From assembly GCA_016930365.1 (NCBI GenBank), contig JAFGGY010000063.1, positions 1-51,576 on the forward strand: DNA of 51,576 nt. The letters run 5' to 3'. The stretch is from Prolixibacteraceae bacterium (GTDB lineage Bacteria > Bacteroidota > Bacteroidia > Bacteroidales > Prolixibacteraceae). How positions within the stretch are numbered: the stretch's first letter is position 1; the number at the start of each line of letters is the position of its first letter. The translations under genes were made by a program, and so were the position numbers. The notes beneath the pieces are model-generated. The model was not told where the DNA came from, did not search any database, and saw nothing but the letters and a program-made list of their open reading frames with translations. Positions 1-51,576 of the stretch are shown here, in pieces.

Positions 1-513
1 AAGTACAGTAAAGACCGAAAGATGTCCAGAGTTCCATTAAAACTTACAGATGGTAGAGTTTTAATGTTATCACCAGGAAAGCACAATGAAGTTCAGGCTG
101 CGGTTGTGGAAGAGTTTGCTTCACGATTTGCACAAGGTTCAAAACTGCTTTATGTAGGAGACACAGAGAAAAAAGATTTACACTTAGACAAAGAAACTCT
201 TGAAAGGATTGGAATTCCGATTACAGAACATAGCAAATTGCCAGACATTGTAATTTATGACGAATCAAAAAATTGGCTATATCTCATTGAGGCTGTAACT
301 TCACATGGCCCAATAACACCGAAAAGAATTGTTGAATTGGAAGAATTTCTGAAAGATTGTAAAGCTGGAAAGATTTATGTTTCGGCATTTCCCGATTTTA
401 CAGAATTTAAAAAACATACTGCAGAAATTGCATGGGATACCGAAGTTTGGATAATAGAATTCCCAGAACATATGATTCATTTTAACGGTGATAGATTTTT
501 AGGGCCGAGATAA
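1..513 (+). CDS. BsuBI/PstI-type restriction endonuclease C-terminal region (5' truncated by window edge)
   Basis: ORF 22..513 is open upstream to base 1 (KYSKDRK before the Met). Contains PDIVIYDESKNWLYLIEAVTSHGPITPKR, typical of the BsuBI/PstI family. Confidence 0.8.
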   Translation, partial: KYSKDRKMSRVPLKLTDGRVLMLSPGKHNEVQAAVVEEFASRFAQGSKLLYVGDTEKKDLHLDKETLERIGIPITEHSKLPDIVIYDESKNWLYLIEAVTSHGPITPKRIVELEEFLKDCKAGKIYVSAFPDFTEFKKHTAEIAWDTEVWIIEFPEHMIHFNGDRFLGPR

Positions 514-516
514 TAT

Positions 517-654
517 CAATTGTTCGCTACTATTTTTTTAGTTGCTGATAATGAATTGATTGCACCTCGTCGGTTTAGTTATCTAAGTTGCTAATATTTA
601 ATTTGTTACGAACAAAAGTCTCATATCTCATGTCTTTCATCTAACGTACTGTTG
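517..654 (+). repeat. MITE-like intergenic element, copy E1 (138 bp)
   Basis: Starts CAATTGTTCGCTA, ends TAACGTACTGTTG; AATAT directly on both sides (512-516 and 655-659); shares CTAAGTTGCTAATATTTAAT and TCTCATATCTCATGTCT with the other copies. Confidence 0.7.
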
Positions 655-670
655 AATATTTTTCGAAACA

Positions 671-704
671 AAAAAGCCGGCAACATTTCATGTTGTCGGC
701 TTTT
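671..704 (-). terminator. Rho-independent terminator of pgk
   Basis: AAAAGCCGGCAACAT-TTC-ATGTTGTCGGCTTTT stem-loop; T-tract on the minus strand. Confidence 0.8.
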
Positions 705-723
705 GGTGTTTGTATTGTAATTT

Positions 724-1917
724 TTAGCTGCGTACTGCGGCAATTCCGGGTAGTTCTTTTCCTTCGAGGTATTCGAGAAGTGCACCACCGGCTGTTGAAA
801 TGTACGAAACTTCGTCGGCCAGGCCAAATTTATTGATGCAGGCTACCGAGTCGCCACCGCCAATAAGCGAGAAAGCTCCTTTTTTGGTTGCCGTAACGAT
901 AGCATCGGCAATGGCACGCGAGCCTTTGGCAAAGTTGTCGAATTCGAACACGCCAACCGGACCATTCCATAGAATTGTTCCCGATTCTTCAATAACTTTT
1001 TGCATGTCTTTGATGCTTTCAGGGCCGGCATCCAGTCCTTGCCATCCGTTCGGTATATCATTCGATTGCAATACTTTGGTATTGGCATCGTTCGAGAAAT
1101 CGTCGGCTGCCAATACATCGCTGGCCATAATAAGCTTAACGCCTTTTTCTTTGGCTACTTTTTCGATGGTTTTAGCCGTTTCGAGAAAATCGTCTTCGCA
1201 AATCGAATCGCCAATATTGCCGCCGCGGGCTTTTACAAAGGTATAGGTCATACCGCCACCAATAATCAGGTTGTCAACCTTGTTAAGCAGGTTTTCGATA
1301 ATGGTAATTTTTGACGAAACTTTGGCACCACCCATAATGGCTGTTAACGGACGTTGAGGTGATTGAACCACTTTTTCGAGGCTTTCGATTTCGCTGCCAA
1401 TTACGTAGCCAAACATTTTATCGTTAGGGAAGAATTTAGCAATTACAGCGGTTGAGGCGTGGGCGCGGTGAGCAGTTCCAAATGCATCGTTAATCCAGCA
1501 GTCGCCATTTTTGGCCAGTTGTTCAGCAAAAGCTTCGTCGCCTTTGGTTTCTTCGGCATGGAAGCGCAGGTTTTCGAGAATCAGCACTTCGCCCGGTTTA
1601 ACATGGTTGGCCATTTCGAGTGTTTCGGCACCTATACAGTCGGGTGCAATATTAACTTTAGCACCGTCGAGCAGTTCTGAAAGGTGCTTAACCAGGTGAC
1701 GCAGTGAGAATTTGTCTTCCGGTCCGTCTTTGGGGCGGCCAAGGTGCGACATAATAACGGGCGAACCGCCTTTTTCAATTACTTTTTTAATAGTAGGCAA
1801 GGCAGCTCTCATGCGGGTATCGTCGGTAATTTCGAATTTATCGTTTAACGGCACGTTAAAATCAACCCTGATGAGTGCCCTTTTTCCTGAAAAATCGTAT
1901 GTTTCAATTGTTTGCAT
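724..1917 (-). CDS. pgk: Phosphoglycerate kinase
   Basis: [25 protein letters not shown] and GGGDSVA motifs over the full length. Confidence 0.97.
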
Positions 1918-1946
1918 TGTGATATACTTTAGTTAGAAATTGATTT

Positions 1947-1954
1947 CAAAGATA
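1947..1954 (-). promoter_or_regulatory. Candidate Bacteroidetes -7 box (TATCTTTG) upstream of pgk
   Basis: Matches TAnnTTTG; no clear -33 box at ideal spacing. Confidence 0.4.
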
Positions 1955-2046
1955 AAAATTTCTGCGCGATTATGAATGAACAACTGGTTTTAATGCACGA
2001 TGTTAAAGTGTCGTTAAAACATTTTAATGCGGGCTAAGCTATGATT

Positions 2047-3408
2047 TTACTCTTTTTTTTCTTCAGGCGCATGGGTCTCCTCTGTGCTTTGTATGGTTTG
2101 TTGATTCACATGGTTGTTTTCAAATTCGGTTGAAAGCCCGGGTTCATTTTTCTCGTTAGTTGATTGAACCATTGCTTTTGCACTGTTTTTATCGATTAAA
2201 AACACCCAAAACGAACTGGCTACTATGCTGATGAGCACAACGGCATACGATACATTTTGAATTGCCTGCCCACTGCTTACAAGTGTTTCGTTTGCCATTT
2301 CGGTTCCATGCAACGATAAGGCGTATTGTAGTGGTAGTGAGGCAAGTACAGCAGCAACTAATCCTCGTGGCCCCATAGCACCAACCAGTTTTTTATCGCG
2401 TGGGCTTACATCGTGCTTGCCCATAATTTTTGCGGTAAACGGACGAAGTAGTAAAGTGCCGGCAACAAATATAAGACCTACCAGTATGTGCCACAGGTTA
2501 TTTAACTGGATGCTAATTCCGATATAAACAAAGAAATAGGTTTGAAAAACAAACACAATTTCAGAAAAGAAAACTCTTTCGGTTGTGTTAAGGCTGCAAT
2601 CTTCCTGTGTGTTTACGATTCGTTTCATCAGGTTTGCCGAGCCGATGTTGCCGGCCATTATTCCGAACGATAAAATGCATATTCCCCCGTTGAGACCCAT
2701 GTGTTCCGATAATCCGTAAAGGATGAAAGCCAGTGCAAACGATGTAAACATGGTGTTGCTGATATTGGCCAGCCAGGTTCTTAAAACAGCAATCCAAAGA
2801 AAACCAGCTCCAAGGCCAAGTAGGATGGCGAAAAGAAACGAAATGCCCATGTTCTGAAAAACTCCGCTTATGCTTACCTCTCCAGTTTGTATTCCGGCAA
2901 GCAGCGCAAGGGCAACTACAAGGCAAAATACATCGCTTAAGGCCGATTCAATGTAAAGTGTTGTTTGAGTTTTCAGACCCGATTTGAGTTGTTTAACCAT
3001 GGGTATTACCACTGCCGACGAAGTGCCACCCAATGCTGCACCTAAAAACATGCTGTAAAGGTTATTCAGGTTTAACAGGTACTTTCCAATAACAAAACCG
3101 ATTGCCATTGCCCCGATAAAATTGAGCAGTGTGAGCAAAGAGGCACTTAATATTGACTTTTTTAATGCTTCGAGGTCGAGGCTGGTTCCACTTTCGAAGA
3201 GTATAACAATAAGTGTGATGGTTGTAAAAACCGAACCAAATTCGCCTAAAAACGAGGGGGTTATTAATCCAAAAACCGGCCCGGCCAGCAATCCGGTTAC
3301 AATTAAAATGAGCACGTTTGATACTCTGATTCTGCTGAACAGGGCATTTAATACGTGCGAGAAAAAAATGAGCAAGCCTAAGGCAATGATTATAATCGAG
3401 ATTTCCAT
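2047..3408 (-). CDS. Cation:proton antiporter (CPA family, Na+/H+ exchanger-like)
   Basis: Multi-TM protein with LIVTGLLAGPVFGLITPSFLG and LGAALGGTSSAVVIPM motifs. Confidence 0.85.
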   Translation of the reverse strand: MEISIIIIALGLLIFFSHVLNALFSRIRVSNVLILIVTGLLAGPVFGLITPSFLGEFGSVFTTITLIVILFESGTSLDLEALKKSILSASLLTLLNFIGAMAIGFVIGKYLLNLNNLYSMFLGAALGGTSSAVVIPMVKQLKSGLKTQTTLYIESALSDVFCLVVALALLAGIQTGEVSISGVFQNMGISFLFAILLGLGAGFLWIAVLRTWLANISNTMFTSFALAFILYGLSEHMGLNGGICILSFGIMAGNIGSANLMKRIVNTQEDCSLNTTERVFFSEIVFVFQTYFFVYIGISIQLNNLWHILVGLIFVAGTLLLRPFTAKIMGKHDVSPRDKKLVGAMGPRGLVAAVLASLPLQYALSLHGTEMANETLVSSGQAIQNVSYAVVLISIVASSFWVFLIDKNSAKAMVQSTNEKNEPGLSTEFENNHVNQQTIQSTEETHAPEEKKE

Positions 3409-3459
3409 AAATGATATTTTGAGGGTATAAATATCGATATTTGTTTTAATGTAGAAGTG

Positions 3460-4167
3460 CTATAGTTTAAATTTCTTTACTTCCTTGTCGTATTTTCGGG
3501 CATTTCCACCACTAATTTTATCTAAAAGTTTCCAAAAACCGGAGCCATGATTGGCTTCAACGGTATGAACCAGTTCGTGTAGAATAATGTAGTCAATCAG
3601 GTGCGAGGGAAGCCTCATTAGGTGGACATTCAGGTTGATGTTGCCTTGCGACGAGCAACTTCCCCAGCGCGATTTCAGATTTTTCACAAAAACCTGTTTG
3701 TATTTAAATTTATGAATTGAAGCCAGTTCGTTTACTCTTACCGGTAAGTATATTTTAGCTTCAAGTCTGCAGGCTTCAACAATAACCTTCGATATAAATT
3801 TTTGTACTCGTTGCGATTCAACCTCTATGTTTTCGGGAATTTTTACGAGAAATTCGTTTTTTTCGCCCCGATAAGCATTTAGCTCTTCACGCCTGCTTGT
3901 TTCTATAATAATTGTAGTATTAAAAAGTTTTATTGTATCGCCCGGTTTGTAAACGGTCTTCTGTTCAAGATGCTTGTTTTGTTGTTCTTTAATCCATGCC
4001 GTATTATCGAGTATAAATTTTGTAACATCTTTCGATGCAGTAAACCACGGGTAGTTTACCACAATTTCGCCATCGGGTTTTACCCGCATAGTTATGCGTT
4101 GTGCGTTTCGGCGACGGGTCGTTTTTATTACGCCCAGCCCTTCTATTGTGTAATAATTTGTTGACAT
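3460..4167 (-). CDS. YgjP/DUF45-like M48-type metallopeptidase
   Basis: KSRWGSCSSQGNINLN and the HELVHTVEANHGSGFW zinc site. Confidence 0.9.
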   Translation of the reverse strand: MSTNYYTIEGLGVIKTTRRRNAQRITMRVKPDGEIVVNYPWFTASKDVTKFILDNTAWIKEQQNKHLEQKTVYKPGDTIKLFNTTIIIETSRREELNAYRGEKNEFLVKIPENIEVESQRVQKFISKVIVEACRLEAKIYLPVRVNELASIHKFKYKQVFVKNLKSRWGSCSSQGNINLNVHLMRLPSHLIDYIILHELVHTVEANHGSGFWKLLDKISGGNARKYDKEVKKFKL

Positions 4168-4173
4168 TTGTTT

Positions 4174-7100
4174 CTAATATTCTCTTAAAACGGCATCGAG
4201 TTTTTGATCGATAAGAGCCGATAACTCAACACGCTTATTCTCATCAAGCAAACCAAGTATTTCTTTTAAAATGCTGCTTTCCTGGTCAATAAATCGTTGG
4301 TAGGTGTCGATATAATTTTTTCCCAGCGAGAGGTAAAATTCGATGTTGTTGATTCGTTGCAGGGCAATGGTTTTGAGCAATTTGTCGGCTTTTTCGCTTT
4401 TGTTGAGCCGGTAGTAAATGCTGGCATTTGCAACATCGGTAAGGCTGGTTTTATATCGTTCGGGGGGCAATATGCTGTATAATTTGTCGATTGTTTTTTC
4501 GGTTTTTTCTTTTTCGCTTTCAATGAATAACGCCGAAGCCAACTGGTAAAAGTTGTGTTTTATATCGGTGGCCTCAATCGTGTTACGGGTGTTAATGCAA
4601 ATATGAATATCAGGATTGTCGATATTTCCCCATTGGTATTTCTTCATTAAGTTTTCGTACAGAACAGCTGTGTTGGTACTTTGCATGCCTTTTTCTTTTT
4701 TAATCGGAAGAAAACGATAAGCCAGGCCTTCGTTGTACAGATAGGGTTCGAGGTCGATGTTCATGGTTTGAATTACACCCAGGTCGAAATACAATGGGCG
4801 TTGCCAGTTATTGTTGGCCAGCATATCGAGTATGGCCAAATCGCTCTTGGTTACATAATTTCCTTTGTACGAAATGAAAATGGTATCGGCAATTTCATTG
4901 AACCGGCTAACCGGTAAGGTGCTGCTTTCGATAACAGCCTGTTTGTTAACGGTAATCTTGAAGTTTCGGGTAGGCATGTAGTTGTACGAGTCGCCTCCGC
5001 GGGTTTGCAGCTTGGCACGCTCGTTATCGTTAAGGGCGAATTCAATAAGCCTCGAAAGTTCAATGGCTTTTTCAACATCGTCGCGTATTAAAACCGCGTT
5101 GCGGTTGTTGTAAACATATTTTTCGGAGGCCATGGTAATGGGTAGCGGTTCCGAATCGTATGTTTTTTGTTTCATTTGATTAATATACCAGTCGCTGTGT
5201 AGCAGGGTAACATTGCAAATGCGCACATCGGGGCGTGTTTCTTCTACATCCTGGGCATACCAAAGCGGAAAGGTGTCGTTATCGCCATAAGTAAATAAAA
5301 CAGCATTTGGTGCACAGGTGTTCAGGTAGTTTTTACCGGTGTCGCTTACAAAGTATCGCCCCGAACGGTTGTGGTCGTTGTAATTTTGGGCAAGCAACAG
5401 AGCCGGAACCGCTAGTCCTAAAACTAGTGCCGGAACATGTGGCATGGCGGGTAATTTTTTAACAAAAAACGAGTAAAGCGAGATAACACCTATTCCTATC
5501 CATATCGAAAAAGCATAAAACGAACCGATGTAAGCATAATCGCGCTCGCGGGGTTGGTAGGGCGTTTGATTCAGGTATAGCACAATGGCTATTCCGGTCA
5601 TGAAAAACAGCAAGGCAAGCACCCAGAAATCGTTGCGGCTTTTTTTATAATGAAAAAATGCACCCAGAAGCCCTAACAGCAAAGGCAGCATAAAATATCG
5701 GTTGGTGGTTTCGGGGTTGCTGAGCGAGGCCGGTTGTGTTCCGTTGTGCCCCAGACGTGCCTTGTCGATAAATCCTATGCCCGACAGCCAGTTGCCGTTC
5801 AGTACATCGCCATGCCCCTGCTTGTCGTTTTGACGGCCAGCGAAATTCCACATAAAATATCTGAAATACATGTAGCCAAGTTGGTACGACACAAAAAAGC
5901 GGATGTTTTCGCCAAAAGTGGGTATTGTGGCTGTTTCGCTGCCTACAGTTACTTTTCGTCCTTCAATTTTACCCCACATTTTGTACCCGTGTACATGGTT
6001 GCTTTGCGAGCTGTACATGCGGGGAAACAGTGTTTTAAATCGCCTGTCGAACTGGTATTCGGCCGAGCTTTCAACTTTGATATATTCTTCGTCTCCGGGA
6101 TAATATTCGGTTTTTCCTTTTTCGACATCAACAGCCGGAGCATTGTAGTAATGGCCGCTTACCAAGGGTGTTTGTCCGTACTGGCTGCGGTTGAGGTAGT
6201 TTACCAGCGCATAGGCATTTTCGGGGTTGTTCTCGTCCATAGGCGGGTTGGCTGCCGACCGAATAATGATGCTTGCATATGAACTGAACCCCAGGCAAAT
6301 AAGCAAAACCGACATGGCGGCGAGGTTTAGCAATGGCTTGTTCTTTTGATAGCTTATTGCCACTACGACTACCAATAACCCTAAAAGCAGAACGATAAAA
6401 AACAACAGGCCCGAATTGAACGGCATGTTGAATGAGTTGACAAACAGCACTTCAAATTTACGGGCTAAGGCTGGTATGCCCTGCACAATGCCATACATGA
6501 TGAATAGGATTGTTGCCCCTGATGCTATAAGCGTTGCCAGTACCCCTTTGCTTGCAGGGTTATACTTTTTGAAGTATGCAATAAGCGCAATGGCTGGTAT
6601 AGCCAGCAGGTTAAGCAGATGTACACCAATGGAAAGCCCCATTAAATATGCAATGAAAAGTATCCATCGGTTGGCATGTTTTTGACCGCATTCGGCTTCC
6701 CAGCGTAGAATGGCCCAAAAAACCACAGCTGTAAATAACGACGATAAGGCATAAACTTCTGCTTCGACAGCCGAAAACCAGAACGTGTCGGTAAATGCAA
6801 AGGCCAGAGCCCCTATAATGGCCGAACCATACAGTACGGTTTCGGGTATTTCTTTATTGCTTTTAAAACGAAGCACCAGCCGAACGATAGTCCAGTACAG
6901 AAACATAATGGTGGCAGCACTGGCAATAGCCGAAAAGGCATTCATGAACAAGGCAACATGAGCATTGGAGGGAGCAGCCAGCGAAAAAACCCGCTGCACC
7001 AGCAGAAAAAAAGGTGCCCCCGGTGGGTGTGGAACTTGTAATTTATGTGCAGCGGCAATAAACTCGCCACAATCCCAGAAGCTGACTGTAGGCTCAAGCG

Positions 7101-7176
7101 TTAACAGGTAAACGATAAGCGAAACGATAAAAACGGCCCATCCGAGCAGGTTATTGGTTTTTTTTTGAAGTTCCAC
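4174..7176 (-). CDS. DUF2723 family membrane protein
   Basis: N-terminus YLLTLEPTVSFWDCGEFIAAAHKLQVPHPPGAPFFLLVQRVF typical of DUF2723. Confidence 0.9.
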   Translation of the reverse strand: MELQKKTNNLLGWAVFIVSLIVYLLTLEPTVSFWDCGEFIAAAHKLQVPHPPGAPFFLLVQRVFSLAAPSNAHVALFMNAFSAIASAATIMFLYWTIVRLVLRFKSNKEIPETVLYGSAIIGALAFAFTDTFWFSAVEAEVYALSSLFTAVVFWAILRWEAECGQKHANRWILFIAYLMGLSIGVHLLNLLAIPAIALIAYFKKYNPASKGVLATLIASGATILFIMYGIVQGIPALARKFEVLFVNSFNMPFNSGLLFFIVLLLGLLVVVVAISYQKNKPLLNLAAMSVLLICLGFSSYASIIIRSAANPPMDENNPENAYALVNYLNRSQYGQTPLVSGHYYNAPAVDVEKGKTEYYPGDEEYIKVESSAEYQFDRRFKTLFPRMYSSQSNHVHGYKMWGKIEGRKVTVGSETATIPTFGENIRFFVSYQLGYMYFRYFMWNFAGRQNDKQGHGDVLNGNWLSGIGFIDKARLGHNGTQPASLSNPETTNRYFMLPLLLGLLGAFFHYKKSRNDFWVLALLFFMTGIAIVLYLNQTPYQPRERDYAYIGSFYAFSIWIGIGVISLYSFFVKKLPAMPHVPALVLGLAVPALLLAQNYNDHNRSGRYFVSDTGKNYLNTCAPNAVLFTYGDNDTFPLWYAQDVEETRPDVRICNVTLLHSDWYINQMKQKTYDSEPLPITMASEKYVYNNRNAVLIRDDVEKAIELSRLIEFALNDNERAKLQTRGGDSYNYMPTRNFKITVNKQAVIESSTLPVSRFNEIADTIFISYKGNYVTKSDLAILDMLANNNWQRPLYFDLGVIQTMNIDLEPYLYNEGLAYRFLPIKKEKGMQSTNTAVLYENLMKKYQWGNIDNPDIHICINTRNTIEATDIKHNFYQLASALFIESEKEKTEKTIDKLYSILPPERYKTSLTDVANASIYYRLNKSEKADKLLKTIALQRINNIEFYLSLGKNYIDTYQRFIDQESSILKEILGLLDENKRVELSALIDQKLDAVLREY

Positions 7177-7194
7177 GTTGCTTGGTTTTAGTTG

Positions 7195-7770
7195 CTATTG
7201 TAGTTTTTGGAGCAGCCAGGCCATGTTTTCGCCCAGTTTTTGCATTACGCCCATTCCTTCGGTATCGTTAAGTACGTCGCCGGGGTTTTTCCCAAAGCCG
7301 ATATTCCAGTAGCTCGAACCGGGTACTACCATTTGGTTTATCAAAAAGAAGTTGTTCATGCTGGCTAGGGCATGCAAATCTCCTGCGCGGCGTTGAACAA
7401 CGAGCCCTGCACCTACTTTGCGAGCCAGCAGGTTACCGTTGCCCCGTGTAACATAACCGGCTACATCAATCAGGGCTTTCATTTCGGTGGTAACATCGGC
7501 AAAATATACCGGCGAACCCAGTATAATCCCGTCGGCTTCGACCATTTTTTCGATGCAACGGTTCAGCAACTCATTTTTAATGTGGCATTTACCGTCTTGT
7601 ATTTCCCTGCATTTGCCACAGGCGGTACATCCGTGTACCGGTTTATTGCCAATTTGCACCAATTCGGTTTCGATGTTGTTTTGGTTTAGTACCTTAAAAA
7701 CTTCTTTAATCATTAACGAGGTATTCCCGTCTTTTCGCGGGCTTGCATTAAATGCAACAACTTTCTGCAT
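7195..7770 (-). CDS. Flavodoxin family protein / NADPH-dependent FMN reductase
   Basis: FNASPRKDGNTSLMIKEV, CxxCxxC-like segment, DGIILGSPVYFADVTTEMKALID. Confidence 0.85.
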   Translation of the reverse strand: MQKVVAFNASPRKDGNTSLMIKEVFKVLNQNNIETELVQIGNKPVHGCTACGKCREIQDGKCHIKNELLNRCIEKMVEADGIILGSPVYFADVTTEMKALIDVAGYVTRGNGNLLARKVGAGLVVQRRAGDLHALASMNNFFLINQMVVPGSSYWNIGFGKNPGDVLNDTEGMGVMQKLGENMAWLLQKLQ

Positions 7771-7772
7771 AA

Positions 7773-8450
7773 TTACGGTATGTTTTTATCGCGGTTAAAT
7801 ACGTACGAGATGATGTTGGCACCCATTTGCAGTGCTTTTTCTCTTATGTGTTGAGGGTTGTTGTGTACGGCTGCCGATTCCCACCCGTCGCCCAGGTCGC
7901 ACTCGTAGGTGTAAAATACCACCAGTCGGTCTTCGTAATACAGGCCAAAACCCTGGGGTGCTTTTCCATCGTGCTCGTGTATCTTGGGTAATCCGTTTTC
8001 AAATTCATATTCCTGGTGATAAATGGGATGGTCGAAGGGCAACTCGACGAATTCCTGTTCGGGAAATATTTTTTTCATTTCACGCCGAATATAGGGGTCG
8101 AGCCCGTAATTATCGTCGATGTGTAAAAAACCACCGCTCATCAGGTAGGCGCGTAATACTTCGGCATCGTTGTCGGAGAAAAAAACGTTGCCGTGGCCGG
8201 TCATGTGCACAAAGGGGAAGTTAAAAATATCGAAACTGCCTGTTTCAACGGTAGAGGGTACCGGGTGAATATTGGCATCGAGATTTTGGTTTACAAATTC
8301 GATGAGGTTGGGCAAAGCTGTAGGGTCGCTGTACCAGTCGCCGCCGCCGTTGTATTTTAGCAATGCAATTTTAACGGTGGTTTCGTTTTGAGCCAGTACA
8401 AAGGTGCTAAGGCTTACAAAAAGAAAGAATATCAATTTACGCATCATCAT
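7773..8450 (-). CDS. DUF4159 domain protein
   Basis: Signal peptide, then LKYNGGGDWYSDPTALPNL and FVHMTGHGNVFFSDNDAEVLRAYLMSGGFLHIDDNYG. Confidence 0.85.
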   Translation of the reverse strand: MMMRKLIFFLFVSLSTFVLAQNETTVKIALLKYNGGGDWYSDPTALPNLIEFVNQNLDANIHPVPSTVETGSFDIFNFPFVHMTGHGNVFFSDNDAEVLRAYLMSGGFLHIDDNYGLDPYIRREMKKIFPEQEFVELPFDHPIYHQEYEFENGLPKIHEHDGKAPQGFGLYYEDRLVVFYTYECDLGDGWESAAVHNNPQHIREKALQMGANIISYVFNRDKNIP

Positions 8451-9153
8451 TGTCGTTTATAAGATTAACAATCTGAGTGGCAGCCACTCCCGCTGTTTCG
8501 GTTCGCAAGCGGCTGTTGCCCAATGTTATTTGTTCGAAACCCTGCTGTGCTGCCTGTTCGATTTCGGAAGCCGAAAAATCGCCTTCGGGTCCAATAAGCA
8601 CCAAAACCTTATCGCCGGGTTTTACAAGGTTGAAAAGGTGTTTGCGCGGTGCATGGTCGTCGCAATGGGCTATAAACTTCGAGCCCATGTTGGCTTCGTT
8701 TAAAAACGTTTCAAAATTAGTTAAATTATTCAACCTCGGAAGGTAGGCCTTTAGCGATTGTTTCATGGCAGCAACGATTACTTTTTCGAGCCGTTCGGGT
8801 TTTATTTGTTTGCGCTCGGAATGTTCGCAAAGCAGCGGGGTTATTTCGTCGATACCAAATTCGGTTGCTTTTTCGAGAAACCACTCGAAACGGTCGTTGT
8901 TTTTGGTGGGGGCAATGGCCACGTGCAGGTAAAAATTGCGTTTTTGAAAATCGTGTTTCACTTCAATTACTTCAACCTGGCAATGTTTTGGGCTTGGGTC
9001 GGTAATTTGTGCCTCGTACCAGTTGCCTTTTCCGTCAACCAGGGTAAGCACATCGCCTTGTTTGTATCGCAAAACCCGTATGCAGTGTTTCGATTCGGTT
9101 TCGTTTAAGGTATAAATGTTGCCCGAAATATCGGGCGTGTAAAAAATGTTCAT
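8437..9153 (-). CDS. rsmE: 16S rRNA (uracil1498-N3)-methyltransferase
   Basis: LIGPEGDFSASEIEQA and LGNSRLRTETAGVAA motifs. Confidence 0.95.
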   Translation of the reverse strand: MNIFYTPDISGNIYTLNETESKHCIRVLRYKQGDVLTLVDGKGNWYEAQITDPSPKHCQVEVIEVKHDFQKRNFYLHVAIAPTKNNDRFEWFLEKATEFGIDEITPLLCEHSERKQIKPERLEKVIVAAMKQSLKAYLPRLNNLTNFETFLNEANMGSKFIAHCDDHAPRKHLFNLVKPGDKVLVLIGPEGDFSASEIEQAAQQGFEQITLGNSRLRTETAGVAATQIVNLINDNDDA

Positions 9154-9686
9154 TGCCTGCCTTCTTCGTTATAAATTTTAGGATACAGGTGCAAAAATAG
9201 TAAACCTTTGCGGGCTTCAATGGCTTTCCAGCTATCGATTTCAAAATCAAGCACAACGGTTGAGCAGGTTGGCATGTGCCCATCGAAATTGGCACTCATG
9301 TTTTGAGCCATATAGTGCATAAAAGGGTTATGTCCAAAAATAAACAGCGTATCGATATTGTCGGGTGTTTTTTGAATCAGTTCGATAAAATCGGTGGTGG
9401 TAAATTCGAAGTACAAGCCTTCGATGACTTCGATATTATTGAAAGGATAGCCCAGCTCGTCGGCATAAATGCCAGCGGTGGTGATGGCTCGTTTTGCCGG
9501 GCTCGAAATCATTTTCTGCGGAATAATTTTCCATTCTTTAAGGTCGGACGCAATGTTTTTAGCATCGTTTCTTCCTCTTTCGAGCAACTCACGGTCGAAG
9601 TCTTTGTGGTAGTTTTGCTGCTCCGTTTTTGCATGTCGGATAATGACCAATCGTTTCATATTGATTTTTGATTTGATTTTATTCAC
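9150..9686 (-). CDS. SixA-like phosphohistidine phosphatase
   Basis: RLVIIRHAKTEQQ, SSPAKRAITTA and FGHNPFM motifs; likely start is the internal MKRLVIIRHAK. Confidence 0.85.
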   Translation of the reverse strand: MNKIKSKINMKRLVIIRHAKTEQQNYHKDFDRELLERGRNDAKNIASDLKEWKIIPQKMISSPAKRAITTAGIYADELGYPFNNIEVIEGLYFEFTTTDFIELIQKTPDNIDTLFIFGHNPFMHYMAQNMSANFDGHMPTCSTVVLDFEIDSWKAIEARKGLLFLHLYPKIYNEEGRQ

Positions 9687-9724
9687 TCCAAAAAAGGTTA
9701 AATTTACGGCAAAAATTCAGGATT

Positions 9725-10222
9725 TTGAAACGAATAGGCTTACTTTCGGATACCCACGGGTTTATCGACCCAAAGGTATATCCATTTTTCGAAAATTGCG
9801 ATGAGATTTGGCATGCCGGCGATTTTGGCAACATGGAAACAGCCGATGCACTGGCTGCTTTTAAACCCTTGCGCGGCGTGTATGGCAATATCGACGACCA
9901 AAAAGTACGTAGTGTTTATAAGCGACATCTTAAATTCAGGGTAGAGGGGGTTACGGTGTGGATTACCCACATTGGTGGCTATCCCGGTCATTACGATAAA
10001 AGTGTGAAACCCTGGATTTTCGAAAATCCACCCAAACTATTCATCAGCGGACATTCGCATATTTTGAAGGTTATTTACGATAAAAAAATTGGCTGTCTGC
10101 ACATGAACCCCGGGGCTGCCGGCAATCATGGATTTCATAAGGTAAAAACCCTGCTGCGCTTTGTGATAGAAGGCGACCGGATTAAAGATTTGGAGATTAT
10201 GGAAATTGACCGCAAACAGTAA
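9725..10222 (+). CDS. YfcE/MJ0936-like metallophosphoesterase
   Basis: GLLSDTHG, HAGDFGN, GNIDD and SGHSH motifs. Confidence 0.93.
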   Translation: MKRIGLLSDTHGFIDPKVYPFFENCDEIWHAGDFGNMETADALAAFKPLRGVYGNIDDQKVRSVYKRHLKFRVEGVTVWITHIGGYPGHYDKSVKPWIFENPPKLFISGHSHILKVIYDKKIGCLHMNPGAAGNHGFHKVKTLLRFVIEGDRIKDLEIMEIDRKQ

Positions 10223-10223
10223 A

Positions 10224-11018
10224 TTATTCGTCAATATTTTCGTACAAATCGGGCACAAAGGTTTGCTCGTCGATAGGGGTTCGAACGTAGCCTTTAGTAA
10301 CCGGGCGTGGCTCAAGCACTTTCTTTTCGGGAACGTAATCGTCGTACGGAATGAGCGTAAGCAAATGGCTGATGCAGTTGAGCCGTGCTTTTTTCTTGTC
10401 GTCGCTGTCAACCACATACCAGGGCGATTGTTTCGTGTCGGTGTAGCCAAACATTTCGTCTTTGGCGTGCGAATATTCTTCCCATTTCATTCGCGATACC
10501 ACATCCATGTCGCTGAATTTCCATCGTTTTGTGGGGTCGTTAATCCTGTCCTGGAAGCGTTTTTCCTGTTCCTCTTCGCTAACCGAAAACCAATATTTGA
10601 TAAGAATAATGCCCGAACGAATAAGCATGCGCTCGAAATTGGGGCACGAGCGTAAAAACTCCCAGTATTCGTCGTCGGAGCAAAAGCCCATAACGCGCTC
10701 AACACCTGCGCGGTTATACCAGCTACGGTCGAGTAAAACCAGCTCGCCGGCAGCCGGCAGATGCTGTACGTAACGTTGAAAATACCATTGCGATTTTTCG
10801 CGTTCGGTGGGCACACCCAGGGCTACCACTTTACAAATACGTGGGTTAAGGGCTTCGGCAATACGCTTAATGGTGCCACCTTTCCCGGCTGCATCGCGCC
10901 CTTCGAAAAGTACGACTACTTTAAGTCCTTTGCGTTTAATGGTTGACTGAAGTTTAACCAATTCGATGTATAAGCGATCCAGTTCTTTCTCGTAAAATTT
11001 TTTGCTCAATTTGCTCAT
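10224..11018 (-). CDS. ppk2: Polyphosphate kinase 2 (PPK2) family protein
   Basis: FEGRDAAGKGGTIKR Walker A, LLDRSWYNRAGVERVMGF, DPTKRWKFSDMD. Confidence 0.95.
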   Translation of the reverse strand: MSKLSKKFYEKELDRLYIELVKLQSTIKRKGLKVVVLFEGRDAAGKGGTIKRIAEALNPRICKVVALGVPTEREKSQWYFQRYVQHLPAAGELVLLDRSWYNRAGVERVMGFCSDDEYWEFLRSCPNFERMLIRSGIILIKYWFSVSEEEQEKRFQDRINDPTKRWKFSDMDVVSRMKWEEYSHAKDEMFGYTDTKQSPWYVVDSDDKKKARLNCISHLLTLIPYDDYVPEKKVLEPRPVTKGYVRTPIDEQTFVPDLYENIDE

Positions 11019-11106
11019 AGCCGGTTTTTTGAGGATTACATGCGCATAAATTTAAGGAGAAAAAGCAGGAAAAGCATCAATTGTTTGTGCTTAGTTATCA
11101 AAAATG

Positions 11107-11148
11107 CAAAAATCCCATTCATTGAATGACACAATGAACGAGATTTTG
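11107..11148 (-). terminator. Rho-independent terminator of the ABC/GntR operon
   Basis: AAAATCCCATTCATTG...CAATGAACGAGATTTT imperfect stem downstream of the 11257..13939 minus-strand genes. Confidence 0.65.
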
Positions 11149-11256
11149 CTTAGCAAACGTATAGAAAACTTAAATGTGATACCTGTTGGCATACTAACGA
11201 GAGCAGCGGTGGGGATAGAGATGTAAGCATTCGTTGTATTTTAGGTTTGTTAAAGC

Positions 11257-11946
11257 TTAGTTCTCTCTCGAAAAATAACGGCTCGAAGCATCCGAATCTA
11301 CTTCAGTTTTGAGTACATGGTAGGTGCTAAGGTTCGAGTTATTGCGCAGGGTAGCCTTCAACGTATCCGTTTGAGTTAACCGAATATCAGCTATCGATTG
11401 CGATATATCAGCTTCGATGAATTTTGCACCGCGCCCATTTACATTAACGAGCGAATTTTGCTCCAGTTTTATTTGTAACATTTCTAAAGTATGTGAATCG
11501 GTTGTAGTATGATTGACATCGTAATTTATTACTCCGTTCACGGCATAACAACTTAAAGAATCGACATGCAAGTTATAAATATGAATCTTCGAATTTTCTA
11601 TACTTATTGATCTGAGATTCTTACAATATATAGTTCTGTTCAAGCTGTTTTCGTCTTGTGTCCAAGATAATACTAACGTGTCGCTTTTTAATTCATATTC
11701 TGGCATTTGAGCCAGCGAATCAGAGACAACAGTATTCCACGCTGTATTTGAAGATCCTTCTTGCAAATCAATTTTGCCACAATTGAATAGTACTAAATGC
11801 TCAAAAGGTGGAAAAGTAATTTCTTTTTCTTCGAATTGTGATTTTTGCTTATTGGGATCGATCTGAATAAGCAACGATAGCAAAAAGAGCCCTAATAAAC
11901 TAAAAAAGATGATGAATATTTTTTTACTTGTTTTCATGGTTTTCAT
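11257..11946 (-). CDS. Membrane-anchored hypothetical protein in the GntR/ABC operon
   Basis: N-terminal TM; beta-rich remainder; overlaps the GntR gene end. Confidence 0.6.
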   Translation of the reverse strand: MKTMKTSKKIFIIFFSLLGLFLLSLLIQIDPNKQKSQFEEKEITFPPFEHLVLFNCGKIDLQEGSSNTAWNTVVSDSLAQMPEYELKSDTLVLSWTQDENSLNRTIYCKNLRSISIENSKIHIYNLHVDSLSCYAVNGVINYDVNHTTTDSHTLEMLQIKLEQNSLVNVNGRGAKFIEADISQSIADIRLTQTDTLKATLRNNSNLSTYHVLKTEVDSDASSRYFSREN

Positions 11947-12298
11947 TTAATAGGTCAAACAAAGGTGCAAGTTCTTCATTGGTAAGGTTCAGCAGTTTTA
12001 CCTGTTTGATAAACTCGGGCAACTGTACATCGAAAAACTCTTTTTTTCGCATATTAATAATTTGTTGTTGAGCGCTGTCGCTTACAAAAAAGCCAATGCC
12101 GCGCTGGTTATTGATGATGTTTTCTCGTTGAAGTTCCATATAGGTTCGCATTATGGTGTTTTGATTTACACCCACAGCAGCAGCTTGTTCGCGCACCGAG
12201 GGGATTTTGCTTCCGGCCGGGTATTCACCCGAAATTATTTTATCGCATATATTGTCGGCAATTTGCTGAAAAATGCCTTTCGTATCCTTAAATTCCAT
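11924..12298 (-). CDS. GntR (YtrA-type) transcriptional regulator
   Basis: IFQQIADNICDKIISGEYPAGSKIPSVREQAAAVGVNQNTIMRTY wHTH. Confidence 0.9.
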   Translation of the reverse strand: MEFKDTKGIFQQIADNICDKIISGEYPAGSKIPSVREQAAAVGVNQNTIMRTYMELQRENIINNQRGIGFFVSDSAQQQIINMRKKEFFDVQLPEFIKQVKLLNLTNEELAPLFDLLNENHENK

Positions 12299-13110
12299 TA
12301 GGATGCCTCCTTCTCTTTAAGTTTGAAATACGTGTATGCCAATGCGATAAGGCTTATGAGCCCAAAAATTAGCGAGCCAAATGCAAAACCCTGTTTTGCA
12401 GTAATGTTATGCTCAAAGTTAGCAAGCCACGGATTGTGAAGATCTAATTTTTCAAGTAACATATACATGTAACCAATGCCGGTAAGAAAAATAAGGCCAA
12501 CAAATACAATGGTTTTAATAAGCGGCAGTTTCCGGAAGGACGCAGCACCCGCAAAAGCCAACACAAATCCTAATACTGATAACATAAACAGCATTCCGAA
12601 AAGCCCGGGTTCCATATTCGCATAAAGCTTATCGAATGATATGACTTCAAAAGGGAAGGTTGTAATCCCGTTAACTTCGACGTGAGTTGTTCCAAATGAC
12701 GCAAATGACAAAAAATTTCGAATGCCAACCGCCATACTGCTCGAAAGGTAGAAAATTGGGGGAAAGAGGATTATAAAGGCAACAATTTTTTCGATAAACT
12801 CGTACACGAGACGTTCGAAAGCTGTTACCGGGATCATCAGTTCGGTATAGGTTCGTTTTTTATTTCGAAACGCCGGGAAAGCAAAGCCCGTATATAGCAG
12901 CCCACTTATGCAATACACGCTAATAAACAAAGGCACCCAGTTGTCATTATTCCAAAATGAATGGCTATTAGCAATGTTCATTAATGTAAATGCAAAAATG
13001 GCAAACCAAATGGCGCCCCAAAAAAGCAGGGTTTGCCGGTAATTCGAGATAAGCGAGCAAGCAGCGTATTTGCCAAATCGTTTCAGGTTGAAAAATTGTA
13101 TGTTCTTCAT
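12298..13110 (-). CDS. ABC transporter permease-like membrane protein
   Basis: Multi-TM protein between ABC ATPase and GntR genes. Confidence 0.75.
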   Translation of the reverse strand: MKNIQFFNLKRFGKYAACSLISNYRQTLLFWGAIWFAIFAFTLMNIANSHSFWNNDNWVPLFISVYCISGLLYTGFAFPAFRNKKRTYTELMIPVTAFERLVYEFIEKIVAFIILFPPIFYLSSSMAVGIRNFLSFASFGTTHVEVNGITTFPFEVISFDKLYANMEPGLFGMLFMLSVLGFVLAFAGAASFRKLPLIKTIVFVGLIFLTGIGYMYMLLEKLDLHNPWLANFEHNITAKQGFAFGSLIFGLISLIALAYTYFKLKEKEAS

Positions 13111-13114
13111 TTTT

Positions 13115-13939
13115 TTAAAGTTTCAGGTTTGCATTGTTAATTACGGCATTAAACAAAAGCTCCATGTCGATGTTCGAGGCAGAAGCACTGGCTTCGCTTA
13201 TTACTTTGTAGCCTCCCGGAGCTGTTTCGGAATACAGTACTTCTCCATCGTTAAGCCGGCTTACTGTATTAAAAGCATATTTTTGAGCTATGTCCCAAAC
13301 CGAACTGTGCAGTTTTACTTGCCCATGATCGAGTATCAAAAGAGTGTCAATGAGATTTTCCACATCTTTAACCTGGTGCGTCGAAATAATTACCAATTGG
13401 TCGTCGGTAAGCGAAGCAGCCACTACTTTTCGAAAAATTGACTTTGATGGAATATCCAAACCATTCGTAGGTTCGTCGAGCAAAAGCACTTTGCAGTTTG
13501 TTGAAAGCGCAAAGGCTATTAAAAACTTTTTGCGTTGCCCGTACGATAATTTCGACAAGCGGTTTTTGCTGTTCAATTCAAAATCGAGAAGAATCTGATG
13601 CAACTTGTCGGTGTCGAAGTGTGGGTAAAAAGGAGCATACGCCTTTACATACTCGCTAATTTTTACCGACGGAAGTTCATACTCTTCAGGCACCAGACAA
13701 ACTTCTTCTAAAAACCGGGGATGCCGGTCGAATGGGGGTTCGCCTAAAATGGTGATTGGTTTCTTGGGAGCTTCGAGCAGGCCCGACATCAGTTTCAGGA
13801 GGGTTGATTTTCCCGCCCCGTTTTTGCCCAGCAATCCGACTATACGTCCGGCTTGTTCAGTAAATGACAGCTGGTTAAACAGTTTGGCCTGCTTCCCATA
13901 CTTAAAATTCAGCTTGTTAATTTCAATTAAAGTTTTCAT
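13115..13939 (-). CDS. ABC transporter ATP-binding protein
   Basis: GLLGKNGAGKSTLLKLMSG, LSYGQRKKFLIAFAL, LLLDEPTNGLD. Confidence 0.95.
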   Translation of the reverse strand: MKTLIEINKLNFKYGKQAKLFNQLSFTEQAGRIVGLLGKNGAGKSTLLKLMSGLLEAPKKPITILGEPPFDRHPRFLEEVCLVPEEYELPSVKISEYVKAYAPFYPHFDTDKLHQILLDFELNSKNRLSKLSYGQRKKFLIAFALSTNCKVLLLDEPTNGLDIPSKSIFRKVVAASLTDDQLVIISTHQVKDVENLIDTLLILDHGQVKLHSSVWDIAQKYAFNTVSRLNDGEVLYSETAPGGYKVISEASASASNIDMELLFNAVINNANLKL

Positions 13940-14056
13940 GATAGTGTTATAGTGAACTAATACAGTGCAAATGTAGAGCGTTTTTTTATAAAAGCAAATT
14001 TACTGGTCGTTTTTTTTTGAAAAGCCTAAAAATTTATGATTTGCTGAAGCGTGAAA

Positions 14057-14262
14057 TTATGGAATAAAACGATGGAAAACTCGGTTAAAACCTGTATATA
14101 AATGATTTATATATGGTGATATCATCAAAGCGTTTGCTATAAGTGTTGATTATGGAATAACCGATAAATTCAACGCTTCGGTTTCGTTTAACCAGCAATT
14201 CGATAAAGGTGCGAATTGGGATGGCCGCGAAATCATAGACAAGAAAGACCACGACCTCGACA
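14057..14262 (+). pseudogene. Remnant of an OmpP1/FadL-family gene (upstream region fused to internal CDS)
   Basis: 14057-14138 aligns gaplessly with 20595-20676 and 14139-14232 with 21891-21984; fragment reads AISVDYGITDKFNASVSFNQQFDKGANWDGRE versus AIGVDYGITDKFNASVSFNQYFDKGANWDGRE in the intact gene. Confidence 0.85.
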
Positions 14263-14369
14263 AGTAAAAAGCAGCCCGTGCCAAGTGAAATCGCAAACTA
14301 AAAAATATTTACCCACGGATTTGGCGTTCGTAAAAGCATGGTATCATTTGACTTACGGCAAGATAACTA

Positions 14370-15356
14370 TCAATATTCGTACTCAAAATATCCCTCCTTT
14401 ACATCGGGGATGGGCACTTCGCGTTGTGAAATATAAACGCTGCCAAAAAAACCGACCCCGTTCGATACATTGCTGGGCATTCTTTCGGCAACCATCGACA
14501 CCGGATCATATTGCTTTTCCATATAATCATTCACAGCTTCAAAAAATGCGACAAAATCATCTGAATAATGTATGGTCTGGAATAACAAGCCATCAATGCG
14601 GTCGATCACCTGGTATGTTTCACCTTCATAGTTAATTGTTTCATCGGTATATATGTGATCATTTATAGGAATAAAACGGCTTATCAGGGGTTTCTCTTCC
14701 AAAAAAGCACTGACCCCCATCCCAATATTCACGAAAAATAACGGTTCATAAAGGCGGGTATAATTTCTTTCTATCTGATCGTAATCGTACAATTCGCCCT
14801 TATAACGATAAAATCTCCTGTCATCATAATTTGTAATTTCATTGTTACTATTGTCAATATAATAATAAACTTTAATCCATCGTGGATTCCCGAATAAATT
14901 ATAAAGGGTAGTATCTTCAACATAATTGGACGATTCAATTTTCATTTCAATTTTACTGATGCCGGGCAGGTCAAGCAACTCCTGCATCCCGGTTGTTATG
15001 GTTTCAAAGCCCGGTGCCGAAATTTTCAGGTAATAGGCTTCGCCATATTGGGGTTCAAAACCATCGGGCGACAGGTAGTTTAATTCATCGTGCTTTTGAA
15101 GCATGGTTACCAATTCATCGTTTTGGTTGTAAAGTTCGGCACTTACCCCATCAATTACTTTTTCGGCATCATCATCGCTCACCGGTGGCTGTGTTTTTTG
15201 CACATGGGCAACCACCCCACGGTTGCTCACGTAGCCAATTACCCCAATTTCGGGGTCGGTTGTTGTTTCCACGCCCACTATTTTGGTGCTCATCTCCTGG
15301 CATGAAACCAAAAGAATGACAAGTAAATATAACACTACGTTTATCTGACGTTTCAT
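14370..15356 (-). CDS. DUF4249 domain lipoprotein
   Basis: Lipobox LLVSC; coupled directly downstream of a TonB receptor, as is usual for DUF4249. Confidence 0.75.
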   Translation of the reverse strand: MKRQINVVLYLLVILLVSCQEMSTKIVGVETTTDPEIGVIGYVSNRGVVAHVQKTQPPVSDDDAEKVIDGVSAELYNQNDELVTMLQKHDELNYLSPDGFEPQYGEAYYLKISAPGFETITTGMQELLDLPGISKIEMKIESSNYVEDTTLYNLFGNPRWIKVYYYIDNSNNEITNYDDRRFYRYKGELYDYDQIERNYTRLYEPLFFVNIGMGVSAFLEEKPLISRFIPINDHIYTDETINYEGETYQVIDRIDGLLFQTIHYSDDFVAFFEAVNDYMEKQYDPVSMVAERMPSNVSNGVGFFGSVYISQREVPIPDVKEGYFEYEY

Positions 15357-15361
15357 GGTTC

Positions 15362-17677
15362 TTAATTTTTAAATAGGTACAATTTGAAATTAGCCGATGG
15401 CAGCACAAGGTACCAGTAGGTCATGTAAAGGTTGCCATTGCGGACGTACATATTAAACGGGTTTTTATGTCCAAAAAGGTTCATCACCGCGAGGGTGAGT
15501 TCGAAGGTAGGCCCACCAAACATTTTACCTTTTCGCTTATACGAAATGTCGAAACGCTGATATTCCGGTGTACGGGCATTGTTAAGCCCTTCCATAACAT
15601 AAAAGCCATTGTAAAAGTTGGTTTTCCCGAAATATCCTTTGGGCATGGTGTAAGGCCTTCCCGACTGGTACATGTAATTTATGTTCCAGGTGTTTTTCTT
15701 ACCACTGAAATAATGCAGGCCAATGTTTACATCATGTCGCCGGTCGAACGAAGCATTAAACCACTTACCCTGGTTCAATGTGGCAAACTTACGTTTCGAC
15801 CACGAGAGCGTGTATGCCACCGACCATTGCAACTTCCCATTGCTGTTTTTCAACATTAACTCGCTGCCGTATGCCTGGCCTTCACCATTTTTATGCATAT
15901 AATCGAACACGCTTTTCTGTTCGTAGGCCACGGGATCTAAAAACAACAGGTTGCTCATTGTTTTGTAATAGCCCTCAACACTTACCTCGATTGAAGTCCC
16001 CGGAAATGCCCCTGACACGCCACCCGAGAATTGCCCGGCACGCTGGGGCTTATATTTGCTGTTGGCCAACAACCAACTTTCTTCTTCGAAATACCCGTAC
16101 ATTTGTAATAAGGTGCTAAAAGGCTGGCTCGTACGGGCATATCCGGCTTTAAGCGTCCATCCCGGAAATAATTCGTGTGCCAGCATAACCCTTGGCTCTA
16201 TCTCGTGGTACGATGTGTCGGTGGTATTCAACCACGATGCCCGTAGCCCGATTTTCATCGTTGTTTTTGATCCAAGCCGAATGTTGTCGTCTGCAAAAAA
16301 GGCTGCTTCCAACGAATTACGGGTATCGTATCCAAATATAGAATCGGTGTGGTTTAACCCGTCTTCCTCGAAACCCGTCATGGGGGTAGTCAAAAATGAA
16401 GAGAGCTGCACCCCTCCGCTCACATAATGATTACTGCCCAATAGTTTACTGATTTCAATTTTGCTTGACAGATCCTGTATAAACGAGCTTCTTTGGTAAT
16501 GAACAGTGCCTTGAGGCTCGTACGACTCAGGATGAAAATAATCCCTTATACTCAACATTTTCAAATTATAATAGGTAAACCACGATGTGCTTTTTATGCT
16601 TAACCCCGACTGGAACAAATGCCTGATGTTAAGGGTTGCATTATGATTATCGATGTACGTGCCATTTTGATCCTTCACTTTTCGGTTAACCCCGTCGGTA
16701 ACCAGGGAGCCCTGTCTATAAGCAGCATCTTCGTCGCTGCCGAGGTGCACCCCCAATGTAACCGATGTACGGAGAGTGGGGGTATAGCCAATTTTACCAT
16801 CAACATCCCAAAAGCTGAATTTATAGAATTCGCGTTCGCCGTCAAGCTGACTGAAATCAATAAATTTTTTGGTGGCCGACCCGGTAATTAGATTAATATA
16901 CGAAAAGCGGCCGGCCAGCATTCCGTAAAACTTTTTATCGCCCCTCGATTCGAGAAGAAAACCCGAACGTAAGGTGCCAATATCAACATTCATCCTGGGT
17001 TTTGTGCCACCATTGGTAAGCTTTACATCAACAACCGATGAAAGGCCATCACCATAGCGGGCCGGTGCCACTCCTTTGTACACATCAACATGGTCGATGA
17101 TGTCGGGGTTAAATAGCGATAAATAACCACCGGCATGTGAGGTTGTGTAGTATCGGGCGCCATCAACCAAAAAGAGGTTTTGGTCGCGGTTGCCGCCCCG
17201 CACGTACATGCCCGAATACAGGTCGAGGCCTGCCGATATGCCCGGCAAAATGGTCATGGTTTTTATTAAGTCGGGTTCGCCAAAAAAGTTGGGCACATTA
17301 CGTACCATTTTACCTTCCATGATGTTTAACCCCAGCATGGCCTGTTTTGAAAGCGAGGTGCCACGTATCAACACTTCGGGGATTTCAAGGTTTTCGAGCA
17401 CAATGGTTATAAAGGTATCGCGCCGGGCTTCTATTGACATGGATTTTGGGGCATACGATACATGGCTTATTTTTAACACAGAAGTTGCCCCCGGGGTGTT
17501 CAAAACGAAAAAGCCGCTGTTGTCGGCATATACCCCTTTGTTGTTCACGGTGTCGGCAATAAGGGCATAGGGGATATGTTTCCCGGCAGAAGACCGGACT
17601 ACGCCTGTGATTTTAGCCTGTTGCGCCGCTGAAAAAAATGCGGTACTGATAAAGAAAAGCAGCAATAAATATCTCAT
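15362..17677 (-). CDS. TonB-dependent receptor with N-terminal carboxypeptidase-like regulatory domain
   Basis: ITGVVRSSAGKHIPYALI, plug domain YSGMYVRGGNRDQNLFLVDGARYY, barrel C-terminus. Confidence 0.9.
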   Translation of the reverse strand: MRYLLLLFFISTAFFSAAQQAKITGVVRSSAGKHIPYALIADTVNNKGVYADNSGFFVLNTPGATSVLKISHVSYAPKSMSIEARRDTFITIVLENLEIPEVLIRGTSLSKQAMLGLNIMEGKMVRNVPNFFGEPDLIKTMTILPGISAGLDLYSGMYVRGGNRDQNLFLVDGARYYTTSHAGGYLSLFNPDIIDHVDVYKGVAPARYGDGLSSVVDVKLTNGGTKPRMNVDIGTLRSGFLLESRGDKKFYGMLAGRFSYINLITGSATKKFIDFSQLDGEREFYKFSFWDVDGKIGYTPTLRTSVTLGVHLGSDEDAAYRQGSLVTDGVNRKVKDQNGTYIDNHNATLNIRHLFQSGLSIKSTSWFTYYNLKMLSIRDYFHPESYEPQGTVHYQRSSFIQDLSSKIEISKLLGSNHYVSGGVQLSSFLTTPMTGFEEDGLNHTDSIFGYDTRNSLEAAFFADDNIRLGSKTTMKIGLRASWLNTTDTSYHEIEPRVMLAHELFPGWTLKAGYARTSQPFSTLLQMYGYFEEESWLLANSKYKPQRAGQFSGGVSGAFPGTSIEVSVEGYYKTMSNLLFLDPVAYEQKSVFDYMHKNGEGQAYGSELMLKNSNGKLQWSVAYTLSWSKRKFATLNQGKWFNASFDRRHDVNIGLHYFSGKKNTWNINYMYQSGRPYTMPKGYFGKTNFYNGFYVMEGLNNARTPEYQRFDISYKRKGKMFGGPTFELTLAVMNLFGHKNPFNMYVRNGNLYMTYWYLVLPSANFKLYLFKN

Positions 17678-18456
17678 TGATAAATATCTTTAAAAAAGTT
17701 TTTTAACCCCTGTTTCCGTTTTGCCCTTTTGGCCGTTTTGTCCTTTTTAACGCCCCATTGTGGTGTATATATTAACGACAGTTTATAGCGGTCGGTGCGG
17801 GTGCTTTGGGTTATGGTGCCCAGGTTTTCACCGTTTACAATATGCGTAGATATTTCGTGTGTTGCATAATCGTTCATCCCGCGCGAATATTGGGCACGAA
17901 CTTTGAATTTTGGCGACAATACAATGTTTGCACCCATAATTAAATGCCAGTTAAAAGAAGAGAGGGTAATGATATCCAACCCAGTTTTACGAATATAGGA
18001 TGGTGTACCTTCTCCTCCTGATGCTGAGTCATGTAACACTTCATCGATATAATGATTAGATGTAATGTCATTTTGGATACTTACACCACCAAATAGTTGA
18101 AAAAATTTAACGTTTACCCTAAGAGAAAAAGGTATCATCAAACCCATGTTATTGCATCTAAGATTAATAGAAGCACTTGTGCCATGAGATTCAAACCTGA
18201 TAGGATAATAAGATTCAGTTGTCAGATGATAATATGAATCATAAAACAATAACCCCGATTCAAGATAAACAAGGTTGTTAAAAACAGGATATGAAAAATT
18301 GACCCCAATTTCCCCTCCGGGGCTAAGGGATTTGTCAACAAACATTATTTCATCCCTGTCGGCAAACAAATGGCCACCAATTTCGAAACTAGTGGTTAGC
18401 TGTGCCAACAAGCTTTGGGTTAACAAAAGAAATGGAACAAGAAGAAAGCTCTTCAT
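17674..18456 (-). CDS. Outer-membrane beta-barrel-like protein
   Basis: Signal peptide, alternating beta-strand pattern; overlaps the TonB receptor start by 4 nt. Confidence 0.6.
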   Translation of the reverse strand: MKSFLLVPFLLLTQSLLAQLTTSFEIGGHLFADRDEIMFVDKSLSPGGEIGVNFSYPVFNNLVYLESGLLFYDSYYHLTTESYYPIRFESHGTSASINLRCNNMGLMIPFSLRVNVKFFQLFGGVSIQNDITSNHYIDEVLHDSASGGEGTPSYIRKTGLDIITLSSFNWHLIMGANIVLSPKFKVRAQYSRGMNDYATHEISTHIVNGENLGTITQSTRTDRYKLSLIYTPQWGVKKDKTAKRAKRKQGLKNFFKDIYQ

Positions 18457-18502
18457 TTAAATTTGGTTTTATGTTACTTATTAGGCGTTACATCAAACAA
18501 AT

Positions 18503-18549
18503 AAATTGGACATATCCTAAAAATGCAATGTTTAGGATATGTCCAATTT
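18503..18549. repeat. Perfect 19-bp inverted repeat, possible terminator
   Basis: AAATTGGACATATCCTAAA - AATGCAATG - TTTAGGATATGTCCAATTT. Confidence 0.8.
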
Positions 18550-18556
18550 GTTGCTA

Positions 18557-19918
18557 TCAGTCAATATAAAAACTAAAATTATAAGTTTCGCTTGGACAAA
18601 AGCGTGCATATAATGTTCCACTTACACACCCTTTAAAAACAACAGGGGGTTTAGAAGTGTATTCTGATAAAACAATTTCACATATAGGATCATATGAATC
18701 CCAATAATCACCTTCAAGCTTGTATATATTTACAGAATGTGGACCAACCTCTTCTTGAATGCTGGAAGAATGACCCGGAATATCTTTACCAACTGAAAAT
18801 TCAGCATAAATATCTTCAAAATAAATAACAGAGCCGTTATAATCAACCCAATTCTGCCATGTATTTCTCTTTTCTGCCTGAAATGTTGTGTGCAAGTCTG
18901 CACTTCCAACAAAATTATAGTAATTTACATTATACTCCTCCTGGATAAAATATTGAGAGTCCCAGTTCGGCACCATATAATTATTCCAATGTATATAGTA
19001 ACCGGGGTAAGGTATCCTTATCCTATATCCGTTGCCATAAGGTTCAAAATACTGATAGCCCCCAAATGGCCGGTAATAATATGAGTGAGAGTAAGGATGA
19101 CAACAATTGCCATTATAATACACAACCATGTAATACTTTGTTGTAGAATAAGAAGATGAAAGGGATGAAACACCATAAGAGTTGATTATTTTCATGTGAA
19201 AATCGGCACGCTTTGTTGGCTCGTTCGAACCATAATTTCTCATCCGAAGAAATATCTCGGTAGGTGAAGTCTCATGTACTTCATGATATGCCTTTAGATT
19301 ATCGTCTTCGGTATAATCTATTTGTACATATTTTACATTTGTCGATGAAATATTATCTACATAAGGCAAATCTTTAATGGCATTGTACCCTTCATAATCG
19401 TAAAAATAACAGGCATAAAGTTTCTTATCAAAAGCTCTACCCCAATATGACTCAGATACAAAAAAGCCCCTTTTACTGGTTATATAAGGATAAAATCCGC
19501 TTATTCTTGATTTTATTCCATAAAGGCCATCTTCAGATCTTTTTACAAACTCAGTATTTTCTTTAACAATTCTTTCGTATTCTTCTTGCTCATTAGCCGC
19601 TTTTATATTATCAATAATATTTTCGATAATCGTTTGAGAAGAAATAAAACCAACCGATTCTTCCCAACTTCTCCTCTCGTTAACAGGCATTTCTCTTAAT
19701 ATTTTCATTGCCCGAACCACATCATCAGCTTCAGAGAAATATAAAGTACTGTCTTGTACTTTAATTGTTATTCCTAATGTAGAATCTACTACACACTGCT
19801 GTTCCTGCATGTCATTCACTTCATCTTTTTCCCCTTCTGCAATAATCTCATCATTACATGAATAAAAAGAAACACATGAGACAAATATTCCAACCAATAA
19901 TAGTTTTAAATTTTTCAT
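18557..19918 (-). CDS. Hypothetical lipoprotein, Tyr-rich
   Basis: From internal start MKNLKLLLVGIFVSCVSFYSCNDE (lipobox); no family recognised; Tyr/Asn-rich middle. Confidence 0.7.
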   Translation of the reverse strand: MKNLKLLLVGIFVSCVSFYSCNDEIIAEGEKDEVNDMQEQQCVVDSTLGITIKVQDSTLYFSEADDVVRAMKILREMPVNERRSWEESVGFISSQTIIENIIDNIKAANEQEEYERIVKENTEFVKRSEDGLYGIKSRISGFYPYITSKRGFFVSESYWGRAFDKKLYACYFYDYEGYNAIKDLPYVDNISSTNVKYVQIDYTEDDNLKAYHEVHETSPTEIFLRMRNYGSNEPTKRADFHMKIINSYGVSSLSSSYSTTKYYMVVYYNGNCCHPYSHSYYYRPFGGYQYFEPYGNGYRIRIPYPGYYIHWNNYMVPNWDSQYFIQEEYNVNYYNFVGSADLHTTFQAEKRNTWQNWVDYNGSVIYFEDIYAEFSVGKDIPGHSSSIQEEVGPHSVNIYKLEGDYWDSYDPICEIVLSEYTSKPPVVFKGCVSGTLYARFCPSETYNFSFYID

Positions 19919-20328
19919 TTTAATTAGTTTTGCAGGCAGGGAGCTACAACTCCCTGTCAAGGTTAATTGTTAATTAATTTTGATTACTCAGGCAGCATAA
20001 TCTTTTCGGGTTGTGCTGTCTTTTTTGCCTAATAAAAAGGCAGCAAATATGTATTACCCGTGTATCAGGTTTTTACATAGGCAGCATATTTTAAGGTTAA
20101 TAAATTTATCGGGAAGTATTAATAATAATATTTGAATAGATTGGCGCATGATGTTTAATGTTTAAGAGATTACAATACTAAAAAAAAATATGGAAAAAAG
20201 CAATAATATTTAATGTTTTCAAATATTATTTATTATCCGCATATTGGAACAAGTTAAGATTAGAGTGAATGAAACGAGCCCCGACAAATTGGGGGTAAAA
20301 AGCTTTAATCACAAAAAAGTATTTTAAA

Positions 20329-20419
20329 GCCACGAATGCCCGAATTAATTTAAATTTTTGCAAAAAATAAACACAAAAAACTCCGATGGCAATCGGAATA
20401 ATATTTGGGTATTCGTGGC
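20329..20419. repeat. Intergenic palindromic element (CACGAAT type)
   Basis: GCCACGAATGCCCGAATT ... AATATTTGGGTATTCGTGGC arms enclosing CTCCGATGGCAATCGGA. Confidence 0.6.
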
Positions 20420-20670
20420 ATTGATTTAATAAAAATATTTCACGTAAAACAGGCTGAAAAACTGTTGTCCTTTTCATTTCGCAGCAACGGTATAGGTAAT
20501 TATAATTGCAATATGTGTTGATGGTTACATTCGGGGCTTCCAGAAAATTCGTGGTAGCTCATAATTACCTTGCGCGGTTTTGGCGGTCGTAGATTTATGG
20601 AATAAAACGATGGAAAATTCGGTTAAAACCTGTCAATAAATGATTTATACATGGTGATATCATTAAAACG

Positions 20671-20701
20671 TTTGCTTGTTTTCTTTCTTTTTATACATTT
20701 G
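20671..20701 (+). promoter_or_regulatory. Candidate Bacteroidetes promoter (TTTG-N19-TACATTTG) for the OmpP1/FadL gene
   Basis: TTTG at 20671-20674, TACATTTG at 20694-20701, 25 nt before the ATG. Confidence 0.6.
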
Positions 20702-20726
20702 ATCTATTAATCATAAATAACCTAAA

Positions 20727-22316
20727 ATGAAAAAAATCACATTACCTTTGTTGCTTATTTTGGTTGTATCCTATTCGTTTGCGGGTGGGTTACTTACCAA
20801 TGCTAACCAAAGCACCCAGTACGTTCGTACACTTTCGCGCAATGCTTCAACCGGTATCGATGCCGCGTATTATAATCCGGCAGGATTAACAAAACTCGAT
20901 AATGGTCTATACCTTTCAATCTATAACCAGTCTATTTTCCAGACCAAAACCATAACCAACGATTTTTACCTGTTGAACCAAAACACTTTTGAAGGAAACG
21001 TTGCAGCACCGCTTTTCCCTTCAGGTTTTGCGGTTTATAAAACAAACAAACTGGCATTTTCATTCGCTTTTGGCCCCAATGCAGGAGGCGGTTCGGCAAC
21101 TTTTGAAAATGGCTTGCCTTCGTTCGAAATTGAAATTGCTAGAAAGTTACCAAAACTTAGTGCTTTAAGCGCACTGGGCTACCCTGTTGAAGCCTATGAT
21201 GCTGATATACATTTTGAAGGTACATCCATTTTTTGGGGGCTGCAATTAGGAATGACTTACGAAATAAACGATATGCTTTCAATGCATATCGGTGCACGTT
21301 TTGTTCCGGCCAAAAACACCTATAGTGGCTACATAAAAAACATCCAATTTGGGCCCGAAGGTGATTTAGAAAACGGACAACAATACATTGCAGGTGCTGC
21401 GGCAACAGCAGCTGCAACAGCCACTCTGCTTGGACAAACCGCTTCAACCTTACAGCCACTGGTTGACAGTGATGCAGCTACTCTTACCATAAGCCAGGCG
21501 CAAGGATATGGTGTTATTGATGCAACTATTGCGGCACAATTACAAGGTGGCTTGCAACAACTTGGTTTAACCGAGGCCGAAATTAATGCAATGAACTTTA
21601 CACAGATTCAGGGTACTTTCTCTACAGCTTCAACAAAACTGTCCGGACAGGCTACAGAATTGAACGCTGTTTCGTCCCAGTTGGCCGATAAAACAGTCGA
21701 TGTTGAACAAACCGGGTTCGGTATTTCGCCAATAATAGGTTTAAACATCACCCCTATCGAAAACCTTAACATTGGTATGAAATACGAGTTTAAAACCAAG
21801 CTGGAATTAACCAATAAAACCAAGCAAGACGATACCGACAAATTCCCAGATGGAAAAGTTACCAATAACGATATTCCTGCAATTTTTGCTATAGGTGTGG
21901 ATTACGGAATTACCGATAAATTCAACGCTTCGGTTTCGTTTAACCAATATTTCGATAAAGGTGCAAATTGGGATGGCCGCGAAAAACTTATCGACCACGG
22001 AGTGTGGGAAGCCGGACTTGGACTGGAATATAAAATTACCGATTTTATACTGGTAAGTGGTGGCTTTTTACACGGTGAAACAGGAGTTATGCCAGAATAC
22101 CAAACCGATTTAAGCTATGGCAACAGTTCGAATACCATTGGTGCCGGGCTCGAAATAAGCATTAATGATATGATTACTCTTAACCTTGGTGGCTTGAATA
22201 CTTTTTATGTAAAAAACCAAAAAGAATATCCAATTGAAGGTTTTTCCGATAAAATTACCGAAACATACACCAAGGACACCAAAGCTTTTAGTATTGGTGT
22301 TGATATAAAGTTCTAA
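20727..22316 (+). CDS. OmpP1/FadL family outer-membrane transport protein
   Basis: GGLLTNANQSTQYVRTLSRNASTGIDAAYYNPAGLTKL N-terminus; beta-barrel C-terminus. Confidence 0.88.
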   Translation: MKKITLPLLLILVVSYSFAGGLLTNANQSTQYVRTLSRNASTGIDAAYYNPAGLTKLDNGLYLSIYNQSIFQTKTITNDFYLLNQNTFEGNVAAPLFPSGFAVYKTNKLAFSFAFGPNAGGGSATFENGLPSFEIEIARKLPKLSALSALGYPVEAYDADIHFEGTSIFWGLQLGMTYEINDMLSMHIGARFVPAKNTYSGYIKNIQFGPEGDLENGQQYIAGAAATAAATATLLGQTASTLQPLVDSDAATLTISQAQGYGVIDATIAAQLQGGLQQLGLTEAEINAMNFTQIQGTFSTASTKLSGQATELNAVSSQLADKTVDVEQTGFGISPIIGLNITPIENLNIGMKYEFKTKLELTNKTKQDDTDKFPDGKVTNNDIPAIFAIGVDYGITDKFNASVSFNQYFDKGANWDGREKLIDHGVWEAGLGLEYKITDFILVSGGFLHGETGVMPEYQTDLSYGNSSNTIGAGLEISINDMITLNLGGLNTFYVKNQKEYPIEGFSDKITETYTKDTKAFSIGVDIKF

Positions 22317-22341
22317 AAGATATTAGCAAACAAGATAAAGT

Positions 22342-22478
22342 CAATAGTACGTTAGATTTCAGACATGAGATATGAAACTTTATTTCTAATAGATTAAATG
22401 TCAGCAACTTAGATGATTTGACTGGCAAAATGCAAATGCCTTATTGTCAGCGATTTAAAAATATGTAACGAACTATTG
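22342..22478 (-). repeat. MITE-like intergenic element, copy E2 (137 bp)
   Basis: CAATAGTACGTTA ... TAACGAACTATTG ends; TAAAG near both ends (one-base offset on the left). Confidence 0.8.
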
Positions 22479-22483
22479 TAAAG

Positions 22484-22522
22484 GTGCAGTACCGGAAAAT
22501 GACTTCGGTGCTGCACTTTTTT
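22484..22522 (+). terminator. Rho-independent terminator, probably of the OmpP1/FadL gene
   Basis: GTGCAGTACCG...CGGTGCTGCAC followed by TTTTTT. Confidence 0.8.
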
Positions 22523-22582
22523 ATATACGAGTAATTTTCTCAATAATATTATTTTAACCTGAGTTCGCTTTGTATTTCTGAG

Positions 22583-24970
22583 CTAAAACGAGTTTACATC
22601 AAAAGATGCAGTTCCCCGGCATAATTTTCCGTCGTATGTTACCCCTTCAACAACCACATTAACCTTACCGGTTTCGTCGCTGTTGTAGAATGAAACCTGG
22701 GCTTTGCCATCGGTATAGGTTCTGATTAGCGGATCCCAATATAGGGTTCTTCTGAAATCATCTTTTATTTCAGGGCTATCATTTGCTTTATATTTTGGTG
22801 AGTAAAATTTACGAAATACCGAGTATCCGACTATTTCGGCTGTTGTAGTTTTAGTAGGGCTATCCTTTACCTGATTCTTTTCTTTAATTAAATAAAAATA
22901 GGCTGCCGGTCCCCAGCCTCTTTCAATTGGAGCCATTCTTATAAATTCAACCTTTTCGAACCAACTTTGAGGTGTTGAGGTTACAAATTCTTTATCAACT
23001 TTTACCCCATCGAGGTAAAAAGTAGAGCAACGGGGTAAAAAGTTTCTTGCAGCAGCCGACGATGCTTCCAATGTTTCTAATATTCCTAATCCAACATTAT
23101 CAAATTTTGTCATGTCAACGGTATAATCTGCTTCTATATATGAGCTTGAGCGCGTATCAATCTCAACTTGTTTCCTGGCAACTACATTTATATCAGCTAA
23201 AAGAATAGTGTCGCTTATGTGCCATTTTTTTTTCAAAAGTTCAGGGCTGAGTTCGCTTAAATAAGTATAGGTTTGCACCTCGTTTTTTTCGAAACTTTTA
23301 TATATCGTTGGTAAGGTTTTAATTGTTGGAGGTGGTGTTTCAGCATAAAGCTCGATACTTGTATTCTGTCGTTCTTTTCTTGCTTTTGCCTGCATGGTAA
23401 ACAAAATGGTATCTTTAAAATATAGATTGGTAAACTGAAAATCCCCAACTGAGTCCGATTTTGTTTCATAAACGTTCAAAAGGCTCTTTACACTAATCAT
23501 CGATATTTTGCAATCGGCTAAAGGCTTGTTTAATATAAGCGATGTTACCCGTCCGCTTACTCTAAGGCAGGAGTCGGGAACATATTCTATATCAGGCATT
23601 TCTTCTTCTGTAATTTCTTCCCATTCAAAATACCGATAACCGTGAGTAAGCAGCAAATTATCTAAGGCAATACGTGTTGATAAGCTGTCATCTTTAAAAT
23701 AATAGGCTGGCTCTTCAATAGTGCCTTTTAATTCAGAATCGAGTAAAATTGAAGTGAAGATATTGTTGGGATAATCTTCCGTTTTATATTCTGAAGCATT
23801 ACTATACACCGACATCGATAAATTTGTATAAGTTGGTGTGTTGTCATGATTTAAAGTTTCAACATCAATCTTAACCTTTTCGCGGGTTTTATACATTAAT
23901 TTATCTGGTGTAATATTAACATGAATTGTGTCGAGATAATTATTAAAAACGAGTCGTTCGCAGTAAGGAAGCATGTTCTGATTGAATAATGTGAATTTTA
24001 CAATCCCTCCGGGCAGTGTATTTTTGCTGATTTTAAAAATACTTGTTTCGTCCGAAAGCTTTACTTCTCCGGCAAAACATACTGAACCACCTGATTGTCC
24101 AACCAATATATACTCGTTTTCTGTTGAGATGTTTGATCCCGGATTATTTCTGCTTACTTGCAGGTAAATATCAGCCGAATCGGTAACATCAGCAGATAAC
24201 ATTACACCAAAATCCTGGGGTTGGGGGAGGTCAACGTTAATGGTATGATGACCGGCAACAGTAACATTTGCCGAATAGTTCATTCCGATTGACGGGGTAA
24301 TCCAAAAACTCCCCATTCCTTTAAAATTGCTTTGAATATCCAATATCTTGTTTCCGTTTCTATCAACAATTTCGCCCTCAATGTCAATTCCTTTGCCATT
24401 TTTGTCAACAGCTTTAAACGCAACCCTGTTTATTTGGTTTGCCAAAAAAGTTCCGCCTTCGGGAAAAAACTGCAAATCGATATCTCGTTTTCTTAACCGA
24501 ACCGAATCGGCAACTAAACCTGCATCTCTCGGATTTATTATTAGAATGTCTTTGTGGAAAAACCATTGATCATTAAAGTTGCGCATCCAGTTGGTATATG
24601 CTCTAATTCTGTACATTCCGGTAAAAAGGGTATCGGCCAAATGAAAATCGCCGTATGATAAACCATGTTGAGCCAATGAAAGATTTTTGCATAGAATTTC
24701 ACCTTCCGGATTAATTAATTCGACATAAAGGTTGAAGTTTGTTACGGCTGAATTTATAACATAAGCTTTAAACCAGATGTCATCATCTGCAAGGTATGAT
24801 TGGCGATCGAGGTGCAGGTAGATTTTTTCTTGGGGATACAACGCATTTAGCGAGTCTGATTTGCTTAACAGTTCTTGTCTGTTATTCTGTGCAAGAGATG
24901 GGCTTGAGAAGCTAAGAAGAAACAGAATTGCTGTAACTGCTGTGATGGTAGGTTTTGGCCGGTTTTTCAT
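22583..24970 (-). CDS. Large exported protein with MG2/macroglobulin-like N-terminal domain
   Basis: Signal peptide; YPQEKIYLHLDRQSYLADDDIWFKAYVINS and YRIRAYTNWMRNF, common in Bacteroidetes exported proteins. Confidence 0.65.
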   Translation of the reverse strand: MKNRPKPTITAVTAILFLLSFSSPSLAQNNRQELLSKSDSLNALYPQEKIYLHLDRQSYLADDDIWFKAYVINSAVTNFNLYVELINPEGEILCKNLSLAQHGLSYGDFHLADTLFTGMYRIRAYTNWMRNFNDQWFFHKDILIINPRDAGLVADSVRLRKRDIDLQFFPEGGTFLANQINRVAFKAVDKNGKGIDIEGEIVDRNGNKILDIQSNFKGMGSFWITPSIGMNYSANVTVAGHHTINVDLPQPQDFGVMLSADVTDSADIYLQVSRNNPGSNISTENEYILVGQSGGSVCFAGEVKLSDETSIFKISKNTLPGGIVKFTLFNQNMLPYCERLVFNNYLDTIHVNITPDKLMYKTREKVKIDVETLNHDNTPTYTNLSMSVYSNASEYKTEDYPNNIFTSILLDSELKGTIEEPAYYFKDDSLSTRIALDNLLLTHGYRYFEWEEITEEEMPDIEYVPDSCLRVSGRVTSLILNKPLADCKISMISVKSLLNVYETKSDSVGDFQFTNLYFKDTILFTMQAKARKERQNTSIELYAETPPPTIKTLPTIYKSFEKNEVQTYTYLSELSPELLKKKWHISDTILLADINVVARKQVEIDTRSSSYIEADYTVDMTKFDNVGLGILETLEASSAAARNFLPRCSTFYLDGVKVDKEFVTSTPQSWFEKVEFIRMAPIERGWGPAAYFYLIKEKNQVKDSPTKTTTAEIVGYSVFRKFYSPKYKANDSPEIKDDFRRTLYWDPLIRTYTDGKAQVSFYNSDETGKVNVVVEGVTYDGKLCRGTASFDVNSF

Positions 24971-25240
24971 GGCTTTTGTCGGTAGTGCATAATAAACTCT
25001 GATTCATTAATTTCAACATTCAAAACTACCTTTTTTTAATCTCAACGCATAATACTTAGTTGGAAAAATGTTATGTGGTGTTTGTATATCATTCGTTTGG
25101 TAAAAAAGCTAAAGAAAACCATCTGTTTACATAGAGATTAAAGTTCTGATATTTAATTGAATATTTGTTTTTTACGGTAAGTCAAACGAGTTTTATTTGG
25201 TTTTCGTCATGTTTGGTTGATGCTCCTGATGGTGTTCGTA

Positions 25241-26152
25241 TTAATTTGGCCGGCTCTTGTCGTTTCCCATTTTGAAAAGGATTTCTTTTTCTTTTTTCGA
25301 AAGGCTGTCGTAGCCCGATTTGGCAATCTTATCGAGAATCGTGTTGATTATATCTTTTTCGGCTTTCTTTTTTTTGTTGTATTCCCAGTCGCTCATTTTG
25401 CGCGAATCGCTCCGCCGATAGGTAACACGCATTTTTTTACGGGGTTTAAACCATTCGCCCGCTTTGAAAATAAAATCGTTGAATTTGGAGGAAATGTCGT
25501 TTCCCTTTTTCAGTTGCATCATATAAATATAGCCCCACAAGGCTCCTCCCAGGTGGGCAATGTTACCACCTGCATTGGTGCCAGTTACACCCAGTGCGTA
25601 TATTAAGACCGAAGCCAGGGCAATCCAGATTATTTTTATGGGGCCTAAAAACTCGCTGATGAGCAGCAAGCGTATCTGCAGGTTGGGTGCATAAATAGCC
25701 GTAGCCACTACAATGGCAATAATTGAAGCCGAAGCTCCAAGCAATATGCCCGACTGAGCAACCGACTCGAAAGCCGGAAAAATATTGTAGGCTGCAATGT
25801 ACAACAAACCGCCTGCGAGTCCGCCCAGCAAATACGTTCCCAGTAATTTCTTTTCATCGAAATAGTTCAAGAACATACGCCCAAACCAATACAGCCATAA
25901 GAGGTTAAACAGAATGTGGAGAAAATCGTAATGCAAAAACATGTAGGTAATGAGTGTCCATGGCCTGGTTAGCAAGATGCCAACATCCGATGGCAATGCC
26001 AGCCACGGTAGTATGTCGGCATGAATACCAAACAGTTGCAAAAAAACCATTACTATACGCAAAGTCAAAAAAACAGCCAGGTTAATGTATATCAGCCTGG
26101 TAATCATTGTCCCGTTTTTGAATGTCTGCTTTATCTCTCCCCAAATATCCAT
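25241..26152 (-). CDS. Rhomboid family intramembrane serine protease
   Basis: HYDFLHILFNLLWLYWFG, LGASASIIAI, NIAHLGGALWGY. Confidence 0.88.
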   Translation of the reverse strand: MDIWGEIKQTFKNGTMITRLIYINLAVFLTLRIVMVFLQLFGIHADILPWLALPSDVGILLTRPWTLITYMFLHYDFLHILFNLLWLYWFGRMFLNYFDEKKLLGTYLLGGLAGGLLYIAAYNIFPAFESVAQSGILLGASASIIAIVVATAIYAPNLQIRLLLISEFLGPIKIIWIALASVLIYALGVTGTNAGGNIAHLGGALWGYIYMMQLKKGNDISSKFNDFIFKAGEWFKPRKKMRVTYRRSDSRKMSDWEYNKKKKAEKDIINTILDKIAKSGYDSLSKKEKEILFKMGNDKSRPN

Positions 26153-26154
26153 CG

Positions 26155-26988
26155 TCAGTAAAAGTTTCGTGTATTTTTATTCCAGTATTTTATCAAAATG
26201 AATCCGAACAACATACCGCCCAGGTGAGCAAAGTGTGCAATATTACTTCCGGCCATCGACAGACCCAATAACAGTTCGAGCGCACCATAACCAATAACTA
26301 CATATTTAGCTTTAATTGGAATGGGTGGAAACAACAACATAAGTTGTGTGTTCGGGAACAACATTCCAAAGCCAAGCAATACGCCAAACACTGCACCAGA
26401 GGCTCCTACCGTGGGAATATTCATGCGTACCTGAAGCAGTTTATCCATAAAAGCAATAGCCTCACGTTCGAACGAAGCAGAGGTGGGCTTATCGTGCCAT
26501 TGAGATGCAAATTCTATAATAGCCGGATAGTTAAATCCAAAATTCTGGATGGTACGCTGGTATTTGTTTACAAATTCAGAAAATACTTCGGGTGCCGGGG
26601 TGTTTTTAAATCCTTGTATAACATCGGCCATAGGCGCAATTTCGATATAGTTTACAAACATGTGCAGCGCCGCTGCGCCCAAACCCGTAACAAAATAAAA
26701 TATCAGGAAACGTCTTGGCCCCCATACGCTTTCGAGCACCCGTCCAAACATGTATAAGGCAAACATATTGAAAAACAAATGCCACATTCCGCCATGCATA
26801 AACATGTGGGTAATTACCTGGTAAACTCTGAAATGGTCGGATCCCGGGTAGTACAAACCCAGTGTACGGGTAAGATCGACCCCGCGGCTCTGAAACAAAA
26901 AAGTAGCCACCAGCATGATGGCATTGATGATAATCAGGTTTTTGGTAACCGTGGGTATTTGTGCAAATGGTGAACGGTATTGTTGCAT
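26155..26988 (-). CDS. Rhomboid family intramembrane serine protease
   Basis: HGGMWHLFFNMFALYMFG, VGASGAVFGVL, AHFAHLGGMLFG; start taken at MQQYRSPF. Confidence 0.92.
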   Translation of the reverse strand: MQQYRSPFAQIPTVTKNLIIINAIMLVATFLFQSRGVDLTRTLGLYYPGSDHFRVYQVITHMFMHGGMWHLFFNMFALYMFGRVLESVWGPRRFLIFYFVTGLGAAALHMFVNYIEIAPMADVIQGFKNTPAPEVFSEFVNKYQRTIQNFGFNYPAIIEFASQWHDKPTSASFEREAIAFMDKLLQVRMNIPTVGASGAVFGVLLGFGMLFPNTQLMLLFPPIPIKAKYVVIGYGALELLLGLSMAGSNIAHFAHLGGMLFGFILIKYWNKNTRNFY

Positions 26989-27086
26989 AGTATTATTTTT
27001 AAAGTTCAGACCGACAACAACATTCAAGCCACAAAGGTTTAAATGCCATTATGAGCGCAAAAGCTGCCATCCTGTCAATGGGTTGA

Positions 27087-28934
27087 TTATTTAAATCGCT
27101 TTTCCATTTCGTCAAGTTTAATAATTTCAATCACTGGTTTTCCGGTTGGTGAATAATTGGGCGTTTGGCAGGCAAACAAACTGTCGATAAGGCTGCCGGC
27201 TTCTTCGCTTGTAAGGGTTTGCCCATAGCTTATCGACGATGCAATAGCCAGCGAGGTGGCTAACTTTTCTTTCGTTTCGTCCTTAATATTCCCGTTGCTT
27301 TCTTTGTATTGCGCAAAGGCCGTTTCGATGATATGTTTAACGTTTGTATCATCGATAAAGCCTGGTGTTCCGTTTATGATATAAGTGCCGGGGCCAAATT
27401 CACGAATATCGAAGCCAATAGCATTCAAATCGGGCATCATGGTTTCAAACAAAACAGCATCGGCATGGTTTAGTTCGATGGTTTGCGGAAATAGCAACTG
27501 CTGGCAATACCCCTCTTCGTTGGTAAGGGTAACCATAAATTGCTCGAACAATATACGCTGGTGTGCCCGCCGCTGGTCAATAACCATCAACCCCGATTTT
27601 ACCGGAGTCAGAATGTACTTATTTTTAATCTGCAACAAGTTTCGCCCACTTTCAACCGGGGTATTTTCATCGTGACTAAGAAAACTCGACTGTTCGTTTT
27701 CGGTATCTGCAAATGGCGTTTCATTCTGCCGGGGTTCGCCATACAATTTCTCCCAGTTTTCGGCATCCGTTTTTTCGGGATGGTTTGAAAATCCGCGCGA
27801 CGAAACCTGTACACTTTTATCATGCTGAAACGGATTGTACGTAGGGTCGATTCGTACCTGCGGCATTGAAATATCGTGAGGCGATTTGGTTAACAGTGGT
27901 ATGTCGATGCTTCCTTCCTGGTCGAAATCGATGCTGGGTATAACATTAAACTTACCCAGTCCTTCGCGCACGGCAGCCTGTAAAAGTTGCCACACGGCGC
28001 TTTCGTTCTCAAATTTGATTTCGGTTTTGGTCGGGTGAATATTAATGTCGATGCTCGATGCTTCGACGGTAAAATTGATGAAATAAGCCGGCACCAGCTC
28101 GCGGGGCATAATTTTTTCGTAGCCTTGCATAATGGCTTTATGAAAAAAGGGATGTTTCATATACCGTCCGTTCACAAAGAAAAACTGCTCGCCAAACGAA
28201 CGACGCGACATTTTTGGGTCGCCAATAAAACCTTTAATATGTGCAATTGATGTTTCGACCTCGATGGGTACCAGGTTGTTACCAATGCTGTTGCCAAAAA
28301 TATGTACAATACGTTTTTTTAGATTATCGGCCGGCAAGTCGTAAATAGGGCTGTCGTTGTGGTACAACGAAAACGAAATAGAAGGATTGGCCAGGGCAAC
28401 CCGCTGAATTTCGTTCATGATATGCCGTATTTCGGTAGCATTGGTTTTGAGAAACTTACGTCGTGCCGGCACATTGTAAAAAAGATTTTTAACACAAAAA
28501 GTTGTGCCACTTGTAGTTGCGGTGGCCTCCTGACTTATCAGTTCCGAGCCCGAAATATGAATGAAAGTGCCAATCTCGTCGTTTTCGCTTTTGGTTTTCA
28601 TTTCAACATCGGCCACCGAGGCAATAGATGCAAGGGCTTCGCCACGAAAGCCCATGGTTCGTATTGAAAACAAATCGCCGGCATCGTTTATCTTGGATGT
28701 GGCGTGGCGTTCAAAAGCCATGCGGGCATCGGTAGGCGACATGCCTTTACCGTTATCGCTAACCTGTATCAACGTACGGCCGGCATCTTTAACATGAATC
28801 AGAATTTTTGTTGCTCCTGCATCAATGGCGTTTTCGACCAGCTCTTTTACCACCGAAGCCGGCCGCTGTATAACCTCTCCGGCTGCAATCTGGTTCGCCA
28901 CCGAATCGCTTAACAGATGAATAATATCTGACAC
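27087..28934 (-). CDS. mutL: DNA mismatch repair protein MutL
   Basis: VANQIAAGEVIQRPASVVKELVENAIDAGAT, TMGFRGEALASIASV, NVPARRKFLK. Confidence 0.98.
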   Translation of the reverse strand: MSDIIHLLSDSVANQIAAGEVIQRPASVVKELVENAIDAGATKILIHVKDAGRTLIQVSDNGKGMSPTDARMAFERHATSKINDAGDLFSIRTMGFRGEALASIASVADVEMKTKSENDEIGTFIHISGSELISQEATATTSGTTFCVKNLFYNVPARRKFLKTNATEIRHIMNEIQRVALANPSISFSLYHNDSPIYDLPADNLKKRIVHIFGNSIGNNLVPIEVETSIAHIKGFIGDPKMSRRSFGEQFFFVNGRYMKHPFFHKAIMQGYEKIMPRELVPAYFINFTVEASSIDINIHPTKTEIKFENESAVWQLLQAAVREGLGKFNVIPSIDFDQEGSIDIPLLTKSPHDISMPQVRIDPTYNPFQHDKSVQVSSRGFSNHPEKTDAENWEKLYGEPRQNETPFADTENEQSSFLSHDENTPVESGRNLLQIKNKYILTPVKSGLMVIDQRRAHQRILFEQFMVTLTNEEGYCQQLLFPQTIELNHADAVLFETMMPDLNAIGFDIREFGPGTYIINGTPGFIDDTNVKHIIETAFAQYKESNGNIKDETKEKLATSLAIASSISYGQTLTSEEAGSLIDSLFACQTPNYSPTGKPVIEIIKLDEMEKRFK

Positions 28935-28944
28935 TATACCTCCT

Positions 28945-29229
28945 TTATCTTAGCATTAAAAAAACCAATACGGCCATAATTGCAAGCAACAACAACAAGC
29001 GGGTAGTCGATTTGCGGCGCTGATTTTTCACCGACCATTTGCCATCGGATAAGCCCCGTTTAAACTCTCCCCTCGGAATGTAGGGTTTGAATTCCCCGTT
29101 TTCATCTTTAACGCCTGCTTCAGCCCTCGACCTTCGGTAACGTGCTTCACGTTCTTCTTTTTCGGGATCCCAGTAGCGGGGTGTAACGTTGTAACGTTTT
29201 GCTTTTGGTGTATGAAAAAATCCTGCCAT
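28945..29229 (-). CDS. Small conserved-type protein with C-terminal TM
   Basis: MAGFFHTPKAKRYNVTPRYWDPEKEEREARYRR... plus LLLLLAIMAVLVFLMLR; start taken at MAGFF. Confidence 0.65.
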   Translation of the reverse strand: MAGFFHTPKAKRYNVTPRYWDPEKEEREARYRRSRAEAGVKDENGEFKPYIPRGEFKRGLSDGKWSVKNQRRKSTTRLLLLLAIMAVLVFLMLR

Positions 29230-29389
29230 CGTATTTTGTTTTAACGTACAAAGATAATGGTTTTTAAAGGGTATTAAAATTCCCTTTATCCTAATAAAAG
29301 CCCCCTTCGTCAAATTTTTAGTCATTTGTTGCTTACTTTTTGTATTCGAAGCATTTGAATTTGTAATTTCCAGCTAAAATTCTTTTCAC

Positions 29390-30931
29390 ATGCTTGTAAA
29401 AACATTCGGAAGTGCCGTTCAGGGCATCGATGCCATAACCATAACCATTGAAGTAACGGTAAGCCGTGGTATAAAATTTCACATTGTAGGTTTACCCGAC
29501 AGTGCCGTACGCGAAAGCCAGCAGCGAATCGATTCGGCGTTGCGCGAAACCGGTTATCGTCTTCCCGGTTATAAAGTAATTATCAACATGGCTCCGGCCG
29601 ATATTCGCAAAGAGGGTTCGGCATACGATTTACCCCTTGCCATTGGAATTTTGGCTGCTTCCGAACAGATAAAATCGGACAAATTAGAGCGCTACATTGT
29701 TATGGGCGAACTTTCGCTCGATGGCAGTTTGCTACCTGTTAAAGGGGTACTGCCCATTGCCATTAAGGCTCGTTCCGAAGGCTTCGAAGGCTTTATTTTA
29801 CCCAAACAAAATGCCCGGGAAGCAGCTGTGGTGGATAAACTCAAAATATACGGTGCCGAAAACATTAAAGAAGTAATCGACTTTTTCGACGGACGAGGCG
29901 AATTGGAACAAACCATTGTTGATACCCGCAAGGTTTTTTACGAAGATGTAATGGAAACAGACATCGATTTTGCCGATGTTAAAGGGCAGGAGAATGTAAA
30001 AAGAGCTCTTGAAGTTGCCGCTGCCGGTGGCCACAACATTATAATGATTGGTGCCCCGGGTTCGGGAAAAACCATGCTGGCTAAACGAATTCCGTCAATA
30101 TTACCTCCATTTACCTTGCACGAAGCCCTCGAGACCACCAAAATACATTCCGTTTCGGGGCAACTTGATGGCAACACCGCACTAATGACCCGACGCCCCT
30201 TTCGTTCGCCTCACCACACCATTTCCGACGTGGCTCTTGTTGGTGGAGGCACATATCCGCAACCCGGCGAAATATCACTCGCGCACAATGGCGTGCTTTT
30301 TCTCGACGAACTGCCCGAATTTAAACGCACCGTTCTCGAGGTAATGCGACAACCGCTCGAAGACCGAAAAATTACCATATCGAGAGCTAAATTTTCGGTT
30401 GAATATCCCGCCAGCGTGATGCTCGTTTCAAGCATGAACCCCTGCCCCTGTGGTTATTACAACCACCCAACCCGCGCTTGTGTATGTGCACCGGGCATGG
30501 TTACCAAGTACCTGAATCGCATCTCAGGCCCACTGCTCGACCGCATCGACATTCATCTCGAAGTAATCCCGGTGCCTTTTGAAAAATTATCGACCGAACC
30601 ACCGGGCGAAACCAGCAAAGAAATCCGGCAACGGGTAATTAATGCCCGGCAAATTCAAGCCAACCGCTTTCAAGACATCGAAGGAGTACACTGCAACGCT
30701 CAAATGAGTTCGAAACAACTTCGCACCTACGCACAGCCCAACAAAGCCGGTTCTGAAATACTTAAAACAGCCATGGAAAAACTGGGCTTATCGGCCAGGG
30801 CTTACGACCGTATTCTGAAAGTAGCCCGTACCATTGCCGACCTCGAAAACAGCACCGATCTGCAAGCTCACCACCTTTCAGAAGCTATTCAATATCGTAG
30901 CCTCGACCGCGAAAACTGGGGCGAACAATAA
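29390..30931 (+). CDS. YifB/ComM family Mg chelatase-like AAA ATPase
   Basis: VKTFGSAVQGIDA, GLPDSAVRESQQRI, GAPGSGKTMLAKRIPSILPP. Confidence 0.95.
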   Translation: MLVKTFGSAVQGIDAITITIEVTVSRGIKFHIVGLPDSAVRESQQRIDSALRETGYRLPGYKVIINMAPADIRKEGSAYDLPLAIGILAASEQIKSDKLERYIVMGELSLDGSLLPVKGVLPIAIKARSEGFEGFILPKQNAREAAVVDKLKIYGAENIKEVIDFFDGRGELEQTIVDTRKVFYEDVMETDIDFADVKGQENVKRALEVAAAGGHNIIMIGAPGSGKTMLAKRIPSILPPFTLHEALETTKIHSVSGQLDGNTALMTRRPFRSPHHTISDVALVGGGTYPQPGEISLAHNGVLFLDELPEFKRTVLEVMRQPLEDRKITISRAKFSVEYPASVMLVSSMNPCPCGYYNHPTRACVCAPGMVTKYLNRISGPLLDRIDIHLEVIPVPFEKLSTEPPGETSKEIRQRVINARQIQANRFQDIEGVHCNAQMSSKQLRTYAQPNKAGSEILKTAMEKLGLSARAYDRILKVARTIADLENSTDLQAHHLSEAIQYRSLDRENWGEQ

Positions 30932-30963
30932 TGTTTTAAGTCATTAGCTGCCTGATACACATT

Positions 30964-31077
30964 CAATAGTTCGTTGATGCTTTTTAAGGAACGGATAATG
31001 ATATGTTTTGGCATAACCTCCTAAGTTGCTTACAAATATTTTATTTCAAACTCAGTCTTTTATCTAACGTTCTATTG
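30964..31077 (+). repeat. MITE-like intergenic element, copy E3 (114 bp)
   Basis: CAATAGTTCGTTGA ... TAACGTTCTATTG ends; internal CTAAGTTGCTTACAAATATTTTATTT. Confidence 0.7.
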
Positions 31078-31110
31078 TATGAATTATGCAGCATTAATCT
31101 ATAATACCGC

Positions 31111-31165
31111 TAAGCCACTAAGTCCACGAAGAAAGGCTTTTTGTTTTTTGTGCCTTAGTGGTTTT
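31111..31165. repeat. Intergenic palindromic element (CACTAAG type)
   Basis: AGCCACTAAGTCCACGAAG ... GTGCCTTAGTGGTT inverted arms. Confidence 0.55.
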
Positions 31166-31182
31166 ATTTTCAATATTTGTAA

Positions 31183-31546
31183 TAATTGTTCGTTACTGTT
31201 TTTTTATTTTGCAGGCAACTATCTGCTTGCATTTTGCAAACTCGACAACCTAAATAGCTAACTATTACTTTATTGCAAGCAATAGTCTCACAGTCTCATC
31301 GTCTCACATCTCATATCTCATTTTCTCACCGTCTTAATTCTCATCGTCTCATCGTCTCACCGTCTCACATCTCATTTTCTCACCGTCTTAATTCTCACCG
31401 TCTTAATTCTCACCGTCTTAATTCTCACCGTCTTAATTCTCACCGTCTCACCGTCTCATATCTAACTCACAAGCGTTAGTTTTATGAATATGCCGCAGAG
31501 CGGCTGGGATACTAAAATCTCATGTCTTTTATATAATGTACTATTG
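31183..31546 (+). repeat. MITE-like intergenic element, copy E4, expanded by an internal minisatellite
   Basis: Left end TAATTGTTCGTTA, internal TTGCATTTTGC and CCTAAATAGCTAACTATTACTTTATT, right end TAATGTACTATTG. Confidence 0.6.
31290..31462. repeat. Compound minisatellite (15-bp CACCGTCTTAATTCT and 8-bp CA(T/C)CGTCT units)
   Basis: 31381-31440 is exactly four perfect 15-bp copies, another at 31326-31340, and several CATCGTCT/CACCGTCT octamers around them. Confidence 0.95.
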
Positions 31547-31677
31547 ACATTGATGGTTCATTGTTGGCTATTAGCCGATTATTTTATGGCATAAACCCAA
31601 TAGTATAAATCGGGTGTAACCTTTCACCCCTAATTTCGTCACACGAATACTTTTTATCAATTTCAAAACAAATAGCT

Positions 31678-32403
31678 ATGATTAAACACAAATTTTACCT
31701 TGGGATTGTACTTGTTTTTTTAGTTTCAATCCAGTTTGTTACAACAAGTTGTGCGATAAATTCTCATGTTGGGAATGGCCATGTTGTAAAGGAAGAACGC
31801 GATATTTCAGGGTTTAATTCAATATCTGCCAGTGCCGGTTTGAATATTTACCTTACTCAATCAGACGAAGAACAGCTTACCGTTGAAGCCGATGAAAATC
31901 TAATGGACTACATCATAACCGAAGTTAGAGGCAACGAGCTAAAATGTACCGTTGATGGAAACATATACCGTTCTTCTAAATTAAATGTCTATGTTTCTTA
32001 TTCACTTTTGAATAGCATTTCTGTTTCGTCGGGTGCCGATATTGAAACTGAAAATGTGCTTCGCTCAAACGAAATTATCATTAACGCAAGCAGTGGTGCC
32101 GATGCCGATTTGTTGGTTGAATCGGAAACGATAAGCTGCCAGTCAAGCAGCGGTGCCAATATTAAGTTGAAAGGCCTATGCGAACAATTTAATGCAAATT
32201 CCAGCTCAGGAGCCGATATAAAAGCGGCAGATCTATCGAGCAAATCGGCCGAGGTTGTTGCTTCAAGTGCCGGCGACATTCGCATTTCGGTTTCCGAACG
32301 TATAAGTGCCAATGCCAGCAGTGGCGGCGATATTGTGTTCTATGGAAGTCCAAAAAATATAAATATTGATGAATCAAGCGGTGGCGATGTAAAACAATAT
32401 TAA
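31678..32403 (+). CDS. DUF2807 / GIN domain exported protein
   Basis: Lipobox TTSC; FNSISASAGLNIYLTQSDEEQLTVEADENL; repeated SSGADI-like turns. Confidence 0.85.
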   Translation: MIKHKFYLGIVLVFLVSIQFVTTSCAINSHVGNGHVVKEERDISGFNSISASAGLNIYLTQSDEEQLTVEADENLMDYIITEVRGNELKCTVDGNIYRSSKLNVYVSYSLLNSISVSSGADIETENVLRSNEIIINASSGADADLLVESETISCQSSSGANIKLKGLCEQFNANSSSGADIKAADLSSKSAEVVASSAGDIRISVSERISANASSGGDIVFYGSPKNINIDESSGGDVKQY

Positions 32404-32560
32404 ATCAAGTACTATCTGAATTATCCAAATTACATTCAATATTACAGTTTTAGTGTTTTCCAAAACCATTTGCAAAATAATAATTGCAAGTGAATAGTGG
32501 CATTATTTTGATTTCGAATCATTGTTTTCCGAGCAACAATGATTTCGGACTATTGCAAAC

Positions 32561-32590
32561 AAAAAGCAGGTAAGATATACCTGCTTTTTT
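32561..32590. terminator. Rho-independent terminator
   Basis: AAAAAGCAGGTAAGATATACCTGCTTTTTT stem-loop downstream of the DUF2807 gene. Confidence 0.8.
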
Positions 32591-32630
32591 AATAAAGTTA
32601 TTGACGATAATATCTTCAACTTATTATTGA

Positions 32631-32760
32631 CATTAGTACGTTAGATTTTGCATACGAGATATTTTTTGTAATAAATTAAATATCAACAATTTATACAATC
32701 AAGTTAGCAAAGCACAAAAGGCTCACTGATAATGACTTTAAAAATATTAACGAACGATTG
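32631..32760 (-). repeat. MITE-like intergenic element, copy E5 (130 bp)
   Basis: CATTAGTACGTTAGATTT ... TAACGAACGATTG ends; ATTGA near both ends (one-base offset on the right). Confidence 0.7.
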
Positions 32761-32797
32761 CATTGAACAAAACTATGCTCAACAAACCTTGCATTGT

Positions 32798-34018
32798 TTA
32801 TAAAAGCAACAACTCCTCCGATTGATAAATCATTGTTTTTAACTCAGAGGCCATTATACGAATTCCTTCCTCCATCTTATCGTCCGAGGCGTTGCTGAAA
32901 TTCATGCGTATGTTTGATTGTCCGTTTGCCGAAACAAAAAACGAACTTCCGGGGACGAAAACCACATTTTGTTTCATGGTACGCTCAACCAGCTCATAAG
33001 CATCAATTTTGTAAGGTAATTTTAACCATAAAAACATACCGCCACGTGGTTTTGTATAGTGCACATTGTGTGGCATATATCTTTCAATTAATTGTTGCAT
33101 TAATGCACATTGTCGGGCATAAGCATTACGAATCGTCTTCAGATGCTGGTCGATGTCGTTGTTCACAAGAAAATGATATATAATGTGTTGCGATAAATTA
33201 TTTGAATGTAAATCGACCGATTGTTTGGCTCGTTCGAAGTAAGCACTCAACCCATCGGGAATTACGACCCAACCCATGCGTAAACCCGGAGCCACCATTT
33301 TCGAAAACGAACCAGTCCAGAATACTTGTTCGGGTGCATAGGCATAAACCGGTTTTGCGCATTTTTGGTCAAAACAAATCTCGTTGTACGGGTCATCTTC
33401 AAGCATCAATACTTTATGATCGTTGAGTAAGGAAGCTAGTTTTATGCGCTTTTCTTCTGAATACGTTATGCCCGACGGATTCTGAAAATTTGGAATTGCG
33501 TACATCAGTTTTACATCGTTTTCTTCGAAAATACGTCCGGTTTCTACTATATTGGGACCATCGCTATTCAGGCTGGTTTCTAAAAACCGGGGGCTGTAAG
33601 CCGACAAGGCCTGTATGCCACCGAGGTAGGTGGGTTTTTCGACCAAAACATCATCGCCACGATTGACAAACATCTTTCCGATCACATCAATTGCTTGTTG
33701 CGAACCGTTGGTTATGATAATATTTTCTGCCTGTATCGATAGCTGGTACTTTTTGTTGTAACGATTTGCAATCCATTGTCGCAAAGGTAAATAACCTCTC
33801 GACCCGGCATATTGCAACATTTCAACTCCATTATTCTGAAACACTACTCCGGCTGAATGTTTAAGTGCTTCAATCGGGAAATAATCGGGGTTAGGTAAGC
33901 CACCGGCAAAGGATATCATTTTATCACTACCGGCAACGTTTAAAATTTCGCGGATAAACGACTTCGGAATTTGTTTAAAGTTTTCTGAAAACTTTTCATG
34001 GTTGTTTGCTTGTTTCAT
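32798..34018 (-). CDS. PLP-dependent class I/II aminotransferase (ARO8/LysN-like, no HTH)
   Basis: SFAGGLPNPDYFP, LQYAGSRGYLPLR, WTGSFSKMVAPGLRMGWV. Confidence 0.9.
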   Translation of the reverse strand: MKQANNHEKFSENFKQIPKSFIREILNVAGSDKMISFAGGLPNPDYFPIEALKHSAGVVFQNNGVEMLQYAGSRGYLPLRQWIANRYNKKYQLSIQAENIIITNGSQQAIDVIGKMFVNRGDDVLVEKPTYLGGIQALSAYSPRFLETSLNSDGPNIVETGRIFEENDVKLMYAIPNFQNPSGITYSEEKRIKLASLLNDHKVLMLEDDPYNEICFDQKCAKPVYAYAPEQVFWTGSFSKMVAPGLRMGWVVIPDGLSAYFERAKQSVDLHSNNLSQHIIYHFLVNNDIDQHLKTIRNAYARQCALMQQLIERYMPHNVHYTKPRGGMFLWLKLPYKIDAYELVERTMKQNVVFVPGSSFFVSANGQSNIRMNFSNASDDKMEEGIRIMASELKTMIYQSEELLLL

Positions 34019-34054
34019 ATTTGTTTTGATTTAAAAATTAAAAATCGTGGTCAT

Positions 34055-34096
34055 AAAAAAAGCCCTTCCCGATGGTCACATCGAAAAGGGCTTTTC
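34055..34096 (-). terminator. Attenuator terminator 2
   Basis: mRNA AGCCCTTTTCGATG-TGAC-CATCGGGAAGGGCT (14-bp stem with two G-U pairs), then U7. Confidence 0.85.
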
Positions 34097-34115
34097 TGGC
34101 AATACGAACCCCGTT

Positions 34116-34190
34116 CTATGTGACTTCCACACAGAAAATAATGGCTGCGACTGCTGCTATGATGTATAAATTCACGGTTTGCATATTCAT
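34116..34190 (-). CDS. Putative leader peptide 2: MNMQTVNLYIIAAVAAIIFCVEVT
   Basis: Small ORF before terminator 2; codon run IIAAVAAII. Confidence 0.65.
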   Translation of the reverse strand: MNMQTVNLYIIAAVAAIIFCVEVT

Positions 34191-34203
34191 CTGATTATAT
34201 CAA

Positions 34204-34236
34204 TAAAAAAAGCCATTCCCCGAAAGAGAATGGCTT
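34204..34236 (-). terminator. Attenuator terminator 1
   Basis: mRNA AAGCCATTC-TCTTTCGGG-GAATGGCTT followed by U-tract. Confidence 0.8.
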
Positions 34237-34276
34237 GATTTTTTATATTTTTTTGATTTATTCCATATCTCTCTGG

Positions 34277-34339
34277 TCAACAACAAGGCAAAGTCGCCGC
34301 TGCTACTGCAATAATTATATGGATATAATTGACTTTCAT
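34277..34339 (-). CDS. Putative leader peptide 1: MKVNYIHIIIAVAAATLPCC
   Basis: Small ORF before terminator 1; codon run IHIIIAVAAA. Confidence 0.65.
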   Translation of the reverse strand: MKVNYIHIIIAVAAATLPCC

Positions 34340-34498
34340 AATTTTTCGCTATGGTAAATCGATTGATTTTTACCGGTTCTTTTTTGCAAAGCAACAAAAT
34401 ATTTTTTAAACGAAAACATTTTTAAGTAAAAAAGTGCATTCCTTAAATGTTTGTATATTTGCTTTCGCATTGAAACGGCCAAAAGGTATTGAAACAAA

Positions 34499-35218
34499 AT
34501 GACACAAACATTTTCATCCTTGCTAAATAAAACGGTACTATTAGAACATAGTATGCTATCGTTTGATTTTTATATTCGCGAACCTTTTATTGCCAATTGG
34601 GTGGTTATTCTTTTTGTAAGCATTTTTACACTTGTTGCCGTTTTGCGCACAATGGGCGAAAAGTATTTAGTATCGCTCACCCAGTCTGCTTTTAACAATC
34701 AAACGGCCATCCGCTTACATCGCGAGCAATTAACTTCCAACCGATTCATTGTATTTCTGCTCGAAACACTCTATTATTTGAGCATCTCGAGTTTTTTGTA
34801 TCACATATTTAAAGTTTTTGTAAACAAATTGCCAGCTACCGATTTTCGGTTATACCTGTTTGTGTTGGTACTAATTGTTGCTTTTGTAAACATAAAACGT
34901 TTTGTTTATGGCATAATCAGTGCAGTTTTTGAGGGACAAAATGAAACCGGCGAATTTTTATTTTACAAACGTTTATCGAACCATATTGTTGGTTTGTTTC
35001 TGCTAATTCCCGCGTTTTCGATGTTTTTTGTGTCTGGTATATTGTTCAATGTGCTGTCGATTTTTGGTGTATTTATAATCGCTATGCCCAGTATAATCGC
35101 TATTCTCAGGGGGGGTGTCATTATTCTGAAAAAAGGTTTTTTTGTTTTCTATTTGATTTTATACCTTTGTACCCTCGAAATTTTGCCGTTATTAATCGTT
35201 TGGAAGATTTTGTGGTAA
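34499..35218 (+). CDS. DUF4271 membrane protein
   Basis: Multi-TM protein immediately upstream of hemD, the usual DUF4271 context. Confidence 0.75.
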   Translation: MTQTFSSLLNKTVLLEHSMLSFDFYIREPFIANWVVILFVSIFTLVAVLRTMGEKYLVSLTQSAFNNQTAIRLHREQLTSNRFIVFLLETLYYLSISSFLYHIFKVFVNKLPATDFRLYLFVLVLIVAFVNIKRFVYGIISAVFEGQNETGEFLFYKRLSNHIVGLFLLIPAFSMFFVSGILFNVLSIFGVFIIAMPSIIAILRGGVIILKKGFFVFYLILYLCTLEILPLLIVWKILW

Positions 35219-35255
35219 ATAAAGAATTATGTAGAACCTTTTAAATTATTAGGTT

Positions 35256-36002
35256 TTGAAAATCAAGAGAATACTAGTATCCCAACCCAAGCCTGCGTCA
35301 ACTAAATCGCCTTACTTTGAATTCGCCGAAAGAAACAATGTAAAAGTAGATTTCAGGCCATTTATTCAGGTTGAAGGTGTTTCAGCGAAGGAGTTCAGAC
35401 AAACACGGGTAAATATACTCGACTATACAGCCGTTGTGTTTACCAGTCGCACTGCAATCGATCACTTTTTCAGAATTAGCGAGGAAATGCGCATTACTGT
35501 GCCCGAAACCATGAAATATTTCTGCGTTTCGGAAGCTACAGCCTTCTATCTGCAAAAGTATATCGTGTATCGTAAACGTAAAATCTTTTACGGCGATGGA
35601 AAATTCCAGGATCTTGTAGAGATTATCAAAAAGCATCTCGACGAAAAATATCTGGTACCTCTGTCGCATATTCACAAACCCGAAATTCCTGAATTGCTCG
35701 ACAAGGTAAAAGCTAATTATACTAAGGCGATCTTGTATCGTACCATTAGCAGCGATTTATCGGATTTGAAAGATGTTAATTACGATGTTTTGGTTTTTTA
35801 TAGTCCTTCGGGTATTAAATCGTTGTTGCAAAATTTTCCGGAATTTGAGCAAAACGATACCCGCATTGCTTCCTTTGGAACTTCTACGGCCAATGCTGTG
35901 AAAGAAGCCGGACTTAGACTCGACATTCAGGCGCCTAATCCGCAAGCGCCTTCAATGACCATGGCTCTTGAACAGTACATCAAGAAAAATGGAAAGAAAT
36001 AA
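35256..36002 (+). CDS. hemD: Uroporphyrinogen-III synthase
   Basis: ILVSQPKPASTKSPYFEFAE, VFTSRTAIDHFF, LVFYSPSGIKSLL, ASFGTSTANAVKEAG. Confidence 0.85.
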   Translation: MKIKRILVSQPKPASTKSPYFEFAERNNVKVDFRPFIQVEGVSAKEFRQTRVNILDYTAVVFTSRTAIDHFFRISEEMRITVPETMKYFCVSEATAFYLQKYIVYRKRKIFYGDGKFQDLVEIIKKHLDEKYLVPLSHIHKPEIPELLDKVKANYTKAILYRTISSDLSDLKDVNYDVLVFYSPSGIKSLLQNFPEFEQNDTRIASFGTSTANAVKEAGLRLDIQAPNPQAPSMTMALEQYIKKNGKK

Positions 36003-36013
36003 AATGATGAAAT

Positions 36014-36051
36014 AAAAAAAGAGCTTATCTTTTCAGACAGGCTCTTTTTTA
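36014..36051. terminator. Bidirectional terminator between hemD and dprA
   Basis: AAAAAAAGAGC...GCTCTTTTTT between convergent genes. Confidence 0.75.
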
Positions 36052-36056
36052 TTCTT

Positions 36057-37178
36057 CTACCTTCCAATATTGCCTATTAACTTAAAACGATTGCCGGGCA
36101 ACGATTTCACAGCGCCTTTGAATTCGAGGGTTAACAACAAACTGTTAATTTTTTGCACAGGCAAATGCACTTCTCTCGAAATAAAATCGGTCGTAGATAC
36201 TTCGTTCTGCTTTAATGCCGAAATAATTTGTTCTTCTTCGTCGTTCAAATCAATAAGCAAGGCTTGCTGTACCGGTTCATTCCTGGCTTCCCAGCCCATA
36301 TAGGCTATCAAGTCGGAACTTGATTCAATCAGAGCAGCTTTGTTGTTTTTAATCATGGCATTACAGCCGGCAGAATACTCGTCGGTGGTACGTCCCGGAT
36401 AAGCAAATACATCGCGATTATACGAGTTGGCAATATCGGCAGTTACCAATGCACCACCTTTGGCTGCCGATTCTACAACGATGGTACAATCGGCTAACCC
36501 GGCAATTATACGATTTCGTCGAAGAAAATTTCCCGGGTCAATTTTATGGTTCGACGGAAAATCGGATAACAAACCGCCGTTTTCTTGTATAATTTCACGA
36601 GCTATTTTAGCATGTTCGGCAGGGTACATTTTGTCGAGGCCGTGCCCTACCACCCCAAGTGTTGGCAAATTGCATTTCATGGCAGCTTTGTGGGCATTAA
36701 CATCAATTCCAAATGCCAGTCCACTTACTACTAATGCATGTACACCCTGTGCCGCAAGCCCACTTATAAGCTCCTGCGTTCGCTCGCGACCATATTCGCT
36801 GGCCTTGCGGGTGCCAACCACACTAATTATGCGCGAATGGTCGAGGTTCACCTCGCCTTTCATATACATAATTGCTGGTGAATCGACACACTGAGCCAAA
36901 CGACGAGGGTAGTTTTTATCGAGATAAAAAAAAGTTTTTAGCTTGTGCTTTTCAATAAATTTCACTTCTTCGCCGGCCTTTTTTAAAACTTCATCGCGAC
37001 TATTTACAACGATGTTTATCAGTGCAGTTCCAATTCCGGGAATATCTTTAAACTGTTTTTTCGACGATTCGAAAACAGCATCGAGGCTGCCCATATAAGC
37101 AACCAGCCGGCGTGCATTAACCGACCCAATTCGATTGAATAACGATAGTGCTATTTTGTATATAAGAGGGGACGACAT
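36057..37178 (-). CDS. dprA: DNA-processing protein DprA
   Basis: SVVGTRKASEYG, VSGLAFGIDVNAHKAA, NFLRRNRIIAGLADCTIVVESAAKGGALVTA. Confidence 0.96.
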   Translation of the reverse strand: MSSPLIYKIALSLFNRIGSVNARRLVAYMGSLDAVFESSKKQFKDIPGIGTALINIVVNSRDEVLKKAGEEVKFIEKHKLKTFFYLDKNYPRRLAQCVDSPAIMYMKGEVNLDHSRIISVVGTRKASEYGRERTQELISGLAAQGVHALVVSGLAFGIDVNAHKAAMKCNLPTLGVVGHGLDKMYPAEHAKIAREIIQENGGLLSDFPSNHKIDPGNFLRRNRIIAGLADCTIVVESAAKGGALVTADIANSYNRDVFAYPGRTTDEYSAGCNAMIKNNKAALIESSSDLIAYMGWEARNEPVQQALLIDLNDEEEQIISALKQNEVSTTDFISREVHLPVQKINSLLLTLEFKGAVKSLPGNRFKLIGNIGR

Positions 37179-37198
37179 TTCAATACAGTTTTGAGTAT

Positions 37199-37687
37199 TT
37201 ATTTCTTATTGTTTTCGAGAATTTTATTCAGAACATGTGCAATTTGTGCTATTTCGTCGCTTTTCAAAATTGAAACCGAAATAGGTGGGTAATCGGCAAT
37301 GCCATATTTCGATTGCACCGACAGGGTGAGTGTCCTTTTCATGCCTAAAATGCTTTGCTTAAGCTGAAACCCCACCAACTGGTGCAGTTCCATCTCAACC
37401 GACTGGTAGTTTCGCACTGTGCTCGAAACCGAATAAAAATTAACCTGTAGATATCGCTCGGTTACCAGCATTTCGAAAAACGAAGGCTTAATTTTATGAA
37501 ACAAGACAAAGTAACCCACGGCAAATAGGACAGTGGCAATTAACTCGTTCGTTTTATTGGTGGCAACAAACAAAAAAGCCAGACCAAGGAATACAATCCC
37601 GCTCAAAATAAACAGTATAAAAAAGTTTCCCGAACGGCCTTTATTGTTCAGCTGAAAAATGAAGTTTATATTTTCTTTCGAATTCAT
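37199..37687 (-). CDS. Hypothetical membrane protein
   Basis: 162 aa with two N-terminal TM segments. Confidence 0.55.
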   Translation of the reverse strand: MNSKENINFIFQLNNKGRSGNFFILFILSGIVFLGLAFLFVATNKTNELIATVLFAVGYFVLFHKIKPSFFEMLVTERYLQVNFYSVSSTVRNYQSVEMELHQLVGFQLKQSILGMKRTLTLSVQSKYGIADYPPISVSILKSDEIAQIAHVLNKILENNKK

Positions 37688-37752
37688 ATACAGATATTAT
37701 TCCTGTGCGTAACAAATATTTATATTTTTGAATTCATAAAAATAATCGAAAA

Positions 37753-38823
37753 ATGGAGATTCCACAATTTAAAAACGACATACGCGTAACAAACCGGCTT
37801 GAAAAAGAGCTGGGAAGCATTATTGAAAAATATCCTGCCGGAAAGGTTTATGTAGTGGTTGACGAGCATACCCGCCAGTTTTGCCTGCCGGAGTTGCAGC
37901 AATACGTATTTTTTGAAGGCATACCGGTATTAGAACTACAAAGTGGCGAAAACAACAAAAGCCTCGAATCGGTCGTAGCGGTCTGGAATTTTTTGGAAGA
38001 AAACGGTGCCGACCGCAAATCGTTGCTCATTAACCTGGGTGGTGGCATGCTGAGCGACCTGTGCGGCTTTGCGGCTTCGTGCTTTAAACGCGGGTTGCAT
38101 TTTGTAAACATCCCCACAACCTTGCTCTCGCAGGTCGATGCCTCGGTGGGTGGAAAAACCGGCATTAACTTCAACGGGCTCAAAAACGAGATTGGCGTGT
38201 TTAACCAGCCGCGAACCGTAATTATTGCCAGCCGCTTTCTGAAAACCCTCGACAAAGCGAATTTTTTATCGGGCTATGCCGAAATGCTGAAACACGGGCT
38301 AATATACAGCAAAGCACACTGGGACGAGTGCCTTGCTTTCGACACCAAAAACATCGATTACGAAACCCTTAACGGGATGATTGCCCGCTCGGTTGCCATT
38401 AAGGAGCACTTTGTGGTAAACGACCCCACCGAGCAAAACATTCGCAAGGCACTGAACCTTGGGCACACCGTTGGTCACGCTTTCGAAAGCATGGCATTGC
38501 ACCAGGGACGGCCAATTTTACACGGTTATGCCGTGGCCTACGGAATGATTGTTGAATTGTATTTGTCGGCCAAAAAAACCGGGCTGCCCATGGAGCAGGT
38601 CGAACATATTTCGCAATGGATAATTGACAGGTACGGACCATTTAAAATAGCAAAAAGCGACTACGAAACCCTTTACCTGAAAATGACCAAGGACAAAAAA
38701 AACGAAGCCGGCCGCATCAATTTCACCTTGATACCCGAAATTGGCAAGGTTGAAATCAATGTAAATTGCGAAAAAGAACTGATTATTCAAGCACTCGACT
38801 TTTATAGTGGACTGACCAGCTAA
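37753..38823 (+). CDS. aroB: 3-dehydroquinate synthase
   Basis: GGGMLSDLCGFAASCFKRGLHFVNIPTTLLSQVDASVGGKTGIN; LNLGHTVGHAFE. Confidence 0.97.
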   Translation: MEIPQFKNDIRVTNRLEKELGSIIEKYPAGKVYVVVDEHTRQFCLPELQQYVFFEGIPVLELQSGENNKSLESVVAVWNFLEENGADRKSLLINLGGGMLSDLCGFAASCFKRGLHFVNIPTTLLSQVDASVGGKTGINFNGLKNEIGVFNQPRTVIIASRFLKTLDKANFLSGYAEMLKHGLIYSKAHWDECLAFDTKNIDYETLNGMIARSVAIKEHFVVNDPTEQNIRKALNLGHTVGHAFESMALHQGRPILHGYAVAYGMIVELYLSAKKTGLPMEQVEHISQWIIDRYGPFKIAKSDYETLYLKMTKDKKNEAGRINFTLIPEIGKVEINVNCEKELIIQALDFYSGLTS

Positions 38824-38845
38824 AGTTTTGTAACTTTAAGGAAAA
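38812..38845 (+). repeat. Direct repeat, left copy (aroB 3' end and downstream)
   Basis: TGACCAGCTAAAGTTTTGTAACTTTAAGGAAAA, one mismatch versus 39597-39629. Confidence 0.9.
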
Positions 38846-38907
38846 TTATTTGATATGAAACGAACATGAACTTTTTTAATAAAAAGTTCACCAAAGGCAA
38901 TGATTAA

Positions 38908-38949
38908 CCCCGATGGCCATCGGGGATGTGAGAGCGAAGCGGTTCACAT
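38908..38949. repeat. Tandem hairpins within the aroB-aroA insertion
   Basis: Perfect 18-bp palindrome CCCCGATGGCCATCGGGG, then ATGTGA-gagcgaagcggt-TCACAT. Confidence 0.8.
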
Positions 38950-39001
38950 ACGTTCTCAAATTTAGAATTAAATTATGGAGCTAATTATATATTAAAAATG
39001 T

Positions 39002-39241
39002 ATGAAAGCATTGGAATTTCAATCAAAAACAGACAAAAAAGGACATTTAAAGGTTGACTATAAAATCAACCAGCCAGAAAAAAATGTTCGGGTTATTGTG
39101 CTTTTTAATGACGAAGACATTGATATTGAAAATGATGAAAAATGGATTAAAGCAATTTCAGATAATCCTTCGTATGATTTTCTTAATGAACCGGAAGAAG
39201 ATATTTATACCCTAAAAGATGGAGAACCTATCGATGATTAA
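39002..39241 (+). CDS. Putative antitoxin of a type II TA pair
   Basis: 79 aa acidic protein ending NPSYDFLNEPEEDIYTLKDGEPIDD; overlaps the toxin ORF by 8 nt. Confidence 0.75.
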   Translation: MKALEFQSKTDKKGHLKVDYKINQPEKNVRVIVLFNDEDIDIENDEKWIKAISDNPSYDFLNEPEEDIYTLKDGEPIDD

Positions 39242-39563
39242 AAATTCAATTGTTCTCGTACCTTTTCCTTTTGATGATTTTTCTACAATAAAAGTTCGAC
39301 CAGCACTTTGTCTTACATCAGAAATAGGGATACATAGGCATGTTATTATAGCATTTATCTCAAGTAAAACACATAACAATCTCGAAAACAGCGAAATTAT
39401 CATCAATGAAAATAGTGAAACCGGATTGATTAAAGATTCGATTATAAAACTTCACAAGGTAGTTTCTGTGCCTAGAAGTCTCATTAAAAGGAAGCTAGGC
39501 GTTTTAAACAAGGAAACACAGAAAGTAGTTAATGAAAAACTAAAGTTACTATTCGAGCTATAA
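39234..39563 (+). CDS. PemK/MazF-like type II toxin
   Basis: IVLVPFPFDDFSTIKVRPALCL, IAFISSK, IKLHKVVSVPRSLIKRKLGVL; start taken at MIKNSIVL. Confidence 0.85.
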   Translation: MIKNSIVLVPFPFDDFSTIKVRPALCLTSEIGIHRHVIIAFISSKTHNNLENSEIIINENSETGLIKDSIIKLHKVVSVPRSLIKRKLGVLNKETQKVVNEKLKLLFEL

Positions 39564-39596
39564 ATTTATAGTTACATACAGATAACTACCATGCAA

Positions 39597-39630
39597 TGAC
39601 CAGCTAAAGTTTTGTAACTTTGAGGAAAAA
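39597..39630 (+). repeat. Direct repeat, right copy
   Basis: TGACCAGCTAAAGTTTTGTAACTTTGAGGAAAA immediately before aroA. Confidence 0.9.
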
Positions 39631-39634
39631 TAAA

Positions 39635-40888
39635 ATGCAATACACCATACAACCTACAACAAAATCGCTTACAGGCGAAATCACTTTGCCCACATCAAAA
39701 AGCATCAGCAACCGGGTGCTTATTATCAATGCTTTGGCATATAGCCCTTTCACAGTACAAAACCTGAGCAATAGCGACGATACCCGCGTAATGGAACAGG
39801 TGCTAAACTCGAACACCGATAAGTTTGATATAGGCCATGCCGGAACAGCCATGCGTTTTCTTACCGCATTTTTGTCGAAAATTGTGGGCAAGTGGGAAAT
39901 TACCGGCAGCCAGCGCATGCAGCGGCGCCCCATTAAAATACTGGTTGATGCCTTGAACAAGCTGGGGGCTAAAATCGAATACATTAACAATGAGGGCTAT
40001 CCGCCCCTGCGCATCTGGGGCTCAAACCTCAAAGGCGGCAAACTGGAGCTCGATGGCAGCATTAGCAGCCAATACATTTCGGCATTGCTGATGATAGCTC
40101 CTACCATTGAAGATGGTTTGGAACTTACGCTAACCAACCACATTACCTCGGCTTCATACATCGACCTTACGCTGCGGCTGATGGCACAATTTGGAATCGA
40201 ATACAAATGGAACGACAATGTGATTACCATTAAAAAACAAAATTACAAACCCATCCCCTATACTGTTGAGGCCGACTGGAGCGGGGCTTCGTACTGGTAC
40301 CAAATGGCCGTACTGGCCAATGATACCGATATTTTGCTTAAGGGCTTACAACTCGATAGCCTTCAGGGCGACTGTGCCCAGGCAAAGTGGTTCGAAGATT
40401 TTGGCATAGTTTCAACCCAGGAAGAGCATGGTGTTCGGCTCCAAAAAAAAGAAATCCGCTTACCTGAAATTTACAATCAGAATTTTGTTGAGAACCCCGA
40501 CATAGCCCAAACTTTTGCCGTAATGTGCGTGTGCAAGGGCATCCCATTTCACTTTAGCGGCCTCGAAACCCTTAAAATAAAAGAAACCGACCGCATACAC
40601 GCACTCATTACCGAACTTGGGAAAATGGGCGCTGAACTGACTGAACCTGCCCACGGCGAACTGGCCTGGAACGGTAACCTCGACGAAGTTATGTTTGAAG
40701 ACACTCCCGAAATTGACACCTATCACGACCACCGCATGGCATTAGCTTTTGCCCCGGCAGCCTTATCGTGCAATACCATCAAAATTAACGACCCCGGTGT
40801 GGTTACCAAATCGTATCCCGGTTTTTGGGATGATTTAAAAAATGTTGGATGCATTACAAGTTTGGATTCGAATTCAACAGTTTGTTAA
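39635..40888 (+). CDS. aroA: 3-phosphoshikimate 1-carboxyvinyltransferase
   Basis: LPTSKSISNRVLIINAL, GHAGTAMRFLTAFL, KETDRI, YHDHRMALAFAPAAL; start taken at MQYTIQP. Confidence 0.95.
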   Translation: MQYTIQPTTKSLTGEITLPTSKSISNRVLIINALAYSPFTVQNLSNSDDTRVMEQVLNSNTDKFDIGHAGTAMRFLTAFLSKIVGKWEITGSQRMQRRPIKILVDALNKLGAKIEYINNEGYPPLRIWGSNLKGGKLELDGSISSQYISALLMIAPTIEDGLELTLTNHITSASYIDLTLRLMAQFGIEYKWNDNVITIKKQNYKPIPYTVEADWSGASYWYQMAVLANDTDILLKGLQLDSLQGDCAQAKWFEDFGIVSTQEEHGVRLQKKEIRLPEIYNQNFVENPDIAQTFAVMCVCKGIPFHFSGLETLKIKETDRIHALITELGKMGAELTEPAHGELAWNGNLDEVMFEDTPEIDTYHDHRMALAFAPAALSCNTIKINDPGVVTKSYPGFWDDLKNVGCITSLDSNSTVC

Positions 40889-41017
40889 TGATTTCAAGCT
40901 GTTGACAATGCGTTGTTTGTGGTTTTAACGATACGATTATCTATATTGCAGATATACAATACATTAAGAATAGAATCTATTGTCTCATGTCTATAATTTA
41001 ACGATTTATTATAATTG
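40875..41017 (+). repeat. MITE-like element, degenerate copy E6
   Basis: Left end CAACAGTTTGTTA overlaps the aroA stop; internal TTATCTATATTGCAGATATACAAT and TCTCATGTCT; right end TAACGATTTATTA(TAATTG). Confidence 0.5.
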
Positions 41018-41023
41018 ATTCAG

Positions 41024-42391
41024 ATGAAAAAATATCAATTATCTATCCACCTTTTCAGGCGAGATTTGAGACTCGACGATAATTCAGCACTGATAGCTGC
41101 CCTTGAACAGTCGGAAAAAGTGTTGCCTGTTTTTATTTTTGATGAGCGACAATTAGAAAATCCTTATCGCGGAAATAATTCTTTTCAATTTTTAATCAAT
41201 TCGCTGCTTGAACTCGACCAAAAACTGAGAAATAAAGGTTCGCATTTGTATTTTTTTAAAGGCATAGCTCACGAAATCATCCAACAACTCATCGAAATCA
41301 AAAATCCCGATGCCATATTTTTCAATCGTGACTATACCCCATTTAGCCGCAAGCGCGATGAAGTTATTGCCGAAACCGGCTGTCGTAACCATGTAGAGAC
41401 CAAAGTATTTGCAGATACCCTTTTGAACGAACCCGAGCAAGTTTTGAAGGATGATGGTAGGCCTTATACCGTGTTTACCCCTTTTATGAAAAAAGCCCGT
41501 CACAATACCATACCCGAACCGGTACATAACTTACACACCAATTATTATAACGAAAACGTTACCCTTCTATCGTCGATAAACGATATTAAGTCGCTTATAA
41601 AGCAACATAACCCCAGCCTGATTCTTAATGGTGGACGAATTGAAGGGCTGGAACTTTTAGAGCACATCGAAAAAATGGCCAACTACGAACAGCAACGAAA
41701 CATGCCTGCAATATGGGGTACCAGCCTTTTATCGGCTCATCATAAATTCGGAACAGTGTCCATTCGCGAAACGTTTCATAAAATTGTCTTCTTTTTTGGC
41801 AAAAATCACCCCTTGATTAACGAATTGTACTGGCGCGACTTTTTCACTCATATTGTTTGGCATTTCCCGTATGTGTTGGGTAATGCCTTTCGCGAAAAAT
41901 ACAATCAGCTTCCGTGGAGTTACAACGAACAGAATTTTGAACGCTGGTGTAAGGGGCAAACTGGTTTTCCGATTGTTGACGCTGGGATGCGCGAACTGGT
42001 TCATACCGGATACATGCATAACCGGGTTCGCATGATTGTTGCATCATTCTTAACCAAAGATTTACACATCGACTGGCGTTGGGGCGAACGATTTTTTGCC
42101 AATCATCTGGTTGATTACGATCCGGCAGTTAACAATGGGAACTGGCAGTGGAGTGCTTCTACCGGATGCGATGCACAACCTTATTTTCGTATTTTCAACC
42201 CATGGAATCAGCAACGCCGTTTTGACCCCGAATGTACGTACATCAAAAAATGGATACCCGAACTAAAATCATTTAACCCTAAACAAATACACAACATAGA
42301 AAAGGGAGACTCGCTTTTTAAAAAATATCCCATGCCAATTCTTCATCATAAAGAAGAAGCATTGCTTGCAAAAGAAATGTTTAAAAAATAA
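41024..42391 (+). CDS. Deoxyribodipyrimidine photolyase / cryptochrome family
   Basis: IHLFRRDLRLDDNSAL, WRDFFTHIVWHFPYV, NHLVDYDPAVNNGNWQWSASTGCDAQPYFRIFNP. Confidence 0.95.
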   Translation: MKKYQLSIHLFRRDLRLDDNSALIAALEQSEKVLPVFIFDERQLENPYRGNNSFQFLINSLLELDQKLRNKGSHLYFFKGIAHEIIQQLIEIKNPDAIFFNRDYTPFSRKRDEVIAETGCRNHVETKVFADTLLNEPEQVLKDDGRPYTVFTPFMKKARHNTIPEPVHNLHTNYYNENVTLLSSINDIKSLIKQHNPSLILNGGRIEGLELLEHIEKMANYEQQRNMPAIWGTSLLSAHHKFGTVSIRETFHKIVFFFGKNHPLINELYWRDFFTHIVWHFPYVLGNAFREKYNQLPWSYNEQNFERWCKGQTGFPIVDAGMRELVHTGYMHNRVRMIVASFLTKDLHIDWRWGERFFANHLVDYDPAVNNGNWQWSASTGCDAQPYFRIFNPWNQQRRFDPECTYIKKWIPELKSFNPKQIHNIEKGDSLFKKYPMPILHHKEEALLAKEMFKK

Positions 42392-42517
42392 GCTTGTTGG
42401 AAACTTCATTTTGTTTTCTATTTTTGTTTAGAAAGAAGTTGCCTGTTGATATTATTTTATAAACCTATGTACCATATCGACGGTTAAATAAGATACAGAT
42501 ACTGAAACTATAGGTAC

Positions 42518-44632
42518 ATGAAAAAAAAATCGCGTTTAAAAAAAGAGTTAGGCTTATTCGATGTATTTGCCATCAGTACCGGGGCTATGTTTAGCTCGGG
42601 CTTTTTTCTGTTACCCGGTTTGGCCTCACAATACACAGGTCCTTCAGTTTTTATTGCCTATTTGGTTTCAGCCTTATTGATATTGCCGGCTATGTTTAGC
42701 ATTGCCGAAATATCAACAGCTCTTCCACGTTCGGGCGGAGCTTACTTCTTTCTTGACCGAAGTTTAGGCCCATTGCTTGGAACAATTGGAGGTTTGGGAA
42801 CGTATTTTTCACTTATGTTTAAAACCGCATTTGCCATTATTGGTATTGGTGCTTATGCCGCTTTTTTTTGGGAGATACCTGTAAAAACCATTGCTATTAT
42901 GGCAACACTTTTTTTTATGGGAATGAACCTAATTGGAGTTAAAAAAACATCGGGAATGCAAAAATTTTTGGTTGTTTTTCTTTTGGTGGTTCTCGGTTCG
43001 TTTATTATTGATGGATTATACAATATTTTCTTTACTCAGAGAGTCGATTCTCCTTTAAAAAACGAGCATTTTACTCCGCTTTTTACAAATGGAATTGAGG
43101 GAATTATTACCACCGCAGGTTTTGTTTTTGTTTCGTATCTGGGTTTAACACAAATTGCCAGTATTGCCGAAGAAATAAAGAATCCCGAGCGAAACATCCC
43201 GTTGGGCATGATTTTATCGCTTGCTGTAACCGGATTGGTTTATGTATTGGGCGTGTTTGTTATGGTTGCGTTAATCGACCCGGCAAAACTTTCGAGCGAT
43301 TTGGCACCTGCTGCTACGGCAGTACAAAACATGTTTCACTGGATGCCCGGCAACCTGGGTATGTACCTGGTAACCGCGGCTGCAATGGCGGCTTTTGCTT
43401 CAACAGGTAATGCAGGACTCCTTTCTTCGTCGAGGTATCCCTTTGCCATGAGTCGCGATAAGTTGTTCCCATCGAGATTTTCTCGAATTAGTAAAAAAGG
43501 AATTCCCGTTCGAGCTATCCTGTTAACCACCCTGCTGATTATCTTCTTTATACTAGTGCTTTCTGAAGAAGGAATTGCCAAATTAGCCAGTACCTTTCAG
43601 CTTATCATTTTTATGCTTATTAATGTCTCGGTTATTGTTTTCCGAAAAAGCAAAATCGACTCGTACGACCCCGGTTATCGTTCGCCGCTATACCCCGGAA
43701 TGCAAATTGCCGGCATATTTATTTCGCTAATCCTAATTATATATATGGGCTGGATGGCCATTTTGTTTAGCGTGTGTGTTATTGGAGTTGCTTATGCCTG
43801 GTATTACTACTATGCCCGCGAAAAAGTGAAACGCGAAGGGGCAATTTTCCATTGGTTTGCACTGTTGGGTAAACATCAATATGCCGAAATTGAAAGCGAG
43901 TTTATGGAGATACTGAAAGAAAAAGGCTTACGACGCGGCGATCCATTCGACGAAACCATTATCAGGGCAACGTTCTCAACATTCGACCAAAATGTTAATT
44001 TCGAAAAAGTAGTTGAGCATGTTGCATCGGTCTTTTCGGTTGAAATGCATACATCGAAAAAATCGCTGGTTGACGAATTCTATTCCATCTCGCCCATCGA
44101 GCCTGCACTTATTATTCCTGAAGTATCGATACTGTATGCCAAAGACGAAAGCATTGACCACCCATCGTTGCATGTGGTAACTGTTAAGGGACGAGGCGTT
44201 CGGAAACCGGTAAGCAAAGGCGCTATATCGTCGGAAGATTACATCAAAGTTTTATTCTTTTTGGTAAATCCAACCAGCGAAGCACGCCAACAACTCCGTA
44301 TGCTCTCACGTTTGACAGATATTGTTGAACGAGAAAATTTTGTAAACGATTTTCTTGCTTTCGAAAACGAACGTCAGTCCAAAGAATTTTTACTACACAA
44401 CGAGCGCTACATCTCCGTTCAGCTGTCTGAAAATACCGTTCAGTTCGAAATGGTAGGTAAAAAGCTGATGGAAATAACCTTCCCTTCCGAAGTGCTTGTT
44501 GCTATTATAGAGCGTGATGGACAGGCAATTACGCCAAAGGGAAATACCGAGCTTATGAAAAACGATATTTTAACCATAATAGGTGAGCCTAAATCAATTT
44601 CACAACTCATAAAAAAATACATTGAAGCATAG
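42518..44632 (+). CDS. APC family permease with C-terminal PTS EIIA-like and TrkA-C (RCK_C)-like domains
   Basis: N-terminal APC fold (GLFDVFAISTGAMFSSGFFLLPGLA), then EIIA-2-like YIKVLFFLVNPTSEARQQLRMLSRLTDIV, then VLVAIIERDGQAITPKGNTELMKNDILTIIGEP. Confidence 0.8.
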   Translation: MKKKSRLKKELGLFDVFAISTGAMFSSGFFLLPGLASQYTGPSVFIAYLVSALLILPAMFSIAEISTALPRSGGAYFFLDRSLGPLLGTIGGLGTYFSLMFKTAFAIIGIGAYAAFFWEIPVKTIAIMATLFFMGMNLIGVKKTSGMQKFLVVFLLVVLGSFIIDGLYNIFFTQRVDSPLKNEHFTPLFTNGIEGIITTAGFVFVSYLGLTQIASIAEEIKNPERNIPLGMILSLAVTGLVYVLGVFVMVALIDPAKLSSDLAPAATAVQNMFHWMPGNLGMYLVTAAAMAAFASTGNAGLLSSSRYPFAMSRDKLFPSRFSRISKKGIPVRAILLTTLLIIFFILVLSEEGIAKLASTFQLIIFMLINVSVIVFRKSKIDSYDPGYRSPLYPGMQIAGIFISLILIIYMGWMAILFSVCVIGVAYAWYYYYAREKVKREGAIFHWFALLGKHQYAEIESEFMEILKEKGLRRGDPFDETIIRATFSTFDQNVNFEKVVEHVASVFSVEMHTSKKSLVDEFYSISPIEPALIIPEVSILYAKDESIDHPSLHVVTVKGRGVRKPVSKGAISSEDYIKVLFFLVNPTSEARQQLRMLSRLTDIVERENFVNDFLAFENERQSKEFLLHNERYISVQLSENTVQFEMVGKKLMEITFPSEVLVAIIERDGQAITPKGNTELMKNDILTIIGEPKSISQLIKKYIEA

Positions 44633-44692
44633 GGCTGAATATTCTCATCTCCTTAACTTTTTTCAGATTTTGCAAAATCAATTTCTTTTACC

Positions 44693-44720
44693 TGTAACTT
44701 TTTAAAAGCCTATGCGTCTA
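44693..44720 (+). promoter_or_regulatory. Candidate ECF-sigma promoter TGTAAC-N16-CGTCTA
   Basis: Upstream of the ECF sigma gene; resembles autoregulated ECF promoters. Confidence 0.65.
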
Positions 44721-44743
44721 AGCTATTGAAATGAAGTAACAAA

Positions 44744-45229
44744 ATGACCACCGGAGAATACAACCAAATTGTAGAACGATATGCAAACCATCTGTACCGA
44801 TATTTATTGAAAAATATCAGGAATGAGGATCGTGCACGCGATTTGGTACAAGATAGTTTCGAAAAATTATGGCGGAATTATAGGGACATTAGCTTTAGCA
44901 AGGCAAAATCGTACTTGTTTAGTATTGCCCACAACACAATGATTGATATGATTCGACGCGAAAAACGCATGATGGTGGCCGATACATCTGAAATGCCCGA
45001 ATTATCGCATTCGAAACAGTACTCCGACTTAAAAGAAATACTCGACGAAGGATTGAAAAAACTACCCGAGGTACAGCGGTCGGTTTTACTTTTAAGGGAC
45101 TACGAAGGATATTCATACGAAGAAATTGGAAAGATATCGAACCTGAACGAATCGCAGGTTAAAGTTTACATATACCGCGCAAGAGTATTTCTGAAAAATT
45201 ATATCGGGCAAATTGAAAAAGTATTGTAA
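44744..45229 (+). CDS. ECF RNA polymerase sigma-70 factor
   Basis: RDLVQDSFEKLWRNYRDI region 2; LLLRDYEGYSYEEIGKISNLNESQVKVYIYRAR region 4. Confidence 0.95.
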   Translation: MTTGEYNQIVERYANHLYRYLLKNIRNEDRARDLVQDSFEKLWRNYRDISFSKAKSYLFSIAHNTMIDMIRREKRMMVADTSEMPELSHSKQYSDLKEILDEGLKKLPEVQRSVLLLRDYEGYSYEEIGKISNLNESQVKVYIYRARVFLKNYIGQIEKVL

Positions 45230-45242
45230 AAGGAATATTGAG

Positions 45243-46196
45243 ATGAAGATAACACGCAAAAATTATGAGGAATGGCTAATCGACTGGCTCGACAACAATC
45301 TTACGGTTGAGCAAATAGATGAGGTACGCCTTTTTTTGCGTGCAAACCCCGATTTACAAAATGAATTTAACGGCATAGAAAAGGCATACTTGCCTGCCGA
45401 AACTGTTCCTTGTGTCGATTTCTCGATGTTGAAAAAAACAAGGTTAGACGACACCGATGTTTTTGAAGATGCTTGCATACGTTCCATCGAAGGACAGCTT
45501 TCGGTCGGTGAGGAGAACGAACTTCGTGAGTATCTGGGCCATAATGCCAAAGCAAAATACGAGTACCAGCTATTTGAATCGACTCGGCTCAAACCCGACG
45601 AAACCATCGTGTACGGAAATATTGATTCACTGAAACAACAACCGTCGTTGCCTACCTACTGGTATCGGGCTGCGGCAGCAATTGTGCTTTTATTCTCTTT
45701 TTTCTGGTGGCAACATGGCGAATTGTATGAGCCAGATTATTCACCTCATAAGATTGTTGCGTTGAACGAAGAACCACAGACGGGGTCTATAAATATAAGT
45801 TATAAACCCAAATTGCATAGTCTGGTTGAATCTTCTGAAAACATTGCTGAGGTTTTAAAGGTGGAAAGCAACAACCTTGAATACGGAAAAATTCAACTGT
45901 TGGCATCACAAATCGTTATTCTTCCTCAATCTGAAATTGTTTCCGATTTAGAAGATATTTCCCTTAAAGAGTATAATATTGTACCGGTTTCAGACGAAGA
46001 GTATCCTGGTCTTGGTGAACTTCTGGCTGAAAAGATTAATCTCGAAAAAGGAAAAAATAAGCTTACCGTTTTTGCACTTGATAAACTAAAAGGACTTACC
46101 AACGATAAGTTCGACTATTCGGCAAGCGAAGAAGGCGAAGTGGAAAAAATTGAATTTAATACGCGAATTTTAGCGTTTTCAGTACCGTTGGAATAA
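45243..46196 (+). CDS. Probable membrane anti-sigma factor
   Basis: Follows the sigma gene; two anti-sigma-like N-terminal repeats, TM AAAAIVLLFSFFWW, exported C-terminus; start taken at MKITRKNYEEW. Confidence 0.7.
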   Translation: MKITRKNYEEWLIDWLDNNLTVEQIDEVRLFLRANPDLQNEFNGIEKAYLPAETVPCVDFSMLKKTRLDDTDVFEDACIRSIEGQLSVGEENELREYLGHNAKAKYEYQLFESTRLKPDETIVYGNIDSLKQQPSLPTYWYRAAAAIVLLFSFFWWQHGELYEPDYSPHKIVALNEEPQTGSINISYKPKLHSLVESSENIAEVLKVESNNLEYGKIQLLASQIVILPQSEIVSDLEDISLKEYNIVPVSDEEYPGLGELLAEKINLEKGKNKLTVFALDKLKGLTNDKFDYSASEEGEVEKIEFNTRILAFSVPLE

Positions 46197-46225
46197 TTCA
46201 TCAAACCAAATAGGGCACAAAAAAA

Positions 46226-46247
46226 GGAGACATCATCTGATGTCTCC
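46226..46247 (-). terminator. Candidate terminator downstream of ald
   Basis: GGAGACATCATCTGATGTCTCC with T-tract on the minus strand. Confidence 0.65.
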
Positions 46248-46433
46248 CAAAAAACTATCCCCCAAACTAAAACGCCAAACATGAAAAAGACTTGATTTGA
46301 CTTGAAATCAATCATGTTTGTAATTGATTTCTGATACAAATATAAAAGGCATATTTGAACTGTGCAAGTGTTTTTTTAAAAAAAACACAAAAAAAGTGAT
46401 TTTTTTGAGCAGTATGATTTATCAAGCTCATTT

Positions 46434-47546
46434 TCAGATTATTTTATCCAATTCGATAAAGTTCAACCCAAACGCTTCGGCCACTTCTTTATAAACAACT
46501 TTCCCGTTGAGTATATTCAATCCCTTTTTGAGTGCTGGATTGTTTTTACAAGCATTTAACCATCCCTCATTGGCTAGTTTAAGGGCATAAGGCAAGGTCG
46601 AATTGGTTAGTGCTATGGTTGAGGTGCGCGGAACAGCTCCGGGCATATTAGCTACGGAATAATGTATTATTTTATCAACTACGTAAGTTGGGTTATCGTG
46701 CGTGGTTGGATAACTGGTTTCGAAACATCCTCCCTGGTCGATGGCTACATCAACCAGTACGGTTCCCGGTTTCATTGTACCAAGCATTTCTTTTCGGATT
46801 AGCGAAGGTGCTTTTGCTCCTGGAATTAATACTGCTCCAATAATCAAATCGTGGTATTGTATCAAATCTCGAATATTGTACTCGTTGCTCATCATGGTTT
46901 TTACGTTGGCAGGCATTATATCGTCGAGATAACGCAGCCGGGCAGAGTTTACATCCATAATCGTTACATCGGCTCCTAATCCGGCAGCCATTTTAGCAGC
47001 TTCGGTACCAACAATCCCGCCTCCAATTACAAGCACTTTAGCCGGTAGTACGCCCGATACACCGCCCAGTAAAATTCCGCTGCCGCCAAAGGTCTTTTCG
47101 AGGTATTTGGCGCCTTCTAGTGCCGACATCCGACCGGCAACTTCCGACATTGGAATAAGCAAAGGCAGCGATTTGTCGGGTAGTTCAACGGTTTCGTAAG
47201 CGATACATACCGATTCACTTTCAATCATCGCTTTTGTGAGTTGTTCCGATGAGGCAAAATGAAAATAAGTAAATAAAACCTGCCCTTTTTTTATCAAGTG
47301 ATACTCAGGCTCGATAGGTTCTTTCACTTTCATTATCATTTCTGCTTCACCGTAAACATCTTCAATCGACGGTAAAATTTTAGCCCCGGCTTCTATATAG
47401 GCCTTATCGGTAAAGCCACTACCCAAACCAGCGGTTGCCTGAACATATACTTCATGTCCATGTTTAAGCATCTCGGTTGTCCCTGATGGTGTAAGCGCTA
47501 CACGATTTTCGTTATTCTTAATCTCTTTGGGTATTCCAACTATCAT
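46434..47546 (-). CDS. ald: Alanine dehydrogenase
   Basis: MIVGIPKEIKNNENRVALTP, VLVIGGGIVGTEAAKMAAGLGADVTIMDVN, VDVAIDQGGCFET. Confidence 0.96.
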   Translation of the reverse strand: MIVGIPKEIKNNENRVALTPSGTTEMLKHGHEVYVQATAGLGSGFTDKAYIEAGAKILPSIEDVYGEAEMIMKVKEPIEPEYHLIKKGQVLFTYFHFASSEQLTKAMIESESVCIAYETVELPDKSLPLLIPMSEVAGRMSALEGAKYLEKTFGGSGILLGGVSGVLPAKVLVIGGGIVGTEAAKMAAGLGADVTIMDVNSARLRYLDDIMPANVKTMMSNEYNIRDLIQYHDLIIGAVLIPGAKAPSLIRKEMLGTMKPGTVLVDVAIDQGGCFETSYPTTHDNPTYVVDKIIHYSVANMPGAVPRTSTIALTNSTLPYALKLANEGWLNACKNNPALKKGLNILNGKVVYKEVAEAFGLNFIELDKII

Positions 47547-47791
47547 AAATCGAAGTTTTTAAAGATTTTTATTCAAAAATACAGCACCTTATTTTACTGT
47601 TACATGACAAAAACACACGTTTCGAAGTCGTTCTTTTTAAGCATAATTATAATAATTGGCGTCATTGGACAGTCTATAAAAATGTAAGCTTTAACAGTTT
47701 AAAAATGATAATTGATATTTTGTGTCGCCTCTTTTTATTTCAAATTGATAGTTATATCTTTACGCGATTTGTTTTAAAGCACAAAATTTAT

Positions 47792-48997
47792 ATGCCAGAA
47801 GTATCAAAACGAGGGGTTAGGATGCCTGAGTCGCCCATCCGAAAGTTGGGGCCTTATGCCGATGCAGCAAAGAAAAACGGAGTTCATGTTTATCATTTGA
47901 ACATCGGTCAGCCCGATTTACCAACCCCACAGGTAGCCATTGACGCCATCCGGAATATCGACCGCAAAATACTTGAGTACAGCCCAAGCGAAGGAATACG
48001 TTCGTACCGCGAGAAGCTGGCGAAGTACTACCATGGATACAATATCGACGTATGCGCCGACGATATCATAGTAACCTCTGGTGGTTCGGAGGCGGTTACG
48101 TATGCATTTCTGGCTTCGCTCGACCCCGGCGACGAGATAATCGTACCCGAACCCTCGTATGCCAACTATACTGCTTTTGCCATTGTGGCTGGCGCTATTG
48201 TGAAAACCATTCCTTCGAAAATTGAAGAAGGCTTTGCCTTGCCACCTGTCGAAAAATTTGAAGCACTGATTACCCCACGTACCAAGGGAATATTAATTTG
48301 CAACCCCAATAACCCAACCGGTTATCTATATACGCAAAGCGAAATGAATGCCATTCGCGACCTGGTGAAAAAGTACGATTTGTACTTATTTTCCGACGAA
48401 GTTTACCGCGAATTTTGCTATACCGGAGCTCCTTACATCTCGGCTTTTCATTTAAAAGGGATTGAAGAGAACGTCATTCTCATTGATTCGGTATCGAAAC
48501 GATACAGCGAGTGTGGATTGAGAATCGGAGCCCTGATTACCAAAAACAAAGCCATTCATAAAAGTGTAATGAAGTTTTGCCAGGCACGATTAAGCCCGCC
48601 ACTAATCGGACAAATAGCTGCCGAGGCTTCGCTCGATGCACCCGAAGAATACATGTTGGGCGTTTACAACGAATATCTCGAACGAAGAAAATTTTTAATC
48701 GACGGCTTAAATCAAATCGACGGCGTTTATTCTCCCATTCCCATGGGTGCATTTTATACCGTTGCCAGCCTGCCGGTTGACGATTCGGATAAGTTCTGTT
48801 TATGGTTACTAAAGGATTTTCAATACGATGGCGCTACGATTATGATGGCACCGGCGTCGGGTTTTTACACCACTCCCGACCTGGGGAGAAACGAAGTACG
48901 GATAGCCTATGTACTTAAAAAGGAAGACCTTGCCGTTTCGTTGAAAATATTGGAAGAAGCATTAAAAGTATATCCCGGGCGAACCAATAATATTTAA
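47792..48997 (+). CDS. Class I aminotransferase (aspartate aminotransferase-like)
   Basis: HLNIGQPDLPTPQ, YSPSEGIRSYREKLAKYY, NPNNPTGYLY, DSVSKRYSECGLRIG; start taken at MPEVSKRG. Confidence 0.92.
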   Translation: MPEVSKRGVRMPESPIRKLGPYADAAKKNGVHVYHLNIGQPDLPTPQVAIDAIRNIDRKILEYSPSEGIRSYREKLAKYYHGYNIDVCADDIIVTSGGSEAVTYAFLASLDPGDEIIVPEPSYANYTAFAIVAGAIVKTIPSKIEEGFALPPVEKFEALITPRTKGILICNPNNPTGYLYTQSEMNAIRDLVKKYDLYLFSDEVYREFCYTGAPYISAFHLKGIEENVILIDSVSKRYSECGLRIGALITKNKAIHKSVMKFCQARLSPPLIGQIAAEASLDAPEEYMLGVYNEYLERRKFLIDGLNQIDGVYSPIPMGAFYTVASLPVDDSDKFCLWLLKDFQYDGATIMMAPASGFYTTPDLGRNEVRIAYVLKKEDLAVSLKILEEALKVYPGRTNNI

Positions 48998-49019
48998 ATC
49001 CGACCCGGGATTTTGTATT

Positions 49020-49337
49020 TTAGAAGAAGCCCAACTCGAGTTTGGCTTCCTCACTCATCATCGATTTATCCCATGGTGGTTCGAAGGTTAACTCTACAAA
49101 ACAATCGTCAACCCCTTCAACACCCATGGCTTTATCGTAAACCTGCTCAAGAATCATATCGGCAACCGGGCATCCGGGGGCGGTAAGTGTCATAACTACC
49201 GTAGCTTTGTTGTTTTCGTCCACATCGATGCTATAAATGAGCCCCAAATCGTAAATGTTTACCGGAATTTCAGGGTCATAAACTTCGTGCAGTTCTTCTT
49301 TTATTTTTTCAATTCTTTTATCAGGCATGTTCTTCAA
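49020..49337 (-). CDS. SUF-associated DUF59/MIP18-family protein
   Basis: LHEVYDPEIPVNIYDLGLIYSIDV, TLTAPGCPVADMI. Confidence 0.9.
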   Translation of the reverse strand: MKNMPDKRIEKIKEELHEVYDPEIPVNIYDLGLIYSIDVDENNKATVVMTLTAPGCPVADMILEQVYDKAMGVEGVDDCFVELTFEPPWDKSMMSEEAKLELGFF

Positions 49338-49339
49338 TC

Positions 49340-49789
49340 TTATCCGTTTATTTTACTGAAAGCAACAGCATAAAGCTTGATTTGTTTAATCATGGCCAGC
49401 AAACCATTCGAGCGGGTTGGCGATAAATGCTCTTTCAACCCAATGCTGTCGATAAAATGAAAGTCGGTATTCATAATATCCTGCGGCGATTGCTTATTTA
49501 CAACCCGCAAAACCAGCGCTACAAGCCCCTTAACAATTAAGGCATCGCTGTCGCCCCGAAACAGAATCTTCCCTTCGGAATAATCGGCATCAATCCACAC
49601 CTGCGACTGGCATCCACGAATTATGGTTTGCTCTGTTTTAGCCTCATCAGCCATCGATGGTAAATCGTTTCCCATTTCAATTAAATGAGCGTATTTGTCC
49701 ATCCAGTCTTCAAAAAGCGAAAACTCACTAATAATTTCCTGTTGAATTTCTTCAATACCTTGCATAAGCTTACATCTAAAATCAGACAC
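49340..49789 (-). CDS. sufE: SufE family Fe-S sulfur acceptor
   Basis: IRGCQSQVWIDADYSEGKILFRGDSDALIVKGLVALVL; GLKEHLSPTRSNGL. Confidence 0.93.
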   Translation of the reverse strand: MSDFRCKLMQGIEEIQQEIISEFSLFEDWMDKYAHLIEMGNDLPSMADEAKTEQTIIRGCQSQVWIDADYSEGKILFRGDSDALIVKGLVALVLRVVNKQSPQDIMNTDFHFIDSIGLKEHLSPTRSNGLLAMIKQIKLYAVAFSKING

Positions 49790-49816
49790 AAAGGTCTATT
49801 ATTTTTTTGGAAACAT

Positions 49817-49848
49817 GAAAAAAGCGGGTTAAAATTACAACCCACTTA
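49817..49848 (-). terminator. Terminator of glmM
   Basis: AGTGGGTTGTAATTTTAACCCGCTTTTTT on the minus strand. Confidence 0.75.
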
Positions 49849-49860
49849 AAAAAGTTAATA

Positions 49861-51243
49861 TCAACATAATGCTTTGATATCATTCATAATTTGTGTGGCA
49901 ATTTCGTTGGCTTTTTCGGGGCTTTGAGCTTCGGAGTATATCCGGATAATGGGTTCGGTATTTGATTTTCGCAGGTGCACCCATTTATCGGCAAAGTCGA
50001 TTTTCACTCCGTCGATATCGTTCACCTGTTCGTGGCTGTATTTTTCTTTCATTTTTGAAAGAATAAGGTCAACGTCAATTTCGGGTGTGAGTTCAATTTT
50101 ATTTTTCGACATAAAATAGTTTGGATAGCTTGCACGCAGCTCAGAACACTTCATTTTCTTTTCGGCGAGCAAGGTTAAAAACAAGGCGATACCCACCATT
50201 GAATCTCGACCGTAGTGCGAAGCCGGATAAATTACACCACCATTGCCTTCGCCGCCAATAACTGCTTGGGTCGCTTTCATTTTCTCAACTACGTTCACTT
50301 CGCCAACAGCCGCAGCCTGGTATGTTTGTCCGTATTTTTCGGTAACATCGCGCAGCGCACGGGTCGATGACAGATTTGATACTGTGTTACCCGGTGTTTT
50401 CGATAACACATAATCGGACACTGCCACCAGCGTATATTCTTCGTTAAACATCGTGCCGTCTTCGTTTAAAATAACCAAACGGTCAACATCGGGGTCAACC
50501 ACAAAACATACATCAACATTTTCGGTTTTCACGCGGGTTGCAACATCAACCAAATTTTCACTAATGGGCTCTGGGGTATGGGCAAAATAACCACTGGGTT
50601 CGCAATTTATCTCAACAATCTCCGAAACGCCAAGAGCATGCAACAGGGCCGGTACGATAATACCTCCCACCGAATTTACGGCATCAACCGCCACCTTAAA
50701 ATTGGCTGTTTTAATTTTTTCAACATCAACCAGGTTGAGCTTTAATACTTCTGAAATATGAAATTGGGTATAATCTTTATGAACCACGTGCCCTAGTTTA
50801 TCCACATTGGCATAATTGAAACTTTCTTCTTCAGCTATTTTTAATATTTCAGCACCTTCGTCGCCATTCAGGAATTCACCCTTCCCGTTGAGTAATTTCA
50901 AGGCATTCCATTGTTTTGGATTATGGCTGGCTGTGAGTATGATACCCCCGTCGGCTTGTTCAGCCGGCACAGCAATTTCTGTAGTTGGCGTCGATGCCAT
51001 ACCAATGTTAACCACGTTACATCCCATGGCCGTTAACGATGAAACAACCAGCGCACTAACCATTTCGCCCGAGATACGGGCATCGCGGCCAACTACAATT
51101 TTTGCGTTTTGCTTGCCGGCTTTTTGTTGAATAAACGTGGCATAAGCCGAACTGAATTTTACTACATCGAGCGGAGAAAGTCCTTCGCCGGGTTTGCCGC
51201 CAATGGTTCCGCGTATTCCGGATATCGATTTTATAAGTGTCAT
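49861..51243 (-). CDS. glmM: Phosphoglucosamine mutase
   Basis: SISGIRGTIGG, LTASHNPKQWNALKLLNGKGEFL, DPDVDRL; start taken at MTLIKSISG. Confidence 0.9.
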   Translation of the reverse strand: MTLIKSISGIRGTIGGKPGEGLSPLDVVKFSSAYATFIQQKAGKQNAKIVVGRDARISGEMVSALVVSSLTAMGCNVVNIGMASTPTTEIAVPAEQADGGIILTASHNPKQWNALKLLNGKGEFLNGDEGAEILKIAEEESFNYANVDKLGHVVHKDYTQFHISEVLKLNLVDVEKIKTANFKVAVDAVNSVGGIIVPALLHALGVSEIVEINCEPSGYFAHTPEPISENLVDVATRVKTENVDVCFVVDPDVDRLVILNEDGTMFNEEYTLVAVSDYVLSKTPGNTVSNLSSTRALRDVTEKYGQTYQAAAVGEVNVVEKMKATQAVIGGEGNGGVIYPASHYGRDSMVGIALFLTLLAEKKMKCSELRASYPNYFMSKNKIELTPEIDVDLILSKMKEKYSHEQVNDIDGVKIDFADKWVHLRKSNTEPIIRIYSEAQSPEKANEIATQIMNDIKALC

Positions 51244-51399
51244 TTTTGTTGAGTTTTTTATGCTACTGCAAATATACAGGTTATAAATATTTATCAATAT
51301 CTTTTTCGGCTTACATGTAGAAAAATGTCAGTGTTAAGTAGGTTAAACCTATTGATATATAGTGAACGAATTGTGAGTTGATAAGAGAAAGTTATGTAT

Positions 51400-51437
51400 A
51401 AAAAAAGAGCTACATTTTTTAATGTAACTCTTTTTTT
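51400..51437 (-). terminator. Terminator downstream of tRNA-Ala
   Basis: AAAAAAAGAGCTACATT-TTTT-AATGTAACTCTTTTTTT. Confidence 0.8.
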
Positions 51438-51439
51438 AT

Positions 51440-51516
<77 letters not shown>

Positions 51517-51576
51517 CAGTATTAATAATTATGAACGTATCGGGAGTTGAACCGTTGACCTTCCCGAATGCTATCG

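Follow-up and report, generated by a model that had tools for sequence, protein, structure and literature searches.

Tandem trp/ilv-type leader-peptide attenuators predicted upstream of an aminotransferase gene in Prolixibacteraceae

Organization of the aminotransferase locus

The window, meaning the whole stretch of DNA that was analysed (51,576 nucleotides, from a Prolixibacteraceae bacterium), carries on its minus strand a gene for a PLP-dependent aminotransferase (AT). Two short reading frames lie upstream of this gene, each followed by an intrinsic terminator, and the two leader-terminator pairs are referred to as units 1 and 2 (Table 1). An earlier note on this DNA had placed both leaders, both terminators and the AT start, and all of these coordinates were found to be correct, with terminator 2 falling within 34097-34055. 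The distance from the end of terminator 2 to the AT start codon (34018) is 36 nt in the window sequence. The exact reverse complementarity that had been reported between GTCACAT at the end of leader 2 (34124-34118) and ATGTGAC in terminator 2 (34081-34075) was also confirmed. A hairpin located 3' of the AT gene suggests that the AT transcript comprises a single gene.

Table 1. Features of the AT locus, in the direction of transcription
Feature	Position	Strand	Basis
Candidate Bacteroidota -7 promoter element, TTGCTTTG	34387..34394	(-)	placed by inspection only
Leader peptide 1, MKVNYIHIIIAVAAATLPCC*	34339-34277	(-)	open in frame in 21 orthologues; Ile/Val/Ala-rich
Unit 1 strand 1, AUCCAUAU, Ile-His-Ile codons; partner, strand 2	34317..34324	(-)	alignment pairing count
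Unit 1 strand 2, GAGAGAUAUGGAA; partner, strand 1 or strand 3	34261..34273	(-)	alignment pairing count; own-versus-swapped pairing
Unit 1 strands 3:4, intrinsic terminator and U tract	34204..34236	(-)	terminator scan; alignment counts
Leader peptide 2, MNMQTVNLYIIAAVAAIIFCVEVT*	34190-34116	(-)	open in frame in 23 orthologues
Unit 2 strand 1, control codons GCAGUCGCAGCC (34154-34143) and UCUGUGUGG (34136-34128); partner, 34124-34099 (anti-antiterminator hairpin)	34128..34154	(-)	pairing count; MFE fold
Unit 2 strand 2, GUCACAUAGAACGGGGUUCGUAUUGC, beginning at the final codons and stop of leader 2	34099..34124	(-)	pairing counts; masked folds
Unit 2 strand 3, GCCCUUUUCGAUGUGACC, 5' arm of the terminator; partner, strand 2 or 4	34074..34091	(-)	pairing counts; masked folds
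Unit 2 strands 3:4, intrinsic terminator and U tract	34055..34097	(-)	alignment counts
Regulated gene, PLP-dependent aminotransferase (AT), 406 aa, LysN / multiple-substrate aminotransferase group	32798..34018	(-)	protein comparison
Terminator-like hairpin, GCAGGTA..TACCTGC-TTTTTG, 3' of the AT gene	32560..32592	(-)	inspection; absent from the consensus terminator-scan list

A TTTG box resembling the -7 element precedes the ATG of leader 1 by 5-9 nt in 15 of 21 relatives (L003-L047), which implies a very short 5' UTR in those relatives; the spacing in the window is 47 nt. The TTTG spacing suggests that the leader-peptide mRNA of these 15 relatives is nearly leaderless.

Conservation of the two units in the family

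Of the 140 genomes of the window's family, Prolixibacteraceae, 23 contain an orthologue of AT (47-100% identity). The named near-relatives that carry AT are Mangrovibacterium, placed in Prolixibacteraceae, Marinilabiliales, and Sunxiuqinia. With covariance models, both units were detected upstream of AT in all 23 AT-carrying genomes, a count that takes in two genomes recovered by the models (one with a split contig and one with a displaced gene start). Strong matches were confined to the same 23 genomes, with E<=7e-13 for the unit 2 model (R1) and E<=2e-13 for the unit 1 model (R2).

The leader frame of the AT leaders encodes 59% I/L/V/A and never contains an internal stop, whereas the corresponding values for the other two frames are 24% and 8%, and these frames are interrupted by stops in 38/44 and 13/44 of the sequences. 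The leaders show many nonsynonymous changes, which by inspection mostly stay inside the I/V/A/L class. The codon-position bias of the leaders is only mild and was left out of the evidence. As the earlier note had proposed to check, the leaders are kept in frame alongside the terminators and antiterminators in the relatives examined. Compensatory changes give strong support to unit 2, and unit 1 has fewer of them. At two loci (L036 and L004), leader 2 contains in its 5' part a GC-rich, repeat-like insert that leaves the frame open. The AT gene of one genus relative (G005:C156; L006, L011) seems to be broken, as it matches in two different frames and carries one TAG; a strong match to the unit 1 or unit 2 model was sought in the G005 genome and none was found.

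Each unit can form mutually exclusive helices

Pairing was counted in alignments of 23 sequences for unit 2 and 21 sequences for unit 1. In the 1:2 hairpin of unit 2, the control codons, together with the leader's end, pair with the stop region and a conserved GUAUUGC; its inner helix was 69.6% paired, with compensatory changes at 5 of 8 pairs. The antiterminator 2:3, which joins the stop region of leader 2 to the 5' arm of the terminator, was 81.7% paired, compared with at most 52% when the strands were slid, and showed compensatory changes at 6 of 10 pairs (26 cells; 0/500 shuffles). The terminator 3:4 was 98.7% paired, with compensatory changes at 7 of 13 pairs (27 cells). Inspection of one relative, L003, revealed a single change that tracks through three strands, from the Val codon GUA to GUUACAU in strand 2 and AUGUAAC in strand 3. 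The unit 2 antiterminator, earlier offered as a possibility, is supported by pairing and by compensatory changes beyond what chance would give.

In unit 1, the 1:2 hairpin is formed by the Ile-His-Ile codons (AUCCAUA) and UAUGGAU. For this hairpin, 93.5% of the cells were paired; sliding the strands brought the figure down to 54% or less, and one pair had changed on both sides. The antiterminator 2:3 is a helix of 9-11 bp between AGAGA[U]AUGG and CCAUUCUCU; it was 82% paired, a conservative count since the helix has two registers with a bulged U, and the slid controls were far lower. The terminator 3:4 was 96.8% paired, with compensatory changes at 3 pairs and slid controls again far lower. 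Changes on both sides were fewer than in unit 2, and covariation is modest. The GAGAGA/UCUCUU pairing that had been noted for this unit does exist, but its description as a weaker option did not hold, given the 9-11 bp helix and the additional 1:2 hairpin.

In both units, duplexes of strand 2 with strand 3 from the same sequence were more stable than those with the strand 3 of relatives: -15.9 versus -13.6 kcal/mol in unit 1 and -19.4 versus -14.0 kcal/mol in unit 2 (assignment permutation, 0/10000). Alignments, folds and duplex energies thus give each unit a 2:3 antiterminator and a 1:2 hairpin that exclude one another. By its sequence, unit 1 is a full four-strand attenuator, and judged by the codons of the predicted ORF, the intrinsic terminator before the gene and the exclusive 2:3 and 1:2 helices, each of the two units is very probably a leader-peptide attenuator.

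Predicted switching of the tandem attenuators

The nascent RNA of the window was folded with a ribosome masked as a 30-nt footprint, an approach that yields equilibrium folds and not kinetics. In these folds, the antiterminator of either unit formed at each ribosome position tried between codons 8 and 18 and was absent with the ribosome at the leader stop. When no ribosome was present, unit 2 formed 1:2; unit 1 gave 2:3 in a shortened RNA and 1:2 together with 3:4 in the complete RNA. Since the shortened RNA of unit 1 already gives the antiterminator, default termination at this unit would hinge on 1:2 forming first.

We propose the following model. A ribosome running fast to the leader stop would cover strand 2, leaving strand 3 free to pair with strand 4 and end transcription. 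If charged Val, Ala or Ile tRNA is short, the ribosome would stall on the control codons and block 1:2; strand 2 would then pair with strand 3, and transcription would pass. If the leader is not translated, 1:2 would form and termination would be the default, a prediction seen clearly for unit 2 of the window. RNA polymerase would have to clear both units; as these bear the same codon classes, the gates should multiply, keeping basal expression low and making the response steep. Ribosome stalling, read-through and the signal are the parts of this model that we infer from the sequence.

Codon content of the AT, ilvD and leuA leaders

The models of the AT units cross-matched leaders before ilvD and before leuA, including those of the window's own genome (ilvD: G000:C39:7526-7656, L150, MTQNNNISIINLLVVEVISLK; leuA: G000:C77:16370-16505, L170, MMNSIIISLISLLGILILGKLN); the two gene names were assigned by reading the protein sequences. 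These cross-matches support a common scaffold for the AT, ilvD and leuA leaders. The AT leaders (n=43) contain 17.7% Ile, 17.1% Ala, 14.4% Val and 8.6% Leu, compared with 18.6% Ile, 18.1% Val, 17.8% Leu and 3.1% Ala in the ilvD leaders (n=61) and 27.9% Leu, 23.5% Ile, 0.6% Val and 0.3% Ala in the leuA leaders (n=16). The excess of Ala in the AT leaders over the ilvD leaders is significant at p about 1e-17 (relatedness ignored), with the total ILVA content equal. That the shared scaffold bears codons fitting each gene is the best evidence that the codons, and not the peptides, matter, and this contrast on homologous scaffolds supports the suggestion, made at first from codon bias, that the AT leaders sense Ile/Val/Ala.

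The two AT leaders are nearly equal in composition, with A at 18.5 versus 15.5%, I at 18.7 versus 17.1%, V at 13.0 versus 15.1% and L at 8.2 versus 9.2% in units 1 and 2, respectively, so a single signal is preferred. Different signals for units 1 and 2 were considered and are disfavoured by this almost identical codon composition. The codon classes of the two units are the same, which predicts a common signal in the cell.

The ilvD leaders (loci L084, L091 and L120-L169) are rich in Ile/Leu/Val and, across the family, are tandem in 12 of 51 cases; the tandem leaders of L091 read MRNLNNIILSIIIILVVVIP and then MNTTLIIIVVVIILILIRT. In the loci examined (L170, L171-L187), one Leu/Ile-rich leader lies before leuA. 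The leuA leaders of several genomes contain a repeated GGTATTCT motif.

AT leaders beyond the family

Among the AT orthologues at the level of the order, two units with other peptides were present in L048, L052 and L058, one unit in L054/L056 and none in several. A class-wide protein search returned no further AT orthologues outside the order at its threshold. In a search of named genomes, a leader and a terminator were found at all 10 Bacteroidota AT loci, whereas none of 70 non-Bacteroidota AT homologues passed the same leader and terminator scan. Outside the family, 4 of 6 Bacteroidota orthologues (L192, L193, L194 and L204) have tandem units. Cultured species with the tandem include Mangrovibacterium marinum (L190) and M. 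lignilyticum (L188) within the family and Desertivirga xinjiangensis (L194) beyond it. Leaders from outside the family include FVVVAVAIAVAVAVV in Desertivirga (Sphingobacteriales), AVAVAVVV in Chitinophagaceae and VVAVVVTVVVL in Cytophagales. Val and Ala form the recurrent core of the leaders outside the family; the L058 leader has Leu/Ala.

Taken more widely, the odds are slightly in favour of a family of attenuators, shared by Bacteroidota, that partitions branched-chain and alanine metabolism, with codons re-specified for each gene, doubled units acting as a multiplicative gate and codons that predict substrates. Within this proposal, the multiplicative gate and the alanine/valine transamination substrates are predictions.

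Alternative explanations for the tandem leaders

We considered whether only one unit is a working attenuator and the other a decaying duplicate. Compensatory changes are indeed fewer in unit 1 than in unit 2, the unit 2 model weakly matches unit 1 of the window (E 5.7e-5), as expected after a duplication, and some distant orthologues have a single unit. However, unit 1 retains its terminator and alternative helices in 23 of 23 genomes, and the tandem persists both in the four orthologues outside the family and in L048, L052 and L058, which makes a decaying duplicate unlikely. The two short frames could also encode functional hydrophobic small proteins, such as a membrane peptide or toxin, with the terminators ending their own transcripts. 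This would fit peptides that are hydrophobic, about 20 aa long and conserved in position, but the residues drift inside I/V/A/L while the nucleotide pairing stays, the residue class tracks the downstream gene (AT, ilvD or leuA), and the region of the stop codon belongs to a conserved alternative helix; we regard this explanation as very improbable. Least probable of all is a riboswitch or protein-binding leader with incidental reading frames. Conserved RNA structure and terminators before a biosynthetic gene would agree with it, yet no Rfam family matched at the gathering score, the weak matches were at chance level, and the conserved frame and codon content would be left without explanation.

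The reading that we prefer, with a probability of about 0.86, is that two ribosome-mediated transcription attenuators responding to the same signal act in series to control AT and sense charged tRNA for Val/Ala/Ile. The conservation of leaders, terminators and antiterminators together in relatives supports the trp/ilv attenuation logic invoked earlier, and the pair is real and conserved, and very probably works.

Relation to known attenuators

In E. coli, the leaders of ilvGMEDA / ilvBN and trp act by ribosome-mediated transcription attenuation. The AT leader resembles them in its short leaders rich in residues of the pathway, its 1:2, 2:3 and 3:4 helices and a terminator before the first gene, and shares with ilv the multivalent branched-chain codons. 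It differs in having two full units in series, in its added alanine codons, in a strand 2 of unit 2 that starts within the last leader codons, and in belonging to another phylum. The window had no match at the gathering score to the Rfam amino-acid leader families (Thr, Leu, His, trp and others). A Bacteroid-trp RNA has been described as a candidate attenuator.

The mgtCBR leader of Salmonella likewise has two short ORFs, each tied to its own attenuator; its tandem attenuators respond to two signals, ATP and proline, and act additively, and two attenuators in one leader were called unusual (PMC3641672). Unlike those of mgtCBR, the AT units have their codon classes in common and an intrinsic terminator apiece. 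Leader-peptide attenuation has long been described chiefly from Proteobacteria and Actinobacteria (2010 survey, PMC2965389), and leader-like sORFs, unvalidated, are mentioned in a transcriptome of B. thetaiotaomicron (PMC7366714). In the openly accessible sources searched, we found no published description of the AT tandem element, nor any of a branched-chain leader in Bacteroidota. What is new here is the combination of two units in series with the same predicted signal, a Bacteroidota host and alanine among the control codons. The tandem AT leader thus appears to be a new and strong case of trp/ilv-type attenuation from Bacteroidota and not a new principle. A conserved pair with one predicted signal opens the question of what the second gate buys, a lower leak or a steeper response, and the natural codon swaps among the leuA, ilvD and AT leaders make the sensing rules directly testable.

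Predicted role of the aminotransferase

The control codons also supply a substrate prediction for this uncharacterised aminotransferase. The closest solved structures are multiple-substrate and alpha-aminoadipate (LysN) aminotransferases, and in sequence AT lies near these LysN-type enzymes. None of the NCBIfam equivalog cut-offs was reached; for valine--pyruvate transaminase (AvtA, transaminase C), AT scored 119 versus 402 bits. The Val/Ala codons of the AT leaders nevertheless fit the AvtA reaction, and it is from this codon content that we infer an AvtA-like activity. A role of AT as a substitute for IlvE was rejected, since IlvE is encoded in the window's genome and in 55 others of 60; with IlvE also present, genetics does not dictate the role of AT. 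The enzyme probably acts as an alanine/branched-chain transaminase of the valine-pyruvate type, in addition to IlvE.
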